Assembly: GCF_024362485.1 (NCBI RefSeq)
Contig: NZ_CP101456.1
Coordinates: 744,001 to 808,000 of the forward strand
From: Natronobeatus ordinarius
GTDB lineage: Archaea; Halobacteriota; Halobacteria; Halobacteriales; Natrialbaceae
DNA length: 64,000 nt
Reading direction: 5' to 3'
The position numbers and the translations under genes were made by a program. Shown piece after piece: positions 1 through 64,000 of this stretch (position 1 is its first letter; each line of letters starts with the position of its first letter). The notes beneath the pieces were generated by a model. That model was not told the DNA's origin, ran no database searches, and saw nothing but the letters and a program-made list of their open reading frames with translations.

Positions 1-3000
1 GAGGTTGATGGGGAAGCACGTGGTGCGTCCTTCGTTGACGACCTTCCCGGAAACTTCACCCTCTTCGAAGATGGTGGTGACGATGTCATCATCGAAGGTG
101 GTTCCGAGGTCGTTGTGACCTACGAGGCTACCGCACCGGACGAAGAAGGTACGCACACCATCGAGGGTTCCATGGCCGTCGACACGCCTGACGGTACCGA
201 CGCGCACTATGACTACTCGCAGGACGTCGTCGTTGCGGAGGAGGAGGAGGAGCCACCGGAAGAAGAAGGTGAGCTCTCCGTCGACTCCGTCGACGCTACC
301 CCGATCACCGAGGGTGACGACGCGACGTTCGACGTCACCGTCAACAACTCCGGTGAGGATGAAGCCACCGCTGACGTCGGCGTTGAGATCGACACGCCCG
401 AAGGCGACTACAGCGCATCCGACGACGTGACCGTCGGGGCTGGCGAGACGGAGACTGTCTCGCTGACCGTGGACACGTCCGACCTGCCCGCTGGCACGTA
501 CGACTACGAAATCACCGTCGACGGTGAGGAAGCCTACGACGGCACGTTGACCGTCCGCGAGGACGCCAACGCGCTGATCACTGGTGAGCTCACGGACCGC
601 CAGCAGAACGCCATCGACAGCGACGTCGCTGGCGACCTCGAGGTTACCGTCTACGACCGTGAGAGCGACCGGTACTTCTTCACGAACGTGCCGCTGTCGG
701 AGTTCGACGACCTCGCTGAGGAGAACGACCTCGTCGACAGCGCTGGCTTCACGCCCGGCGAGCCTGACGTCTACGACATCGAGCTCGCGCTCATCGAAGA
801 CACGGCTCAGTACGAGTTCACCGTCAATGACCCCGAGAACCGGTTCTTCACCTTCGACGGTGTGACCGAGGAACTCGAGGGTGGACAGAACGACGACCTG
901 AACTTCCGCCTCGAGCGCGTCGAGGACGCTGACCGGCTGACGATCCTCGCCGATGGCGAGCTCGACCGCATCACTGGCGACATCGAGGACGGCGACGTCC
1001 CGATCGACCCTGACCCCGAGCGTCTCGGGCAGGAGACCGTCGACATCGATGAGTCCGTCGAAGCCGACGTCTTCGTCGAGACGATGGACAACGAAGACTT
1101 CGGCACCGACCTCGGTGAACTCGCTCCGTTCGAGGACACCGTCCACTACGATGCCGAAATCGTCGACGGTGTGGATGCCGGCCAGAACGTCAACGTCGTC
1201 GTCGACCCCGTACAGAGCGACACTGACGAGGACGGCCTGACCGACTTCGAGATCAGCCTCGACCTCGGCACCCACGACGCCGACGACTTCTCGGACAACA
1301 TCGAAGTCGAACTCGAGTTCTACGCACAGAGTGACAACACCGCGTACGACACGCTGACGATCATCTTCGTCCCCGAAATCGGTGACACCGGTACGATCTC
1401 CGGTGAAGTCGACGAGATTCGACAGGACCGGATGATCGGCGTCCAGGACGACCGACAGTCCAACATCCAGCCGATCGCGAACGTGCCGGTCCACGCTGTC
1501 CAGTTTGACGACCTCATGGAGAACATGGCCAGCATCAACGACGGTGCGGCCCTCGAAGAGGTCCCGGCTGAAGTCGGTGGCGAGAACGTCATCGGCCACT
1601 CGCCGGAGAACGTCCGCATCGCTGACGGCGACCAGTTCCGCGTCGTGACCTACGAAGACAACGAAGAGATCATCCAGGACCCACGAGCTGACTACCTGGT
1701 GCACACCTCCAGTGACACCGAGGTCGTCCAGAACGAGACGTCGATCGGCTTCGACGTCCACGAGACCGAGGGTGACACTGGTGAGTTGATTGGCGTCTCC
1801 TTCCTGGAGCCCGACGACTACCAGGTCCAGCAGCTGGTTGAGGTGACCCTGGAGGACCAGACGACCGAGGTCCTCTGGAAGAACGTCAGCCTCGATACCG
1901 CTGGTGGAACGCATGCAACGCCCGACGCCCTGTTCTCGCCCACCGAGGACCTGACGTTCGATGCGGTCGACGAGCGCTACGAGGACGACCGTGTCATCCC
2001 GACGGATTACACCAACGAACACGGTGACTTCGAGCTGCTCAACATGCCGACGCACGAGGAGTACGTCGTCATCGCCGGTGCTGGTGATGCCGTCTCGGCT
2101 GACGACCCCGAAGACCGGGTCGGATTCGCTAACTTCCGCGGCTACAGCGTCGTTCCCGTCGAGCCGAACGCCGAGGTTGGTGCTCTGCAGTACAACGTCG
2201 ACCTGAGCGTCCAGCAGTACACGCCCGACGTCGACCTGAACTACTACATCGACGTGAAGGCGCAGGACCCCGAGTCCGGCGAATTCACGAAGTGGACGGC
2301 CCTCCCAACTGGCGAGGAGACCATCGTCCAGTTCGAGGTCTTCCTCGCCGAAGTCGGTGCTGACGAAGACGAGCGACAGCCCGCAGGTGAGGTCGAACTC
2401 GACGCTGAACTGATCGAAGACAACGGCTTCAGCAACGTCGGTGACCTCGTCGACGACACCGTCACGACCAACGCTGACGGTATCGCGACGACGACCTTCG
2501 TCGCCCACGACATGGGCTTCACCGGTGAGACGAACGTCACTGCGTCCACCATCGAAGAGACTGACCGCGACGGTCAGCGGTTCTTCGCCGAGGGCGGAGA
2601 CCAGGCGACTATCGAGGTCTTCGAGGACGCACAGATTACCGGTGACGTCGTCGACAACGAGGACACGCTCATCCCGAACGCTGACGTGACCCTGTACGTG
2701 ATCGACGAAGCCACTGGCACTCTCGACTACGTCGATGACACCAACACTGGTGACGACGGTTCGTACTCGTTCGTTGACGTCCGCACCGGTCTCGACTACC
2801 GCGTCGTTGCCGAGGACGAACACGGCCACACTGGTTTCAACGAGGGTCAACTCAAGGACCTCCCAGCCGGTACGACCAACGCAGACATCGTGATCCCCGA
2901 CGCGGTGGCACCTGAGGGTGTCCTCGTGACGGAGATCGAACCTGCCGAGGACGTGACCGCAGACCAGGGTGACACCGTCACCGTGACGGCGACCGTCACC

Positions 3001-3399
3001 AACACTGGTGTCGGACTCGAGAACCAGGACGTCGCGTTCTACCTCGCTGGCGACGAAGTCGCATCCGAGGGTGTGTCGCTCGGCTCCGGTGAAACCGAGA
3101 CCGTCACCTTCGAACTCGACACGTCCGACCTGGCTGGCGACTACGACTGGTACGTCTCGACTGACGACGACGTGTCTGACACGTGGACGCTGACTGTCGA
3201 CGAGGTCGAAGACGACTACCCCGTTGACGAGGACGTCTACTACGCGATCGCTGGTTTCACTGGCGACGATAGCATGGTGACGGGTGCTGACATCGCGGCT
3301 GCCCAGAACCAGCTGATCGTCGACGGTGACAACGAGATCGACGGTGTCACCTTCACCGGTGCTGACATCGCCGCACTCCACAACGACCTGGTTGCGTAA
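1..3399 (+). CDS. Large secreted acidic protein with CARDB-type domains and a duplicated dockerin-like C-terminus (5' partial)
   Basis: The reading frame is open from base 1, so the true start and any signal peptide lie outside the window; at least 1132 residues are present. The protein is very acidic and rich in Thr, Asp and Val, as expected of a haloarchaeal extracellular protein. A CARDB-like beta-sandwich lies at about bases 270-560 and another at 2920-3215, both ending in a GETETV...DTSDL pattern. A carboxypeptidase-regulatory-like domain is at about 2630-2910. The last 57 codons hold two copies of TGADIAA (bases 3277-3300 and 3352-3375), spaced 25 residues apart, resembling the paired helices of a dockerin. 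There is no PGF-CTERM tail or final membrane segment, so anchoring by protein-protein contact or full release is likely. Its neighbour is the S-layer-like glycoprotein. Exact function unknown. Confidence 0.85.
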   Translation, partial: EVDGEARGASFVDDLPGNFTLFEDGGDDVIIEGGSEVVVTYEATAPDEEGTHTIEGSMAVDTPDGTDAHYDYSQDVVVAEEEEEPPEEEGELSVDSVDATPITEGDDATFDVTVNNSGEDEATADVGVEIDTPEGDYSASDDVTVGAGETETVSLTVDTSDLPAGTYDYEITVDGEEAYDGTLTVREDANALITGELTDRQQNAIDSDVAGDLEVTVYDRESDRYFFTNVPLSEFDDLAEENDLVDSAGFTPGEPDVYDIELALIEDTAQYEFTVNDPENRFFTFDGVTEELEGGQNDDLNFRLERVEDADRLTILADGELDRITGDIEDGDVPIDPDPERLGQETVDIDESVEADVFVETMDNEDFGTDLGELAPFEDTVHYDAEIVDGVDAGQNVNVVVDPVQSDTDEDGLTDFEISLDLGTHDADDFSDNIEVELEFYAQSDNTAYDTLTIIFVPEIGDTGTISGEVDEIRQDRMIGVQDDRQSNIQPIANVPVHAVQFDDLMENMASINDGAALEEVPAEVGGENVIGHSPENVRIADGDQFRVVTYEDNEEIIQDPRADYLVHTSSDTEVVQNETSIGFDVHETEGDTGELIGVSFLEPDDYQVQQLVEVTLEDQTTEVLWKNVSLDTAGGTHATPDALFSPTEDLTFDAVDERYEDDRVIPTDYTNEHGDFELLNMPTHEEYVVIAGAGDAVSADDPEDRVGFANFRGYSVVPVEPNAEVGALQYNVDLSVQQYTPDVDLNYYIDVKAQDPESGEFTKWTALPTGEETIVQFEVFLAEVGADEDERQPAGEVELDAELIEDNGFSNVGDLVDDTVTTNADGIATTTFVAHDMGFTGETNVTASTIEETDRDGQRFFAEGGDQATIEVFEDAQITGDVVDNEDTLIPNADVTLYVIDEATGTLDYVDDTNTGDDGSYSFVDVRTGLDYRVVAEDEHGHTGFNEGQLKDLPAGTTNADIVIPDAVAPEGVLVTEIEPAEDVTADQGDTVTVTATVTNTGVGLENQDVAFYLAGDEVASEGVSLGSGETETVTFELDTSDLAGDYDWYVSTDDDVSDTWTLTVDEVEDDYPVDEDVYYAIAGFTGDDSMVTGADIAAAQNQLIVDGDNEIDGVTFTGADIAALHNDLVA

Positions 3400-3837
3400 C
3401 GACAGCTAACTACGCGAGCCGGAACGACCGGCGTCGCGCCCTCTCACAATTTTATTTATTTTCATCCTGTAGCGACAGCTGTGTCATTGGTCCGCTCGAG
3501 CACACTACCCGTGGCTTTATCGTCAGCTATCAGGACAGGCTGGCGGACCTTTCGCGATAATCAGAGATTACCTGACTGTGATACTCTGTCTGTGTGGGCG
3601 TTCTCACCAGAAAGTATTTACAATCAGGTACCAGCAATTCAAATGAACCCGGACGAGACAGCTGATCGGAAACGGATAATAATCCGTTACCGGCGAACAG
3701 AAAATACTTAACGTGTTGGTCGGTATCACCGACTGTCCCGCCTGGGAATCGAGAAAGCTAACTAAGCACCAGAACGATGAACTATCGTTCGACTGCACAC
3801 GATGCAGAATAGAAACGAAAATACAGATACCCTAACG
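3400..3837 (+). promoter_or_regulatory. AT-rich intergenic region: S-layer promoter and structured leader
   Basis: No credible gene lies here. Two BRE/TATA-like stretches are visible: gaaagtatttac near 3610 and gaaaatacttaa at 3700-3711. Three perfect short dyads follow or surround the second: aacggat/atccgtt at 3671-3688, gtcggt/accgac at 3719-3733, and gaacgat/atcgttc at 3772-3790. If the second TATA is used, transcription would begin near 3733 and give a leader of about 100 bases containing the last hairpin. Long leaders are known for haloarchaeal S-layer genes (Haloferax csg); the assignment here is inference. Confidence 0.5.
3449..3466 (+). terminator. T-rich archaeal terminator after the secreted-protein gene
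   Basis: About 50 bases after the stop codon there are runs of T on the coding strand (attttatttattttc), with no strong stem. Oligo-T tracts of this kind are the usual archaeal intrinsic termination signal. Confidence 0.5.
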
Positions 3838-6561
3838 ATGACAAAATCGAAACAAATACGCGCAGTATTCCTGTCAGCCCTGATGGTGCTGTCGGTAGTT
3901 GCAATGAGTGCAGCGTTCGCTGCACCAGCAGTTGCACAGGAAGTTACTGTCGATGCGGACGAAATCGAGATGGATGGATCGACTGTTACAATCACCGCCG
4001 AAAACACGGCAGCAATCTCTGCCAACGTCCCTGACGGCTGGGACGTTGCTGACATCTCCGACGACGGAGATCACATCGAAGTGACCAACGAACTCCTTTG
4101 GATGTTCGACAGTGCCGGTGACTACACGGTCACGGTCACTCTCATCCCGCCGGCTGACGCCGAGGCTGGCGACCAGGCTGAGTTCGAGGTCACGCAGCCT
4201 TCGTCGGTGACCCAGACTGTCACCGTCGCCGAGGCTGACGACGATGACGACGACGAAGACGAAGACGAACCCGAGGACGCTGACGAGGCTGACGTCAACG
4301 TCGGTCACTACAGCAACCTCGACGGTCAGCTGTTCTTCGCCGGCCAGACTGTCTCCGTCGACGGCTTCGACGCTGACGAACTGGTCCAGCTCTACTCGAG
4401 CAACGCCGACGGCGACCGAGTGAGCCACCAGACCAACATCCGCGCGGACGATGACGGAACGATCGTCATCGACACGGCCGACCGTGACGGCTACTACAAG
4501 CTCAGCGCGCCCGGTGTCAGCACCGACTCGTTCGAAGTGACCGAGCAGGAAGTCGAATTCGACTTCGAGGATGACGAGGTCCGCTCCGGTGCCTCCTCCA
4601 CCCTCGTCTTCGAGGACGACAACCGCCAGGCCGACGTCGACATCCTCATCGATGCCGACGGTGACCTCGACGAGGACGAACTCGAGGACATCTTCGCGGG
4701 CGCCTCCGCCTACGCCGATGGCCAGGTCATCATCGAGAACGTCGTCGAGGGCGACGAGATCGACGCTGACTTCGACGGCATCGACGCCGGCGAGTACGAG
4801 TTCACGGTCGAGATCTACGACACCACCGCCGAGGACACGGCCGAGATCGAGATCCTCGCTGAACTCGAGATCAACCCGGTCTTCGAGGACAACGTCTACG
4901 AGTCGGCTGCCGGTGACGTCGTCGACCTCGTCATCGTCGACGAGGATGGCGACGAGATCGGCAACCTCGACGAACTGAAGATCAACGTCACCTCCGAGGA
5001 AGACGACGTCTTCGTCGGAACCATCACCATCGATGACGTCAGCGCCGCTGACGACGTCGATGAGGACCTGACGATCCAGCTCAACACCTACGAGGCTGGC
5101 CAGGACAACGACGCCGCCATCACCGTGCTGAACAGTGAGGGCGACGACGTCACCGAGGACGTCGGTGCGTCGGCCGACTTCACCAGTGCGCTCGACGACG
5201 AGCCGCTGCCTGCGGTCGACTACGAACTCGAACTGTACACTGAGATCGACAGCGACGACGAGGTCGACGCCGCCTTCCTCATGCTCGAGGACGGTGAAGT
5301 CGAGAGCGTCACCACCCACGTTGCACCCGAATCTGGTAGTCTCGCAGACGCTGAGGGCGACCTCGGTGACTTCCTGAACGAGACCACCGAGCGCGACTAC
5401 GTCGCTGAGGACGACCTCCTCATCGTCGAAGTCGAAGCGACCGGCGTCTTCGGATACCTGGTCGACGGCAACGAGATGCAGGACGACGTCGGCATCGAGA
5501 TGCTCTTCGAGGAGACCGAAGACAGCCCGTTCGCTGACCCCGCCAGCTTCAGCGTCACTGACGACCAGGACGACCTGACCGTCGTCACTGACGCCGACAA
5601 CGGCGTGTTCTACGTGGTCCTCGACACCAGCGGCTCGTTCGCTGGCGAGGCCCTCGAGGACGGACAGGAGTGGGAAGTCAGCGTCGAGGTCACTGAAGAC
5701 AACGCGTACGTTGGCGAGGACGACGAGCACACCGTCTCTGAGACGTTCACCGTCGAAGAGCGTGTCCTCGAGATCATCGGCAACTTCAACGAAGACGACC
5801 GTCTGATGGTCGAGAACTCCGCCGAGTCGGAGATCTCCGCCGAGACGAACGTCGCACCCGGCACGGAAGCCGACTACACGCTCCGCTTCCCGACGGAGGT
5901 CGTCCGCGGTGACGCCTACGTCGACGGTAACACGATCACGGCTACCTTCGACCTCTCCGACGTCGACGAGGGTACCGAGATCCGCCGCATCAACGTCCAG
6001 GAAGCAGGCGACGCTGAGGACGAAGTCCAGGGCCTCGTCTACGACGCTGATGAGGACCTCCCTGCGAACTTCCAGATCGACGCTGACGCACCCGCGTCGG
6101 TCCACGTCGACGACGCCGCGTCGCTCGACGTGACGGTCACCAACACCGGCGAAGAGTCCGACGAGCAGTCGATCGTCGTCACCGTCGGCGGTGACGAGGT
6201 CTACAACGAGGCCGTCGAACTCGACGAGGGCGAGAGCTGGGCAGACAGCTTCGACCTCGACACCAGCGAAGCTGGTGAGATCGACTGGTCCGTCGAGACC
6301 GACAACGACTCCGCCTCGGGCACGACTGACGTCGTAAAGCACGAGGAGCCTGAGGAGACCGAGGAGCCTGAGGAGACCGAGGAGCCTGAGGAGACCGAGG
6401 AGCCTGAGGAGACCGAGGAGCCTGAGGAGACCGAGGAGCCTGAGGAGACCGAGGAGCCTGAGGAGACGGAAGATGACGACAGCCAGCCCGGCTTCGGCGT
6501 CGCCGTCGCACTCGTCGCACTCCTCGCCGCCGCGATGCTCGCCCTGCGCCGGCAGGACTGA
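3838..6561 (+). CDS. S-layer-type surface glycoprotein with PGF-CTERM sorting tail
   Basis: The protein begins MTKSKQIRAVFLSALMVLSV, the conserved signal peptide of haloarchaeal S-layer glycoproteins, cleaved after the Ala-rich stretch (about residue 33). I chose the ATG at 3838 rather than an in-frame ATG at 3802 because this signal begins there. The 907-residue product is highly acidic, with a long series of beta-rich domains, an Asp/Glu linker near residues 134-150, a CARDB-like domain before the tail, seven EEPEET repeats, then DSQPGFGVAVALVALLAAAM and a basic end. That last part is a PGF-CTERM signal, normally removed by archaeosortase and replaced with a lipid anchor. It probably forms, or contributes to, the cell-wall lattice. 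Whether it is the major S-layer protein or a paralogue cannot be told from sequence. Confidence 0.9.
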   Translation: MTKSKQIRAVFLSALMVLSVVAMSAAFAAPAVAQEVTVDADEIEMDGSTVTITAENTAAISANVPDGWDVADISDDGDHIEVTNELLWMFDSAGDYTVTVTLIPPADAEAGDQAEFEVTQPSSVTQTVTVAEADDDDDDEDEDEPEDADEADVNVGHYSNLDGQLFFAGQTVSVDGFDADELVQLYSSNADGDRVSHQTNIRADDDGTIVIDTADRDGYYKLSAPGVSTDSFEVTEQEVEFDFEDDEVRSGASSTLVFEDDNRQADVDILIDADGDLDEDELEDIFAGASAYADGQVIIENVVEGDEIDADFDGIDAGEYEFTVEIYDTTAEDTAEIEILAELEINPVFEDNVYESAAGDVVDLVIVDEDGDEIGNLDELKINVTSEEDDVFVGTITIDDVSAADDVDEDLTIQLNTYEAGQDNDAAITVLNSEGDDVTEDVGASADFTSALDDEPLPAVDYELELYTEIDSDDEVDAAFLMLEDGEVESVTTHVAPESGSLADAEGDLGDFLNETTERDYVAEDDLLIVEVEATGVFGYLVDGNEMQDDVGIEMLFEETEDSPFADPASFSVTDDQDDLTVVTDADNGVFYVVLDTSGSFAGEALEDGQEWEVSVEVTEDNAYVGEDDEHTVSETFTVEERVLEIIGNFNEDDRLMVENSAESEISAETNVAPGTEADYTLRFPTEVVRGDAYVDGNTITATFDLSDVDEGTEIRRINVQEAGDAEDEVQGLVYDADEDLPANFQIDADAPASVHVDDAASLDVTVTNTGEESDEQSIVVTVGGDEVYNEAVELDEGESWADSFDLDTSEAGEIDWSVETDNDSASGTTDVVKHEEPEETEEPEETEEPEETEEPEETEEPEETEEPEETEEPEETEDDDSQPGFGVAVALVALLAAAMLALRRQD
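6343..6468 (+). repeat. Seven tandem 18-bp repeats encoding EEPEET
   Basis: Seven consecutive 18-base units (gaggagcctgaggagacc, the last ending in acg) encode EEPEET just before the PGF-CTERM segment of the surface glycoprotein. Equivalent Thr-rich or acidic stalks in haloarchaeal S-layer proteins sit between the lattice domain and the membrane anchor. Near-perfect DNA identity suggests slippage-driven copy-number change. Confidence 0.95.
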
Positions 6562-6578
6562 GCTGACTGGCTGAACCA

Positions 6579-6623
6579 CCGGATTTCAACTCCGGATTAT
6601 CATTCGTTGCGGTTTTCATTTTT
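6579..6623 (+). terminator. Hairpin plus T-tract terminator of the surface glycoprotein gene
   Basis: A short perfect dyad, ccgga/tccgg at 6579-6595, lies 18 bases after the stop codon and is followed by ggttttcattttt at 6611-6623. The position and oligo-T fit transcription termination. The rest of 6624-6886 shows no feature I can support. Confidence 0.5.
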
Positions 6624-6886
6624 CGCGTCCGTTACCCGGTGAGCGACTGCGCCGACGTCACCATGATCGGACCGCGTGAGAGGGCTCGCTCGAGCTCGAG
6701 TCCGATCGGATCGGGGCTGACGACTGTCTGATGGAGTCGTCGAGCGCTATCGGCTCGGATTGGTGTGAGCAACAGCCAGACGAACGAGGACCGGTCATCA
6801 CCGACGCCGAAGCAGGGACCTGTCGGTCCGCCGGGAACGGCTTCGGGTGGGCTCGAGGGTGATGGCGAGCGCGAAAAAGCGAACCG

Positions 6887-8194
6887 TTACGACTCGTCCG
6901 ATCGGGCCGACTGTCGAGCGAACAGGTAGCCGGTGCCGCCGAGTGCAGCGAGCGTCCCGACGATCCCTGGTCCGGGGAGGCCGTCGTCTTCTCCTCCTCG
7001 CTGGTCGGCTCGACCGTGGTGGTGGCCGAGCGTTCCGTTGGCGACGCGCGAACACTCACTCGAGCCGTCGACGCCGGCGTCGAGGGCGTACAGCTGGCCG
7101 TCGGTACTGCCGACGTACAGCGTGCCGCCGACGACGGTCGGGGAGGAGAAGACGGCGCCGTCGGTCTCGAAGCGCCATCGCTGCTCGCCTGTGGTGGCCG
7201 AGAGGGCGTAGAGGTGGCCGTCGTTACTGCCGACGAAGAGCGTGTCGTCGACGACGGTGGGAGAAGAGTCGACGGTGTCGTCGGTCTCGAAGCGCCAGCG
7301 CTCTTCGCCGGTGGCGGCCGAGAGGGCGTAGACGGTCCCGTCGTCACTCCCGACGAAGACGCCGGGGGTCGAATCAGCACCGACGGTGGCGACCGTCGGT
7401 GAGGAGAAGATGCGACTGTCGGGGACGAAGCGCCAGCGCTCCTGGCCTGCCTCGAGGTGCAGGGCGGTGATCGCCTCGTTCGCGACGAAGAGCGTTCGAC
7501 CGGTCGCCCCGTCCGCGGTGTTCTCGTCGACGTCGGCGACGGTCGGCGAGGAGTGGACCGCATCGCCGGTCGGGGCGTACCACCGCGTCTGTGCCCACTC
7601 GAGCGTGACGGCGTAGAGCTGTCCGTTGTCGCTGCCGACGACGAGGGTGTCGTCGTCGACGAGCGGCGACGCGCGGACGGCCGCGTCGGTCTCGAGGTGC
7701 CAGCGTTCCGTGCCCGTCTCGGCGTCGACTTCGTAGAGCCGTCCGTCGTCACTGCCGACGAAGACGACCGGTGTTCGATCCTCGCCGACGAAGCCCGCCG
7801 TCGGTGAGGAGGGTACTTTGTCGTCGGTTTCGAAGCGCCAGCGCTCGGTGCCGTCGTCGGCGCCGACCGCGTAGAGGTGGCCGTCGTCGCTGCCGACGTA
7901 GAGCGTCTCCTCGAGGGCCGTCGGGGAAGAGAAGATGGCGTCGTCGGTTTCGAAGCGCCAGCGCTCGGTGCCGTCGTCGGCGCCGACCGCGTAGAGGTGG
8001 CCGTCGGTGCTGCCGACGTAGAGGGCGTCGTCGAGGATCGTCGGGGAGGAGAAGACGGCGCCGTCGGTCTCGAAGCGCCAGCGAACTCGCGCAGTGGCGG
8101 TTGCTCGCGTCGTCACCGGAGCGGCGACGCCGAGTCCGACGGCACCGATGCCAGCCGTCGCACGGAGCACGCGGCGGCGGTCGGGGTCGGTCAC
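6887..8194 (-). CDS. Tat-exported PQQ/BamB-type beta-propeller protein with C-terminal anchor
   Basis: A GTG start gives 435 residues. The N-terminus (DRRRVLRATAGIGAVGLG) is a twin-arginine signal. It is followed by about eight repeats of roughly 40 residues with the consensus WRFETDxxVxSSPTV...LYVGSxDGxLYAL, the pattern of PQQ-type or BamB-like propeller blades. No dehydrogenase domain accompanies them, so binding or scaffolding at the cell surface is more likely than catalysis. The C-terminus GLPGPGIVGTLAALGGTGYL plus basic residues resembles a degenerate PGF-CTERM or simple membrane anchor. Transcribed convergently with the surface glycoprotein. Precise ligand unknown. Confidence 0.85.
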   Translation of the reverse strand: MTDPDRRRVLRATAGIGAVGLGVAAPVTTRATATARVRWRFETDGAVFSSPTILDDALYVGSTDGHLYAVGADDGTERWRFETDDAIFSSPTALEETLYVGSDDGHLYAVGADDGTERWRFETDDKVPSSPTAGFVGEDRTPVVFVGSDDGRLYEVDAETGTERWHLETDAAVRASPLVDDDTLVVGSDNGQLYAVTLEWAQTRWYAPTGDAVHSSPTVADVDENTADGATGRTLFVANEAITALHLEAGQERWRFVPDSRIFSSPTVATVGADSTPGVFVGSDDGTVYALSAATGEERWRFETDDTVDSSPTVVDDTLFVGSNDGHLYALSATTGEQRWRFETDGAVFSSPTVVGGTLYVGSTDGQLYALDAGVDGSSECSRVANGTLGHHHGRADQRGGEDDGLPGPGIVGTLAALGGTGYLFARQSARSDES

Positions 8195-8244
8195 GGGTCG
8201 ACCACCCGCGCGATTCGTGACTCGTTCGGTCGCAGTCCGCTCAT
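8191..8244 (-). CDS. Possible 17-codon upstream ORF coupled to the propeller gene
   Basis: An ATG at 8244 opens a 17-codon frame (MSGLRPNESRIARVVDP) whose TGA overlaps the GTG start of the propeller gene in a GTGA motif. This arrangement would allow translational coupling from a better initiation codon. Alternatively it is chance sequence; there is no independent sign of selection. Confidence 0.2.
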   Translation of the reverse strand: MSGLRPNESRIARVVDP

Positions 8245-8384
8245 TACACTCTAGTGACCTGTTCGGGCGGTTTCGCTGTTGTGGTTTGCGGTCGTAGCGA
8301 CCACTGGATTCGATCCGGTACGTTCATGGTCAAGCGCTAGAAACGAGCGGTCGAATTGCCCCTCCGAGCTGCGGATTGATACCG

Positions 8385-10040
8385 ATGGACAGGAACGCAC
8401 TGATCGAGCAGTTCAGACGCCGAATCAGGATCGACACGCGCTCGCTCGCGGTCTTTCGCGTCATCGCGGGAGTCCTGATCGTCGTCGACATCCTGCTTCG
8501 GCTCCGTAACTTCCGGTTTTTCTACACCGACGACGGCGTCGTGCCCGTAGAGGTCGCACAGGGGCTCGTGCCGGAATACGCCGTCTCGGTGTTTTTCTTC
8601 TCGGGGGAGCCGACGATCACGTTGCTCCTCTTTGCCATCCACTTCGTCGTGGCGATCCAGCTAATCCTGGGGTACTACACCCGGTTCGCCATCGTCGTCT
8701 CGTTTCTCTTCGTCGTCTCGGTCGACTACCGGAATCCGATCGTCACCAGCTACGCGGACGTGATCTTCAGGCACATGCTGTTCTGGGCGATGTTCATGCC
8801 GCTGGGGGCGCGCTACTCGATCGATGCGCTCCGGGCCGACGGGCCGCCCCCGAAACAGTACACCGGTCTCGCCGGGATGTTCGCGCTCGCCCAGATGATG
8901 CTCATGTACCTCACCAACGGGAGTCACAAGATCCCGTCGCGGGAGGCGTGGCTCAGCGGCGAGACGATGACGACGATCCTGCACTACGACCGCGTGGCGT
9001 TTTTCCTCTCTGAGTACGTTCGGGAGTTCCCACTGTTCATGCAGTTCAGCGGCATCATGTGGTACTCCCTGATGTTGGGATCGCCCCTGCTGTTGCTGTT
9101 TACCGGCCGAGGACGGTACCTGCTGGCGACCCTCTACGCGGGCGGGCACCTGTTTCTGGCCGTCACCGTCCGGATCGGCGCGTTCCCTTACGCGGCGATC
9201 ATGGGGCTGATGCTGTTCTTCCAGTCCCGGGCGTGGGACGACGCCGCGTGGGTGGCGTCGCGGTTCGACCTTCCGGTCGAGCGGGTTGTCGCCGCGGTGA
9301 CCCGCCAGGGCCGGCATCTCGAGCGACGGCTCCCACACCTGGCGATCAGCGATCGGATCCCCCCGACGGAGCGACTGCGGAGGACGGCCACCACCCTCGT
9401 GATCGTGATCGTCCTGGTTTCGGGGATCTTTACGGTCATTCCAAACGCCCAGACGATCGGCGTCATCGACGAGGACGAGTCGATCCCGTTCGAAGACGAG
9501 GTCACGGCGGGCCAACAGACCGTCCGACTCGCCGAGCCGTCGTGGCGTTTTTACCCGAGCCCGATCTCCTCGAACCGGTACTTCGTCTTCGCCGGGGAGA
9601 CCGCAGACGGCCAGCACGTCGACGTGTTCAACGATCGGCCTTTACAGTGGGATCGACCGTACGCCGACAACTACAAACAGCTCGAGACGTACCGTCATCG
9701 GTTCTACATGATCTCTGTCAGGAACCACGGCGTCGACGGCCGGGAGAGCGGCGTCGTCGAACACTACCAGGAGTATCTCTGTGAGCACTACGAGTGGGAC
9801 GGCCAACCTCTCGAGCGCACCACGATGTACTACATCTACGAGTGGACGGAGACGGAGACGATCGACGACTATCGGCAGTACGATCGCCGGGCCATCCTCA
9901 TCGACGCTCACGGCTGCGATGGCGCCGAGCCCGGGCCCGTCAGCGCGCCGCCGCCGGAGTACCTCGAGCACGCAGATTCAGAGCTCCTCGAGTTCCTCGA
10001 GATGGCCGAAGACGACGTCGAGTCGGACGCCCTCGACTGA
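8385..10040 (+). CDS. HTTM-domain integral membrane protein (vitamin K carboxylase-like fold)
   Basis: The ATG at 8385 is preferred over an in-frame TTG at 8376. The 551-residue protein opens with RIDTRSLAVFRVIAGVLIVV and then a series of hydrophobic helices through about residue 340. This is the pattern of the HTTM family related to the transmembrane part of gamma-glutamyl carboxylase. The soluble C-terminal part (from about 360) is beta-rich and ends in an acidic tail. HTTM proteins are widespread in haloarchaea, and their substrate is generally unknown. It stands alone between divergent or convergent neighbours. Confidence 0.75.
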   Translation: MDRNALIEQFRRRIRIDTRSLAVFRVIAGVLIVVDILLRLRNFRFFYTDDGVVPVEVAQGLVPEYAVSVFFFSGEPTITLLLFAIHFVVAIQLILGYYTRFAIVVSFLFVVSVDYRNPIVTSYADVIFRHMLFWAMFMPLGARYSIDALRADGPPPKQYTGLAGMFALAQMMLMYLTNGSHKIPSREAWLSGETMTTILHYDRVAFFLSEYVREFPLFMQFSGIMWYSLMLGSPLLLLFTGRGRYLLATLYAGGHLFLAVTVRIGAFPYAAIMGLMLFFQSRAWDDAAWVASRFDLPVERVVAAVTRQGRHLERRLPHLAISDRIPPTERLRRTATTLVIVIVLVSGIFTVIPNAQTIGVIDEDESIPFEDEVTAGQQTVRLAEPSWRFYPSPISSNRYFVFAGETADGQHVDVFNDRPLQWDRPYADNYKQLETYRHRFYMISVRNHGVDGRESGVVEHYQEYLCEHYEWDGQPLERTTMYYIYEWTETETIDDYRQYDRRAILIDAHGCDGAEPGPVSAPPPEYLEHADSELLEFLEMAEDDVESDALD

Positions 10041-10094
10041 CTCGACGCGCCGAGTCGGCTGTAAGCGACTCCGCTCTGTTCCCCGGCTACGGCG

Positions 10095-11462
10095 TCAGTC
10101 GTCGGCTGTGGCAGTCTCGGTCGCGGCGTCGGCGCGCTCGAGCTCCTCGAGGTAGGCGTCGGCGTCGATGGCGGCTTTACAGCCCATGCCCGCCGCCGTC
10201 ACCGCTTGCTGGTAGTGGTAGTCGACGACGTCGCCGGCGCCGAAGATGCCGGGGACGTCGGTTTCGGTCTGGCCGCCGTCGGTACCACCCTGGGTTCGGA
10301 GATAGCCTTCGTCGTCCATCTGCACGCCGGTGTCCTCGAGGTAGTCGGTGTTGGGGGTGTGGCCGATGGCGAGGAAGACCGCGCCGACGTCGAAGTCGAA
10401 CTCGTCGGTTTCGGGGTCGTCGAGCCGGTCCGTCGGGTGACCCTGCTCGTTGTGGACGAGCGTGACGTGGTCGACGCCGTCTTCGGGGGAGCCGTGGACC
10501 TCGAGCAGTTCGGTGTTTTTCATGATCTCGAGCTCGCCGGCCTCGACCTTCTCTTCGACGCGGTCGATCCAGTACTGCTCGGCGCGGAACTCCTCGCGGC
10601 GGTGAGCGAGGTAGACGGTGTCGGCGAATTTGGTGAGGAAGTGCGCCTCCTCCATCGCGGCGTCGCCGCCGCCGACGACCAGCATGTCCTCGCCGCGGAA
10701 GAAGGCGCCGTCGCAGGTGGCACACGTCGAGAGCCCGTAGCCCATCAGCTCGTCCTCGCCGGGCACGCCGAGGGTGCGCGCGCTCGCGCCGGAGGCGGCG
10801 ATGATCGCGTCGGCGGTGTAGACGTCGCCGTTCGTCAGCTCGACGCGAAACGGCCGGTCGGAGGCGTCATCGGAACGCTCCACGTTCCGATTTACAGTCG
10901 AGCGTTGCTCGACGCGCTCGACAGACTCGAGGACGCCGTGGTCGATCTCGGCGCCGAAGCGCTCGGCCTGGGCTTTCATCTCGGTGACGAGCTCGGGGCC
11001 GCTGATCCCCTCCGGGAAGCCCGGATAGTTCGCCACGTCGGTCGTGAGCGTGAGCTGGCCGCCCGGCTCGTCGCCTTCCAGCACCAGCGGCTCGTTGTTC
11101 GCCCGGCCGGCGTAGATCGCCGCCGTGAGGCCGGCGATCCCCGTCCCGGCGATGATCAGGTTCCGGTGCTCGACGTCCGTGCCACCGTCGGCGACGGTGA
11201 GGCCGAGCAACTCGTCGAGTTCGCCCGACTCCTCGAGCGCGCGGGTCTCGTTCCAGCCGCCGATCAGTTCGCCGTCGACGAACACTTCGGGGGCGGTCGT
11301 CCGGCCATTGGCGCGTTCGACCATCTCCGTGAACAGCTCGTCGTCACCGGTGACGAGGTACTCCTCGTACGCCACGCCTTTCTTCTCGAGGAGGGATTTC
11401 GCCATCTCGCAGTACGGGCAGGGATCTTTGGTGTAGATCTCCACTCGCGTCTGGTCGTCCAT
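10095..11462 (-). CDS. Glutaredoxin-thioredoxin reductase fusion
   Basis: The start is the ATG at 11462. Residues 1-85 are a glutaredoxin domain with the CPYC active site (Cys15, Cys18) and a TAPEVFVDG cis-Pro segment. From about residue 100 a complete thioredoxin-reductase flavoprotein follows: the FAD motif GTGIAGL, the redox pair CATC at 247-250, the NADPH motif GGGDAAMEEAHFL and the C-terminal GAGDVVDYHYQQA. The 455-residue protein could pass electrons from NADPH through FAD and CATC to its own CPYC domain, reducing disulfides in the cytoplasm without a separate carrier. A roughly 20-residue insertion rich in VERxxxR sits in the FAD/NAD region where the DNA has two hairpins. Otherwise full length. 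Confidence 0.9.
   Translation of the reverse strand: MDDQTRVEIYTKDPCPYCEMAKSLLEKKGVAYEEYLVTGDDELFTEMVERANGRTTAPEVFVDGELIGGWNETRALEESGELDELLGLTVADGGTDVEHRNLIIAGTGIAGLTAAIYAGRANNEPLVLEGDEPGGQLTLTTDVANYPGFPEGISGPELVTEMKAQAERFGAEIDHGVLESVERVEQRSTVNRNVERSDDASDRPFRVELTNGDVYTADAIIAASGASARTLGVPGEDELMGYGLSTCATCDGAFFRGEDMLVVGGGDAAMEEAHFLTKFADTVYLAHRREEFRAEQYWIDRVEEKVEAGELEIMKNTELLEVHGSPEDGVDHVTLVHNEQGHPTDRLDDPETDEFDFDVGAVFLAIGHTPNTDYLEDTGVQMDDEGYLRTQGGTDGGQTETDVPGIFGAGDVVDYHYQQAVTAAGMGCKAAIDADAYLEELERADAATETATADD
10869..10913 (-). repeat. Two adjacent hairpins forming an in-frame insertion in the thioredoxin reductase gene
   Basis: A perfect 9-bp stem with 5-base loop (atcggaacg/cgttccgat, 10869-10891) is followed directly by a 7-bp stem with 3-base loop (gtcgagc/gctcgac, 10897-10913). 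They encode the linker VEQRSTVNRNVERSDDASD, which is not part of the reductase fold and differs in composition from the surrounding protein. It looks like a small palindromic repeat that inserted in frame. Confidence 0.6.
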
Positions 11463-11586
11463 GGACGATCGTACAGAGTCGTGACGGTAAACTCCTTGTG
11501 CCGGGGTGCACGGTCCGGACACAGCCGCGGTAGTCATCGCCGAGGCTGACGACGGACTTACAGCGTGGCCGGTCGACCCTCCAGGT

Positions 11587-11871
11587 ATGGCTGCAGAACT
11601 CGAGGAGAAGACCGACCGATACGGCGAGTTGCTGGCGGAGGCGCTCGAGGCGGCGGCGGTCGCCCCGCCGTCGGGGACGCCGATGGCCGAGGCAGCGGCG
11701 GAGTGTCGGGAGATGGCAGCGTCGTACCTCGAAGACGGACGTCACTTCCGAGCGGAGGGAGACCTCGTGAACGCGCTGGCGGCGTTCTCGTACGGACACG
11801 CGTGGCTCGATGCGGGTGCGCGCGTGGGACTGTTCGACGTTCCGACGGATGGGCACCTCTTTACCGTGTGA
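11587..11871 (+). CDS. DUF357 family helical protein
   Basis: The protein is 94 residues, starting at ATG 11587. It is entirely helical and has the signature of the archaeal DUF357 family: a long first helix (AELEEKTDRYGELLAEAL) and the conserved SYLEDGRHF...GDLVNALAAFSYGHAWLDAG segment. Members are restricted to archaea and have no established biochemical role. It is divergent from the thioredoxin reductase fusion, sharing a 124-base promoter region. Confidence 0.85.
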   Translation: MAAELEEKTDRYGELLAEALEAAAVAPPSGTPMAEAAAECREMAASYLEDGRHFRAEGDLVNALAAFSYGHAWLDAGARVGLFDVPTDGHLFTV

Positions 11872-12032
11872 CCGCCACCCAGCGCTACCGTGTGAGAGTC
11901 CTCCGCTGGGGATCCGGCTACCGACTCACGGGGGTAATCGTCGTCGACGTTCGAGACGTTTATCTGCGGGGACCGGCCCCGTGGTGGCCGGGCGTCGCAC
12001 GCCGATATTGTACACGATCAATGACAAAATAT

Positions 12033-12092
12033 CCGAAACGTATATAACTCGAACGCCGATCTGTTTATTAAGTAGGCGAAACGTTTATATGG
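12033..12092 (+). promoter_or_regulatory. Tandem BRE/TATA motifs upstream of tfb
   Basis: Two near-identical core-promoter motifs lie 43 bases apart: ccgaaacgtatataac (12033-12048) and gcgaaacgtttatatgg (12076-12092). Each has a purine-rich BRE joined to a TATA box by cg. The second would start transcription near 12115, leaving a leader of about 65 bases before the ATG. Duplicated core elements before a gene for a BRE-binding factor suggest autoregulation or competition between TFB paralogues. The remainder of 11872-12179 is AT-rich and noncoding. Confidence 0.65.
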
Positions 12093-12179
12093 TTTTCGGT
12101 CTAACTATATGTTAGCAGAGGTGACCGGGTTTTTTCTGGTTTCCCCGCCCGGGAGCCCCGAGTAACCAAGTGATACATC

Positions 12180-13151
12180 ATGACAGATACGATTACCCGA
12201 ACGTACACCGGCGAGACAGAGACCCAGACCGAGACGCAGCGGACGGAAGAGCAAGATCGCTGCCCGGAGTGTGGCGGCCGACTCGTTTCGGACGCCGAAC
12301 ACGCCGAGACGGTCTGCAACGAGTGTGGGCTGGTCGTCGAGGAGGACGAGATCGACCGCGGACCGGAGTGGCGCGCGTTCGACTCGGCCGAGAAAGATCA
12401 GAAGAGCCGCGTCGGCGCACCCACGACGAAGATGATGCACGACCAGGGGCTGTCGACGAACATCGGCTGGCAGGACAGAGACGCCTACGGGAAGGCACTC
12501 TCGAGCCGCCAGCGCCAGAAGATGCAGCGGCTGCGCACCTGGAACGAGCGCTTCCGTACCCGCGACTCCAAAGAGCGGAACCTCAAGCAGGCCCTCGGCG
12601 AGATCGACCGGATGGCCTCCGCGCTCGGTCTCCCCGAGAACGTCCGCGAGACGGCCTCGGTGATCTACCGCCGTGCGCTCGAGGAGGATCTCCTCCCGGG
12701 CCGGTCGATCGAAGGCGTCGCGACGGCGTCGCTGTACGCCGCCGCTCGGCAGGCCGGCACTCCTCGGAGCCTCGACGAAATCTCGGCGGTGAGCCGCGTC
12801 GACCGGATGGAACTCACGCGAACGTACCGCTACGTGATCCGCCAGCTCGGACTCGAGGTCAAGCCCGCCGACCCCGAGCACTACGTCCCGCGCTTCATCA
12901 GCGGACTCGAGCTCTCTGACGAGACCGAGCGCATGGCGCGCGAACTGCTCGACAGCGCTCGAGAGAAGGGCGTTCACTCGGGCAAGTCGCCGGTCGGCCT
13001 CGCTGCTGCCGCCGTCTACGCGGCCGCCCTGCTCACCAACGAGAAAGTCACCCAGAACGAGGTCAGCGAGGTCGCCAACATCTCCGAAGTGACCATCCGA
13101 AACCGGTACAAGGAACTGCTCGAGGCCTCGGACACGGCGACGCCAGCCTGA
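12180..13151 (+). CDS. tfb: Transcription initiation factor IIB (TFB)
   Basis: A complete archaeal TFB of 323 residues. The N-terminal zinc ribbon has CPECGGRLV and CNECGLVV (about residues 28-52), followed by the B-finger/reader region (EWRAFD, residues about 60-95). Two cyclin folds follow (about 125-215 and 220-310), containing VRETASVIYRRALEEDLLPG and KSPVGLAAAAVYAAALLTNE. It recruits RNA polymerase to TBP-bound promoters by contacting the BRE. Haloarchaea encode several TFBs; which paralogue this is cannot be decided here. The tandem BRE/TATA promoter upstream is notable. Confidence 0.97.
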   Translation: MTDTITRTYTGETETQTETQRTEEQDRCPECGGRLVSDAEHAETVCNECGLVVEEDEIDRGPEWRAFDSAEKDQKSRVGAPTTKMMHDQGLSTNIGWQDRDAYGKALSSRQRQKMQRLRTWNERFRTRDSKERNLKQALGEIDRMASALGLPENVRETASVIYRRALEEDLLPGRSIEGVATASLYAAARQAGTPRSLDEISAVSRVDRMELTRTYRYVIRQLGLEVKPADPEHYVPRFISGLELSDETERMARELLDSAREKGVHSGKSPVGLAAAAVYAAALLTNEKVTQNEVSEVANISEVTIRNRYKELLEASDTATPA

Positions 13152-13268
13152 TCGACGCGAGTCCCGTCTCCGCTGGCACCACCACGCCCGTTCGCTTTCG
13201 GTTCCAATGCAGTCGCTGATCCGACGCCGCGACAAAGCTTTTCACCTACGGGTGTGAAAGAGAGTCTC

Positions 13269-13448
13269 ATGGACGAAACGACCGTTCAACTGTTGTGCCC
13301 CGAGTGTGCGAAAAATTGGCAAGCTCCGCCGGGCGACCTCCCCGAACCGGCGACCGTGTTCCACTGTCCGAACTGCCACGCCTCTCGGCGGATGTCGGAG
13401 TTTACGCGGACTGATCGCGATCTCCGGACGCTGAAACAACTCGGCTAA
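13269..13448 (+). CDS. Small zinc-ribbon protein
   Basis: 59 residues from ATG 13269 (an in-frame GTG at 13254 is less likely). Two CxxC pairs, CPEC at about 10-13 and CPNC at about 33-36, form a single zinc ribbon, followed by a basic helical tail ending LRTLKQLG. An A/T-rich box near 13233-13243 lies about 28 bases before the ATG, consistent with a leaderless transcript. Stand-alone zinc ribbons are very common in haloarchaea and usually uncharacterised. A nucleic-acid or protein-contact role is likely but unproven. Confidence 0.75.
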   Translation: MDETTVQLLCPECAKNWQAPPGDLPEPATVFHCPNCHASRRMSEFTRTDRDLRTLKQLG

Positions 13449-13769
13449 TCGTCGTTCGTCGGATCGATCCGTTCGATCTCGGTTTTTCATTCCGAATTTT
13501 TGAGGCCAACCATCTGTGGTGGACGGAAAAAACAGTAAGATACACAGACAGTCGTATCGTTCTCTACGATCGATATCAGGTTCTGGAGGAAACGAACACC
13601 TTACACGTGTTCAATAGTTTGTTACTGCGCGGATGGATCGCTGTTGAATCGTTCGTTTTCGGGCGTCGGTATGTTTCGAACGAATATATCTGGACGATCG
13701 AACGGGAGCAGCGTGTTAACGATGCTCAGGATAATAATATAACCCTGCGGTGGATAGAAGTGGATGGTT
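13449..13769 (+). other. AT-rich noncoding stretch with UPF0058 promoter
   Basis: No supported gene. T-rich runs around 13480-13502 (ggtttttcattccgaattttt) probably terminate the zinc-ribbon transcript. Near the right end, gataataatataac (about 13730-13743) is a good TATA candidate for the UPF0058 gene starting at 13770. Confidence 0.5.
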
Positions 13770-14006
13770 ATGAAGAAACAGGAGCTCATTCACCTCCACG
13801 GCCTTCTCGCGGAGGTATCGAACCAGTGTGCGGAGTGGGAAGACTGTCAGATTGATCTTGAAGAGTACGAATCGCTCGGTATTCGACCGACATCTATTCA
13901 CAAGTCGAAAACAGATCACAAAGCCGCTGTGTTCGCACTCGCCGGGGGAGTCACCCAGTTTATGCACGAGAGTGAAACGGAAGCAGTCGCCGCAACTGCA
14001 GACTGA
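13770..14006 (+). CDS. UPF0058 family protein
   Basis: 78 residues beginning MKKQELIHLHGLLAEV, the conserved start of the archaeal UPF0058 family, hence the ATG at 13770 rather than the in-frame ATG at 13764. The middle contains the conserved GIRPTSIHKSKTDHKAAVFALA segment. The family includes small metal-binding or nucleic-acid-associated candidates, but no reaction is known. Base composition is lower in GC than neighbouring housekeeping genes. Confidence 0.85.
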   Translation: MKKQELIHLHGLLAEVSNQCAEWEDCQIDLEEYESLGIRPTSIHKSKTDHKAAVFALAGGVTQFMHESETEAVAATAD

Positions 14007-14313
14007 GAACGCGACGTATCCTCGAGTACTCACGCCGCCCAGTGGAACGGCTCTCTTAGGCCGGCCGATCGTTTGCTATCGTTCCCTTTCTCGGACTCTT
14101 TTGGCGAGTTCGGCCGACTGTCAAATCAGCTCCCGTCTGACAGAAACGAGTCGCGTTCGTGTCGGCTGGGTCGATAGTGGGCACTTACAGGACTCGAGAG
14201 ACGTGACCCCTGTCTCACCGACTCGTCGCGAGTGCCGTGCCGTCGTTGACGCTGGTTCTGGAACCGAGTTCGGTGCAGGGCTGGTGTCGACGTCGTCGTA
14301 AAAACCGCGACCG
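14007..14313. other. Noncoding stretch between convergent genes
   Basis: Between convergent UPF0058 and DUF555 genes. Open frames here are short with no coding character. A weak T-tract (cggactctttt near 14092) could end the UPF0058 transcript. Nothing else recognised. Confidence 0.4.
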
Positions 14314-14766
14314 TCACTCGATGAGGTCTTCGAACTCCGGAAGTACGTCGTCCTCGTCGTTCTCGTCGTCTTCGGCCACCTCCTCGTTTTCGTCGCGCTC
14401 CTCGGTCGCTTCGTCTTCGTCCTCGTCTTCCGCTTCGAGCACGTCCACGTTGAGGACCTCGAGCGGGATGTTCTCGAGGCGCTGGCCGATCTCCTTGCGG
14501 GCGATACGCGAGGCGTGCTCCTCGCGCTCGACGTTGAAGACGGTCATCTCGAGTTCGAGCGCGACGAGCGCCTCGTCCGCGGCGATAAAGGCCGGCGGCA
14601 GCTCCTCCCCCGATGGCGAGGTTCGCTCGCCCATGTTGATCTCGACGTAGTTCAAGTCAGGGTTCAGCATCTCGCCCGTCTTCGAGATGGCGATGCGGAT
14701 CGCCTCGTCTTCCGTCTCGACGTCGAACACCGGCACGGCAGCCTCGACGACAACCCTGCAATTCAT
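14314..14766 (-). CDS. DUF555 family protein
   Basis: 150 residues. The first 110 match the archaeal DUF555 pattern: MNCRVVVEAAVPVFDVETED, AISKTGEMLNPDLNYVEINM, then LVALELEMTVFNVEREEHAS and IPLEVLNVDVLE. The last 40 residues are an almost pure Asp/Glu tail, typical of halophile adaptation. DUF555 is confined to archaea, with no known function. It is divergently arranged with the OGG gene about 136 bases away. Confidence 0.9.
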   Translation of the reverse strand: MNCRVVVEAAVPVFDVETEDEAIRIAISKTGEMLNPDLNYVEINMGERTSPSGEELPPAFIAADEALVALELEMTVFNVEREEHASRIARKEIGQRLENIPLEVLNVDVLEAEDEDEDEATEERDENEEVAEDDENDEDDVLPEFEDLIE

Positions 14767-14902
14767 AGCTAGTCATTCTGTGTCCATCGGTATGAAGGTT
14801 CGCCTCACGCACACGGTAGGCCGGCCAGCACCGGCACAGGCGCGGCTTTCGCGTCGCATCGGTTCGAAACTCCCAAGCGTGAGCCCCCGAAGGGACGAAC
14901 CG

Positions 14903-15790
14903 ATGGAGACGGGCGAACTCGCGGCCGACGACCTCTCGGGAGGACTCGACCTCTACCGCACGCTCGAGAGCGGCCAGAGCTACTGCTGGCGCCGGGAGGA
15001 CGGCGAGATGTACGGCGGCAACCGGAAGCCGGGGGCGTGGTACGACACGGTCGTCGGGGGTGAAGTCGTCCGGGTGCGCCAGCGCGACGGCCGCCTCGAG
15101 TGGGAATCGACGACCGACGCTGACGCCCTCGTCCGCCGGCTGCTCAGGCTCGAGGACGACCTCGAGCGAATCGTCGCCGACGCGCCCGACGACCCGCTGC
15201 TTCGGGAGGCGTACGAGACCCACCACGGGCTCCGGCTGGTCGAGGATCCGCCGTTTCCGACGCTGATCTCGTTCATCTGCTCGGCCCAGATGCGAGTGCG
15301 TCGCATCCACGGCATGGTGTCGACGCTCGCTCGCGAGTACGGCGACGAGGTCGCCTTCGACGGCAAAACCTACCACGCGTTCCCGACGCCGGACCAACTG
15401 GCACAGGCGACCGAGGACGAACTGCGCGAGCTCGGCCTGGGCTACCGCGCCCCGTACGTCGTTCGCACGGCCGAGATGGTCGCTTCGGGTGAGGCCCACC
15501 CCGAGGAGGCGCGCGAGCTCCCGTACGAGGACGCCCGCGAGTACCTCACGCAGTTCGTCGGCGTCGGCGAGAAAGTCGCCGACTGCGTGCTGCTGTTCTC
15601 GCTGGGCTTCGACGAGGCCGTCCCGCTCGACACCTGGATCAAGAGCGCGATCGAGGAGCACTACCCCGACTGCGACCGCGGCAACTACGCCGACACCTCG
15701 AGGGCGATCCGTGAGCGCTTCGGTGGCCGCCACGCCGGCTACGCCCAGACGTACGTCTTTCACCACCTTCGGACGGGTGCCGGCGAGTGA
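14903..15790 (+). CDS. ogg: 8-oxoguanine DNA glycosylase/AP lyase (OGG1 type)
   Basis: 295 residues from ATG 14903, chosen because homology begins at METGELAADDLSGGLDLYRT. The N-terminal beta domain carries the GQSYCWRR element. The C-terminal HhH-GPD module is QFVGVGEKVADCVLLFSLGF, with catalytic Lys224 in the hairpin and Asp243 (VPLDTW) positioned as in OGG1. The enzyme removes oxidised guanine opposite cytosine and nicks the abasic site in base-excision repair. Full length for the family, and no damage to key residues seen. Confidence 0.93.
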   Translation: METGELAADDLSGGLDLYRTLESGQSYCWRREDGEMYGGNRKPGAWYDTVVGGEVVRVRQRDGRLEWESTTDADALVRRLLRLEDDLERIVADAPDDPLLREAYETHHGLRLVEDPPFPTLISFICSAQMRVRRIHGMVSTLAREYGDEVAFDGKTYHAFPTPDQLAQATEDELRELGLGYRAPYVVRTAEMVASGEAHPEEARELPYEDAREYLTQFVGVGEKVADCVLLFSLGFDEAVPLDTWIKSAIEEHYPDCDRGNYADTSRAIRERFGGRHAGYAQTYVFHHLRTGAGE

Positions 15791-15805
15791 AGTCGAAGGC
15801 TCCGA

Positions 15806-16054
15806 TCACTCCTCGTAGTCCGCTCGCCCGGTACGTGTCCAGTACGCCTGTGAAACGATCGTAACGCTGAAAACGACCGCGAGGATCGCGACGACGACCA
15901 GCGCCGCCGTCCCCCCGAGCAGGGAGTAGGTGAGCGCGCCGGCGACGAAGACGAAGAAGACCGCACCCGCGACCAGCTCGAACAACTCCCGGGCCGTCAC
16001 CCGGCGGCTCGAGACGTCGACGTACTCGTCCTCGAGGCGGTCGAGGAGTCCCAT
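15806..16054 (-). CDS. Small two-helix membrane protein
   Basis: 82 residues starting MGLLDRLEDEYVDVSSRRVT at ATG 16054. A short amphipathic N-terminal part is followed by two membrane segments (about residues 26-45 and 47-68) and a polar C-terminus TRTGRADYEE. No family assigned. It is convergent with ogg (15 bases between stops) and divergent from acyP. Confidence 0.65.
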   Translation of the reverse strand: MGLLDRLEDEYVDVSSRRVTARELFELVAGAVFFVFVAGALTYSLLGGTAALVVVAILAVVFSVTIVSQAYWTRTGRADYEE

Positions 16055-16148
16055 GCTGTGCGCGACCGTACGGCCTCGAGGCCCATCGTCCTGTCGCGTC
16101 CCCTCAACGGGAGCCGAATTTTTGTCCCGTCGCCTCGAGGGCTCGCGT

Positions 16149-16427
16149 ATGAGCGATCGAACTCGAGCCCACGTGTTCGTCTCCGGCAAGGTACAGGGCG
16201 TCTACTACCGCGCGAACACCCGCGACGCGGCCCGCGAGGCGGGCGTCGACGGCTGGGTGAGAAACCTCGCCGACGGCCGGGTCGAGGCGGTCTTCGAGGG
16301 GCCCGAGGACGCCGTCGAGTCGATGGTCGAGTGGTGTCACGAGGGCTCTCCGGCGGCGCGGGTCGAGGACGTCGAGGCCGAGTACGAGGAGCCCCAGGGC
16401 GAGGACGGCTTCGAGATTCGCTACTGA
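16149..16427 (+). CDS. acyP: Acylphosphatase
   Basis: 92 residues, the standard length. The phosphate-binding loop VSGKVQGVYYRANTRDAA supplies the catalytic Arg, and the following GWVRNLADGRVEAVFEG supplies the catalytic Asn. Acylphosphatases hydrolyse carboxyl-phosphate bonds such as those in carbamoyl phosphate or 1,3-bisphosphoglycerate. ATG 16149 gives the canonical N-terminus. Confidence 0.95.
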   Translation: MSDRTRAHVFVSGKVQGVYYRANTRDAAREAGVDGWVRNLADGRVEAVFEGPEDAVESMVEWCHEGSPAARVEDVEAEYEEPQGEDGFEIRY

Positions 16428-16433
16428 TCGAAC

Positions 16434-16778
16434 TCACCCGCCGCGCGAGCGGTAGCCGCCGACGAACTCCCAGCCGACGAGGCCGACGAACAGGGCGGCG
16501 GCGACCGTTCCGATGACGCGGCGTTCGAAGGGGTCGGCCGACCCGACCGTGAGCCCGGCGATCACGAGGGTGAGGAGGACGCCGATCCGGACGCGACCTC
16601 GTGGGGAGACCGAGTCGTCGACGGCGGCGAGGACCAGTTGCGGGCCGAGGACGCCGACGCCGGCGACGACGGCGAACGTCACGACGGCGCTCTCGACGCC
16701 GACGGCCGCGACCACGGCGAACGTGAGCAGGAAGACGACGAGCGAGCCGAGGAGGACGAGATTCTCGCGGGAGGGCAT
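16434..16778 (-). CDS. Small multi-pass membrane protein
   Basis: 114 residues from ATG 16778 (MPSRENLVLLGSLVVFLLTF). Four hydrophobic helices are likely (about 7-25, 28-50, 60-77, 85-104) with short polar loops, and a basic C-terminus GGYRSRGG faces the cytoplasm. No enzyme motif. Its stop is 6 bases from the stop of acyP. Confidence 0.6.
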   Translation of the reverse strand: MPSRENLVLLGSLVVFLLTFAVVAAVGVESAVVTFAVVAGVGVLGPQLVLAAVDDSVSPRGRVRIGVLLTLVIAGLTVGSADPFERRVIGTVAAALFVGLVGWEFVGGYRSRGG

Positions 16779-16925
16779 CGGTGGTCGTCCGTCGTGTCGG
16801 CGCGTCGAAGTTCTTTCGGAACCGTCGAACGCGGGTCGCGACGCCCCACTCGTAATCGAACTCGGCGGGAGCCAATCGAGAGACCGAAGCGTTATTTCAC
16901 GCGATTGCGAACGACCGGCCGACGA

Positions 16926-17318
16926 ATGGCCCGCCGACTTCCACTCTCCGAACTCCGCCCGACGCAGCTGTACCTCTCGAGCGAGAAACTCGCGGGGATG
17001 CTCGAGTGGTTCGACGTCGACGATCCGAACTACGAGCCGCTTCCCGTCTTCGAACACGACGGAGCGTGGTACCTCTCGGACGGGCACACGCGCGCGTTCG
17101 CGACCGCGCTCGCCGGCGCGGAGACGATCCGGGTCGAACGGGACCGGACCGTCCTCGAGGAGTTCGACTTCGACGCGTACCTGACGTGTATCGACTGGTG
17201 TGCGGCCGCTGGCGTCGAGACGGTCCGGGACCTGCACGGCCGGGTGGTCGGCCCGGAGACGTACGAGCGCGAGTGGGTCCAACGCTGTCAGCGGTTCGCG
17301 GAACGGTCCGACGAGTGA
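16926..17318 (+). CDS. ParB/sulfiredoxin-like fold protein
   Basis: 130 residues from ATG 16926. The core, LRPTQLYLSSEKL...PLPVFEHDGAWYLSDGHTRA followed by ATALAGAETIRVE, has the arrangement of the ParB N-terminal (ParBc) fold, with DGHTRA in place of the GERR-type motif of ParB. There is no helix-turn-helix or centromere-binding part and no parA nearby, so a chromosome-segregation role is not implied. Related stand-alone domains may bind or hydrolyse nucleotides. Function unknown. Confidence 0.6.
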   Translation: MARRLPLSELRPTQLYLSSEKLAGMLEWFDVDDPNYEPLPVFEHDGAWYLSDGHTRAFATALAGAETIRVERDRTVLEEFDFDAYLTCIDWCAAAGVETVRDLHGRVVGPETYEREWVQRCQRFAERSDE

Positions 17319-17344
17319 CGGTCGGCGAGCGGGGTCACTGGGGC

Positions 17345-17845
17345 TTACTCCCCGCCTTCGCGTCGATACGCCTCGAGCCACGGCGGCTCGTCGGTGTGGG
17401 CCCACCGCGCCCAGTCGGCCTTCTCGCCGGCGTAGTAGGCCCGATAGGCGCCGACGGGGTCGCCCGGTCGTTTGTACTCCTCGGGCATCGCCTGCGGGCG
17501 CGGCGTCGGCTCCTCGGCGGGAAAGTCGATCGCGTCGGGATCGATTCGCTCGATCACGAGCCAGCTGGCGTGGTGGTCGTCGTTCCCGTAGCGCTCGCGG
17601 TACTCGGCGTCGAGCGCCCGGGCGTGTTCACGCAGGCGCAGCCAGTTCGCCCGCGACTCGCCGGCCCACCTGGTGACGGGGTGGTCGGCGTGGGTCGGTC
17701 GGTAGAGAAACGCCGCGTCGTAGCCGTTCGCCCGCGCCGCCGTACAGAGCACCTGGGCGGCCTCGAGGATCAGCTTGGCGACGTGCTGGTCGCAGTGGTA
17801 GCGAGCGGACAGTCGCGGCTCCTCGTCGAGCCAGAAGACGTTCAC
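17345..17845 (-). CDS. Conserved protein of a family frequent in tailed phages (HCDQHVAK motif)
   Basis: 166 residues from a GTG at 17845, the codon that places VNVFWLDEEPRLSARYHCDQ at the N-terminus. From memory, many cyanophage and other tailed-phage proteins share the pattern LDxDPxxxAxxHCxxHVxKMIxExAQxLCTA with a later HPxxxWA...NWxWL...EYxxRYG. Here LILEAAQVLCTAARANGYD and DHPVTRWAGESRANWLRL correspond. No reaction is established. The same frame stays open far upstream, antisense to nnr, but that part has no coding character. Confidence 0.65.
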   Translation of the reverse strand: MNVFWLDEEPRLSARYHCDQHVAKLILEAAQVLCTAARANGYDAAFLYRPTHADHPVTRWAGESRANWLRLREHARALDAEYRERYGNDDHHASWLVIERIDPDAIDFPAEEPTPRPQAMPEEYKRPGDPVGAYRAYYAGEKADWARWAHTDEPPWLEAYRREGGE

Positions 17846-17920
17846 GACGGTCCTAGGTGTGGAGGTGGGATAGCCCCGTCGTCCGCAACCTTCAACGACC
17901 GACCCGCCGAAGGACCGAAC

Positions 17921-19348
17921 ATGATCACCGGAGCACGGATGGCCGCCGTCGACGAGAACGCCGCGGCGCTCGGCGTGGCGCGCAAACAGCTGATGGAGTC
18001 GAGCGGGAACGCCGTCGCTCGCGCGGTGCGGGAGGTCGCCGACCCCGGCTCGAGGGTCGTCGTCCTCGCCGGCCGGGGGAACAACGGCGGGGACGCGTTC
18101 GTCGCCGTTCGCTTTCTCGGGGAGTACGACGTCACCACCTACCTGCTCGGTCGGGCCGAGCGAATCGGCACCGACATCGCCCGGGAGAACTGGGACGCCC
18201 TCGAGGCTGGCGCGTACGACGTCCGCGAGGTGGCCGACTCCCGGAACTTCGCGCTTCCCGACTGCGACGTGATCGTCGACGCGATGCTCGGGACTGGGAT
18301 CAGCGGCGACCTCCGGGAGCCGATGGCGACCGCGGCGCGGGCGATCAACGAGGCCGAGGCGACCGTCGTCTCCATCGACGTTCCCTCGGGATTCGACGCC
18401 GACGCCGGCGAGCACGCCGACAACGGCGTCGAGGCCGATCACGTCGTCACGTTCCACGACGCAAAGCCCGGCCTCGGCGAGCTCGAGGCGTCGGTCACCG
18501 TTTCCGACATCGGCATCCCGACGGCCGCCGAGCGGCTCGTCGGACCGGGCGACGTCCGCCTCGCGCGCCCCTCGAGTCGGGACGGCCGGGCGTTCGTGAT
18601 CGGCGGCGGGCCGTACACGGGTGCGCCCGCGCTGGCCGCCCAGGCGGCTCTTCGGACGGGGATGGAGCTCTCGTTCGTCGCCGCCCCGGAGAGCGTGGCC
18701 GGAGAGATCCAGAGCTACGCCGAGGACCTCATCGTCCAGCCCTACGCCGAGGACGTACTCATCCCCGAGCGCGTCCCCGACCTCGTCGACACCGCCGAGC
18801 GCTACGACGACGTCGTGATCCTCGGCCCCGGACTCGGCACCGCCGAGGAGACGCTCGAGGCCACCCGTGAGTTTCTCGAGTCGTTCACCGGCCCGGTCGT
18901 GGTCGACGCCGACGCGCTGTCGGTCGTCCCCGAGGTCGAGACGGAGGCGACGCTGGTCTGTACGCCCAATCGCCGGGAGCTCGCAGGGATGGGCGGGCCC
19001 GAGACCGACGACCTGGAGTCGGCGGCCGACGAGATTGAGGCGTTCGCCGCCGACCTCGGCCACGTGATCCTCGCGAAGGCGGCCGACGACGTGATCACCG
19101 ACGGCGAGCGGACCCGGATCAACCGCTCGGGCACGCCGGGGATGGCCGTCGGCGGCACCGGCGACACGCTCGCCGGGATCGTCGCCGGACTGCTCGAGGA
19201 GAGCGTGCCGTTCGAGGCGGCCTGCGCCGGGGCCTCCGTCAACGGCGTGGCGGGCGAGCGGTTGGCCGAGGCGGACGACCTCGGCTTTCTCGCGTCGGAA
19301 CTGTTAGCCGAGATTCCCGCGGTCCTGTGGGGTGGTGACGATGAGTGA
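17921..19348 (+). CDS. nnr: Bifunctional NAD(P)H-hydrate epimerase/dehydratase
   Basis: 475 residues. The N-terminal half is the YjeF_N epimerase, with GRGNNGGDAFVAVRFL (about 45-61) and the catalytic-Asp region VIVDAMLGTG. The C-terminal half is the ADP/ATP-dependent dehydratase (YjeF_C), with VIGGGPYTGAPALAAQAALR and GTPGMAVGGTGDTLAGIVAG. Together they repair damaged NADH and NADPH hydrates. ATG 17921 begins MITGARMAAVDENA, the usual start. The gene overlaps moaC by 8 bases, so the two are co-transcribed and probably translationally coupled. Confidence 0.96.
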   Translation: MITGARMAAVDENAAALGVARKQLMESSGNAVARAVREVADPGSRVVVLAGRGNNGGDAFVAVRFLGEYDVTTYLLGRAERIGTDIARENWDALEAGAYDVREVADSRNFALPDCDVIVDAMLGTGISGDLREPMATAARAINEAEATVVSIDVPSGFDADAGEHADNGVEADHVVTFHDAKPGLGELEASVTVSDIGIPTAAERLVGPGDVRLARPSSRDGRAFVIGGGPYTGAPALAAQAALRTGMELSFVAAPESVAGEIQSYAEDLIVQPYAEDVLIPERVPDLVDTAERYDDVVILGPGLGTAEETLEATREFLESFTGPVVVDADALSVVPEVETEATLVCTPNRRELAGMGGPETDDLESAADEIEAFAADLGHVILAKAADDVITDGERTRINRSGTPGMAVGGTGDTLAGIVAGLLEESVPFEAACAGASVNGVAGERLAEADDLGFLASELLAEIPAVLWGGDDE

Positions 19349-19892
19349 CAGAGAGGAGAGTACGCCCGGCCACGCCGACGAGCCGGGAGCGGCGCCGGCG
19401 TCGGGAGCCGGCGCCGACGACCTCACGCACACGACCGCGGCGGGCGACGTCCAGATGGTCGACGTCGGCGAGAAACCCGACACGAAGCGTCGGGCGGTCG
19501 CTGCCGGAGAGATCCGCCTGCGCTCGAGTACCATCGAGGCGATCCGCGAGGATCAGGTCGGGAAAGGCGACGTGCTCGCGACCGCTCGCGTCGGCGCGAT
19601 CCAGGCCGTCAAGCACACCTGGGAGACGATCCCGATGTGCCACCAGATCCCGATCACGAACGTCGACACCGAGTTTTCCCTCGCCGAAGATTGCGTCGAA
19701 CTCGAGGTCGCCGTCGAGACGACGGGCAAGACGGGCTGTGAGATGGAGGCCCTCGAGGGCGTCACCACTGGCCTGAACGTCGTCTGGGACATGGTGAAAG
19801 CGATCGAGAAGGGCGACGACGGCGGCTACCCCGAGACGGGCATCGAGAACGTGCGGGTGCTCGAGAAGCGAAAGCGAACGCTCGATCAGTAG
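19341..19892 (+). CDS. moaC: Cyclic pyranopterin monophosphate synthase MoaC
   Basis: 183 residues. The core begins HTTAAGDVQMVDVGEKPDTK after a 30-residue Ala/Gly/Asp leader. Catalytic elements KGDVLATARVGAIQAVKHT, IPMCHQIPI and TGCEMEALEGVTTGLNVVWDM are intact. The enzyme converts the MoaA product into cyclic pyranopterin monophosphate in molybdenum-cofactor synthesis. ATG 19341 lies inside the end of nnr. Its stop overlaps the stop of the opposite-strand PHP gene by a few bases. Confidence 0.96.
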   Translation: MSDREESTPGHADEPGAAPASGAGADDLTHTTAAGDVQMVDVGEKPDTKRRAVAAGEIRLRSSTIEAIREDQVGKGDVLATARVGAIQAVKHTWETIPMCHQIPITNVDTEFSLAEDCVELEVAVETTGKTGCEMEALEGVTTGLNVVWDMVKAIEKGDDGGYPETGIENVRVLEKRKRTLDQ

Positions 19893-20647
19893 ACGGCGAC
19901 GTCGTCGAACGCGCCCTCGTAGGCGATGTGGCTCGGGTGGGTCGGCTCGGTCCCCTGGAGGAAGAGCCGATCGGCCTTCTCCCAGGTGTTCTCGTAGAGG
20001 AGGTGCCCGAGTTCGGCTGCCGTCGTTCGCCAGCGATCAAGGCCGGTTTCGTGGCCGACCCGCCGGCCGTCGCCGCGTTTGAGCGCCTCCACGAGGTCGG
20101 CCTCGTCTTCGACGCCGTCGAACGCCGTGTAGGCGACGCCGACGCTCGAGGGCAGGTGGGCGTACGAGGAGGCAACCGGCGGGAACTCGAGCGCCTCGGC
20201 GAGCGCGCGCGCTCGCCGGTTGTGTCGGGGCAGGTGCTTCGGGTTGTAGATCTCGGCGGCGTCGACGACGTCCCGGTACGCACGCAGGTCGGCTTCATCG
20301 AGGCTGACGTTCAGGAATCCGGGGTGTGGGGCGACGACGGCGGCGTCCTGCCGGTCGAACTCGGCCATCGCGGCCTCGAGCGAGATGAAATCCGGGACGG
20401 GCTCGTCGAGTCCGATCGCGAGAACGTGTTTGCGCTCGCGCCAGGAGCCGGTGAACACCTCGCGGGCAGGGATCACGAGGAGGTCCGCACTCGAGTAGGC
20501 GGCCGCCTGTGCGCGGACGTCCGGGAGGCGGGTGAAGTGTGGCGCGTAGACGATCGCGTCGAGCCCTGCGCGTCGTGCGCGCCGGACGACCCGCTCGTCG
20601 AGGACTTTCACGTGGGGGTCGACCCGGAACTCGTCGCTGTCGGTCAC
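19886..20647 (-). CDS. PHP-superfamily metal-dependent phosphoesterase-like protein
   Basis: 253 residues from GTG 20647 (VTDSDEFRVDPHVKVLDERV). PHP metal-site elements are recognisable: DPHVK (a variant of DxHxH), YAPHF, PAREVFTG, RKHVLAIG and VVAPHPGF. The first motif lacks its second His (HVK), as in some PHP-associated domain proteins. Substrate unknown; members include nucleases, AMP phosphatases and histidinol phosphatases. It is convergent with moaC, overlapping by 7 bases. Confidence 0.75.
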   Translation of the reverse strand: MTDSDEFRVDPHVKVLDERVVRRARRAGLDAIVYAPHFTRLPDVRAQAAAYSSADLLVIPAREVFTGSWRERKHVLAIGLDEPVPDFISLEAAMAEFDRQDAAVVAPHPGFLNVSLDEADLRAYRDVVDAAEIYNPKHLPRHNRRARALAEALEFPPVASSYAHLPSSVGVAYTAFDGVEDEADLVEALKRGDGRRVGHETGLDRWRTTAAELGHLLYENTWEKADRLFLQGTEPTHPSHIAYEGAFDDVAVY

Positions 20648-20854
20648 GGCGAGTAGTTTCGAGACGGGAGAGTTAGGAATTCTGATTCGCGAGCCACGCG
20701 CTCGGCTACACGCCCGCCTGAGACGGGTGTGTCTCCGTGCCGCAGTGGCTCCCGAAAGCGGATGCGTGCTGACGTTTTGGTGGTCCTGTCGGCCACTCCT
20801 GACGGTGTGGTGACGAAACAACCATTACGACAGCCCAACGACTGAGAAAAACGA

Positions 20855-21142
20855 ATGCACTGGGAATGCGGAATCGGTGACTGCGACGCGGCGTTCGAGG
20901 ACGCCGAGTCGGCCATCGTCCACCAGGTGAACGAGCACGAACGCCACGAGTGTAAGGTGTGTGGCACCATCATCCCCGACGGTTACGTCGCGATCCGTCA
21001 CGTCCTCACCGACCACAGCCGTGCGGAGTACGTCCGCGCCTACGGCGCCAGCTCCAGGGACGTCAGACACCGCGAGCGACTCCTCGAGGAGATCGAGTCG
21101 AACGTGGACGTGACGGCGCTCTCGAGTGAGTTGACGAAGTAA
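20855..21142 (+). CDS. Small zinc-finger-like protein
   Basis: 95 residues. Cys and His are clustered: MHWECGIGDCDAAF...AIVHQVNEHERHECKVCG, then IRHVLTDHSRAEYVRAYGA. The layout resembles two degenerate C2H2 fingers, the first with CxxxxC and HxxxxH, the second with CxxC and HxxxxH. The C-terminal third is helical. Likely nucleic-acid or protein binding; haloarchaeal homologues are uncharacterised. The 207 bases upstream hold its promoter and no gene. Confidence 0.7.
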   Translation: MHWECGIGDCDAAFEDAESAIVHQVNEHERHECKVCGTIIPDGYVAIRHVLTDHSRAEYVRAYGASSRDVRHRERLLEEIESNVDVTALSSELTK

Positions 21143-21185
21143 TTGTCTTGCAGCGTCCGGTTGGGTCGACGTTCGGGTGAATACG

Positions 21186-21272
21186 TCAGCGTTCGTCGGA
21201 GTCGAGCACGCGGATCTGATCGCCGCGTACGGTGACCGGAATCGGGACCGTCGCGTTCTTGACTCTCACGTC
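21186..21272 (-). pseudogene. Remnant copy A of the spt5 3' end
   Basis: On the minus strand this segment encodes [20 protein letters not shown] followed by ER and a TGA stop, the same as the last 22 residues of the Spt5 gene at 24206-24643. Bases 21191-21254 match 24211-24274 at 62 of 64 positions by eye. Beyond that, similarity to intact spt5 stops, and the sequence instead resembles the remnant at 24061-24139. No promoter or N-terminal domain accompanies it, so it is a fragment, in the same orientation as spt5, at the far side of the ABC transporter genes. Confidence 0.85.
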
Positions 21273-21331
21273 GTCGAATGTCATTCTGATCCAACGCGCC
21301 GAGGGATCCTCGTCAACCACCGCTGAGAAAC

Positions 21332-22081
21332 TCACAGGTGTTCCCGGACTGCCTGTACCCGATCCACCACACCCTCGTCAGTCGGATCTCGCGGCCGCTC
21401 CAAGTCGACTGGAACCCGATCACGGATACTACCGTCACCCATGACGAGAACCTGACTCGCAAGAACGACTGCCTCTGTCAGTTCATGGGTGACGAGGACC
21501 ACGGTCATTCCGGTCTTCTCCCATTGCGTAAGCACCGTTTCCCAGAGCTGCTCTCGGGTTGTGACGTCGAGGCTGCCAAACGGTTCGTCCAGCAACAGAA
21601 CCGACGGATTCACCGCCAACGCTCGCGCAACGGCGACACGCTGTTTCATCCCTCCGGAGAGCTCCTTGGGATAGGCCGCTCGGACAGCAGTCAGTCCCAC
21701 TTGTTGAAGTAGTTTGTCCACTCGCTCGGTACGCTGGGCCTGTGGAACTGACTGCTGTCGGAGACCGAAGGCGACGTTTTCCTCGACAGATAGCCACGGA
21801 AACAGTCCGTACTCTTGAAAGACCATCGTCCGATCGGCCGACGGTCCGTCGACTGGATCACCATCGACGAGAATCCGCCCGGTGTCTGGCTGTTCGAGTC
21901 CGGCGAGTAATCGAAGGAGCGTTGACTTCCCCTCGCCTGATGGGCCGACGATCCCGATGAACGTGCCGGGAGGAATCTCGAGCGAGACATCAGAGAGGGC
22001 GGTGACACGACTCTCACCGGTGTCGTATCGGTTGGTGACAGCCTCGACAGTCACCTTCGGGATCTCATTTCTCAACGCCAT
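21332..22081 (-). CDS. ABC transporter ATP-binding protein (NitT/TauT type)
   Basis: 249 residues from ATG 22081. Walker A GPSGEGKST, Q-loop FQEYGLFPW, signature LSGGMKQRVAVARALA, Walker B SVLLLDEPFGSLD and H-switch VTHELTEAV are all present. The EYGLFPWLSVEENVAFGL stretch is typical of the nitrate/sulfonate/taurine family. It overlaps the permease gene by 10 bases and closes the three-gene operon. GC content is visibly lower than in flanking genes, suggesting transfer. Confidence 0.93.
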   Translation of the reverse strand: MALRNEIPKVTVEAVTNRYDTGESRVTALSDVSLEIPPGTFIGIVGPSGEGKSTLLRLLAGLEQPDTGRILVDGDPVDGPSADRTMVFQEYGLFPWLSVEENVAFGLRQQSVPQAQRTERVDKLLQQVGLTAVRAAYPKELSGGMKQRVAVARALAVNPSVLLLDEPFGSLDVTTREQLWETVLTQWEKTGMTVVLVTHELTEAVVLASQVLVMGDGSIRDRVPVDLERPRDPTDEGVVDRVQAVREHL

Positions 22082-22881
22082 GTGAGTACCAGTCGCTCCA
22101 CGATACGGAATCCAACATCCATGGTCAAAAAGGCAATACTTATCAGAAGCATGTAGGCGAGGGCGATATCCATCGCGAAGTAATTTGAGGCAGTCATAAT
22201 CTCCGAGCCGACGCCCGGCGCGCCGAACAGTTCTGCTCCGACGACGATCATCAAGCAACGGCCGATACTCGTCCGAAAGGCGGTCAGTAACTGCGGTAGT
22301 GCGCTGGGTAAGACGACGGAGTACAACATCGTACGGTCATCCTCAACACCGAGTACGGCGGCGGCCTCTATCGTCGTATTCGATACGTCTTCGACAGCAC
22401 CGTATGCACCGTAGAAGTTGATCCAGAACCCGCCAACGAAGACGATAAACAACGCACCGCCGTGACCGATTCCGAACCAGACGATAGCGAAGACAACCCA
22501 GGCAAGCGGCGGGATTGGCCGAAGCACCCGCACGATCGGTGTTAGCCAGTCGTCGAGGGTGTGATGCCAGGCCATCGCGATCCCCAATACTACTCCGGCG
22601 GCGGTACCCAGTAAGAGACCGGGCACGTAGTGATGGAAGGTCTGAAAGAGATGAGCGACGTTCGTCGGTAGCGTGACAGTCCCGAAGACCGGGGACTGAA
22701 CTGTCGACACCGAAGTGGACAGCTCGACGAAGGCCTGCATCGTCGCCACTGGACTCGGAATCAAATACCCTGGCTGGGTGAGTATCGAACCGATCCACCA
22801 GAGTCCGCCGAAAATGAGGATCCCCATCCCACCGCGAAGCAGTCGCCGGTGAGAAACCGGTGACCGAACGACGTCACCCAT
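22072..22881 (-). CDS. ABC transporter permease (NitT/TauT type)
   Basis: 269 residues from ATG 22881, which overlaps the stop of the binding-protein gene (TGATG). About six membrane segments; the EAA loop is AAAVLGVEDDRTMLYSVVLP, the contact site for the ATPase. The RPIPPLAWVVFAIVWFGIGH motif is characteristic of SsuC/TauC/NrtB-like permeases. Full length. It imports the unknown solute delivered by the lipoprotein encoded upstream. Confidence 0.92.
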   Translation of the reverse strand: MGDVVRSPVSHRRLLRGGMGILIFGGLWWIGSILTQPGYLIPSPVATMQAFVELSTSVSTVQSPVFGTVTLPTNVAHLFQTFHHYVPGLLLGTAAGVVLGIAMAWHHTLDDWLTPIVRVLRPIPPLAWVVFAIVWFGIGHGGALFIVFVGGFWINFYGAYGAVEDVSNTTIEAAAVLGVEDDRTMLYSVVLPSALPQLLTAFRTSIGRCLMIVVGAELFGAPGVGSEIMTASNYFAMDIALAYMLLISIAFLTMDVGFRIVERLVLTWR

Positions 22882-23876
22882 CACTCGAGGACGTCAGACG
22901 CGAACAGCTCTTCAGCTGTCGGGGCCTGGTCGATGATCTCGAGTTCGACGAGAATGTCACCGATCGTCTCAACGCTGGATCGAAGTCCGTCAGGTGACGT
23001 CTCGAAGTCGTAGGCCCGTGATGTCGTCACTGCCTGAGCGAGTTCGTCCCCGATGCCCATCCCAGAAGCGGCGTGGGAGGCCGCTGTCTCCGGCTCAGCA
23101 CGGATCAGTTCTGTCGCGTCGCGATGTCGGTCGAGCAACTCCGTGCGGAGGTCCGTATCTTCGCGGACTCGGCCGTTGGCCAGCATGACTGACAACGGAT
23201 GGTTCTCGATGATCTCTCCGGACCATGCGACGGATGTATAGCCGGGGTCGCGGGTAATGCTCGTCGCAAACGGCTCCTGGTTCGCAACGAGGTCGACTTC
23301 GCCCTGGTGGATCGCCTCGACAGTACGGGGTGGTGCCACGTCTCGTTCCTCGAGGACGGCATCGAGGCGATCGTACCCGAGCTCGGCGGTTATCCAGCGG
23401 TGGACGACGAGGTGGGGAGCACCACCCTTGCCACCCGGAATTGCAATCCGTGGTCGTCCGTGTTGTTCCTGATACGCATCCAGAAACGAGTTCCCGTGTT
23501 CCCGATGGCATTCGGCCACGGCCTCGGACCCGAGGAGCTTGATTCCGTTTACATTGTTGACCGCCAGAGCACGAACCTGTTGGTCCTGCTGAACGAGCGA
23601 AAACGCAGGGACGATTGCGAAATGCCCGATATCGATATCACCAGCCGCAAAAGCCGTGTTCAATCCCGTGCCCGTATCGAACTTCTCGTAGCCTATCTCG
23701 ACCGGCAGTTCGTCGTAATGCCCCGCCTCATCCATGACGAAATGCTGAAGATTCGGATACACTGGCACATATCCAACGCGAACAACATCCGACTCGCGCT
23801 GGCCAAGACAGCCAGCCAGCCCGCCGACGGTCACCGCCGCAGTTGCCCCCAAAAACTCACGTCGCTTATATTGCAT
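22881..23876 (-). CDS. Tat-lipoprotein solute-binding protein (NMT1/TauA-like)
   Basis: 331 residues. The N-terminus YKRREFLGATAAVTVGGLAG followed by Cys is a twin-arginine signal with lipobox, typical of haloarchaeal binding proteins. The mature part has the NMT1/THI5-like pattern: VRVGYVPVYPNLQHFVM, FDTGTGLNTAFAAGDIDIGH, then GKGGAPHLVVHRWI and EVDLVANQEPFA. Substrates of this family include nitrate, sulfonates, taurine and thiamine precursors; the sequence does not decide. First gene of the operon. An AT-rich box at about 23895-23908 lies the right distance upstream for leaderless transcription. Confidence 0.9.
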   Translation of the reverse strand: MQYKRREFLGATAAVTVGGLAGCLGQRESDVVRVGYVPVYPNLQHFVMDEAGHYDELPVEIGYEKFDTGTGLNTAFAAGDIDIGHFAIVPAFSLVQQDQQVRALAVNNVNGIKLLGSEAVAECHREHGNSFLDAYQEQHGRPRIAIPGGKGGAPHLVVHRWITAELGYDRLDAVLEERDVAPPRTVEAIHQGEVDLVANQEPFATSITRDPGYTSVAWSGEIIENHPLSVMLANGRVREDTDLRTELLDRHRDATELIRAEPETAASHAASGMGIGDELAQAVTTSRAYDFETSPDGLRSSVETIGDILVELEIIDQAPTAEELFASDVLE

Positions 23877-24205
23877 CTGTTATTAAAACTAGACTTTAAG
23901 GTAATAAGGATTGTGAATGGGCCGGTATTCGGTGTTACTGCGACGTCGACTCTCGCTACCGAGACATCTTTGCCCGCTTCGACGCCACAGCAACAACTTT
24001 CCAGTATCGACAGACCCTACAGAAGAACGACTGGAGAAGAAACCACTCCGATTCACCATCGCTCGTCGAAGTCGACACGCGGACTCGATCACTGCGCACG
24101 GTGGCCGGAATCGGGACCCTCGCGCTCCTAACTTTTACTGCGTCGGGTCCGCTCACACGGTTCGCTCACCGCTCCTTGTAAAAGTTAGGATAAAACGCCG
24201 ACTCG
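23877..24205. other. Intergenic region: transporter promoter and an spt5 remnant
   Basis: No intact gene. The left 35 bases are A/T-rich and contain the minus-strand promoter of the binding-protein gene. The right part holds the degenerate spt5-like copy annotated at 24061-24139 and ends in gtaaaagttaggataaaacg before the spt5 stop. In-frame translation of the remnant runs on into unrelated sequence. Confidence 0.5.
24061..24139 (-). pseudogene. Remnant copy C of an spt5-like 3' end (degenerate)
   Basis: Minus-strand translation gives VKVRSARVPIPATVRSDRVR and then V, clearly related to [21 protein letters not shown] of remnant A and to the KOW C-terminus of Spt5. Nucleotide identity to remnant A is roughly 80 per cent over 79 bases with one gap, and includes the tail absent from intact spt5. 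The original stop is lost. It lies directly between the transporter operon and spt5, so the transporter is flanked by A on one side and by C and then intact spt5 on the other. Confidence 0.7.
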
Positions 24206-24643
24206 CTAGCGCTCGTCGGAGTCGAGCACGCGGATCTGATCGCCGCGTACGGTGACTGGAATCGGGACCGTCGCCTCGTACAGTTCGACCGTCACCTGAT
24301 CTTTGCCCTCGTCGATGCGCTGGACCTGCGCTTTCTCGCCTTTGAACGGCCCGGCGATCAGCTCGACGATGTCGCCCTCGGCGATGCCCTCGACGTCCGG
24401 CTTGGGCGAGAGGAAGTGTTCGACCTCCGTGATGCTCGATTCGCCGGGGACGATGCTTCGGGCGTGGGGAATCTCCTCTAAGACGCGCTCGAGCACCGCG
24501 TTGTTCTCCGCCTCGACCATCACGTAGGAGGTGAGCGAGTCGGGTGCGAGCGCGGCGTGGACCTCCGGCTCTTCACGGTTGATGATCATATCCGCGACGG
24601 TCTGTTCCTGACTCGCGGTCGTTTTGACGGCGTAGATGCTCAT
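24206..24643 (-). CDS. spt5: Transcription elongation factor Spt5
   Basis: 145 residues: NGN domain ([20 protein letters not shown] to about residue 85), which contacts the RNA polymerase clamp, and a KOW domain ([20 protein letters not shown], about 90-140). With Spt4 it increases processivity of archaeal RNA polymerase. The ATG overlaps the TGA of secE by one base, the usual secE-spt5 pairing in archaea. The last 64 bases are duplicated about 3 kb downstream. Confidence 0.96.
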
Positions 24644-24816
24644 CAGAAGCCACCTGTGAACAGCCCCATCGTCACCCCGATGATGAAGCCGATGAAGCCG
24701 ACGAACAGGATGCCGGCGCCGGCGATCTTCGCTACCTGGAGGAACTCCTCTCGCGTGGGCGTCGTCGCCATCTTCAACACCCGAACGTACGAGGTGAGGT
24801 CGTACGGAACGTCCAT
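24643..24816 (-). CDS. secE: Preprotein translocase subunit SecE (Sec61 gamma)
   Basis: A 57-residue protein starting [20 protein letters not shown] at ATG 24816. It has the cytoplasmic amphipathic helix [13 protein letters not shown] followed by a single membrane segment [18 protein letters not shown], the standard archaeal SecE design. It clamps SecY in the protein-conducting channel. Stop and spt5 start overlap (TGATG), so the two are co-translated. Confidence 0.95.
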
Positions 24817-24975
24817 ATCTGTGTATTCACAGCGCGCCCCCTTTTATCTGTCTTTCTACTGCGCGCGATCATCGATCGAACGAAACGAACGAACCGATGC
24901 CCAGCCGCGGCCACGCAGGCGGCGGGTTGCAGTCGACGGCCCGTCGGCCAAGTCGCTCGCGTTCGATCGTCCACC

Positions 24976-25182
24976 ATGGCTGAGGACGACACCGACCGAG
25001 CGAACGAACTCGAGGCCGAACGCGAGGCCAAGATCGAAGACGAACTCGAGCGCATCGGCCGCGATCCGGACGAGGTCGACGAGGGCGACGACTTCGGGAC
25101 GCAGAACGCCCCGCGGACGGACGAGGAGGAGGCGCTCGAGCCGGGCGAGGAGGAAGAAGCGAGCGAGCAGAACGCCGAGTGA
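24976..25182 (+). CDS. Small highly acidic protein of unknown function
   Basis: 68 residues, about half Asp or Glu, beginning MAEDDTDRANELEAEREAKI. A first charged helix (about 5-28) precedes a disordered, almost entirely acidic tail. No cysteine or hydrophobic segment. Conserved-looking small acidic ORFs of this sort are common in haloarchaea, but composition alone gives no function. Divergent from secE-spt5. Confidence 0.55.
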   Translation: MAEDDTDRANELEAEREAKIEDELERIGRDPDEVDEGDDFGTQNAPRTDEEEALEPGEEEEASEQNAE

Positions 25183-25281
25183 GCGAGCGGACGGAAATCA
25201 CTGGACCAGGACGGGATCGAGCGACGCCGATGGCGTTCCGGGACCGATAGTATAACACCGATGGCCGGGGAATCCCGAGCC

Positions 25282-26580
25282 ATGAGCACGCTGTCGGTGA
25301 CCGGCGGGCGGGTCCTCCGACCCGACCTGACCGTCGAACGCGCGGACGTACTGATCGACAGGGAAACAGGAGCGATTCTCGAGATCGGCTCCGACCTCGA
25401 GGGCGACGGGGAGGAGACACTCGACGCCTCGAACGGGCTCGTCACGCCCGGATTCGTCAACGGGCACTGTCACGTCCCGATGACGCTCTTTCGGGGTCGG
25501 GCGGACGACAAACCACTCGAGCCGTGGCTTCGCGAGGACATCTGGCCCGTCGAGGCGGCACTGACGGCCGAAGACGTCCGCGCGGGAGCCGAACTCGGCA
25601 TCCTCGAGATGATCAAAGGTGGGGTAACGGCGTTCGCGGACATGTACTTCTACATGGACGAGGTCGCCGCGGCGGTCGAGGAGGCGGGCGTGCGCGCCCG
25701 AATCGGCCACGGGGTCATCTCCGTCGGGAAGGACACCGAGGCCGCCCGGGAGGACGCCCAGACGGGGATCGACGTCGCCGAACGACTCGACGGGGTCGCC
25801 GACGGCCGCGTGCAGACGGCGTTCATGCCCCACGCGCTGACCACCGTCACGGCCGAGATCCTCGAGGAGTTCGTCCCGAAAGCCCGCGAACTCGGCGTTC
25901 CGGTCCACTTCCACGCCAACGAGACGGTGAACGAGGTGACCCCCATCGTCGAGGAACACGGCGTGCGACCGCTCGCCTACGCCGCCGAACGCGGCCTGCT
26001 CGAGCCGGAGGACTTCATCGCCCACGGGGTACACGTCGACGAGACCGAGATCGAACTCCTGGCGGAGACGGGTGCGGGCGTGATCCACTGCCCTGCCTCG
26101 AACATGAAACTCGCCAGTGGGATGGCCCCCGTCCAGCACATGCTCGAGGCCGGCGTCACCGTCGGCATCGGCACCGACGGCGCGGCCTCGAACAACGACC
26201 TCTCGATGCTCGACGAGGGCCGGGACGCCGCCATGATCGGCAAACTCGCTGCCGACGACGCGAGCGCGGTGCCGGCTCCGGCCGTCGTCGAAATGCTGAC
26301 CCGGGGCAGTGCGGCGGCGATCGGCCTCGAGGCGGGCCGACTCGAGGAAGGCGCGCCCGCCGACCTCGCGGTAATCGACCTCGAGAAGCCCCATCTGACG
26401 CCCGCCCACGACCTCGTGAGCCACCTCGCCTACGCCGCGGCGGCGTCGGACGTGCGACACACCGTCTGTGACGGCCGGGTGCTCATGCGCGACCGCGAGG
26501 TGCTGACGCTCGAGGAGTCGACAGTTCGTGAGCGTGCGATCGAGCGAGCTGAGTCGCTGATTGCTCGTGCTGACGTGTAG
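25282..26580 (+). CDS. Amidohydrolase: S-adenosylhomocysteine/5'-deoxyadenosine/MTA deaminase family
   Basis: 432 residues from ATG 25282 (MSTLSVTGGRVLRPDLTVER). Metal ligands are in place: GHCHVPMTLFRG, VHFHANET, IAHGVHVDETE and GTDGAASNNDLSML, with substrate loop CPASNMKLASG. The family deaminates SAH, 5'-deoxyadenosine or methylthioadenosine to the inosyl form. Adenosylhomocysteinase is encoded 2.4 kb downstream on the same strand, supporting a place in SAH or radical-SAM by-product recycling. Which nucleoside is preferred cannot be read from sequence. Confidence 0.9.
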   Translation: MSTLSVTGGRVLRPDLTVERADVLIDRETGAILEIGSDLEGDGEETLDASNGLVTPGFVNGHCHVPMTLFRGRADDKPLEPWLREDIWPVEAALTAEDVRAGAELGILEMIKGGVTAFADMYFYMDEVAAAVEEAGVRARIGHGVISVGKDTEAAREDAQTGIDVAERLDGVADGRVQTAFMPHALTTVTAEILEEFVPKARELGVPVHFHANETVNEVTPIVEEHGVRPLAYAAERGLLEPEDFIAHGVHVDETEIELLAETGAGVIHCPASNMKLASGMAPVQHMLEAGVTVGIGTDGAASNNDLSMLDEGRDAAMIGKLAADDASAVPAPAVVEMLTRGSAAAIGLEAGRLEEGAPADLAVIDLEKPHLTPAHDLVSHLAYAAAASDVRHTVCDGRVLMRDREVLTLEESTVRERAIERAESLIARADV

Positions 26581-26677
26581 TTGACAGCTGTGGAGTTGAA
26601 CGCTCTACGAGCTCGATAAACGCTTAAAACAGTTCTCGAACGGTCGCTCATGGCCCGGTCCGAGACGAACTACCATC

Positions 26678-26689
26678 GGTATTTATTCG
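26678..26689 (+). promoter_or_regulatory. TATA box of the repeat glycoprotein gene
   Basis: ggtatttattcg is centred about 29 bases before the ATG at 26714, so transcription should start at or just before the start codon, giving a leaderless mRNA. Confidence 0.55.
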
Positions 26690-26713
26690 AGTATTCGTGA
26701 ATGTCTGCCTGTG

Positions 26714-28798
26714 ATGAGTGTATCAAGACTACTCGCGACGGTCCTCGCCGTCGTCATGATAACCGCCGTCTTCACCCCGCTGGGGACGGTGGCCGCTGAC
26801 GACGCCTCAGGCGAGGAGCTGTCGATCGATGTCTCACAAAACGGTGACGTACTCGTCGCCGTGACTGCGAACGAGAGTACAGCCGAGAACGCGACGCTCG
26901 AGGTAACGACTGTCGAGGAGAACGCCACCTACGACGGCGTCGGGAACTACACGACCGACGAGAACGGCACGGTCTCCCTCCCGGTTCCGAACGAGACCGT
27001 CGTCGTCGCACTCGAGGCAAACTACGAGAACGCGTCCGTGACGGACGAAGTGATCCTCGAGGCGCCGCTCGAGCTGGCGATCGACGTCGAGCAGGACGAC
27101 GCCCCGCTCGTGACGGTGACCGACAACGCCACTGAGGCCCCGATCACGAACGCGACGCTCGAGGTAACGACTGTCGAGGAGAACGCCACCTACGACGGCG
27201 TCGGGAACTACACGACCGACGAGAACGGAACGGCTGCGCTCCCGGTACCGAGCGAGCCCGTCGACGTCGTCCTCGAGGCGAACTACGAGGGCGCGTCGAC
27301 CGCGGCTGAAGCCCACCTCGAGGCGCCGCTCGAGCTGGCGATCGACGTCGAGCAGGACGACGCCCCGCTCGTGACGGTGACCGACAACGCCACTGAGGCC
27401 CCGATCACGAACGCGACGCTCGAGGTAACGACTGTCGAGGAGAACGCCACCTACGACGGCGTCGGGAACTACACGACCGACGAGAACGGAACGGCTGCGC
27501 TCCCGGTACCGAGCGAGCCCGTCGACGTCGTCCTCGAGGCGAACTACGAGGGCGCGTCGACCGCGGCTGAAGCCCACCTCGAAGTGCCACTCGAGCTGAC
27601 GATCGACGTCGAGCAGGACGACGCCCCGCTCGTGACGGTGAGCAACAATGTAACTGAGCGTCAGATCGCGAACGCGACACTCGAGGTAACGACTGTCGAG
27701 GAGAACGCCACCTACGACGGCGTCGGGAACTACACGACCGACGAGAACGGAACGGTCTCCCTCGCCGTTCCGAACGAAACCGTCGACGTCGAACTCGAGG
27801 CGAGTTACGAGAACGAGACCGAAATGGCCCAGGTGACCCTCGAGGCACCCTTCGAACTCGCGATCGACGTCGAGCAGGACGACGACGTCTCCGTCGTGGT
27901 TTTCAACGACGGGACCGGTGACGGGATCGAGAACGCCACGCTCGAGGTAGCGACCGTCGAGGAGAACGCCACCTACGACGGCGTCGGAAACTACACGACG
28001 GACGCGAACGGCACGGTCTCCCTCCCGGTTCCGAACGAGACCGTCGTCGTCGCACTCGAGGCGAGCTACGAGAACGAGTCCGTGACGACCGAGGTAACGC
28101 TTCAGGACGCCGACGGTGAGGAAGACGAATCGGTTCCGTTTGGGCACCTCGTTTCACAGTTCGTCGAGGAGAACCGTGACGACACCGATGGACCGCTCGG
28201 ACAGGCAGTCTCCAACTTCGTCAGGGAGAACAATCCCGGCAACGCGGCCGGACCACCGGCTCACGCTGGCCCGCCGGAACACGCCGGACCGGGTGGTGAC
28301 GACGCTGGCGAGGACGACGCTGACGAGGAGGAGTCTGAGGCCAGCGCTGACGAGGACGACGAAACGGACGATGCCGATGACGAGCGCGGCCCGCCGAGCC
28401 ACGCTGGTCCACCGGCTCACGCTGGATCTGGTGACGACGACGGCGACGATGCCGACGACGGTGACGAGCGCGGTCCGCCAAGTCACGCTGGCCCGCCGGA
28501 TCACGCCGGGCCGGGTGACGACGACGCTGACGAGGACGACGCGGACGAGGAGGAGTCTGAAGCCAGCGCTGACGAGGACGACGAAACGGACGATGCTGAT
28601 GACGAACGTGGTCCGCCGGGTCACGCCGGACCGGGCGGCGACGACGATGACGACGAACGTGGTCCGCCGGGTCACGCCGGATCAGGCGGCGACGACGATG
28701 ACGACGAACGTGGTCCGCCGGGTCACGCCGGATCAGGCGGCGACGACGATGACGACGAACGTGGTCCGCCGGGTCACGCCGGACCAGGCGGCAGATAA
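26714..28798 (+). CDS. Secreted N-glycosylated repeat protein with GPPxHAG acidic tail
   Basis: 694 residues from ATG 26714. A Sec-type signal (SRLLATVLAVVMITAVFTPL) precedes five tandem 87-residue Ig-like repeats. Each contains TLEVTTVEENATYDGVGNYT and DENGT and so carries several N-glycosylation sequons. From about residue 480 the protein changes to VSQFVEEN/VSNFVREN segments and then a disordered tail of Asp/Glu runs and repeated RGPPxHAG motifs, regular His included. No C-terminal anchor is visible. Repeats 2 and 3 are identical at DNA level. A cell-surface or released adhesion/matrix role is plausible but inferred only from architecture. Confidence 0.85.
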   Translation: MSVSRLLATVLAVVMITAVFTPLGTVAADDASGEELSIDVSQNGDVLVAVTANESTAENATLEVTTVEENATYDGVGNYTTDENGTVSLPVPNETVVVALEANYENASVTDEVILEAPLELAIDVEQDDAPLVTVTDNATEAPITNATLEVTTVEENATYDGVGNYTTDENGTAALPVPSEPVDVVLEANYEGASTAAEAHLEAPLELAIDVEQDDAPLVTVTDNATEAPITNATLEVTTVEENATYDGVGNYTTDENGTAALPVPSEPVDVVLEANYEGASTAAEAHLEVPLELTIDVEQDDAPLVTVSNNVTERQIANATLEVTTVEENATYDGVGNYTTDENGTVSLAVPNETVDVELEASYENETEMAQVTLEAPFELAIDVEQDDDVSVVVFNDGTGDGIENATLEVATVEENATYDGVGNYTTDANGTVSLPVPNETVVVALEASYENESVTTEVTLQDADGEEDESVPFGHLVSQFVEENRDDTDGPLGQAVSNFVRENNPGNAAGPPAHAGPPEHAGPGGDDAGEDDADEEESEASADEDDETDDADDERGPPSHAGPPAHAGSGDDDGDDADDGDERGPPSHAGPPDHAGPGDDDADEDDADEEESEASADEDDETDDADDERGPPGHAGPGGDDDDDERGPPGHAGSGGDDDDDERGPPGHAGSGGDDDDDERGPPGHAGPGGR
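26897..28113 (+). repeat. Five 261-bp tandem coding repeats; copies 2 and 3 identical
   Basis: The string ctcgaggta occurs at 26897, 27158, 27419, 27680 and 27941, exactly 261 bases apart each time (87 codons). Bases 27055-27321 and 27316-27582 are identical by eye, including third codon positions, while copies 1, 4 and 5 differ at many sites. This marks a very recent duplication or conversion of one unit inside an older repeat array. Confidence 0.95.
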
Positions 28799-28948
28799 CC
28801 GAACGAACAGTCACCGGAAACGATCGCTCACCGGACGTCAGTTCGGGACGTGAACCGCTCGAGGGACATTTTTTCCTCCGTTTCTCGGCTCCCTCTCCGA
28901 CTGGCTCGCTCCGGTAGCGTTTTGGCCACGGTTGTACTCTGTCGAGCC

Positions 28949-30232
28949 ATGACGGAGTATCCGCCGATCAGCGAGCAGCTAGACGACGTCGACGCCGCTC
29001 GAGTCGAGGGACGGCGCAAGATGGACTGGGCCGCCCAGCACATGCCCATCATGGCGGCCGTCCGCGAGGAGTTCGAGGCCGACCAGCCCCTGGCCGGTGA
29101 GCGAATCGCCATGGCGATGCACGTCGAGGCCAAGACCGCCATCCTGGTCGAAACGCTCGCCGACGGCGGCGCGGAGGTCGCGGTGACGGGCTGTAACCCG
29201 CTGTCGACTCACGACGACGTCTCCGCCGCCCTGGACGCCCACGACTCGATCACGAGCTACGCCAAACGCGGCGTCAACGACGAGGAGTACTACGAGGCGA
29301 TCCACGCCGTGATCGCCCACGAGCCGACGATCACCGTCGACGACGGGATGGACCTCGTCGCGATGGTCCACGAGGAGTACCCCGAACTCATCGACGGCAT
29401 CGTCGGCGGGGCGGAAGAAACCACCACGGGCGTCCACCGGCTACGCGCGATGGACGCAGACGGGGCGCTTGACTATCCCGTCTTCGCGGTGAACGACACG
29501 CCGATGAAGCGGCTGTTCGACAACGTCCACGGCACCGGCGAGTCCTCGCTCGCCTCCATCGCTATGACGACGAACCTCTCCTGGGCCGGCAAGAACGTCG
29601 TCGTCGCCGGCTTCGGCTACTGCGGCAAAGGTGTCGCCCGTAAGGCCGCCGGCCAGAACGCGAACGTGATCGTCACCGAAGTCGAGCCCCGGCGGGCGCT
29701 CGAGGCGCACATGGAAGGCTACGACGTGATGCCGATGGCCGAGGCGGCCGAGGTGGGTGACGTCTTCCTCACGACGACGGGCAACCGCGACGTCGTCGTC
29801 CGTGAGCACTTCGAGAAGATGAAAGACGGCGTCTTGCTCGCCAACGCCGGCCACTTCGACATCGAGATCGACCTCGACGCCCTTTCTGACCTCGCCGTCG
29901 AGACCTACGAGGCGCGTGACGGCGTCGACGCCTACGTGCTCGAGGACGGCCGCCGACTGAACGTCGTCGCCGAGGGACGACTCGTCAACCTCGCCGCGCC
30001 GGTCTCGCTCGGCCACCCCGTCGAGGTGATGGACCAGAGCTTCGGTATCCAGGCCGTCTGCGTCCGCGAGCTGCTCGAGAACGCAGACGCGTACGGCCCG
30101 GGCGTCCACGACGTCCCCGACGACCTCGATCGGGAGATCGCCGAAATCAAACTCGCAGCCGAGGGCGTCGAGTTCGACGCGCTGACCGACGTCCAGCGCG
30201 AGTACATGGGCTCCTGGGACCACGGGACGTAA
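28949..30232 (+). CDS. ahcY: Adenosylhomocysteinase
   Basis: 427 residues from ATG 28949 (MTEYPPISEQLDDVDAARVE). NAD-binding motif VVVAGFGYCGKGVARKAAGQ, substrate residues in EETTTGVHRL and VFAVNDTPMKRLFDN, and the C-terminal SLGHPVEVMDQSF are present. It hydrolyses SAH to adenosine and homocysteine, relieving inhibition of methyltransferases. The length fits the archaeal form, which lacks the bacterial insertion. The upstream deaminase family member suggests linked SAH handling. Confidence 0.96.
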   Translation: MTEYPPISEQLDDVDAARVEGRRKMDWAAQHMPIMAAVREEFEADQPLAGERIAMAMHVEAKTAILVETLADGGAEVAVTGCNPLSTHDDVSAALDAHDSITSYAKRGVNDEEYYEAIHAVIAHEPTITVDDGMDLVAMVHEEYPELIDGIVGGAEETTTGVHRLRAMDADGALDYPVFAVNDTPMKRLFDNVHGTGESSLASIAMTTNLSWAGKNVVVAGFGYCGKGVARKAAGQNANVIVTEVEPRRALEAHMEGYDVMPMAEAAEVGDVFLTTTGNRDVVVREHFEKMKDGVLLANAGHFDIEIDLDALSDLAVETYEARDGVDAYVLEDGRRLNVVAEGRLVNLAAPVSLGHPVEVMDQSFGIQAVCVRELLENADAYGPGVHDVPDDLDREIAEIKLAAEGVEFDALTDVQREYMGSWDHGT

Positions 30233-30271
30233 ACGGCTTCAGACGGTCAGCTATTCTCGAGAGCCGCCGGC

Positions 30272-31615
30272 TCACCGGACCCGTTCGGGGTCGACCTCGA
30301 GCGTCGCCCGATCTGGCGCGGGCAGTTCGCGGAGGTCACGTCGGGCGAGCACGTAGAGCGCCAGGCAGAGCGAGCCGACGCCGAGTGCACTCATCGCAAG
30401 GCGGGGGCTGAACGCACTCGCGACGATCCCACCGAGGAGCGAGCCGAGCGGGATCATCGAGGCCGAGGCGGAACCCAGAATACTGCTCACGCGCCCGACG
30501 AGTGCTTCGGGTGGGGCAGACTGGACGACGGCGGCGAACTGGACGTTGACCAGGCCAACGGGAACGAGCGCGAGCGTGATCAGGAGGGCCGTTAGCGGGA
30601 GCCAGTCGACGGCAATGGCGGCGAACCAGAGGACGCCGGCGAGTCCGAAGCCGAGGATCATGGTCCGGCCGAACGGCCGGTCAGCGACCAGCGTTGCGCC
30701 GAGTGCCCCGAAGAAATTTCCGGCTGCGAACGCAGCCATGAGGATTCCGTAGCCGCCAGCCGCGCCGATCACACTCAACGCGGGTGGGACGCCGAGGGAA
30801 TCGGCGTACGGCGGAATCGCCGCCAGGATCATTCCGGCGGTGACGTTGACCACGGCTGCGCCCGCGATTAGCCACACGAGGAACGTTCCACGGAGGACAG
30901 CCGCTCCCTCTCGCAGCCGAGACAGGTACGACTCCGGCTCCTCGAGCGTCGACGATCCGCCGTCGGCGACGGCAGCCCCGTCAGAATCGGCGTCGTCGGT
31001 CGGCGATCGGTCGGCGCTCCCGGCATCGTCACCCGACGCACCCGCCCGCGGGATCGAGAGCGTCGCGAACACCAGTGCGGCGAGCCCGAACGTGACGGCG
31101 TCGACCGCGAACAGCGCGACTGCGCCGACCAGACCGATGAGGACGCCGCCGATCCCGTTCGCGACCATGTCGAACCCCTGGTAGGCGATCGAGAACGCGG
31201 AGTTCGCCGCGACCAGCTCCTCGTCCTCGAGGATCCGCGGCAGGGCGGCCGTCTGAGCCGGGTAGACGAGCTGGTTGAGCGCGGACAGAAGCGGCATCAC
31301 GACCAGCAGCAGCCCGACGCTGAGGACGCCGAGGGCGTGGGCGATCGGGATCAGGGAGATGATGGCCGCCTGGAGCAACTGCGTGCCGACGAGCGTCCGC
31401 CGGATCGACCAGCGGTCGACGAGCGGCCCCGCCAGAAACTGGAACGCCTGGGGCGCCATCGTGAGAAAGCCAGCCAGGCCCGTGTAGAACGGATCGTTCG
31501 TCAGGCTGTAGACGAGCCACATCGCGGCGACGAAGTAGAGACTGTCCCCGAAGTTGGTGATCACGCGGCCGGCGAACAGACGTCGAAACGTGCGATTCTC
31601 GAAGGGACCTCGCAT
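30272..31615 (-). CDS. MFS exporter (macrolide/enterobactin efflux-like)
   Basis: 447 residues, about 12 membrane helices with an acidic central loop (about 200-235). The opening FENRTFRRLFAGRVITNFGD and the helix 2-3 loop GPLVDRWSIRRTLVGTQLLQ are typical of MFS drug exporters. Substrate unknown. A minus-strand TATA-like tacacttatc at 31650-31641 lies about 28 bases before the ATG, predicting a leaderless message. Two operator-like dyads sit just upstream, next to the regulator gene that ends at 31698. Confidence 0.85.
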   Translation of the reverse strand: MRGPFENRTFRRLFAGRVITNFGDSLYFVAAMWLVYSLTNDPFYTGLAGFLTMAPQAFQFLAGPLVDRWSIRRTLVGTQLLQAAIISLIPIAHALGVLSVGLLLVVMPLLSALNQLVYPAQTAALPRILEDEELVAANSAFSIAYQGFDMVANGIGGVLIGLVGAVALFAVDAVTFGLAALVFATLSIPRAGASGDDAGSADRSPTDDADSDGAAVADGGSSTLEEPESYLSRLREGAAVLRGTFLVWLIAGAAVVNVTAGMILAAIPPYADSLGVPPALSVIGAAGGYGILMAAFAAGNFFGALGATLVADRPFGRTMILGFGLAGVLWFAAIAVDWLPLTALLITLALVPVGLVNVQFAAVVQSAPPEALVGRVSSILGSASASMIPLGSLLGGIVASAFSPRLAMSALGVGSLCLALYVLARRDLRELPAPDRATLEVDPERVR

Positions 31616-31640
31616 TACCGAACGACTCGAGCGTCGGCGC

Positions 31641-31696
31641 GATAAGTGTAATCAGAACTGTATTTCTGTAACGCCGAGGACAGAACTGTGGTTCTG
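31641..31696 (-). promoter_or_regulatory. MFS promoter with two operator-like dyads
   Basis: Two related 16-base dyads, cagaactgtatttctg (31653-31668) and cagaactgtggttctg (31681-31696; perfect arms cagaac/gttctg), start 28 bases apart. The first abuts the minus-strand TATA box at 31641-31650, well placed for control of the exporter gene. The second follows the regulator stop codon directly. No T-run follows it on the minus strand, so a terminator is less likely than an operator. Confidence 0.6.
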
Positions 31697-31697
31697 T

Positions 31698-32591
31698 TTA
31701 TTGACTATCACGTCGCTGCACGTCGACGACCTCGAGCGCGTCGTCGACCGTCAGCGTGAGCGAAGCGTCGTCGATCGTGTACGTGACCGTCGCCCTGGGC
31801 GGCTTGCCCTCGAGGAGCTGTGACTGTGGGATCTCCGTTGGTTCTCGTCGCCGCAGGATCGGGACGTCGCGGACGTCGGTGCCGTGGTCGTGGTAAAACG
31901 AAACGACCGCGGGGTGAGTCAGCAATACCGTCTTGAGGTCGAGTTGACTGCTCGAACCACACCGCTCGCAGTCGTACTTGACCGACGCGACGTTCGCGAA
32001 CTCAGCGGGGACGTCCCAGCCACCCAGGTCGTCGAGCGTGATCAGTTCCGGCTCGACGGGACCGGTACACGATGGACAGAAGCCGTTGCTGAACTGTGCG
32101 ATGAACGTTCGGACGTACCGCTCGGTGACGTCCGGGAACCGATCGACCTCGTAGCCAGCGAACGCGCCCGGCGGTACGGGGAACCGACCCGCGTAGAAAC
32201 ACTCGTCGCACTCGACGACGACGCGCTCGTGCTCGTAGTCGAAGGTCATCGGGCCATTGCAGACCGGACACGGGTCCTCGAGGTCGATCGGCTCGAGATC
32301 CGCCGTCATCGTGTAACTGCCGGAGAGCAGGGAGCCGACGACCTCCTGGCCGGCCGTCCGCAGTTCGTAGCCCTCGTCGGTCTTGCCCACGAACCGGCCG
32401 GTGAGCTTCCCGAGGTGGTAGTTGAACTGCCCGGAGTCGCGGACGCCGACGGCCTCTCGCAGTTCCGAAAAGGTCGCCTCGTGGCCGTCGGCCTCCCAGA
32501 GCGCCCGGAGGATGTCGATCCGCGTCTCGTCTGCGAGGACCGCGAAGGCGTCCTCCGGATCGAGTGCGTCGACGATCGGGGACTCGTCCAT
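31698..32591 (-). CDS. Winged-helix (ArsR-like) regulator with zinc-ribbon sensor domain
   Basis: 297 residues. The N-terminal HTH is FAVLADETRIDILRALWEAD followed by FSELREAVGVRDSGQFNYHL (to about residue 75), the usual haloarchaeal ArsR-like pattern. The C-terminal part contains three Cys pairs (CPVC...CDEC, CPSC and CERC), likely zinc sites, plus beta-rich segments. It ends immediately upstream of the exporter promoter carrying paired dyads, so local control of the exporter is the simplest reading. Ligand unknown. Confidence 0.8.
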   Translation of the reverse strand: MDESPIVDALDPEDAFAVLADETRIDILRALWEADGHEATFSELREAVGVRDSGQFNYHLGKLTGRFVGKTDEGYELRTAGQEVVGSLLSGSYTMTADLEPIDLEDPCPVCNGPMTFDYEHERVVVECDECFYAGRFPVPPGAFAGYEVDRFPDVTERYVRTFIAQFSNGFCPSCTGPVEPELITLDDLGGWDVPAEFANVASVKYDCERCGSSSQLDLKTVLLTHPAVVSFYHDHGTDVRDVPILRRREPTEIPQSQLLEGKPPRATVTYTIDDASLTLTVDDALEVVDVQRRDSQ

Positions 32592-32808
32592 ACTGGTGGC
32601 TCACGTGACACGACTATAGTACTGGTGGGTTCTCGTCGATCGAACTGTATCGGGGACGTTCTCGGCTCCGTCCCCGGTCTCGAGCGGTTTGTTCCGGATC
32701 TCGAGCGGTTCGCCGTGGTGATCGTCCAGAGGAGTGAATCAACTGCTGTCTTTCACGGAGGCGAGGAACAAGGGAACGCACAAAGGGTTCCCGCCCATAT
32801 CGACCTCC

Positions 32809-33618
32809 ATGGTCACTTCCAGCCATCGTGACAACCCGATTCGCTCGGTCGTGGTCGGGGTCGCGATCGCGATCTTCGCGTTCGTCGTCGCCAACGTCCT
32901 CGTCACGCCGCTCGCGCTGGTCGACCCGGGCTTTCTCGATCCGGAGACGTCGATGGAACGGTCGACGACGATCGCGATGATGGTGCTCAACTTCGCCGGC
33001 TTCGCCGTCGCCGGGGCGATCTACCTCGCGTACACCGGCCGAGGGTGGTCGTACGTCGATCTTCGGATGCCCACGAAACGTGACTGGCTCTGGATGATCG
33101 CGACGACCGTCGGGAGCATCCTCTTCATCATCGTCTTCGGGATCGCCGTCCAGCTCCTCGAGCTCCCCGCGGCGCCGAACGACATCGTCAACATCATCGG
33201 CGACGACCAGATCCTCCTCCTCTGGATGTTCGCCATCGTCGTCTTCGCCAACGCGCCGGCCGAGGAGTTCCTCTTTCGGAACGTCATCCAGAAACGACTC
33301 TATCAGTCGTTCACCAAGAACGGCGCCGTCGTCGTCGCCAGCGTCATCTTCGCTGCGGTTCACTTCCCCGTCTTCCTCGTCAGCGGCGGCCCGCTGCTCG
33401 CCACGATGGTCTCACTCACCGCCGTCTTCGTCGGCTCGCTCATCTTCGGCTACGCGTACGCCAAAACCGACAACCTCCTCGTTCCGACGGTCGCCCACGC
33501 CGGTTTCAACCTCTTCCAGTTCGGTATCCTCTACCTCCAGCTCGAGTATGGCGACCCCGAACAGCTCGAGGAACTGCAGGGATTCGCCCTCGAAGCCCTC
33601 GCGCTCGTCCCGTTCTGA
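32809..33618 (+). CDS. CPBP-family intramembrane metalloprotease
   Basis: 269 residues from ATG 32809. About eight hydrophobic segments. Catalytic signatures of the Abi/CPBP (Rce1-like) family are intact: APAEEFLFRNVIQKRLYQSF (EExxxR), AAVHFPVF and VAHAGFNLFQF (HxxxN). Members cleave prenylated or other membrane proteins in eukaryotes and process or protect against peptides in bacteria; archaeal targets are unknown. No bacteriocin-like gene is adjacent. Confidence 0.88.
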   Translation: MVTSSHRDNPIRSVVVGVAIAIFAFVVANVLVTPLALVDPGFLDPETSMERSTTIAMMVLNFAGFAVAGAIYLAYTGRGWSYVDLRMPTKRDWLWMIATTVGSILFIIVFGIAVQLLELPAAPNDIVNIIGDDQILLLWMFAIVVFANAPAEEFLFRNVIQKRLYQSFTKNGAVVVASVIFAAVHFPVFLVSGGPLLATMVSLTAVFVGSLIFGYAYAKTDNLLVPTVAHAGFNLFQFGILYLQLEYGDPEQLEELQGFALEALALVPF

Positions 33619-33724
33619 CGATCGTCGACGAGGACGATCGGACGGGACGCCGGTCGCTCGTCGGCCCGAATCGCGCCGCCTTCGGTCCACCTCGTTTATT
33701 AGTCACCGCCGGTGAGATACGGCC

Positions 33725-34246
33725 ATGTCCCAGGCGAAGGGCGACCGTCGTGAGCGCGAACTCGTCAACTTACTCGACGAGGCGGGCTTTGCGGTGATGC
33801 GTGCGCCCGCGAGCGGCTCCGCGACCGAACGCGAACTCCCCGACGTGCTGGCCGGAAACGGCGAGGACTTCTACGCGATCGAGGCGAAATCGAGCGCCGG
33901 CAACCCCATCTACCTCTCCGGCGAGGAGGTCGAAGCGCTGGTCTACTTTAGCCGCAACTTCGGCGCGAAACCCCGCATCGGCGTCCGCTTCGACCGCGAG
34001 GACTGGTACTTCTTCCACCCCGGCGACCTCCACCGGACCGACGGCGGGAACTACCGCGTGAAAAAGGAGACCGCCATCGCCGAGGGGACCGACTTCCCCG
34101 AGTTCGTCGGCGACTCAAAGAAGGTCACGCTCGACCAGCTCGGCGAGGAGCGACCCGACCACGATCCGGACGTGCTGCGCGTGCTCACCGCCGTTTCCCA
34201 GGGCGAGCTGTCGGTCGAGGAAGCCGCGGCGATGCTCGAGTCATAA
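33725..34246 (+). CDS. hjc: Holliday junction resolvase Hjc
   Basis: 173 residues. Nuclease residues match Hjc: the Glu in [17 protein letters not shown], Asp40 in LPDVLAGN, and Glu53-x-Lys55 in YAIEAKSS. The archaeal resolvase cuts four-way junctions in recombination and fork repair. About 45 residues beyond the nuclease fold form a halophile-type C-terminal extension ending in a possible UBA-like helix ([11 protein letters not shown]). Confidence 0.93.
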
Positions 34247-34287
34247 AGAGCGCAGCCCTTAACCCGCACGCGATCCAATTCCCGTCG

Positions 34288-35043
34288 ATGACCGACCGAG
34301 AGGGCGATCGCGACCACCGCTTCTCCGAAGGCGCTGGCTTCGACGACCCCTACGACGAGTTCGACCTCGACCCACCGGCGCTCTCGGTCGACCCCGCGAA
34401 AGTCGACCCCGTCGACTCCCGCGTGGTGGCCGACCTGCTCGACGAGCGCCAACTCTCGACGGACGAGGTCGACGCCGAGGAACTGCTCGACGTGGGCCTC
34501 AACTACGTGGCGATCAACCGCCACGAGCAGGCCGTCGACGCGTTCGAACGGGCGGCCCGATTCGCCGACGACGACCTGCTCGCCCAAGAGGCCTGGGTGA
34601 ACAAGGGCGTCGCCCACGCCGAACTCGAGGAGTACGACGAGGCGATCGGCGCCTACCGGGAGGCCCTGCGGATCGACGACCAGAGTGAGCACGCTGCATC
34701 CGCCGAGACTAACCTGGCCTACGCGCTCTGGGAGTTCGGCGAGACCGCCCAGGCGCTCGAGCACGCCGAGCGGGCCGTCGAACTCGACGATCGGTTCCCG
34801 CAGGCGTGGTACAACCGGGCCTTCTTCCTCGCCGAACGTGGCCTCGCCGAGGAGGCGCTCCACTGCCTCGACAACGCGATCCGGCTGGGGCTTCGCAGCG
34901 CGCCGGTGCTCGAGGAGAAGGTGCGGATCCTCGAGGAACTCGGCGAGTACGACGAGGCCGAGGTGATCGCCGACGAGGCGAACGAACTGCGCGAACGGGC
35001 CGAGCAGCGGCTGATCGAAGAGCGCGAGCGAACGCACGAATGA
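34288..35043 (+). CDS. TPR-repeat protein
   Basis: 251 residues. After an acidic N-terminal 65 residues, four or five tetratricopeptide units follow (about 70-240), e.g. VAINRHEQAVDAFERAARFA, EYDEAIGAYREALRID and YNRAFFLAERGLAEEALHCL. TPR arrays mediate protein contacts; the partner is unknown. The stop overlaps the next start (ATGA), so it forms an operon with the DUF424 gene. Confidence 0.88.
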   Translation: MTDREGDRDHRFSEGAGFDDPYDEFDLDPPALSVDPAKVDPVDSRVVADLLDERQLSTDEVDAEELLDVGLNYVAINRHEQAVDAFERAARFADDDLLAQEAWVNKGVAHAELEEYDEAIGAYREALRIDDQSEHAASAETNLAYALWEFGETAQALEHAERAVELDDRFPQAWYNRAFFLAERGLAEEALHCLDNAIRLGLRSAPVLEEKVRILEELGEYDEAEVIADEANELRERAEQRLIEERERTHE

Positions 35044-35351
35044 GCACGGGATCACGGATGATCGTCTCCGAACGCGAGACCGAGAAGGGGCTGTTGGTCA
35101 CCGTCTGTGACGCCGACGTCTTAGGCGAGACCTTCGAGGAGGGTGAGCTCTCGCTCACCGTCACCGAGGAGTTCTACGGCGGCGACGAGGTCGACGAGGG
35201 TGCCGTCGTCGACAGCCTCGCCCGGGCGACGATCGCCAACATCGTCGGGACGCGCGCCGTCGACCTGGCCATCGAAGCGGACGTCATCGACGAGGAGTGC
35301 GTCCTCGAGCTGGGGGCGACACGCCACGCCCAGCTTCTGCGGCTCTACTGA
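35040..35351 (+). CDS. DUF424 family protein
   Basis: 103 residues if translation starts at ATG 35040, overlapping the TPR stop by four bases. The family-like N-terminus MIVSERETEKGLLVTVCDAD begins at an alternative ATG, 35058. DUF424 hallmarks DVLGETFEEGELSL, TEEFYGGDE and ATIANIVGTRAVDLAI are clear. The family is archaeal; association with translation has been proposed but not shown. Confidence 0.88.
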   Translation: MSTGSRMIVSERETEKGLLVTVCDADVLGETFEEGELSLTVTEEFYGGDEVDEGAVVDSLARATIANIVGTRAVDLAIEADVIDEECVLELGATRHAQLLRLY

Positions 35352-35379
35352 CCGGTTCTTCGTTTAGTAATTCGTCTTA

Positions 35380-35410
35380 ACGTGACTGTTTACGTAAGAT
35401 ATATTTATAG
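35380..35410 (+). promoter_or_regulatory. TATA box with adjacent dyad, thioesterase promoter
   Basis: atatatttatag at 35399-35410 is a strong TATA candidate 28-37 bases before the ATG at 35437. Just upstream, ttaacgt and acgtaa (about 35377-35397) form an imperfect dyad that could be an operator. Confidence 0.5.
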
Positions 35411-35436
35411 AGTATTCCTGTGAACGGACCAGTCAC

Positions 35437-35856
35437 ATGGACGTTTTCGAGCGGTTCAACGAGCAGTACCCGTTTGGCGAGCACCTCGGCCTCGAGCTCA
35501 CCCACGTCGAGGAGGGCTACGTCGAGGGCAAGATCGAACTCGAGGACCACCACTCGCTGTCGGAGACGACGGTGCTCGCCCACGGGGCGGTGCCGTTCGG
35601 GCTGGCGGACTCGCTGTCGGCCGCCGCGCTCGCGTCGGTCGAGGGGAATCCGGGGCCGACGCTCGACGTGCGCATCGACTATCTGCGACCAGCCACGGGC
35701 GATATCTACGGGAAAGCCGAGGTCGTTCGGTACGGACGCGAGACGGGCGTCGTCGAGGTCGAGGTCGTCGACGAGGACGACCGGCCCCTCGCGAAGACGC
35801 GCGGGGTCTACAAGACGAACGTGGTGAAGGGGAAGAACCCGTTCGTCGATTCATAG
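35437..35856 (+). CDS. PaaI-type hotdog-fold thioesterase
   Basis: 139 residues with the PaaI/4HBT pattern: hotdog helix VLAHGAVPFGLADSLSAAAL preceded by HHSLSETT, and the strand LDVRIDYLRPATGDIYGKAE. Such enzymes hydrolyse acyl-CoA thioesters. The HGA motif (about residue 49) aligns with the HGG of PaaI proteins, a small substitution. Alone in its transcription unit. Confidence 0.85.
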   Translation: MDVFERFNEQYPFGEHLGLELTHVEEGYVEGKIELEDHHSLSETTVLAHGAVPFGLADSLSAAALASVEGNPGPTLDVRIDYLRPATGDIYGKAEVVRYGRETGVVEVEVVDEDDRPLAKTRGVYKTNVVKGKNPFVDS

Positions 35857-35962
35857 GACGACGGAGCTGGCGGGCGATGCGGCCGGAGCGGAGTCCGCGA
35901 GCGGTTGGATAGCGCGTCTCACGACCACGAACGTTTTTGTCGTACACGTTCTTCGAGAAGCC

Positions 35963-36784
35963 ATGCACTCCAGCCTGACACGTACGCTCGAGCGATTCCG
36001 ACAACCAGAGTACACTGGCGAGAACCGATGTGTCCCGTGTACGGTCGTCAACGTCGTCATCGCCGTCGCGGTCGCGATTCCCATCGGAGTCGTCGCCCCG
36101 GCGGTGGGCGCCGCCGCCCTCGTCTTCTCGCTCGCGGCGATCTACCTACGAGGCTACCTCGTTCCCGGGACGCCGGCGCTGACGAAGCGATACTTCCCCG
36201 ACTGGCTGCTCGCGACGTTCGACAAGGGCCCCGAGGTGGGACTGGAACTCGAGGAGGCCGACGACGTCGCGACCGACGACGGACCCGTCGATCCCGAAGC
36301 GCTCCTCCTCGAGCACGGCGTCATCGCCCCCTGTGCGGACGTCGACGACCTCTGTCTCGACGACGAGGTCCAGACGGAGTGGCGAGCCCGGATCGAGGCG
36401 TTACGCGACGGCGACCGCGAGGCCCAGGTCGCCGACTTCCTCGAGGTCGAGGCGGAACCGCTCACGATGCAATCCTCGAGCGACGTCGTTATCGTCCGGG
36501 TGAACGGTCGCCTGGGCGGGCGCTGGGAGTCCGAAGCCGCGTTGCTCGCTGATCTGGCGGGGCTGGACGTCCTCGCCGACCGCATCCCCGGCTGGGAGTC
36601 GTTCGATCTCCGCGAGCGGAGCACGGTCACGAGCGGGCTGCGGGCCTTCGCCGACGTCTGTCCGGCCTGTGACGGACCGCTCTCGCTCGACGAGGAGACC
36701 GTCGAGTCCTGCTGTCGGTCACACCAGGTGTATGCGATCACCTGTGACGACTGCAGCCAGCGCGTGCTCGAGATCAGCCAGTAG
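35963..36784 (+). CDS. Haloarchaeal membrane protein with C-terminal zinc-ribbon
   Basis: 273 residues. The N-terminus reads FRQPEYTGENRCVPCTVVNV, followed by two membrane helices (about 27-65); the CxxC next to the membrane is notable. A soluble acidic domain (80-210) precedes a C-terminal zinc ribbon CPACDGPL...CC...CDDCSQRV. I recall the PEYTGENRCxPCT motif as recurrent in haloarchaea, but no function is known to me. Possible redox or metal sensing at the membrane is speculation. Confidence 0.65.
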   Translation: MHSSLTRTLERFRQPEYTGENRCVPCTVVNVVIAVAVAIPIGVVAPAVGAAALVFSLAAIYLRGYLVPGTPALTKRYFPDWLLATFDKGPEVGLELEEADDVATDDGPVDPEALLLEHGVIAPCADVDDLCLDDEVQTEWRARIEALRDGDREAQVADFLEVEAEPLTMQSSSDVVIVRVNGRLGGRWESEAALLADLAGLDVLADRIPGWESFDLRERSTVTSGLRAFADVCPACDGPLSLDEETVESCCRSHQVYAITCDDCSQRVLEISQ

Positions 36785-36867
36785 CGTCGCCCGACACCCG
36801 TCCCTGCGACCGGAGACGCGCGTCGCGACCGAAGGAGTGTTTTGCCTGCGGTCCCTCGTATCCGGTA

Positions 36868-38115
36868 ATGAGCCAGCAGAACGTCGGGTCGCTCGACGTC
36901 GAGGCGATCCGGGCCGAGTACCCGATCCTCGAGCGGGAATTTGACGGGACTCCCCTCGTCTATCTCGACAACGCGGCGACGACCCACACGCCGGAGCCAG
37001 TCGTCGAGGCGATGAGTGACTACTACCGCACCTCCAACTCGAACGTCCACCGGGGCATCCACCAGCTCAGTCAGGAAGCCTCCATCGCGTACGAGGACGC
37101 CCACGACCGGGTGGCCGACTTCATCGGCGCGAGCGGCGAGCGCGAGGAGATCGTTTTCACGAAGAACACCACGGAGAGTGAGAACCTGCTCGCCTACTCG
37201 TGGGGGCTGAACGAGCTCGGCCCCGACGACGAGGTCGTCCTCACGGAGATGGAACACCACGCCTCGCTCGTCACCTGGCAGCAGATCGCCAAGCGAACGG
37301 GTGCGAGCGTGAAGTACATCGAGGTCGACGAGACCGGTCGATTGGACATGGAGCACGCCCGCGAGTGCATCACCGACGACACCGCGCTCGTGAGCGTCGT
37401 CCACGTCTCGAACACCTTGGGCACCGTCAACCCCGTCGCCGAGCTCGCCGACCTCGCCCACGACCACGGCGCGTACATCTTCGTCGACGGCGCCCAGGCC
37501 GTTCCGACCCGCCCCGTCGACGTCGAGGCCATCGACGCCGACTTCTACGCCTTCTCCGGGCACAAGATGGCCGGCCCCACCGGCATCGGCGTCCTCTACG
37601 GAAAGAAGAAGCTGCTCGAGGAGATGGAGCCCTACCTCTACGGCGGCGGCATGATCCGCAAGGTCACTTTCGAGGACTCGACCTGGGGCGACCTTCCCTG
37701 GAAGTTCGAGCCCGGCACGCCGCCAATCGCCGAAGCCGTCGGCCTCCACGCCGCGGTCGACTACCTCGAGGAGCTCGGGATGGAGCGAGTCCGCGCCCAC
37801 GAAGAGGAGCTCGCCGCCTACGCTTACGACCGCCTTGCCGAGGAGGGCGACGTCGAGATCTACGGCCCCGAACCCGGCGCAGAGCGCGGCGGCCTCGTGA
37901 GCTTCAACCTCGAGGGCGTCCACGCCCACGACCTCGCCTCGATCATGAACGATCACGCCGTCGCCATCCGCGCCGGCGACCACTGCACTCAGCCGCTGCA
38001 CGACAAACTCGGCGTGGCCGCGTCGGCGCGGGCCTCGTTCTACGTCTACAACACTCACGAGGAGGTCGACGCGCTCGTCGAGGCGCTCGACGATGCACGG
38101 CAGCTGTTCGCCTAG
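36868..38115 (+). CDS. sufS: Cysteine desulfurase SufS
   Basis: 415 residues, full length. Group II class V aminotransferase features: YLDNAATTHTP, the catalytic region EMEHHASLVTW, PLP lysine Lys233 in FSGHKMAGPTG and the active-site Cys373 in RAGDHCTQPLHDKLG. It takes sulfur from cysteine for Fe-S cluster assembly. No other suf genes lie in the window; haloarchaeal sufBCD is often elsewhere. Confidence 0.94.
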   Translation: MSQQNVGSLDVEAIRAEYPILEREFDGTPLVYLDNAATTHTPEPVVEAMSDYYRTSNSNVHRGIHQLSQEASIAYEDAHDRVADFIGASGEREEIVFTKNTTESENLLAYSWGLNELGPDDEVVLTEMEHHASLVTWQQIAKRTGASVKYIEVDETGRLDMEHARECITDDTALVSVVHVSNTLGTVNPVAELADLAHDHGAYIFVDGAQAVPTRPVDVEAIDADFYAFSGHKMAGPTGIGVLYGKKKLLEEMEPYLYGGGMIRKVTFEDSTWGDLPWKFEPGTPPIAEAVGLHAAVDYLEELGMERVRAHEEELAAYAYDRLAEEGDVEIYGPEPGAERGGLVSFNLEGVHAHDLASIMNDHAVAIRAGDHCTQPLHDKLGVAASARASFYVYNTHEEVDALVEALDDARQLFA

Positions 38116-38154
38116 AATCGTCCCCGCGTAGCGGCCCGACCGCCTCGGTCGGCC

Positions 38155-38448
38155 TCAGAGCCGACCCAGTCGGATCTCGTCGTCCGTGATCGATTCGACG
38201 TTCGACTCGTCGAGTTCGTAGGTCTCCTCGTCGGCATCGCCCCAGCCGAGTTTCGACCTGATCGTATCGGTCACGCCCGGATCGGGGTTGACGTGGACGG
38301 TCGATCCGTGGACGTGCTCGACGATTCCGATCGCTTCGCCATCGGCGTTGACGACTCGCTTTCCTTCGTCGTGGTCGCTGAAGTGAGCGCACATACAGTG
38401 ACCGTCGTCGTCGAGCGGCGTAATCGTCTCACCTACATCTGCCGGCAT
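38155..38448 (-). CDS. PRC-barrel-like small protein
   Basis: 97 residues. The section GKRVVNADGEAIGIVEHVHG with HVNPDPGVTDTIRSKLGW and the closing ITDDEIRL matches the haloarchaeal PRC-barrel pattern of about 80 residues. An N-terminal HCMCAH stretch could bind metal. PRC-barrel proteins act in RNA processing and, in archaea, in cell division (CdpB), but this one is too short and divergent to assign. Confidence 0.7.
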   Translation of the reverse strand: MPADVGETITPLDDDGHCMCAHFSDHDEGKRVVNADGEAIGIVEHVHGSTVHVNPDPGVTDTIRSKLGWGDADEETYELDESNVESITDDEIRLGRL

Positions 38449-38495
38449 GGCGTCGTCCGCCGTGATACTCGCGAGTCAGCAACGGGATCGATTGG

Positions 38496-39125
38496 TTAGG
38501 AGTCCGTCGGCACTCGCTCGAGGCGGGTTCGCGGGAAGACGTACACTTTGAGCGACTCTGGGACGGGGCCGTGGCGCCGTACGCTGGCGTGAGGGTAGAT
38601 CGCACCGACGACGGGCACGTCGGGATCGTAAGTTTCGTTCGTGCCGTACTCGGCGACGGTGCAGTCGGCCTCCCGGATCTGGACGTGGTCGGCCCGAAGA
38701 TCGGACGCGTCGACGACGGTCAGGCGGGAACCGGTCTCGCGGTCTCTGACCGTATCGCCCGGGGAGATCGCGTGGTCGTCGCAGTAGACCGGCTCCGGGG
38801 TTCTCTCGTCGACGAAAACGGCCGTCTCACAGTCGTGGCACTCGAGTGCGAGCTGTCCGGGCGGCGGGGTTCGCCCCTCCGTGATCTCGATAGCTACCCG
38901 GCGGAGGTGTTTACAGCGGACGTTCCGGAAGACGTGGTCGGGACAGGTACACCGTCCCGCCTCCACGTCGATCAGGTAGGTGGCTCCGCTGCCCGACTCG
39001 ACCTCGTAGAGGCCGTCGCCGAGCGCCAGCACGGACATCGGTTCGACTCGAGCCCGGCGCGACCGCTCGTCGAGGTGGCCGTCGGCGGGCGAAAGCGGTG
39101 CTTTCGGTGACGCGTGTGTGTTCAT
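38496..39125 (-). CDS. SWIM zinc-finger protein
   Basis: 209 residues. A SWIM motif CxCx(n)CxH is seen as CTCPDHVFRNVRCKHLRRVA after YEVESGSGATYLIDVEAGRC. A second zinc ribbon CHDC...CDDH (about 115-140) and a C-terminal beta-rich domain follow. SWIM domains bind DNA or proteins and occur in recombination-linked factors. Downstream and convergent to sufS-side genes; role unknown. Confidence 0.85.
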   Translation of the reverse strand: MNTHASPKAPLSPADGHLDERSRRARVEPMSVLALGDGLYEVESGSGATYLIDVEAGRCTCPDHVFRNVRCKHLRRVAIEITEGRTPPPGQLALECHDCETAVFVDERTPEPVYCDDHAISPGDTVRDRETGSRLTVVDASDLRADHVQIREADCTVAEYGTNETYDPDVPVVGAIYPHASVRRHGPVPESLKVYVFPRTRLERVPTDS

Positions 39126-39306
39126 GGGGTGCGTCCTCGGTGGTGAGCGTTCGATCGGCTGTTCGAACGTGGTAGGGGCTCGAGCGGCCTAAACGTCGCG
39201 CCCGTCGATAGCGCAGACCGTCACCGCTGACGACCTGTCGAGTCGGCGGCCGAACGGCGCCGCCCTTCGAAGCGCTTTTGTCCGGGCCGGAGAAATCCGG
39301 GATACA

Positions 39307-39534
39307 ATGCTCGAGCGGGAGCGAATCATCGAAATCGTCGTCGCCGTCTCCGCCGTCTTCCTGATGCTCGGAGTCATGATCGGCATCGGGCTCAACTACG
39401 GGGGAGCAGACAGCACGCTCTCCCCGGCGGGCGGCGAGTTACTCGTCGGGGCGATCGTCGGCTTCATCCTCCTGTTGACGCTCGTCGGCGTCGGGCTGGC
39501 GTTCGCGCTGAACGATCCCGAGAACGCGAGCTAG
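39307..39534 (+). CDS. Small two-helix membrane protein
   Basis: 75 residues: LERERIIEIVVAVSAVFLML begins the first membrane helix, GELLVGAIVGFILLLTLVGV the second, with a short polar loop and an acidic end. The layout (start MLERERIIEI) is conserved among haloarchaeal small membrane proteins as far as I recall. No function known. Confidence 0.75.
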   Translation: MLERERIIEIVVAVSAVFLMLGVMIGIGLNYGGADSTLSPAGGELLVGAIVGFILLLTLVGVGLAFALNDPENAS

Positions 39535-39625
39535 TACTCCGCCAAGCGTCGGTCGGTCCGTCGCCGACCTCGTTCTCCTCGAGGCGACGGCCGACGGCCG
39601 TTTCACCCGGACTGCGACCGAGTTA

Positions 39626-41137
39626 TCAGAGCTCGTAGAGCTCGCCGAACTTCTCGTCGACGTACTCGAGGAAGTAGTCGGCCGTGAGGGGTTCGCCCGT
39701 CGCGACCTCGATCAGCTCCTCGGTGGGGTAGCGCTGGCCGTGGCGGTGGACGTGGTCGGTCATCCACTCCCACAGCGGCTCGAACTCCCCGTCGCGAACG
39801 AGGCCGTCGACGTCGAGGTCCTCGCGCATCGCGGCGTCGAGCTGGGCGGCGAGAACGCTCCCGACGGTGTAGCCCTGGAACTTCGCGAAGCTGTACGACC
39901 AGTGGGTGTCTTGCAGACAGCCCTCGGCGTCGGTCTCGGGAGTCACTCCCAGGTACGCTTCCATCTTCTCGTTCCAGACGCGCGGGATCTCCGAGACCTC
40001 GAGCTCGCCCTCGACGAACGCCCGGTCGATCTCACACCGGAGGATGATGTGGAGGTGGTAAGTCAGCTCGTCGGCCTCCACGCGGATCAGGTTCTCCGGA
40101 TAGATCCGGTTGACCGCGGCGTAGGCCTCCTCGACCGTGACGTCCTCGAGGTGGGGAAAGTGCGCTTTCATCGTCGGCAAGAATAGCTCCCAGAACGCCC
40201 GCGACCGACCGACGTGGTTCTCCCAGAACCGCGACTGGGATTCGTGGACGCCCGACGAACGCGGCGAGCCCAGCGGCGTGCCGTACTCGTCTTTCGGGAG
40301 GCCGAGCTGGTAGGTCGCGTGGCCGAACTCGTGGATCGTCGCCGTCAGGGCGTCGATAGGATCGTCTTCTTTGAACCGCGTGGTGATCCGGGCGTCGAAC
40401 TGGTTGCCCGACATGAACGGGTGCGGCGCGGTGTCGAGCCGGCCGTGTTCGCGCGGATAACCGAGCAGGTCGAGGGCGTCCTCAGAGAGCGCGCGCTGGG
40501 ACTCCTCGTCGTAGCTGTGGCCCGAAAATGGCGAGGGGAGCTCGCGGCCGTCCTCGCGGATCTCCTCGATCAGCGCCACGAGATGCTCGCGAAGTTCGGC
40601 GAAGATCTCCTCGACGCGCTCGAGCGGGAGGTACGGCTGACTGTCCTCGTAGAGCACCCGGTAATGGTCGCCGCCGGGGTCGATCGCGGCCGCCCGTTCG
40701 CGGTTGAGATCGATCAATTGCTCGAGCGCCGGCGCGAAGTGGTCGAAGTCGTCCGCCGCCTTCGCCTCCTGCCAGACCTGCTGGCTCTCGACCTGGTGAG
40801 CCGAGAGCTGCTCGATCAACTCGGCGGGCACCTCGGCGGCCCGTTCGTACTCCCGGCGGAGTTCGCGGACGACGGCGGCCTGCTCCTCGGTCAGCGACTC
40901 GTCTTCCAGGGACTGGAGCCACTCGCCCACCTCGTCGTCGACGAGCAGATCGTGGCCCAGCGACGAGAGCGTCGACAGCTGCTGGGCTCGAGCCGGCGTT
41001 CCGCCCTCGGGCATCATCACCCGCTGGTCCCACGCGAGGACCATCGAAGCCATCCGGACGTTTCCGAGTTTCCTCGCTCGCTCGAGGAGGCTGGCGTACG
41101 CCTCCGGGGAATGCTGTGTGTTGTCAGTAGACGCCAT
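39626..41137 (-). CDS. M32-family metallocarboxypeptidase (first copy)
   Basis: 503 residues. Zinc site HEFGHATYQLG with downstream GVHESQSRFWENHVGRS (the M32 HES motif) and the C-terminal GYTVGSVLAAQLDAA. M32 enzymes release C-terminal amino acids from short peptides and are all-helical cytoplasmic dimers. A paralogue is encoded at 62422-63939. Lies 49 bases behind a short-chain dehydrogenase on the same strand, possibly one transcript. Confidence 0.94.
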   Translation of the reverse strand: MASTDNTQHSPEAYASLLERARKLGNVRMASMVLAWDQRVMMPEGGTPARAQQLSTLSSLGHDLLVDDEVGEWLQSLEDESLTEEQAAVVRELRREYERAAEVPAELIEQLSAHQVESQQVWQEAKAADDFDHFAPALEQLIDLNRERAAAIDPGGDHYRVLYEDSQPYLPLERVEEIFAELREHLVALIEEIREDGRELPSPFSGHSYDEESQRALSEDALDLLGYPREHGRLDTAPHPFMSGNQFDARITTRFKEDDPIDALTATIHEFGHATYQLGLPKDEYGTPLGSPRSSGVHESQSRFWENHVGRSRAFWELFLPTMKAHFPHLEDVTVEEAYAAVNRIYPENLIRVEADELTYHLHIILRCEIDRAFVEGELEVSEIPRVWNEKMEAYLGVTPETDAEGCLQDTHWSYSFAKFQGYTVGSVLAAQLDAAMREDLDVDGLVRDGEFEPLWEWMTDHVHRHGQRYPTEELIEVATGEPLTADYFLEYVDEKFGELYEL

Positions 41138-41186
41138 ATTTCGTCTCGAAACACTCGACGACGGATAGTAAATCCTCGGACGTGGG

Positions 41187-41927
41187 TCAAAAGCCGGTGA
41201 ACTTGTCCCGTCGGTAGAGGTCGAGTTCGGTTACCGAGGAGTGCTCGCGCGTCGCGGCGAACGCGATCGCCTCGGCGACCTCCTCGGGTTCGGTGACCTC
41301 GCCTTCCTCGAACCGCTCGGCGAACGTGTCGCCGTCGGTCGTCTCGAACTCAGAGCGCACCTCGGAGGGGTTGACGATCGTGACGCCGACGCCGTCGTCG
41401 CCCACCTGCGCGGCGACGCTCTTGGCGAAGCCGCGGACCCACCACTTCGTCGCCGCGTAGACGGGGTTGAACGGCCGCGGGTACTGGCCGGCGAAGCTCC
41501 CGACGAAGAGCAGGTGCCCGCCCTGCTCGCGGACGTGTGGGATCGCCGCTCGCGTCGCGTAGAAGACGCCGTCGAGGTTCGTCTCCTGCATCAGCCGATA
41601 GTCGTCGGTCGCCATCGTCTCCACGTCGCTTCCTCGACCGAGCCCGGCGTTGTTCACCAGCACGTCGAGCCTCCCGACGGTCTCGACCGTCTCGGAGACG
41701 AGCGCCTCGACCTGCGTCTCCTCGCGAACGTCCGTCGGCACGACGAGCGTCTCGACGTCGTGGTCGGCCTCGAGTTCGGCCGCCAGCTTCTCGAGTCGCT
41801 CCTCGCGACGGGCCGCGAGCGTCACGGTCGCTCCCTCGGCGGCGAGCGCCCGACAGGTCGCCGCGCCGATGCCCGCGCTCGCGCCGGTGACGATCGCTGC
41901 CTGGCCCTCGAGTCGTTTCTCTGCCAT
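41187..41927 (-). CDS. Short-chain dehydrogenase/reductase
   Basis: 246 residues. Rossmann motif TGASAGIGAATCRALA, NNAGLG, Ser in FVGSFAG and the catalytic YAATKWW (YxxxK) are present. The basic residue after the first strand (AARREERLEK) points to NADP(H). Resembles YdfG-like 3-hydroxy acid dehydrogenases; substrate undetermined. Confidence 0.9.
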   Translation of the reverse strand: MAEKRLEGQAAIVTGASAGIGAATCRALAAEGATVTLAARREERLEKLAAELEADHDVETLVVPTDVREETQVEALVSETVETVGRLDVLVNNAGLGRGSDVETMATDDYRLMQETNLDGVFYATRAAIPHVREQGGHLLFVGSFAGQYPRPFNPVYAATKWWVRGFAKSVAAQVGDDGVGVTIVNPSEVRSEFETTDGDTFAERFEEGEVTEPEEVAEAIAFAATREHSSVTELDLYRRDKFTGF

Positions 41928-42143
41928 ATCGGGTCGTCGGCGGCCGGGGAGTTGGCCTTTTCGGCGCGTCCGATCGGCTCATGGCAGGTATCGGGCCGTC
42001 TGCACTTGTGGAGACGGCGTTTGGGAGGGGAGTGAGTCGATCACTGCAGGGGGGCGACTACCGGGATTCGTGTGGCTGGCGCCGCCTCGTCGACCGTGAC
42101 CGCCTTCGGAACGACAAAGACCCCCCGCCGTCTCGTCTGGGAT

Positions 42144-42872
42144 ATGCCTGCAGCAGTCGTCACTGGTTCCTCGAGAGGGATTGGCCGCGCGATCGCACTC
42201 CGGTTCGCCGCGGACGGCTACGACGTCGCCGTGAACTACCACTCGAGTGCGGACGCGGCCGCGGCGGTCGCCGACGAGGTCCGCGATCGGGGACAGGACG
42301 CGATCGTCGTCGGCGCGGACGTCGCCAACCCGGACGACGCCACCCGCCTCGTCGAGGAAACCGTCGACGCCTTCGGCGGCGTCGACCACGTCGTCAACAA
42401 CGCCGGGATCGACCAGCACGTCTACACCGCCGACCTCGAGCCCGCCGACTTCGATCGAATCATGGACGTGAACGTCAACTCCGCGTTCGCCGTGACGAAG
42501 GCGGCGCTGCCGTACCTCGAGACCTCGACGGACGATCCCTCGGTGGCGAACGTCTCCTCGATCCTCGCCCACACCGGCGCACCGATCGAGTGTCACTACG
42601 CGGCCTCGAAGGGAGCGCTCATCTCGCTGACGCGGAGTCACGCCGCTGACTTCGCACCCGAGATTCGGGTGAACGCGGTCGCGCCGGGCCACGTCGAAAC
42701 GGACATGACGGGCGACCGGACGCCCGAGGAGAAACGCGAGGAGCTGGCGGCGATTCCAGTGGATCGCTACGGTCAGCCCGAAGACATCGCCGACGCGGTC
42801 GCCTACCTCCGCGACGCGACGTTCGTCACCGGCGAGACGCTGAACGTCAACGGCGGCGAGCTGATGTGCTGA
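42144..42872 (+). CDS. Short-chain dehydrogenase, FabG-like
   Basis: 242 residues from ATG 42144. TGSSRGIGRAIALRFAADGY, NNAGIDQHV, the catalytic Ser in NVSSILAHTG and YAASKGALI (YxxxK), then APGHVETDMTG and a closing TGETLNVNGGELM. This closely follows 3-oxoacyl-ACP reductase. Archaea lack classical fatty-acid synthesis, so acetoacetyl-CoA or another ketone is the likely substrate. Confidence 0.88.
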   Translation: MPAAVVTGSSRGIGRAIALRFAADGYDVAVNYHSSADAAAAVADEVRDRGQDAIVVGADVANPDDATRLVEETVDAFGGVDHVVNNAGIDQHVYTADLEPADFDRIMDVNVNSAFAVTKAALPYLETSTDDPSVANVSSILAHTGAPIECHYAASKGALISLTRSHAADFAPEIRVNAVAPGHVETDMTGDRTPEEKREELAAIPVDRYGQPEDIADAVAYLRDATFVTGETLNVNGGELMC

Positions 42873-43029
42873 GCGGGTGAAGAGAGTCAGCCGTCCACGC
42901 TGGGCAGTTCGGTTTCGTGTGGTGGTGAGGGTGACTCCATGAGAATCCCGCTGAAATCCCTGGAGCGTGAAGTACGTCAGGGAGTTCGGAAGGTCGATCT
43001 ATCAACCGTTTTGTCCGACGGTATTACCG

Positions 43030-43395
43030 TCATTCCAGCACTTCGAGGAACACTGCGGCCGCGTCGTCGTCCCGAGTTACGTACGCACCGGACGAAAACT
43101 CGTCGTCACCCTCATACCACGGTAGTTCATCGAATTGATCAGTTACCGCTTCTCGTTCCTCTTCGTCGAGTCGCTGCGTCGCCGTTGCGTTCGTCTCAAT
43201 CGCTTCGACCACGACCTCTTTGATGACTCCCTCAATTTTTGGGTCGTCAACGCTTGTCGTCGATGCCTCAGGTGGAGCGGTGTCGTACGGATGGGCAACG
43301 ACGGAAGTGGGGCCGTCTTCAAAGTCGTTGTTTCCGAGACAGCCTGCGAGAACCACTCCGCAAGCGGTGGTCGTGAGAAGCGTTCGTCGATTCAT
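43030..43395 (-). CDS. Small putative lipoprotein
   Basis: 121 residues from ATG 43395. MNRRTLLTTTACGVVLAGCL is a lipoprotein signal with lipobox LAGC and an Arg pair suggestive of Tat export. The mature part is acidic, with no recognised domain. Codon usage is less GC-rich than in housekeeping genes. A hairpin gacggt/accgtc overlaps its stop (43017-43031). The 157 bases between it and the dehydrogenase contain only a short unsupported frame. Confidence 0.6.
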   Translation of the reverse strand: MNRRTLLTTTACGVVLAGCLGNNDFEDGPTSVVAHPYDTAPPEASTTSVDDPKIEGVIKEVVVEAIETNATATQRLDEEEREAVTDQFDELPWYEGDDEFSSGAYVTRDDDAAAVFLEVLE

Positions 43396-43876
43396 AGTGT
43401 CATATCGAGCTCCTTCCGTATATCTTCGATGAAGACGCCTCCTACCCATACAACCATTGGTTGTTTCCAAATGATATAAACCTTCTGAAATTTGTAGATG
43501 TGCATTATATAATAGACCAATATAGTAAATATTTCCAGAAGATAATACTGATACAGATTTCTTATTGTGTGTTGAAACACTCGATATTGGTTAGAGACAG
43601 AGGGTATTATAGAATTATATCCATGGCGTTGTTTTCAACTCTCTTTCGATGAACCACCTGATACGTAGATGTGCGTACTGACCGATGAAGGTGCTGCCAG
43701 ATACGATTAGTATTTGAACTGGTGTGCAAGATTCAGGGCGCGAGTCTTATATGGGGCGCTGGTTTCACTCGGACGACCCTGGCACAGCGGCGACTGCGGC
43801 TGTCAGCTCGAACAGTGTCCACGGCTATCGTCACAACACCAGAAAGTATACCCGATATTCAAATAACTGAACACGC
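43396..43876. other. AT-rich noncoding island
   Basis: About 480 bases without a credible gene. From 43470 to 43660 the sequence is extremely A/T-rich compared with the window. Opposed short frames there are rich in Ile, Tyr and Phe, unlike haloarchaeal proteins. An imperfect inverted pair, cttctgaaat and atttccagaag, lies at about 43483-43546. The right end contains gatattcaaataac, a possible TATA for the gene at 43877. It may be the scar of a lost mobile element. Confidence 0.4.
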
Positions 43877-44269
43877 ATGAGGAACGAGGAGGGTCCGCGA
43901 CGTATTGACGTTCTTCGGTACGGTGAGCCACCAGACATAGCGTATCGCGGGGTTGAAGCTGGTGACGGTGATGTCGTTGTTGAGGCGCATGAAACAGAAC
44001 TTCGACGACAGTCGTGGAAACGGGGTAGTGTTGGCGTTATTGGAGTGGCACTAGCTGTGGGGTACAGTGTCTTCATACTGAATGCGCCGATAATCGGACT
44101 CGTGGCCGGGGGCCTCCTTCTCGCAGTATTTGTGTATGCACAGCGTCAGAATCGCCCTCCATGTCCAGAGGTGGTTGAGCGGAATATGCAACTGGAGCGA
44201 GCCTGTGCCGAGTACGACCTTACTCCCGATGAGGTCTCTCGTGACGCGGTTCAGCAGCGAGGGGAGTAA
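43877..44269 (+). CDS. Small membrane protein of atypical composition
   Basis: 130 residues. A basic N-terminal domain (about 1-45) precedes two membrane helices (VGVIGVALAVGYSVFILN and IIGLVAGGLLLAVFVYA) and a C-terminal QRQNRPPCPEVVERN...DLTPDEVSRDAV region. It is less acidic and of lower GC than its neighbours, suggesting recent acquisition along with the adjacent AT-rich island. No family recognised. Confidence 0.6.
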   Translation: MRNEEGPRRIDVLRYGEPPDIAYRGVEAGDGDVVVEAHETELRRQSWKRGSVGVIGVALAVGYSVFILNAPIIGLVAGGLLLAVFVYAQRQNRPPCPEVVERNMQLERACAEYDLTPDEVSRDAVQQRGE

Positions 44270-44418
44270 CGAATACCAACGCTACGTTCCCGTGAAATTA
44301 GTAAGCATCTGACGGCCGTGTTCAGGTGTGAACGACACAAGCGGTTCACAGACGCTCGAGCCGCGGACCCGAAACTGTGCGGGACAGCGACTAAGCCCGT
44401 TCCGGACCGAGTACGTGC

Positions 44419-44757
44419 ATGGAACCCGACGGTACGCCGCTAGAAGCCCTCGAGGGAGCACCGTTCCAATTCTCGGACCTGATCGAGTACCAGGACGGCG
44501 CCATCGTCAGCCGGACCCTGATCGACGCGGCGTCGGCGACGCTGACCGTGTTCGCCCTCGACGAAGGACAGACGATCAGCGAGCACAGCGCGCCCCACGA
44601 TGCGATTTTGCAGGTCGTCGACGGCACCGGCGCGGTGACGATCGACGGCGAGGAGCACGTGCTCGAGGCTGGCGAGGCCCTGGCCATGCCGGCGAACGTG
44701 CCCCACGCGGTGGCAGCTCCATCGCGCTTTACGATGGTGCTTACGATGGTTCGATAA
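44419..44757 (+). CDS. Cupin-domain protein
   Basis: 112 residues forming one cupin barrel: motif 1 EHSAPHDAILQVVDGTGAVT and motif 2 GEALAMPANVPHAVAAPSRF. Metal ligands are partly conserved: His in EHSAPHD and Asp in place of Glu, with His in the second motif. Single-domain cupins range from dioxygenases to sugar-binding sensors; no assignment possible. Confidence 0.85.
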   Translation: MEPDGTPLEALEGAPFQFSDLIEYQDGAIVSRTLIDAASATLTVFALDEGQTISEHSAPHDAILQVVDGTGAVTIDGEEHVLEAGEALAMPANVPHAVAAPSRFTMVLTMVR

Positions 44758-44784
44758 GCGCCGACGCCGCAGCCGACGGCGTCG

Positions 44785-45939
44785 TCAGTAGCTCGCCAAT
44801 CCAGCCTCGAGTCGGTCGAACCCCTCGTGAAGCCGTTCCTCGGAGTTGGCAAACGAGAGCCGCAGTCGACCCCGGCCCGCCTCGCCGAACCCGTCGCCGG
44901 GGGCGAGCACGACGCCGTGTTCTTCTAAGAGGTGTTTCGCGACCGAGAGGCTGTCGTCGTCGATGCCCGGATCGAGGAACGCGTAGAACGCGCCCTCCGG
45001 ACGGGGACAGGAGAGTCCGTCGATCGCCGCGACGCGGTCGACGACGAGGTCCCGGCGCCGGCGGAACGCCTCGTACATCTCCTCGATCGGCTCCTGCGGG
45101 CCGGTGAGCGCGGCGATCGCGGCGTGCTGGGCGAGACTCGAGGTGCAGGCGGTCGTCGACTCGCGGATCTTGGCCACCTCGTCGATCAGGATTGGGTCGC
45201 CGGCGAGCCAGCCGATCCGCCAGCCGGTCATCGCGTACGTCTTCGAGCAGGAGCCGACGGTCAGCACGTGGTCGGGGTGGCCGGTGTAGGCAGCGATTCC
45301 CTCGGGTTCGCCGTCGTAGGTGAGCCCCAGGTAGACCTCGTCGGCGACGACGTAGGCGTCGTGGTCGGCGGCGGCCTCGACGACCGCGCGACACTCCTCG
45401 GGGTCGAAGACCCGGCCGGTCGGGTTCGACGGCGTCGTGAGGATCACCGCGGCGGTGTCCTCGCCCATCGCCTCGATCACGCGGTCGGCCTCGAGGTCGA
45501 ACCCGTTCTCGGCGGGCATGGGTACCTCCCGGAACGTGCCGTCGGCGAGGGTCGCCTGCGTCGCGTAGTTCGGCCACGTCGGGCCGGGGACGACCAGCTC
45601 TTCGCCGGGGGAGACCGTCGCGAGGGCCGTCAGGTGGAGCGCTTCCATCCCGCCGGTCGTGACGACGATCTCGTCGGGGTCGTGGTGGACGCCGTGTTCC
45701 GTCGCGAGCATGTCACTGATCGCGCGCCGACACGCCGGCAGCCCCGCGTTCGAGGTGTAGTGGGTCTCCCCGTCGCGGGCGGCGCGTGCGGCGGCGTCGA
45801 TCACGTGTGCGGGGGTGTCGAAGTCGGGTTCGCCGACCTCGAGTCTGACGAGGTCGCCGTCGTGGCGCTCTGCCAGGTCGAACATGATCCGGATGCTCGA
45901 GCGCTCGGCCCGGCGAACGCGATCCGTGGGTGTGGGCAT
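44785..45939 (-). CDS. Pyridoxal-phosphate aminotransferase, class I/II
   Basis: 384 residues from ATG 45939 (MPTPTDRVRRAERSSIRIMF). Family signatures: VEVGEPDF-like RLEVGEPDFDTPAHV, TTGGMEALHL, TPSNPTGRVF, ADEVYLGLTYDG and the PLP-lysine segment VGSCSKTYAMTGWRIGWLAG. The C-terminal Arg for the substrate carboxylate lies in GRLRLSFANSEE. Resembles aspartate or aromatic aminotransferases of the I-gamma group; specificity unknown. Confidence 0.92.
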   Translation of the reverse strand: MPTPTDRVRRAERSSIRIMFDLAERHDGDLVRLEVGEPDFDTPAHVIDAAARAARDGETHYTSNAGLPACRRAISDMLATEHGVHHDPDEIVVTTGGMEALHLTALATVSPGEELVVPGPTWPNYATQATLADGTFREVPMPAENGFDLEADRVIEAMGEDTAAVILTTPSNPTGRVFDPEECRAVVEAAADHDAYVVADEVYLGLTYDGEPEGIAAYTGHPDHVLTVGSCSKTYAMTGWRIGWLAGDPILIDEVAKIRESTTACTSSLAQHAAIAALTGPQEPIEEMYEAFRRRRDLVVDRVAAIDGLSCPRPEGAFYAFLDPGIDDDSLSVAKHLLEEHGVVLAPGDGFGEAGRGRLRLSFANSEERLHEGFDRLEAGLASY

Positions 45940-46064
45940 ACCGTTCGGAACGGTGCTCCCCTCGAAAAGCCGTTTGGTTTCGCCGCCGGCCACCGCGCTC
46001 GCCGCCTCGCCGATCGAACATGTTCGGAACGAGCCTTTCCCGCGGCGAGCGCGTACGGTGGCGT

Positions 46065-46469
46065 ATGGAGACCACCACCGCGGCCGACCCCGCGACCGGG
46101 CTCGAGCCCGAGACGACCGTCGACGTTCGCTGCACCGGCCACGTCCGCGACGCCGTCGGCACCCACGAACTCGAGTTCGCCTTCGAGGGATCGACGCTCC
46201 GGGACTTCCTCGAGGGCTTTTTCGAGGCCTACGACGTCGAGGACCTGCTGATCGCCGAGACGGAGGCAGAGGCGACCGCCCACGGCTGGGCGCCGGTTCC
46301 CGACGACCTCCCCGGTACCTGGCGGAAGAACCCCGAGGGCGAACAGACCCGGCCGTTTGCCCGCGTCACGATCAACGGCCGGTTCAACGAACACCACGAC
46401 GGGTTCGCCACCGAACTCGCCGACGGCGACCGCGTCGGACTGATCAAGCCGTTCATGTTCTGTGTTTGA
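46065..46469 (+). CDS. MoaD/ubiquitin-like beta-grasp protein lacking a GG terminus
   Basis: 134 residues from ATG 46065. The pattern VDVRCTGHVRDAVGTHELEF, STLRDFLEGFFEAYD and RVTINGRFNEHHDGFATELA followed by DGDRVGLIKPF resembles MoaD/ThiS with an insertion in the middle. The chain ends MFCV rather than Gly-Gly, so it cannot be adenylated and conjugated in the usual way unless processed. Similar haloarchaeal proteins have been labelled pterin cluster proteins. A role beside molybdopterin or SAMP pathways is inference. Confidence 0.65.
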   Translation: METTTAADPATGLEPETTVDVRCTGHVRDAVGTHELEFAFEGSTLRDFLEGFFEAYDVEDLLIAETEAEATAHGWAPVPDDLPGTWRKNPEGEQTRPFARVTINGRFNEHHDGFATELADGDRVGLIKPFMFCV

Positions 46470-46584
46470 GCCGGGAGATTCGGACCGTCCGGCAGGCGGC
46501 GTGGAAGGCCGAACCGATCGACTCGAGCGAGCGTCCGACGGTAGCGGCGAAAAGACTTAGCGATTGTCTGCACGACGTATACAT

Positions 46585-46782
46585 GTGAGCACCTCGATCA
46601 GCGTTTCCGAGGAAACGAAGGAGAAACTCGAGCGGCTCAAGCGTGAGGGTGAGAGTTTCGACGAGCTGCTGGTTCGGCTGGCCAACGAAGAGGAGCCCAT
46701 TACCGTCGGCGCGTGGGATTCCGGCACCGCCGATCGCGCTCGCGAGGCCGTCGACCGCTCTCGGGAGCACTTTGGACGATGA
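46585..46782 (+). CDS. vapB: VapB-type antitoxin
   Basis: 65 residues from GTG 46585 (VSTSISVSEETKEKLERLKR). A ribbon-helix-helix-like N-terminus and a GESFDELLVRLANEE segment match haloarchaeal antitoxins paired with PIN toxins. The acidic C-terminus would wrap the toxin. Its TGA overlaps the toxin ATG by four bases, the usual co-translated toxin-antitoxin layout. Upstream TTG starts are possible but weaker. Confidence 0.82.
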   Translation: MSTSISVSEETKEKLERLKREGESFDELLVRLANEEEPITVGAWDSGTADRAREAVDRSREHFGR

Positions 46783-47174
46783 CGTTTCTCGACTCGTCGG
46801 TCATCATCGACATGCTCGAGGGCGTCGAGGACACCGTCGAGTTCGTCGAATCGCAGGGGACACCCTATCTGACTTCGGCGATCTGCGTCTACGAAGTTCT
46901 CGAGGGGCCGCTCGGAAGCGGCCGCACCGACGTCGAGGCGGAACGGCAGCGCTTCGGCGGCGTTCGTGCCCTCGAGTTCAACGAGAGCCTCGCGCTCGAG
47001 GCCGCCCGGCTACAGGACGAACTACTCGACGAGGGTACCCGAATGGCGGTTCGAGACCTGATGATCGCCGCCACGGCGCGATCGACCGGCGACCACCTCG
47101 TCGTTGCCGACGCCGACTTTCAGACGGACGCCCTCGAGTCGAAGCTGCGAGTGACGAACTGCAGGGACGACTGA
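46779..47174 (+). CDS. vapC: VapC-type PIN-domain toxin
   Basis: 131 residues. PIN acidic residues: Asp5 in MTFLDSSVIIDML, Glu in SAICVYEVLEG, Asp in MAVRDLMIAATA, and Asp in VVADADFQTD. VapC enzymes are Mg-dependent RNases that cut tRNA or rRNA until neutralised by VapB. Reading frame complete. The stop codon coincides with the left edge of an 80-bp palindrome. Confidence 0.9.
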   Translation: MTFLDSSVIIDMLEGVEDTVEFVESQGTPYLTSAICVYEVLEGPLGSGRTDVEAERQRFGGVRALEFNESLALEAARLQDELLDEGTRMAVRDLMIAATARSTGDHLVVADADFQTDALESKLRVTNCRDD

Positions 47175-47253
47175 TACGGTCTGTTGTGATTCGGTACCGG
47201 TGATCGCTCGAACGGGGTAGCGATCACCGGTAAACCGTTACAACGATCCGTAT
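47174..47253. repeat. 80-bp imperfect palindrome, MITE- or REP-like
   Basis: Two 35-base arms around a 10-base loop pair at 26 of 35 positions. The inner 14 pairs are perfect: taccggtgatcgct (47195-47208) and agcgatcaccggta (47219-47232). The outer ends are atacgg and ccgtat. It starts at the last base of vapC and does not reach the purL promoter at about 47350. From memory, very similar palindromes recur in Natrialbales genomes; a copy count is needed. Confidence 0.75.
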
Positions 47254-47380
47254 GAAGTGGTCGTAGCGGCCGCTTCCGGACGCCGACGGGTTCGATCGCC
47301 AGCCCCACGGACCCGACGACCCAATACACGAACGTGCACATAGAAACCCATTTACCGGCCGGCTTTCACCACCTAGATGA

Positions 47381-49516
47381 ATGAGTCTTCCCGAGTCGGA
47401 CCACGAACTCGTCGTCTCCGAGCTGGGGCGGGAGCCGACCCCCGCCGAGGCGGCGCTGTTCGAGAACCTCTGGAGCGAACACTGTGCGTACCGCTCCTCG
47501 AGACCGCTGCTGTCGGCGTTCGAGAGCGAGGGAGAGCAGGTCGTCGTCGGACCGGGCGACGACGCGGCCGTCGTCGCACTCGACGAGGAGACGTACATCA
47601 CGATGGGGATCGAGAGCCACAACCACCCCTCCTACGTCGATCCGTTCGACGGCGCGGCGACGGGCGTCGGCGGCATCGTCCGTGACACCCTCTCGATGGG
47701 GGCCTATCCCATCGCGCTCGCGGACTCGCTGTACTTCGGCGCGTTCGAGCGCGAGCACTCGAAGTACCTCTTCGAGGGCGTCGTCGAGGGCATCAGCCAC
47801 TACGGTAACTGCATCGGCGTGCCGACCGTGGCGGGGAGCGTCGACTTCCACCCCGATTACGAGGGCAATCCGCTGGTGAACGTCGCCTGCGTCGGCCTGC
47901 TCGACGCGGAGCGACTGGTGACGGCGGAGGCCCAGGAGCCAGGCAACAAACTCGTCCTCGTGGGCAACGCCACCGGCCGCGACGGCCTCGGTGGGGCGAG
48001 TTTCGCGAGCGAGGACCTCGCCGAGGACGCCGAGACCGAGGACCGCCCCGCGGTGCAGGTCGGCGACCCTTACGCCGAGAAGCTGCTGATCGAGGCCAAC
48101 GAGGTCCTCATCGAGGAGGGGCTGGTCGAGTCCGCCCGCGACCTCGGGGCCGCCGGGCTGGGCGGCGCCTCGAGCGAGATGGTCGCCAAAGGCGGTCTGG
48201 GCGCACACATCGAACTCGAACGCGTCCACCAGCGCGAGCCGAACATGTCGGCCCTGGAGATCCTGCTGGCCGAATCCCAGGAGCGGATGTGTTACGAAGT
48301 GACGCCGGAGAACGTCGACCGCGTCCAAGAGATCGCCGAGACGTTCGACCTCGGCTGTTCGGTCATCGGCGAGGTCACCGAGGAGCACTACGTCTGCACC
48401 TTCGAGGGCGAGACCGTCGTCGACGTCGACGCCTACTTCCTCGGCGAGGGCGCGCCGATGAACGACCTCGAGGTCGAAGAATCCGAGGTGCCGGAAACCG
48501 ATCTCCCCGAGGCCGACCTCGAGGACGCGTTCGAGACAGTCGTCTCGAGCCCGAACACGGCCTCGAAGGAGTGGGTCTACCGCCAGTACGACCACGAGGT
48601 CGGCGTGCGGACGAGCGTGCCGCCGGGCGACGACGCAGCGATTATCGCAATTCGGGAGAACGAGACCGGACTCGCAATCTCTGCAGGCGCGGCACCCAAC
48701 TGGACGAGCGTGGCCCCCTTCGAAGGGGCGAAGGCGGTCGCCCTCGAGAACGCGACCAACCTCGCGGCGAAGGGCGCGACGCCGCTCGCGGCCGTCGACT
48801 GCCTGAACGGCGGAAACCCGGAGAAGCCCGACGTCTACGGCGGCTTCAAGGCCACCGTCGACGGGCTGGCTGAGATGTGTGCCGAGCTCTCGGCGCCCGT
48901 CGTCGGCGGCAACGTCTCGCTGTACAACGACTCTCCCTCTGGCCCAATCCCGCCGACGCCGACGCTCGCGCTGGTGGGAACGAAGGAGGGTTACGACGCG
49001 CCGCCGCTGTCGGCCGCTTCCGAGGGCGAACTCCTGCTCGTCGGCGACCTCGCGCTCGAGGCCGGCGCGTTCCGGCTGGGCGGCTCGGAGTACCTCGCCC
49101 GGCTCGGCGGCAGCGACGAGTTCCCGGCTCTGCCCGAGAATCCAGCCGAGCTGATCGAGACGCTCGCGTCGGTCGCCGACGCCGAGGGGACGCTCGCGGT
49201 TCACGACGTCAGCCACGGCGGCCTGGCCGTCTCGCTCGCCGAGATGGTCGAAGACGGTGCCGGACTTGCCGTCTCGCTGCCCGGTGACGCCCATGCCGCT
49301 GGGGCGCTGTTCCACGAACAGCCCGGCCGCGCGCTGATCCAGACGACCGATCCCGAGTCGGTCCGCGAGGCGTTCGACGGCGTTGCTCCCGTCGTCACCC
49401 TCGGCTCCGGAACCGACGACGGCACGCTTTCGATCGAGCTCGGTGACCAGGAACTCACCGCCGACGCCGACGAGATCGGATCGATGCGGTCGGTCATCGA
49501 CGCCGAACTCGAGTAG
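47381..49516 (+). CDS. purL: Phosphoribosylformylglycinamidine synthase subunit PurL
   Basis: 711 residues, the small archaeal/Gram-positive form that works with PurQ and PurS. Key motifs: [24 protein letters not shown], the ATP/FGAM site [27 protein letters not shown], and in the second half [11 protein letters not shown] and [17 protein letters not shown]. It catalyses the amidation of FGAR in purine synthesis. cccatttacc at about 47347-47356 lies near 28 bases before the ATG, suggesting a leaderless transcript. purQ and purS are not in the window. Confidence 0.97.
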
Positions 49517-49610
49517 TCGCTCGACCGGATCGGCTATCGGTCCCAGTCACCGATAGCTTGATGTACGTTCGGGAAGCGGTGTTCGTTACGACACTACTTG
49601 CGAGGAACGA

Positions 49611-50201
49611 ATGGAGGGGAATCCACACGTCCTGATCGTCGAAGACGAACCCGACCTGGCCGCCCTGTACACCACCTGGCTCGAGGATTCGTGTACGGTC
49701 GAGACGGCGCTCGACGGGCGCGAGGCGCTCGAGTCGATCGACGAATCGGTCGACGTGGTCCTGCTGGACCGTCGGATGCCCGACCGCTCCGGTGAAACCG
49801 TCCTCGATACGATCCGTGAGAACGGACTCGACTGTCACGTCGCGATGGTGACGGCGGTCGAACCCGACTTCGACATCGTCGAGCTGGGATTCGACGCCTA
49901 CCTCGTCAAGCCCGTCTCGAAGGCGGAACTGCGCACGGCCATCGATCGGCTGCTGTTACGATCGACGTACGACGAACAGCTCCAGGAGTACTTCTCGCTC
50001 GCCTCGAAGAAGGCACTGCTCGACGGCCAGAAGACCGCCCCCGAACGTCGGGCGAGCCACGAGTACGCGCGACTCGAGGACCGTCTGGCTGTGGTACGCA
50101 CGCAGGTCGACGAGACGATCGACGAGCTGGTGAACCGGGACGGGCACCGGGACCTCTGCCTGGAGATCACACAGAGTCAAGGAGAAAGCCCACGACAGTA
50201 G
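49611..50201 (+). CDS. HalX-type response regulator, C-terminus altered by an inserted element
   Basis: 196 residues. Receiver domain with VLIVEDEPDLAALY, phospho-acceptor Asp53 in VVLLDRRMPDRSG, the switch Thr in VAMVTAVEP and Lys100 in AYLVKPVSK. A helical HalX domain (about 118-180) follows, as in many haloarchaeal regulators without DNA-binding output. The last codons (GESPRQ and stop) lie within the left end of an IS200/IS605-like element that begins at 50181, so the natural C-terminus has been replaced. The response-regulator core is unaffected. Confidence 0.88.
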   Translation: MEGNPHVLIVEDEPDLAALYTTWLEDSCTVETALDGREALESIDESVDVVLLDRRMPDRSGETVLDTIRENGLDCHVAMVTAVEPDFDIVELGFDAYLVKPVSKAELRTAIDRLLLRSTYDEQLQEYFSLASKKALLDGQKTAPERRASHEYARLEDRLAVVRTQVDETIDELVNRDGHRDLCLEITQSQGESPRQ

Positions 50202-50556
50202 TCGTGGGATGAATCCGACGAGTCTCCGTCAAAACCGCAATACGTAGCTTGAACGGGGTCGAATGTTAGCGTAACTTCCTCGGGAACATTGGAGTTGGAT
50301 TGGGGTCTCCGTAACCAAAACGCAACCCTACCCAAGTGAGGCTCGGACGCGAGTCCGAGTCGGGTCGATGGCACGGCCTGTAGGGTGTCAGCAGGGTAGT
50401 CCGAACGGACTGGCGTCATCATCCGCCCACCGCCCCGACGCACCACCTACAAACCGGGACCGACCACCGAGGTCGGGAAGTTGCCTCCGTTGGGGTCGGA
50501 ACGCCCGACCCCAAACGCGAGGAATCCCACGACTTCAGTCGTGTGGAGGATGTCAA
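50181..50556 (+). mobile_element. Non-autonomous IS200/IS605-type element (376 bp, no tnpA or tnpB)
   Basis: Left end ggagaaagcccacgac folds into cccacgac/gtcgtggg (50189-50208). The right end atcccacgacttcagtcgtg (50525 on) gives a matching hairpin and finishes gaggatgtcaa at 50556. The left flank (50176-50180) and the right end (50552-50556) both read gtcaa, matching the short cleavage tetranucleotides of this transposon group. Between them lie several hairpins: 50342-50359, 50398-50411 and the 10-bp stem ttggggtcgg/ccgaccccaa at 50490-50514, but no transposase or TnpB frame. It resembles PATE/MITE derivatives described in haloarchaea. Confidence 0.7.
50461..50556 (+). ncRNA. Candidate orphan omega-RNA (TnpB guide RNA) scaffold
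   Basis: In IS200/IS605 elements the RNA guide scaffold occupies the 3' end, and the guide is whatever flanks the right end. Here two strong hairpins (50490-50514 and 50526-50546) precede the right terminus, the expected architecture, but tnpB is missing. If transcribed, the guide would begin gcgcgagccgtcagcgactt at 50557. Expression and partnership with a TnpB elsewhere are inference. Confidence 0.35.
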
Positions 50557-50671
50557 GCGCGAGCCGTCAGCGACTTCCGACCGGCGTGTGACCCACGACT
50601 GACGCGCGGCTCCTTTTTCCCGGAGGTGAGGTCGTGATCTTCTCGCTCGACGTGGCCTCGTTCGCCACCTG

Positions 50672-52537
50672 TCACCGGCGCTCGAGCGTGGTCACGTCCC
50701 TGACCTCGAAGCGGGTTCCGCCACGTTCGCCCCGCGAGATCGACACCGTCCAGCCGTGGGCTTCGGCGATGGATCTGGCGACGGCGAGTCCGAGCCCGTC
50801 GGTCGCGTCGTCGGCCGCGGGTTCGAACACCTGTTCGTGGATGGCTGGCGGTATCTCCGGGGCGTCGTCGAGCAGGTAGAATCCGCGCGGGCCGTCGATC
50901 GGCCGATCGAGGCCGACGAGCCCTACCTGGACGGTGACGTCGCCCTCCGAGCGGGCGGCGGCGTCGTCGAAGATCGTCTCGAGGAAGTGGCCGAACCGTT
51001 CGGGATCGGCTCGAAGGGTGGCACCTTCCTCGACGACGACCGCCGCGCTCTCGAGGTTCGAGGCGCAGACGGCGGCGTCGATCGCCGTCTCGAGGTCGAT
51101 CCGGGACCGGGGGCCAACGGCAGTGGCGTTCCGGGCGAACTCGCGGACGTCGTCGACGAGTCGCTCGGCGCGATCGAGCCTCGCGGTCGCTCCGTCTTCG
51201 GAGAGGGGAAACTCCCACTCGGCGACGTCCGTCTCCTCTTGCTCGAGTGCGTCTTCGATGGCCTCGAGTCCTCGTTTTAAGTCCGTCGAGAGGACGTCCG
51301 CGATGGCCTCGAGCCGTTCGGTCTGTCGCTCGAGTTGTTCGGTCCGGTCGCGGAGAACGCGTTCGCGCTCGGCCCGGTCGAGTGCGGCGTGGGTGTTCTC
51401 GGCGAGCGTCGAGAGGAGGTCGATGTCGGTCTCGTCGAACGCGTCGGGCTCGAGTGAGCCGGTTACGAGGACGCCGTGGGTGCCGATCGGGGCGATGATC
51501 TCAGAGCGGATCGGCGTTCCGGGGTTGTAGCAATCGTCGGCGAGCTCGCGGAGGTCGTCGTAGCGTTCGACCTCACCGGCCTCGAACACGTCCCAGACGA
51601 GCCCCTCGCCCTGGCCGAACCGGGGGAGCCCGTTGAACTCGTCGTACGCCCCCGCGGTCGCGGCGACGGGGTCGAGGTAGCCGTGCTCGTCGTCGAGCAG
51701 CCAGATGCCGCTGATCGGCAGGTCGAGCAGGTCGCTCCCGGCGTGGACGGCGATCGCACAGATCTCTTCGGGGTCGTCGGACTGGAGCAGCCACCGGGTA
51801 ATCTCGTGCAGCGAGGTGACGACGCGTCCGTACTCGTGTTGCTCGGTGACGTCGCGAACGACGCCGGCGACGGTCGCCGTCCCGTGGTCGATGGGGACCA
51901 GCCGAACTTCGCCGACCCGTGCGTTCTCGCACGCATCGACGAACTCGAGTTCGACCTGCCGCTTCGTCGCGTTGCCGACGTGGATGTCGCTGATCGCCCG
52001 GCCGAGTTCGACCGTCTCCGCGGGATCGACCGACGCCAGCTCGAGCAGCCGCTCGACGTGGTCGCCGACGACGTCCTCGCGGTCGACGTCGAGCACGCAC
52101 TCGACGACGTCGTTGATCGAGACGATACGGGTGTTCGAGTCGAGCGTGACGACGCCGTCTTCGACGGCCTCGACGACCGCTCCGTGGCGGGCGAGTTGCG
52201 TCTCGCGCTCTTTTCTGGCAGTCACGTCGCGCATGTAGACCGACAGCCCCGTCTCGGAGGGGTACGCTCGCGCCTCGAACCACGTCTCGAGCGGGGTGTG
52301 ATACACCTCGAACGAGACGGGGACCTGGTCGTCCATCGCGCGGTAGAAGCCGTCGAGAAACTGCGTCTCGACGGTTTCGGGGAACTCGTCCCACATGACG
52401 CGACCGAGCAGCTCCGCACGGGAGCGCTCGAGGAGCGTTTCGGCTTGCTCGTTGAGGTAGGTAAAGCGCCAGTCGGTATCGAGCGAGAAGAACGCATCGG
52501 TGAGCCGATCGACCATCGGAATCGACCGCCCCGTCAT
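50672..52537 (-). CDS. PAS-PAS-GAF histidine-kinase-like protein with degenerate catalytic sites
   Basis: 621 residues from ATG 52537 (an upstream in-frame ATG at 52681 would add a low-complexity leader). Two PAS domains (about 10-115 and 130-245), a GAF domain (about 255-400) and a dimerisation helix lead to an HATPase-like end. The phospho-acceptor His is missing: the usual SHDLRNPL region reads VLSTDLKRGLEAIEDAL. In the ATPase part the N-box reads FLETIFDDAAARS instead of LLENLxRNAxEH, and the G1 box is DDAPEIP instead of DxGxGIP; only GLGLAVARSIAEAHG remains. Probably a signal-binding protein without autophosphorylation. Convergent with the HalX regulator. Confidence 0.85.
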   Translation of the reverse strand: MTGRSIPMVDRLTDAFFSLDTDWRFTYLNEQAETLLERSRAELLGRVMWDEFPETVETQFLDGFYRAMDDQVPVSFEVYHTPLETWFEARAYPSETGLSVYMRDVTARKERETQLARHGAVVEAVEDGVVTLDSNTRIVSINDVVECVLDVDREDVVGDHVERLLELASVDPAETVELGRAISDIHVGNATKRQVELEFVDACENARVGEVRLVPIDHGTATVAGVVRDVTEQHEYGRVVTSLHEITRWLLQSDDPEEICAIAVHAGSDLLDLPISGIWLLDDEHGYLDPVAATAGAYDEFNGLPRFGQGEGLVWDVFEAGEVERYDDLRELADDCYNPGTPIRSEIIAPIGTHGVLVTGSLEPDAFDETDIDLLSTLAENTHAALDRAERERVLRDRTEQLERQTERLEAIADVLSTDLKRGLEAIEDALEQEETDVAEWEFPLSEDGATARLDRAERLVDDVREFARNATAVGPRSRIDLETAIDAAVCASNLESAAVVVEEGATLRADPERFGHFLETIFDDAAARSEGDVTVQVGLVGLDRPIDGPRGFYLLDDAPEIPPAIHEQVFEPAADDATDGLGLAVARSIAEAHGWTVSISRGERGGTRFEVRDVTTLERR

Positions 52538-52736
52538 CGTCGGCCACCGTCCGGCGTGAGCGCTTTCTGTCCCGCCTCTACCGACCGCGACGTCGTCTTC
52601 GATCCGGTCATCACTGGCTTCACTCGAGTCGTGGGTGCAGGCTCGACGTGGAGTTATCAGGGGTGAGTCACCGCCGCGCATAAGTCTTGTCGATCAGACT
52701 CTCCCGGATAGTGTCACGTCGTCGCCTCGGTTCGTC

Positions 52737-53759
52737 TCACTCCGGCGGGAGCGGGTCCGTGATCGTGAGCACCATCGACGTACTCCCGCCGACGAAGACG
52801 GTGAACCAGTACGTCGCGAAGCGATAGAGGATCGCCGTCGCGGTCGCGACGGCGACGCCCATCGGCGTCACGAGGAACAACACTGCAGCGAGGGTCGCTT
52901 CGACGCCGCCGATCCCACCCGGCGTCGGGACGAGGAAGCCGAGCTTACTGAGCGCGACCACGAGCAAGGCGGCGCCGACCGACACCGGCGCGTCGAGTGA
53001 GAGCGCCGTGACGTACAGCGCCGTCGCCAGTCCGAGCCAGCCGACGTGGGCGTACACCAGCGCGATCGACATCGACCGGCGGTTCCGGGAGACCAGCTCG
53101 AGCGTCGCGTAGAACCCCTCGAATCGGCGTTCGACGTGTTCGCGGCGCAGCAGCCGCGCCTTCCGTTCCGAAACGCGGGCGACCGGCGCACGGAGTCCCG
53201 AGCTGACGCGGAGGACGCCCGCGCGGACGGCCGATCGGCCGACCCACAGCAACGCGAGCGCGGCGACGATCCCGACGACGAGCGCCAGTGCGGGGAGGAC
53301 GTACGCCCCCGGATCGAACCGGGGTGACTCGAGGAAGACGACGGCCACCAGCCCGACGGCGCCGAACGTGTAGTACGGCAGGTAGTTGAGCACGTCGGCA
53401 CTCACGACCGCGGCGAGGCTCTCCTCGTAGGCGGCGTCGGTGTACCGGCTGACGATCGCGGCGGTTCCGACGCCCGAGGCGACCTGTCCGTAGGGGGTGA
53501 CGTACTTGACGAACGACGCAGTCAGGAAGACGCCGAGGACCAGCCAGTACGGCCGCGGTTCGTCGACGACTGACAGGACGCGAGCCCACACCGCGCTCCG
53601 GAAGCCAAAGCAGGCGAGCATCGCGAGGAATGCGCCGGCGTACACCGACGGCGTCGTCCGCTCGATCGCGCCTAAGACCTCGTTCCAGCCGACGAGCGTG
53701 ACGAAGACGCCGAGTAAGGCCAGCGCGATGGCGATCGCGACGATCGCGCGGCGTTTCAT
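52737..53759 (-). CDS. Flippase-like integral membrane protein (UPF0104/LPG synthase TM family)
   Basis: 340 residues with about eight membrane helices. Family markers: LACFGFRSAVWARVLSVVDE, TASFVKYVTPYGQVASGVGT, and the C-terminal FLVPTPGGIGGVEATLAAVL. Related proteins include the membrane part of MprF and the archaeal AglD/AglR-type lipid-linked sugar flippase candidates. The gene has no glycosyltransferase beside it, so its lipid substrate is unknown. Confidence 0.85.
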   Translation of the reverse strand: MKRRAIVAIAIALALLGVFVTLVGWNEVLGAIERTTPSVYAGAFLAMLACFGFRSAVWARVLSVVDEPRPYWLVLGVFLTASFVKYVTPYGQVASGVGTAAIVSRYTDAAYEESLAAVVSADVLNYLPYYTFGAVGLVAVVFLESPRFDPGAYVLPALALVVGIVAALALLWVGRSAVRAGVLRVSSGLRAPVARVSERKARLLRREHVERRFEGFYATLELVSRNRRSMSIALVYAHVGWLGLATALYVTALSLDAPVSVGAALLVVALSKLGFLVPTPGGIGGVEATLAAVLFLVTPMGVAVATATAILYRFATYWFTVFVGGSTSMVLTITDPLPPE

Positions 53760-53915
53760 ACCGTCCCCGACGGTTCGATCGCGTCTACACTCATCTCACG
53801 TTTCCTGATAGTGTCGAGCAACTACGCCGGGTTAACAGTTGTTGCCCGTCGGTCACCACGTCGGCCCCCGATTCCAGAGACTCGAGCGACTCGTCGCCGG
53901 AGCGGGGTCGACCGG

Positions 53916-54611
53916 TCACTCGAGTCGATCCGAACCTGGAATCGCCGCCGCCACGTCGCGTAGCCACGCCCGCCGGTCGTCGGCCTCGAGGAACGCCGAG
54001 GCGGCCCCCGCGGCGTCGACGCCCAGGTCGAACGCCCGCTCGACGTCTTCGGCGACGCTGATCCCGCCGCCAGCCATCACCCTGGTTCGCGGATGCTCGG
54101 CGGCGACGAGGTCGACGAACCGCTCGAGTCGGCCCGGCTCCGTCCGGGACATCGCGCGGTCGGTCGCGACGTCCGCGGGGTTCTCGAACAGCAGGCAGTC
54201 GGGGTCGAACGCCAGCGCCGCATTCCCCATCTCGTGGCTGTGGACGCAGACGATCGACTCGAGACCGAAGTCGGCACAGCTCTCGACGAGGTGGGCGACG
54301 TCGGTCAGCGAGTCCGGAGACTCGGGGTGGTTGATCAGCACGCCGTCGGCCCCGGCGTCGGCGACCGCCTCGAGGGAGACCTTGCCGTTGCCACGACCGG
54401 ACGCGAGCGCGTCGGCTGACTGGACGACGACGCCGAGGTCGGTTTCGGCGGCCAGAAGGCGCAGGTCGGGCGTCTGGGGGGAAACGGCGAACGCCGTTCC
54501 GGTCTCCGCCCCGACGGCTTCGATCGTTTCGGCCAACGCCAGTCCGTCCTCGCCGGCCGTGCCCTCGTACACCTTGAAGTTGAGCAGGAAGTGTGGATAC
54601 GCGAGGCTCAT
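53916..54611 (-). CDS. Triosephosphate isomerase homologue with altered loop 6
   Basis: 231 residues, the length of archaeal TIM. Asn11-x-Lys13 (LLNFKVYEG), His95 (VLINHPES) and Glu143 (LFENPADVATD) occupy the catalytic positions. However, the flexible phosphate-gripping loop after the Glu, normally P-x-x-IGTG, reads PADVATD, and the final phosphate site GVLLASG is replaced by AAGAASAFLEA. GGGISVAEDV is kept. Either a divergent isomerase or a paralogue acting on another substrate. Without knowing the rest of the genome I cannot say whether a canonical tpiA also exists, so no symbol is given. Confidence 0.75.
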   Translation of the reverse strand: MSLAYPHFLLNFKVYEGTAGEDGLALAETIEAVGAETGTAFAVSPQTPDLRLLAAETDLGVVVQSADALASGRGNGKVSLEAVADAGADGVLINHPESPDSLTDVAHLVESCADFGLESIVCVHSHEMGNAALAFDPDCLLFENPADVATDRAMSRTEPGRLERFVDLVAAEHPRTRVMAGGGISVAEDVERAFDLGVDAAGAASAFLEADDRRAWLRDVAAAIPGSDRLE

Positions 54612-54693
54612 ACTCGAGCGGTCGTTGGCGGCGAGGATGCAAAGCGTCGGGGGTGTCGGCGAGCGATCGGTGGCACGTAACTCCGGGCCTCTC

Positions 54694-55146
54694 TCAATCC
54701 GCCGTGGCTTCAGTCTCCGGATCGTCGCCGTGTTCCTGCTCGGGTGCGGGTCGCGGCATCCGCTCGAGTTCGCGCAGCTCGGCGTCCCTGGTGAGCCGGG
54801 CGTACTGGCGCTTCCACGCCGACTCGGGGAAGAGATCGTTCGAATCGAAGAGCGTCCGCGCCCGCTCGGTGAGCCGATAGAACTTGTACGGGTAGCCCCG
54901 CGTCCGTTCCCCGGCTGGGATAACGAGTTCCTCGACGACGCCGACTTCTTTCAGTACGGAGAGGTGGCCCCGGATCGTGTCCTTCTCGAGACTGGGGTTG
55001 GTCTTCGCGAGTTCGTCGACGCTGGGTGCTCCCTTCGGGTGGCCCACGATATCGGCGACGATGTTGGCTCGACTCGTGGTGGTGACCGCCTGCAGCAGGT
55101 GCCAGGTGTCGGGTTCGTCGCCGCTCGCGTGTCCCGGCGGGTTCAT
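54694..55146 (-). CDS. Winged-helix transcriptional regulator
   Basis: 150 residues from ATG 55146 (MNPPGHASGDEPDTWHLLQA). The HTH reads SRANIVADIVGHPKGAPSVD followed by LEKDTIRGHLSVLKEVGVVE, then the wing PAGERTRGYPYKFYRLTERA. This is the common haloarchaeal ArsR/PadR-like single-domain layout. The acidic end is species-type. Targets unknown; the TIM homologue lies 82 bases downstream on the same strand. Confidence 0.85.
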   Translation of the reverse strand: MNPPGHASGDEPDTWHLLQAVTTTSRANIVADIVGHPKGAPSVDELAKTNPSLEKDTIRGHLSVLKEVGVVEELVIPAGERTRGYPYKFYRLTERARTLFDSNDLFPESAWKRQYARLTRDAELRELERMPRPAPEQEHGDDPETEATAD

Positions 55147-55286
55147 ACGAACGGCTACGAGGTCCACCCGCATAAACGTACGTATCTCTTACGCCAGTAG
55201 TCGCCCAGCTAGTTGAGCCACTATTTGGGGGAACCGTTAGCCGGTTCACCAGCACGTTGAAGCCAGTTCCGCCACACTGGGAGCGT

Positions 55287-55844
55287 ATGGCGGACGAGAA
55301 CGTCGTCGATGCGGACGTGATCGACGTCGACGGACTGGCGTTCACGTACGAGGAACACGAACGTTTGAAGACGTTGCTCCACGGCGAGCGATTCCGGGAC
55401 CTCGCCTACAGCGAGCGCCGGTATCTCGTCCTGGGTGCGGGCGGCGATAGCGAGGTCGCCGACCGCCGAATGACTGTCTACGAACGGCTGGGCGCCCGTC
55501 GGGACGCCACGTCGTTCCGCCTCGAGGACTTCGGCCTGACACCCGACGAACTCGCGCTGTGGGCGGCCGCCTACGAGAACCTGTGTGCGAAGGCGACGCA
55601 TATCGTGGCCGTGATCGAGGACTACGAGGGCGGATACGTCTGGGAACTCGGCTACCTGTTCCACGAGGACGTCCGCGAGAAGGTCTGGGTACTCAAACGC
55701 GACTACGGAAGCGAGGCGGCGAACAGGGCCCACTACGACAACGGGATGGCTGCCTCACACCTGCGACTGCTCGAGAACGCCGACCGAACCGTCCGCTGGA
55801 CGGACGACGCCGACCTCGAGGCACGGCTCGAGGCGGTCCCGTGA
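55287..55844 (+). CDS. Uncharacterised protein, possibly nucleoside-deoxyribosyltransferase/TIR-like fold
   Basis: 185 residues from ATG 55287. A Rossmann-like start YLVLGAGGDSEVADRRMTVY and the later AKATHIVAVIEDYEGGYVWE followed by LGYLFHEDVREKVWVLKRDY recall the nucleoside 2-deoxyribosyltransferase group. There, an Asp and a Glu preceding a GYxF/A helix hold the sugar. Here Glu in GGYVWELGYL would be the nucleophile candidate. The similarity is by pattern only and may be fortuitous. No neighbouring gene points to a pathway. Confidence 0.5.
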   Translation: MADENVVDADVIDVDGLAFTYEEHERLKTLLHGERFRDLAYSERRYLVLGAGGDSEVADRRMTVYERLGARRDATSFRLEDFGLTPDELALWAAAYENLCAKATHIVAVIEDYEGGYVWELGYLFHEDVREKVWVLKRDYGSEAANRAHYDNGMAASHLRLLENADRTVRWTDDADLEARLEAVP

Positions 55845-55857
55845 CTGCCGACAGCTG

Positions 55858-57708
55858 TTAGGATCGAACGACCGTGATCGGATCCTTCCGGTCGATCGCC
55901 CGCTCGAGTTCGTCGGCGATGGCGCTGCCCCGCGAGACCTGGATCTCGCCGCCGCGGCTCACCGTCGCGGTGAAGAGGTACTCGCCGGCGGCCTGCACCT
56001 CGACGGTTTCGCCGGGGTTGCCCTCGACCGGGACGACGATGTGTCTCGAGGTGATCTCCGGCGTGACGATCTGTCCGGCGGGTTTCGCGCTCGAGGGCGA
56101 CGCGTTCGCGCCGTCCTGGCCCTGGTGTGGGTTCTGATCGTGGGTGCGGACGTCGATGTTGATTCCCAAGCGGTTCTCGACGTCGGTGATCCGGCCGCCG
56201 CCCTTGCCGATGACGGTCGAGATGTCGTCCTGGTCGACGTAGACGACGGCTTTGTTCTGGCTCACGAGGTCGACGTCGACGTAGCCGCGGGCGATCGACC
56301 GGATCTCGCGTTCGATCTCGCCTTTGGCGAGGCGGTCGACGCCCGACTCGCGTTCGTCCTCGTCGGCCAGCGGAACGGTGACGATCTGGCGGTTGAAGGT
56401 GTAGATCTCGTAGGCGGGTTCGCCGGTCTGGAAGTCGGTGACGAGGATGACGGGGCGGGCGAGGTCCTCCTCGGTGAGCCCCGCAGGCACCTTCACCTCG
56501 GTTTTGACGTCGTACACCGTCGAGACCTCGCCGGCCTCGATGTAGACGACGGTGTCGACGACCTGCGGGATCACGCCGAGTTCGACGCGACCGATCAGGC
56601 GCTGGAGGGCGTCGATCGGTCGGGTGGCGTGGACGACGCCGATCATGCCCACCCCCGCGAGGCGCATATCCGCGAACACCTCGAAGTCGTCGGTCTTGCG
56701 AACTTCGTCGTAGATGGTGTAGTCGGGTCGGACCATCAGCAGGGCGTCGGCGGTCTTCGCCATCTGGCCACCCAGGGCGGTGTACTGGGTGATCTCGGGG
56801 CCGACCTGGAGGTCCCGGGGTTTCTCCATCGTCTTCACCGCGTAGTCGTTGTCGTTCAGATAGCGGGCGACCGACTGGGCGAACGTCGACTTCCCTGCCC
56901 CGGGCGAGCCGGAGATGAGGACGCCGCGCTGGTGCTCGAGCAGTCGCGCTTTCAGCTCGTCGGCGTGTTCGTAGTCCTCGATGTCGGTCTGGGCGATCGG
57001 CCTGACGGCGGTGACCTCGATGCCGTCGGCGAAGGGTGGGCGGGCGATCGCGATCCGGTAGTTACGGAACTGGACGATCTTCATGCCCGGCTCGGAGAGC
57101 TCGATGAACCCGCCGGTGGCCTCTCGAGCGCCGTCGACGACCTCGCGGGCGTACTCGTCCATCGTCTCCTCGTCCATGGGCTCGTCGGCGATCGGCTCGT
57201 AGCGCATCTCGCCCAGCGAGCCGCGTTTGGCCATCGGTACGGCGTCGGTCTTCAAGTGGACGCTCATCGTCTCGTCGTCGAAGAACTCCTCGATGGCGAG
57301 GGTCCCGACGCGGCGCACTTCGGGGGAGATGTAGTCGACCTCGAGCCCTTTCGCCTCGGCGACTTCGGCCTGGACGATGTCGCTCGTCACGAAGGTGGCC
57401 GCGAGCTCCTCGGCGAGGTCGCGGATGAGCGCGTCGATCTCGCCTTCGGAGGCGTGGCCGCGCTCGATGGCGCTCGGGCGCTCGCCGACGTACTCGAGGT
57501 CGATTGCGCCCTCGTCGGCCAGCTCGGCGAGCCGCTTGAGCTCGGTGAGGCCGTCCCAGCCGCTGTCGAGGCCATCGTTCGCCTGTGCCTCGAGTTCGGC
57601 GACGACTGCTTCCGGGACCGAAACCGTCGCTCCCTCGAACTGCCCGTCTTCTATCGTCGCCGAAACGCGGCCGTCGATGACCACGCTCGTGTCCGGCACG
57701 ACGTTCAT
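55858..57708 (-). CDS. PIN-PilT ATPase-KH protein
   Basis: 616 residues from ATG 57708. N-terminal PIN domain (MNVVPDTSVVIDGRVSATIE, Asp in LAATFVTSDIVQAE), then a PilT/VirB11-type AAA ATPase: Walker A ISGSPGAGKSTFAQSVARYL, Walker B ADALLMVRPDYTIYDEVRK, and GVVHATRPIDALQRLIGR. A C-terminal KH domain with VIGKGGGRITDVENRLGINI follows. This architecture is conserved in archaea. RNA processing or ribosome-linked functions have been suggested, but none is established. The 96-base gap upstream also serves the divergent hemAT promoter. Confidence 0.93.
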   Translation of the reverse strand: MNVVPDTSVVIDGRVSATIEDGQFEGATVSVPEAVVAELEAQANDGLDSGWDGLTELKRLAELADEGAIDLEYVGERPSAIERGHASEGEIDALIRDLAEELAATFVTSDIVQAEVAEAKGLEVDYISPEVRRVGTLAIEEFFDDETMSVHLKTDAVPMAKRGSLGEMRYEPIADEPMDEETMDEYAREVVDGAREATGGFIELSEPGMKIVQFRNYRIAIARPPFADGIEVTAVRPIAQTDIEDYEHADELKARLLEHQRGVLISGSPGAGKSTFAQSVARYLNDNDYAVKTMEKPRDLQVGPEITQYTALGGQMAKTADALLMVRPDYTIYDEVRKTDDFEVFADMRLAGVGMIGVVHATRPIDALQRLIGRVELGVIPQVVDTVVYIEAGEVSTVYDVKTEVKVPAGLTEEDLARPVILVTDFQTGEPAYEIYTFNRQIVTVPLADEDERESGVDRLAKGEIEREIRSIARGYVDVDLVSQNKAVVYVDQDDISTVIGKGGGRITDVENRLGINIDVRTHDQNPHQGQDGANASPSSAKPAGQIVTPEITSRHIVVPVEGNPGETVEVQAAGEYLFTATVSRGGEIQVSRGSAIADELERAIDRKDPITVVRS

Positions 57709-57790
57709 GCTCGACCGTTGACGGTGTGTGAGTATAAGGCTGCGGGAGCGGTCGACGCGCCTGGCAACCGTGTGGTGGGAACCCACAGGT

Positions 57791-57799
57791 AAATTTAAA
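57791..57799 (+). promoter_or_regulatory. TATA box of hemAT deciding the downstream ATG
   Basis: aaatttaaa at 57791-57799 is only 6 bases before the ATG at 57805 but about 28 bases before the next in-frame ATG at 57823. The expected transcription start falls on the latter, which argues for a leaderless start at 57823. Confidence 0.55.
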
Positions 57800-57822
57800 C
57801 AAGAATGGAGACATATGACGCT

Positions 57823-59478
57823 ATGGATCCGGAACGTACGTTCGGACGTGGGGGCTTCAACAGCTTCGTCGACGTCGACGAACTCGTCGAGAACATCGGG
57901 CTCGACGAGGCGGAGATCGAGTGGCGAAAGGACTTCATCGGGTTCAACGGCGAAGACGAGCGGCGGCTGTCTGACCTCGAGCCGCTGCTTCGAGAACACC
58001 AGGAGTCGATCGCGGACGACTTCTACGCCAACCTGACGCAGTACGACGAGGCGGTCGAGGTCATCGAGCGGTCGCCGAAGAACGTCGAGCAGCTCAAACA
58101 GACCCAGCGGGCGTACCTCGTGACGCTCGCTACCGGCGGCTACGACCAGGACTACTTCAAGAACCGCGCCCGGGTCGGCAAACTCCACGAGATCATCGAC
58201 ATGCCCCTCAAACAGTACGTGGGGCAGTACGGCGTCTACTACGACCTCTTTTTCAGGGTGATGAACGAGCGAGTCCACGAGGAACTTACCGACGCGTTCG
58301 AGTCGTGGGCCGCCGATCGCGCGGCCGCCGCCGAGGACGCCGACGGTGGTGGGCTGCTCGGCGGCATTCTGGGCGGTGACGCCGCAGACGACGAGGACGA
58401 CTCCCTCGACGAACTGCTCGAGGACGCCGTCCGCGAGGCCGTCGACGACACGATGCGGAACATGTTGGCGCTGTTGCGCATCATCAACCTCGATCTGCAG
58501 GTGGCGGCGGACACCTACGTCGACTCCTACGCACAGGATCTCGAACGAGCGGTCCAGAAACGCGACGAACTGGCGGACGAGGTCGAAAACGACGTCCAGG
58601 CGCCCGTCGAAGAGCTCTACGAGGCGAGCGAGTCAGTCGCCAGGCGTGCCGAACGGATCAGCGACCTGACCGAGCAACAGGCGACCGACACCGGGAAAGC
58701 CGCGAGGGAACTCTCTGACGTCAGCGCCACGGTCCAGGAGGTCGCCTCGATCACCGACGAGGTGGGTCGGGCGAGTGAACGGACCGAGCAACTGGCTGCC
58801 AGCGGCACGGAGTCGGCCGACGAGACGCTCTCTGCCCTCGAAGACATCGACGAGGCGACCGAGCGCGTCGCCGCCGCGGCGACCGCCCTCGAGGAACGAA
58901 CGAACGAGATTGACGACGTCGTCGAGCGGATCGACGAACTCGCCAAGCGGACGAAGGTGCTCGCGACTAACGCCAACATCGAGGCCTCCCGGGCTGGTGG
59001 CAGCAGCGGGACGCTCTCGGTCATCGCCGACGAGGTCATGTCGTTCTCCGAACGGGCTCGAGATGACTTAGACGAGATCGAGGATGCGGTCGAAGCCGTT
59101 CGGAAGGGCTCAGTCGAGATGGTCGACGCCGCCGACGAGACCGTCGACCTCGTCGAGGACGGAACCGGTCGGGTTCGTGAGACGATCGACGACCTCGATG
59201 AGATCTACGAATCTGCGCGGGCGACCGCCAGCGGGATGGAAGACGTCACCGCCGCCACCGACCAGCAGGCCGAGAGCGTCGAGCTGATCGCGACAACCGT
59301 CGAGGACGTCGCCCGGACCGCCGACCACGTCGCCGGCGAGGCCGAGGCGGTGGCCGCCGCGAGCCAGGAGCAGACGGCGAACATCAGGGAGGTCGCCACG
59401 TCGGTCCACCGACTCACCCAGACCGAGGAGATCACCGAACCACCGGTGTACGAACAGCTCCAGCAGCCCCAGTCCTGA
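57823..59478 (+). CDS. hemAT: HemAT globin-coupled aerotaxis transducer
   Basis: 551 residues when started at ATG 57823 (MDPERTFGRGGFNSFVDVDE), the start favoured by the TATA position. The N-terminal globin (about 25-165) has the proximal His in RARVGKLHEIIDMPLKQYVG. A Gly/Asp-rich linker (about 170-200) precedes a cytoplasmic methyl-accepting domain whose hairpin tip reads TKVLATNANIEASRAGGSSG. It binds O2 at haem and controls CheA for aerophobic movement; no membrane segment is expected or seen. No other che genes are nearby. Confidence 0.94.
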   Translation: MDPERTFGRGGFNSFVDVDELVENIGLDEAEIEWRKDFIGFNGEDERRLSDLEPLLREHQESIADDFYANLTQYDEAVEVIERSPKNVEQLKQTQRAYLVTLATGGYDQDYFKNRARVGKLHEIIDMPLKQYVGQYGVYYDLFFRVMNERVHEELTDAFESWAADRAAAAEDADGGGLLGGILGGDAADDEDDSLDELLEDAVREAVDDTMRNMLALLRIINLDLQVAADTYVDSYAQDLERAVQKRDELADEVENDVQAPVEELYEASESVARRAERISDLTEQQATDTGKAARELSDVSATVQEVASITDEVGRASERTEQLAASGTESADETLSALEDIDEATERVAAAATALEERTNEIDDVVERIDELAKRTKVLATNANIEASRAGGSSGTLSVIADEVMSFSERARDDLDEIEDAVEAVRKGSVEMVDAADETVDLVEDGTGRVRETIDDLDEIYESARATASGMEDVTAATDQQAESVELIATTVEDVARTADHVAGEAEAVAAASQEQTANIREVATSVHRLTQTEEITEPPVYEQLQQPQS

Positions 59479-59587
59479 CTCGAGTGATCGGATCGCCTCG
59501 ATCGTGACCTGCGGGATGGGTCACTGGTCGGGCCGGTTTTCTGCCCCCTCCAGTGGAGTCAACTTCGTGGCCCCGGTATCGTCAGCC

Positions 59588-60679
59588 ATGCCAGTACGCG
59601 AGCTGACGCGCGAGCTCGTCTCGATCCCGAGTCACGAGGACGAGACGGCGGCCGGAGACGTTCTCGAGGGGTGGCTTCGCCGCGAGACCGACGCCGAGGT
59701 GTGGCGGGACGCGGTGGGGAACGTGTTCGCCCGGAAGGGCAGGCGCACGACGGACGACGGCGAGTGCGAGACGCTGGCGCTCGTCGGCCACCACGACGTG
59801 GTCGCCCCCGATCCTGTCCAGCTCGAGGGCGAGGCGTACGTCCTCGAGGAGCGCGACGGTCGACTGTACGGCCGCGGGGCGGCGGACATGAAGGGGTCGC
59901 TGGCCGCAGCCGCCGTCGCCTTCCGCGATGCAGCGCCGGCGGGCGAGCTCGTCTTCGCGAGCTTCGTCGGCGAGGAGGTCGGCGGCGTCGGCGCTCGCCA
60001 CGCCATCGAGGAGGGATTCGCCCCCGACTACGCGATCGTCGGCGAGGGCTCGACTGGGTACTCGAGTTCCGGAACCACGGACGTCGCCGTCGCTCACAAG
60101 GGTCGCCGAGGGAGTACGATCACCGCTCACGGCACGGCCGCCCACGCGAGCGAGCCCGGCGCGGGCGAGAACGCGATCTACCGCGCGACGGCGGCCGTCG
60201 ACCTCGTCAGGGAACTCGAGCGCCCGGCCGTCGAGGTCGCCGGCGAGCTCCTCGAGGGCAGCGTCGTCGTCACCGGAATCGAAGGCGGCTCGGCGATGAA
60301 CGTCGTCCCCGACCGCTGTACGGTGACGATCGACGAGCGGACCGTGCCGGGCGAACGCGCCCCCCTCGAGCGCGTCGCCGATCTCGAGGGCGTCGAGTGG
60401 ACCGTCGACCAGGACCTGCCGCCGATGCGGTGTGAGGACGAGACGTTCGCCGAGACGGTCCTCGAGGGGGCCGACGCCGCCCAGACGGGGACGCCCGAGC
60501 TCGTAACGAAACCGCACGCGACCGACGCCGGCTGGCTCGCCCGGGCCGGAACGGAGTGCGTGATCTGCGGTGCGGCGGAGCCCGGTGAGGCCCACACGGC
60601 TGCGGAGAGCGTCTCGCTCGAGGTACTCGAGCGGTGTGAGGCGATCTACCGCGAGGCCGCCGAACGCTGGCCGCGGTAA
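59588..60679 (+). CDS. M20-family metallopeptidase/deacylase (ArgE/DapE/LysK-like)
   Basis: 363 residues from ATG 59588. Zinc ligands and catalytic residues: ALVGHHDVVAPD, YGRGAADMKGSLAA, FASFVGEEVGGVGA, and the terminal His in CGAAEPGEAHTAAESV. The lid domain has HGTAAHASEPGAGENAI. The size and the KGRRGSTITAHG lid resemble LysK ([LysW]-lysine/ornithine hydrolase) and ArgE, but no amino-acid biosynthesis genes lie beside it, so the substrate is open. Confidence 0.88.
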   Translation: MPVRELTRELVSIPSHEDETAAGDVLEGWLRRETDAEVWRDAVGNVFARKGRRTTDDGECETLALVGHHDVVAPDPVQLEGEAYVLEERDGRLYGRGAADMKGSLAAAAVAFRDAAPAGELVFASFVGEEVGGVGARHAIEEGFAPDYAIVGEGSTGYSSSGTTDVAVAHKGRRGSTITAHGTAAHASEPGAGENAIYRATAAVDLVRELERPAVEVAGELLEGSVVVTGIEGGSAMNVVPDRCTVTIDERTVPGERAPLERVADLEGVEWTVDQDLPPMRCEDETFAETVLEGADAAQTGTPELVTKPHATDAGWLARAGTECVICGAAEPGEAHTAAESVSLEVLERCEAIYREAAERWPR

Positions 60680-60784
60680 CTCGATCCGATCGGGGTCGGC
60701 CCAACCCAGGTGAGCGGTCCCTGCTAGTTATATGGTACTAGTTACCACGAGACTCACACGTACTTCGATCGAGGTGATCAGTCG

Positions 60785-61210
60785 ATGGGAACCACTCCGT
60801 TCGACGGCACCGACCCGGCCGACCGCCGGCCGATGTCGGTCGACGAGATCCGCGACTCGTACGCCGACTGGGCCGACTGGGCCGACCGGTTCGATTGGCT
60901 CGACCGGACCGTCACTGGTCGCTATCGGCGGGAACTGTTCGGGGACGCGAGGGGACGCGTCCTCGACGTCGCCTGCGGGACGGGGACGAACTTTCCGTCC
61001 CTCCCCCCGGAAGTCGACCTCGTCGGGATCGACGTCAGCCCGGCGATGCTGGCGAACGCACGCGAGCGCCTCGAGCGCCTCGAGGTCGACGGCACGCTCT
61101 ACGAGATGGACGCACAGGCGCTCGCGTTCGACGACGACAGCTTCGACACCGTCGTCTCGTCGTTCTCGACCTGTACGTTCCCCGACCCCGTGACGGCGCT
61201 CGTACGCTTC
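60785..61210 (+). pseudogene. Truncated SAM-dependent methyltransferase
   Basis: The frame begins MGTTPFDGTDPADRRPMSVD and has a clear class I methyltransferase N-terminal half: YADWADWADRFDWLDRTVTG, SAM motif I VLDVACGTGTNFPSLP, motif II LVGIDVSPAMLANARERLER and motif IV FDTVVSSFSTCTFPDPVTAL. After about codon 141 homology stops. The frame continues into Arg/Ser-rich nonsense that runs antisense through the lipoprotein gene. The missing C-terminal third includes the substrate-binding strands, so the protein is probably inactive. Likely a deletion joined to the lipoprotein locus. Confidence 0.75.
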
Positions 61211-61300
61211 CGACACGGTTTTTCCGTGCGTCCTGAACCCGCGGGCAGGAATCGACGGCTGACGGGGTCGAACCGATCGACCGGGTCGTCGAGCAGCTAC

Positions 61301-61804
61301 TCACTCACACGAATCGGCGTATGGAAGGAGGTCGTCGTCCGGTCGAATGATCTCCGGCCCGATCCGAATGGCGTCGAGGTCTTCCTCGCCCAACATCCCC
61401 ATCGTTACGAAGAACGCGAAACACGTGCCGTCGGCGGGCGTATTGGCGTAGCGTTCCCTGACACGATCGATCACCTCAGAAGTCGAGGAACTCGCGTTCA
61501 ACTCTCCGTCCACCATCGCTACCGTCAACTCGTACTCGGCGGGGTCCCCGAACCATTCTTCGACGATCGTTTCTGCAGAGACGGTCGGATGGTCCGCGTC
61601 ATAGTCGGCGGCGTCGAACGAGAGCGTCTCTCGATACCGCTCTTCCCCGTCTTTGGTTATCGTGACGCGAATCTCCACCGGTTCCGTGCTCCGATTCTGG
61701 ATTTCGATTCGACCGAGTGCGAGTTCGGGTCCGGCTCTACCGGTACATCCCGCGAGAACCAGTGGTCCCGTTCCGATCGTCGCGAGGAGTTCCCTGCGGT
61801 TCAT
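61301..61804 (-). CDS. Putative lipoprotein of unknown function
   Basis: 167 residues from ATG 61804. MNRRELLATIGTGPLVLAGC is a lipobox signal with an Arg pair, much like that of the 43030-43395 protein. The mature part begins with a beta-rich stretch (LGRIEIQNRSTEPVEIRVTI) similar to small haloarchaeal surface proteins, followed by an acidic region. Cys in GTCFAFF and the terminal DSCE could pair. Function unknown. Confidence 0.75.
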   Translation of the reverse strand: MNRRELLATIGTGPLVLAGCTGRAGPELALGRIEIQNRSTEPVEIRVTITKDGEERYRETLSFDAADYDADHPTVSAETIVEEWFGDPAEYELTVAMVDGELNASSSTSEVIDRVRERYANTPADGTCFAFFVTMGMLGEEDLDAIRIGPEIIRPDDDLLPYADSCE

Positions 61805-62421
61805 AATTGGTGGCCGTTTATCGAACATAATTTACTGGTGTAATTATCTGGTATCTGTATGTCGAAGTAAGTTACTGAACGACGTCAGAACAACCATGAT
61901 ATATTTATGCCGGTCTAATCCTCAAGAGAATCTATTGAATCAACTATTTCAGAGTTACGACCCGGGACGAAGGCTCGAGGCGGGGGCGGATGACGCTGTA
62001 CGGTCCGGACGGCGAGGAAATCGACGCCACCAGGTTCGACATGTCGGGACAGGTGCGGAGACTGTGGGTGACCTTCGACGCAGAACGGGACGGCGAACAC
62101 CGCGTCCTGGTTGATCCTCGGGACGACCGGGACGCGCGGCTCAGGGTGTCGGTTCGCGTCAAGGATAACTGAGCGTCTTCTCGAGACCGGTACTCCGCAA
62201 GCGAAACCTCCGAGTAACGCGGCTTCGATTCACGCCGAGACGAAACCGGACCGAGTCAGTGGAGTGTTACCGACCGTCGCGCTCACCCCGGGTCGGAGTC
62301 GGGACGCTGGCACGGGCGACGGTGGACGTCGCGACGAGGCATCGATCGTTCCGCGGCCAGTGACGCCCGAGGCCAACCGGAACCCGGACGTTCATAGCCA
62401 CCCCGGTACTATTTCGATTCG
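61805..62421. other. 617-base stretch with little coding evidence
   Basis: The left 130 bases are A/T-rich with a good TATA candidate, atgatatatttatg (about 61890-61903), on the plus strand, but no convincing start follows at the right distance. A short frame at 61990-62172 is described separately. Bases 62173-62421 are GC-rich, with no supported gene, and lead up to the M32 start. Confidence 0.4.
61990..62172 (+). pseudogene. Possible C-terminal remnant of a secreted beta-sandwich protein
   Basis: A 60-codon frame (MTLYGPDGEEIDATRFDMSG, later LWVTFDAERDGEHRVLVDPR) has normal acidic haloarchaeal amino-acid content and looks like the last strands of a GOLD- or prepeptidase-like domain. The same frame is open upstream only to 61939, where it meets a stop, so no N-terminus exists. 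Either a small real gene or a decayed fragment. Confidence 0.35.
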
Positions 62422-63939
62422 ATGGCAACAGACCAGGCATCGTCGGCGGAGTCCGACACCTACGAACGATTCGAACGGCGCGTCGAACGGATCAGGAACG
62501 TCGGCAACGCCGCCGGCGTCCTCCGGTGGGATCAGGAGGTCGTGATGCCCGAGGAGGGGACGCCCGCCCGGGCGAAGCAGCTCTCGACGCTCTCGTCGCT
62601 CAGCCACGAACTGCTGACTGCCGAGGAAACGGGCGAGTTGCTCGCAGAACTCGAGTCGGCCGACCTCGACGAGGAACGGGCGGCGGTCGTCCGCGAGATC
62701 CGCCGGGAGTACGACCGGGCGACGAGCGTCCCCCAGGAACTCGTCGAGGAGCTCTCCGAAACGACCGCGAACGCCCACCCGGTGTGGAAGCAGGCCAGGG
62801 AGGAAGACGACTTCGAGGCGTTCGCGCCGACGCTCGAAAAGCTGGTCGAACTCAAACGCGAGTACGCCGAGCACATCGACCCCGACGCGGACCCCTACGC
62901 CGTGTTGTTCGCCGACTACGAGCCCTACCTCGACCTCGAGACGGCCGAGGCGGTACTCGAGCAACTACGCGACGAGCTCGTACCGCTGATCGACGCGATC
63001 GGAGACAGCGACGCCGACCTCGAGACCGACGCCTTCTCGGGGGAGTTCGATGCCGACACCCAAGAAGAAGTCTGTCGGGACGTCCTCGACGCACTCGGCT
63101 ACGACTGGGGTCGTGGGCGGCTCGACACCGCCCCGCACCCGTTCTCCACGGGGACGCAGTTCGACGCCCGCGTCACCACCCGGTTCGACGAGTCTGACCT
63201 GCTCGGGTCGATCACGTCGACGATCCACGAGTTCGGCCACGCCAACTACACCCTCGGCCTGCCCGACGAGGGCTACGGCACGCCGCTGGGCGAGGCTCGC
63301 GACCTGACCGTCCACGAGTCCCAGTCTCGGCTCTGGGAGAACCACGTCGGCCGTTCGGAGCCGTTCTGGGAGCGGTTCCTCCCGACGGTTCACGAGCGGT
63401 TCCCCGCGACCGAGGGCGTCACGCCGCGAGAGGCCTACGAGTCGGCCAACCAGGTGTACGACGACAACCTCATCCGCGTCGAGGCAGACGAACTCACCTA
63501 CCACCTCCACATCGTGATCCGCTTCGAGGTCGAGCGCGACCTGATCGCGGGCGACCTCGCGGTCGAGGACGTCCCCGAGGTCTGGAACGACAAGTACGAG
63601 GAGTACCTCGGGGTTCGGCCCGAGACCGACGCCGAGGGCTGCCTCCAGGACATCCACTGGTCTCACGGCTCCTTCGGTTACTTCCCGACGTACTCGCTTG
63701 GCTCCGTGCTGGCCGCCCAGCTGTACGCCGCCGCCGAGGACGAGCTTGGCGACCTCGAGGAACGCATCCGAGCCGGCGAGTTCGACGACGTAAACGGCTG
63801 GCTCCGCGAGCACGTCCACGCCCACGGCAAGCGCTACACGACGCCCGAGCTGGTCGAGGCGGCCACCGGCGAGGGCTACACCGCCGACTACTTCCTCGAG
63901 TACGTGACCGAGAAGTACGGCGACCTGTACGAGCTCTGA
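62422..63939 (+). CDS. M32-family metallocarboxypeptidase (second copy)
   Basis: 505 residues starting MATDQASSAESDTYERFERR. Zinc motif HEFGHANYTLG, DLTVHESQSRLWENHVGRSE and the C-terminal YSLGSVLAAQLYAA are intact. It aligns along its whole length with the enzyme at 39626-41137, e.g. the shared WDQxVMPExGTPARAxQLS and RLDTAPHPF segments, yet differs throughout, so the duplication is old. Cytoplasmic peptide turnover is likely. The remaining 61 bases of the window hold nothing recognisable. Confidence 0.94.
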   Translation: MATDQASSAESDTYERFERRVERIRNVGNAAGVLRWDQEVVMPEEGTPARAKQLSTLSSLSHELLTAEETGELLAELESADLDEERAAVVREIRREYDRATSVPQELVEELSETTANAHPVWKQAREEDDFEAFAPTLEKLVELKREYAEHIDPDADPYAVLFADYEPYLDLETAEAVLEQLRDELVPLIDAIGDSDADLETDAFSGEFDADTQEEVCRDVLDALGYDWGRGRLDTAPHPFSTGTQFDARVTTRFDESDLLGSITSTIHEFGHANYTLGLPDEGYGTPLGEARDLTVHESQSRLWENHVGRSEPFWERFLPTVHERFPATEGVTPREAYESANQVYDDNLIRVEADELTYHLHIVIRFEVERDLIAGDLAVEDVPEVWNDKYEEYLGVRPETDAEGCLQDIHWSHGSFGYFPTYSLGSVLAAQLYAAAEDELGDLEERIRAGEFDDVNGWLREHVHAHGKRYTTPELVEAATGEGYTADYFLEYVTEKYGDLYEL

Positions 63940-64000
63940 AAACGGGGTTGGGTGTGCCGGGGGCAGACTCTCCTCTCGTCCCCTCCTGGTCACACCTCAA

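Follow-up and report, generated by a model that had tools for sequence, protein, structure and literature searches.

The window analysed here is a stretch of 64,000 nucleotides of Natronobeatus ordinarius, a haloarchaeon with a 4.2 Mb genome assembled in two contigs. It carries halX, which encodes a response regulator with a HalX domain, and a gene for a PAS/GAF/HATPase kinase, with a gene-less element placed between the two. From left to right the element consists of a left hairpin, a promoter-like block, a 5' RNA module, a scaffold and a right hairpin (Table 1). Upstream of purL the window also holds a toxin-antitoxin pair (46564-47174, + strand), in which the VapB antitoxin gene (PF02697) overlaps that of a PIN-domain toxin (PF01850).

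Table 1. Features of the halX locus (positions in the window).
Feature	Position	Strand	Basis
halX (response regulator + HalX domain)	49611-50201	+	Pfam PF00072, PF08663
Target tetranucleotide TCAC; predicted TAM	50167-50170	+	directly left of element
Whole gene-less element (PATE), 386 bp	50171-50556	+	copies, empty-site join, element-free orthologues
Left-end hairpin CCCACGACAGTAGTCGTGGG	50189-50208	+	covariation in sister group (helix 1)
Promoter-like block (BRE/TATA-like), putative	50235-50250	+	conserved alignment columns
5' RNA module, gene-less elements only	50277-50360	+	covariation; model R2
Supported helices of the 5' module	50281-50284/50331-50334 and 50291-50294/50307-50310	+	covariation
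omega-RNA scaffold: GGGTCGATGGCACGGCC ... ACAAACC ... GTTGCCTCCG ... GAGGAATCC ... right-end hairpin	50361-50556	+	alignment, model R1
Right-end hairpin	50526-50546	+	hairpin search; covariation (helix 15)
Right-end terminal TCAA	50553-50556	+	invariant in nearly all copies
Predicted guide GCGCGAGCCGTCAGCGACTT (displaced halX tail)	50557-50576	+	flank past right end; placed as in TnpB omega-RNAs (PMC12558985)

The boundaries were set from 26 other copies of the element, from the empty-site join in halX and from 29 element-free halX orthologues. A first-pass annotation had described a tnpB-less IS200/IS605-like segment of 376 bases with matching terminal hairpins, GTCAA in the left flank and at the right end, and an expected empty site joining 50180 to 50557. 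Apart from the left edge this description stands: the host and many other genomes contain full-length gene-less relatives that share these ends, the arms of the left and right hairpins form a 20-nt inverted match that is 90% complementary, and the open reading frames within 50171-50556 include no transposase or TnpB frame. The edge itself had to be moved. GTCAA is present at 50176-50180 and again at 50552-50556, the left occurrence lying inside the element and not in its flank. Comparison of copies places TTAC or a one-base variant 8-12 bases left of the GTCAA edge (50180) and directly left of nearly all copies (TTAC in most, TCAC at the halX copy), so that the junction falls after TCAC and the length becomes 386 bp. 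IS608 is cleaved at the same signals, a left-hand TTAC and a right-hand TCAA.

The insertion has altered the end of halX. As the first-pass annotation noted, the left end of the element supplies the last codons and the stop (50199-50201, within the left hairpin), and the tail after LEIT is replaced by the element-encoded QSQGESPRQ. When 50170 is joined to 50557, the empty site reads LEITREPSATSDRRVTHD followed by a stop; halX then ends in LCLEITREPSATSDRRVTHD, which brings back the conserved C-terminus LEITRE... (LCxDITRES, for example, in orthologues, whose ends include LCQDITRESILSK, LCKDITRESVVDV and similar), and the ancestral stop would end at 50602. Left boundaries at 50180 and 50172 were rejected because the resulting halX tails fit the orthologues less well. 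The segment is absent from all 29 orthologues, most of which share the neighbours of halX, purL on the upstream side and the sensor kinase gene on the downstream side, and is thus not a conserved part of halX: the element was inserted into the 3' end of the gene at TCAC/TTAC. A second copy in the host genome (L027) interrupts a DUF6498 gene, and joining its flanks restores a match to DUF6498 across the junction (E 4e-61). No bases are duplicated at the exact joins of these two copies, both of which restore genes.

The element belongs to a multi-copy family. A BLAST search of 61 genomes found copies of 84-90% identity at three separate sites in Natronosalvus amylolyticus. With at most one mismatch allowed, a 22-base motif taken from the 5' half has 27 sites, spread over 15 of the 125 genomes of the family and 8 genera, against no site for the reversed motif in the same 125 genomes. 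All but one of the 27 sites lie in elements with both ends, the remaining one being cut short, and none of the 27 elements contains tnpB. Lengths are about 368-441 bp, mostly 368-403, the 441-bp copy carrying an insert. Among named records, those in which the motif occurs include Natronoglomus, Natronosalvus, Saliphagus, Natronococcus, Natrinema, Halovivax and Halostagnicola, and further Haladaptatus, Halorubrum, Halobellus, Haloquadratum, Natronocalculus and Halegenticoccus. Some of these named hits lie on megaplasmids. Copies of 88-90% identity reside on Haladaptatus and Halomarina plasmids; none was present in the viral contigs and phages searched. A hidden protein was rejected, as no reading frame is common to the copies. 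These comparisons establish the anatomy and the mobility of a conserved gene-less family of about 370-400 bp that has hairpins of IS605 type, targets TTAC and terminates in TCAA, and whose insertion sites vary between copies and between genomes.

Several variant forms were seen alongside. The host genome has a third gene-less copy (C1:2413.8-2414.1 kb; L028:2811-3092, minus strand) with a diverged left-end hairpin, GCAGAGCCTCGCCGTTCACGGTGGGGATACGCGCC, and this left-end subtype is also found in two Natronoglomus copies (L158, L165). Solo related left ends of about 52 bp (TCAC followed by AGAAGTGCAAGGAGGAAGCCCACGACGTTAGTCGTGGGAGGAATCCGAC), with neither right end nor tnpB, occur in the host at L029:1810-1861, L030:2902-2959, L031:4120-4171 and L033:2134-2186, and resemble the 52-bp PATEs of PMC3119063 that consist of termini alone. 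In a subgroup from Natronococcus and Saliphagus (L109 to L113) the left end is different and TGAC replaces TTAC, which suggests the same RNA coupled to a different transposase specificity. A right-end-only fragment of Natronosalvus amylolyticus (L108:1764-1960) consists of about 195 nt of scaffold and lacks both the left end and the 5' module.

Such a family might have arisen by decay, with an IS605/IS1341 element losing tnpB through internal deletion and its RNA no longer selected. Core deletions of such kind are documented in Haloquadratum (PMC3119063), and the scaffold overlaps the C-terminal coding sequence of tnpB in full elements. The gene-less copies, however, keep a near-constant length and share across many genera a 5' module that is missing from tnpB elements, they have inserted repeatedly at different sites, and the covariation described below strongly weakens the idea of an unselected RNA. 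The element is not a one-off deletion relic, and we regard decay as an unlikely account of it.

We then consider the structure of the RNA. The segment 50181-50556 folds better than shuffled sequences on both strands (z = -3.25 for the plus strand, -2.97 for the minus strand), so folding energy alone does not pick the functional strand. Covariation among the copies lies well above both shuffled and slid controls. In a sister group of 13 sequences with an 87-pair consensus, 21 pairs show two-sided changes, and 44 compensatory cells were counted against 12.5 +- 2.8 in shuffled alignments and at most 9 in slid structures. The 5' module, examined in 29 sequences with two helices set by hand, gave 24 compensatory cells against 7.6 +- 3.0 shuffled and at most 1 slid; both tested structures were derived from the same sequences, which makes the slid control somewhat favourable to them. 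In the group to which the window's copy belongs, covariation supports the automatically derived consensus fold less well (9 of 85 pairs) than in the sister group. Selection acts on the 5' module as a structured RNA, in which TTGGAGTTGGNTTGGGGTCTCC and CAACCC are almost invariant. In 27 of 32 copies a TTA lies 44-50 bases upstream of the module, with A/C-rich conserved columns ahead of that TTA; this promoter-like block may correspond to a BRE/TATA pair, in which case transcription would start at about 50270-50275.

In its 3' part, over about 195 nt, the element carries the omega-RNA scaffold of a single TnpB class. Aligned to the last 330 bases of tnpB elements, the gene-less copies share with this class GATGGCACGGCC, ACAAACC, GTTGCCTCCG, GAGGAATCC and the end hairpin. 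A covariance model of part of this region (R1, 50437-50556), trained on gene-less copies only, matches 24 loci with or adjoining a TnpB of this class, here named after L043, at E 1e-8 to 1e-16, compared with E 0.003 or worse on other TnpB classes of the same genome. Across the host genome R1 picks out, besides the three gene-less copies, the TnpB element L043 (E 3e-12), the next match having E 0.08. A second model, R2, represents the 5' module; its matches on tnpB elements are weak at best (E 0.004 or worse) and end in the shared GATGGCACGG. Among Rfam models, the sot families RF02656 and RF02657 had no match above the gathering score, and HEARO (the IscB omega-RNA) no match, in the window or at the element in related loci; at gathering and relaxed thresholds alike, no relevant match fell on the element. 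An HgcC match on L027 (E 0.009; 28.9 bits, with the gathering score at 50) was taken as chance, and the only sot0042 match, in L109, adjoins a different TnpB.

L043 encodes an intact TnpB of 447 aa, 2.5 Mb from the halX copy. Members of its class have the RuvC-I and RuvC-III Asp and lack the canonical RuvC-II Glu (VGD), with a Glu instead at an alternative site, six residues ahead of the first CxxC of the zinc finger. PMC10711439 calls this arrangement Ealt. A large haloarchaeal class of TnpB with this alternative, Fanzor-like position includes L043, L117, L126, L129, L244 and others. The idea in the first-pass annotation of an orphan guide scaffold served by a TnpB encoded elsewhere is supported by these alignments, which point to one intact candidate partner in the same genome. 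Presence of the class was dropped as proof of partnership, the whole-class association being not significant (13 of 15 element-bearing genomes against 72 of 110 others; Fisher p = 0.08). A subgroup more than 80% identical is enriched at a cut chosen post hoc (7 of 15 against 8 of 110, p = 0.0003). At E 1e-60 the class went undetected in two element-bearing genomes, one of them 83% complete, and TnpA went undetected in two. As a separate observation, six TnpB copies of equal score and length (466 aa) at host C1:227.5, 1068.8, 1769.2, 2255.5, 2835.5 and 3358.1 kb (L017 to L022) are a recently amplified element of another class.

Elements with tnpB and matching ends, some with an adjoining tnpA, occur in genomes that bear the gene-less element. 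These matching ends, and the fact that both strands fold better than shuffles, would also suit a MITE-like passenger whose palindromic ends are kept for TnpA acting in trans and whose interior serves only the folding of single-stranded DNA during transposition. Yet TnpA needs the ends only, and the strongest conservation is internal; PATEs of 52 bp consisting of termini alone exist (PMC3119063), so the interior is not required for end recognition; and the homology to an omega-RNA scaffold, like the promoter-like block, is left unexplained. We find this passenger reading quite improbable.

A regulatory function has also been weighed. With a response-regulator gene on one side of it and a PAS/GAF/HATPase kinase gene on the other, the element could be a domesticated regulatory RNA, the alternative that the first-pass annotation had offered; it would then act on halX or on the downstream sensor kinase, in a TldR-like manner or as antisense. 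This finds no support in the comparisons: insertion sites differ among copies and genomes, the element is missing at 29 orthologous loci, and the presumed cognate TnpB retains its catalytic residues (D, alternative E, D), unlike TldR. The predicted guide, whose length is probably about 16-20 nt, matches only its own site beyond chance in the host genome; action elsewhere was rejected because the sole further site has three mismatches, which is chance level, and the lack of a second convincing match counts against a regulatory role elsewhere. We hold domestication to be very unlikely.

The explanation we favour, and consider probable, is that the element is a non-autonomous IS200/IS605-type element (PATE) that constitutes a mobile orphan omega-RNA gene, with TnpB and TnpA supplied in trans. 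By extension from TnpB omega-RNA biology, from which we infer transcription, TnpB binding and guide use alike, a promoter inside the element would make an RNA of about 285 nt that reads through the right end into the flank. This RNA would load onto the L043-class TnpB, and the flank-derived guide GCGCGAGCCGTCAGCGACTT would steer the nuclease to cut element-free copies of halX; in a probably polyploid archaeon, repair after cutting would copy the element back and so retain it. Mobilisation would come from a TnpA whose own element shares these ends. The sole TnpA of the host sits in an element with different end hairpins, and for this reason the halX copy may now be immobile. Points that weigh against the favoured explanation are the wide occurrence of the TnpB class in the family, the element-bearing genomes in which the class or TnpA went undetected, the TCAC target of the halX copy in place of TTAC, and the lower covariation in the window's own group.

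A broader and more speculative proposal, which we put forward tentatively and on balance doubt, is that these are RNA-only transposon satellites with their own promoter whose long RNA competes, via the 5' module, for the TnpB (and perhaps the TnpA) of other elements, so that the satellites persist and spread among haloarchaea. Should the RNA act in trans, the family would provide a clean natural test of whether TnpB nucleases serve guides from gene-less parasites and of how orphan guides outlive nuclease genes. The host, with its one TnpB and three orphan guides, makes a small and tractable system, to which the 5' module adds a conserved RNA domain.

Among known systems, the closest are PATEs, gene-less relatives of IS605 defined in Haloquadratum walsbyi (PMC3119063). 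Like them, the halX element is too short for a transposase (386 bp) and has no conserved open reading frame, carries near-terminal palindromes shared with tnpB and tnpA-tnpB elements, lacks terminal inverted repeats and target duplication, and is mobile, with empty sites in relatives and multiple sites in one genome. It has neither the Y1 TnpA nor the TnpB that marks autonomous IS200/IS605 elements. HqIRS71, a PATE of Haloquadratum walsbyi, likewise keeps a long IS605 terminal segment with broken frames; as far as the published description goes, to which the comparison with HqIRS71 is confined, Haloquadratum PATEs are presented as DNA elements, without a guide-RNA scaffold, 5' RNA module or promoter (PMC3119063). 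A PATE-like element of Halanaerobium hydrogeniformans (PMC7290912) also combines a left hairpin, the final part of tnpB and a complete right end, but it is a single copy of 271 nt and a plain deletion product. With the sotRNAs, the omega-RNAs of haloarchaeal TnpB (Rfam RF02656, RF02657; PMC12558985), the halX element has in common a right-end scaffold, a right-end hairpin and an expected flank-derived guide; unlike them, it has no adjoining tnpB, is unmatched by the Rfam models, and bears an extra 5' module and probably its own promoter. The L043-class tnpB elements (TTAC/TCAA) have the same target and end hairpins and a homologous 3' scaffold, and differ by the presence of tnpB, in some also of tnpA, and by the missing 5' module. 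Gene-less omega-RNA loci, for which a nuclease is expected in trans, are familiar as HEARO copies without IscB and as the ORF-less omega-RNA elements of Geobacillus; these differ from the halX element in being of IscB type or bacterial. Neither the nuclease-dead partner nor the distinct regulatory target of a TldR was found, taking the L043-class TnpB as the putative partner. The halX element stands apart from known PATEs through its additional, covarying 5' RNA module and its probable promoter; in the accessible literature (most subscription papers lying outside it) we did not find a description of a gene-less family that is so deeply shared and has both of these.
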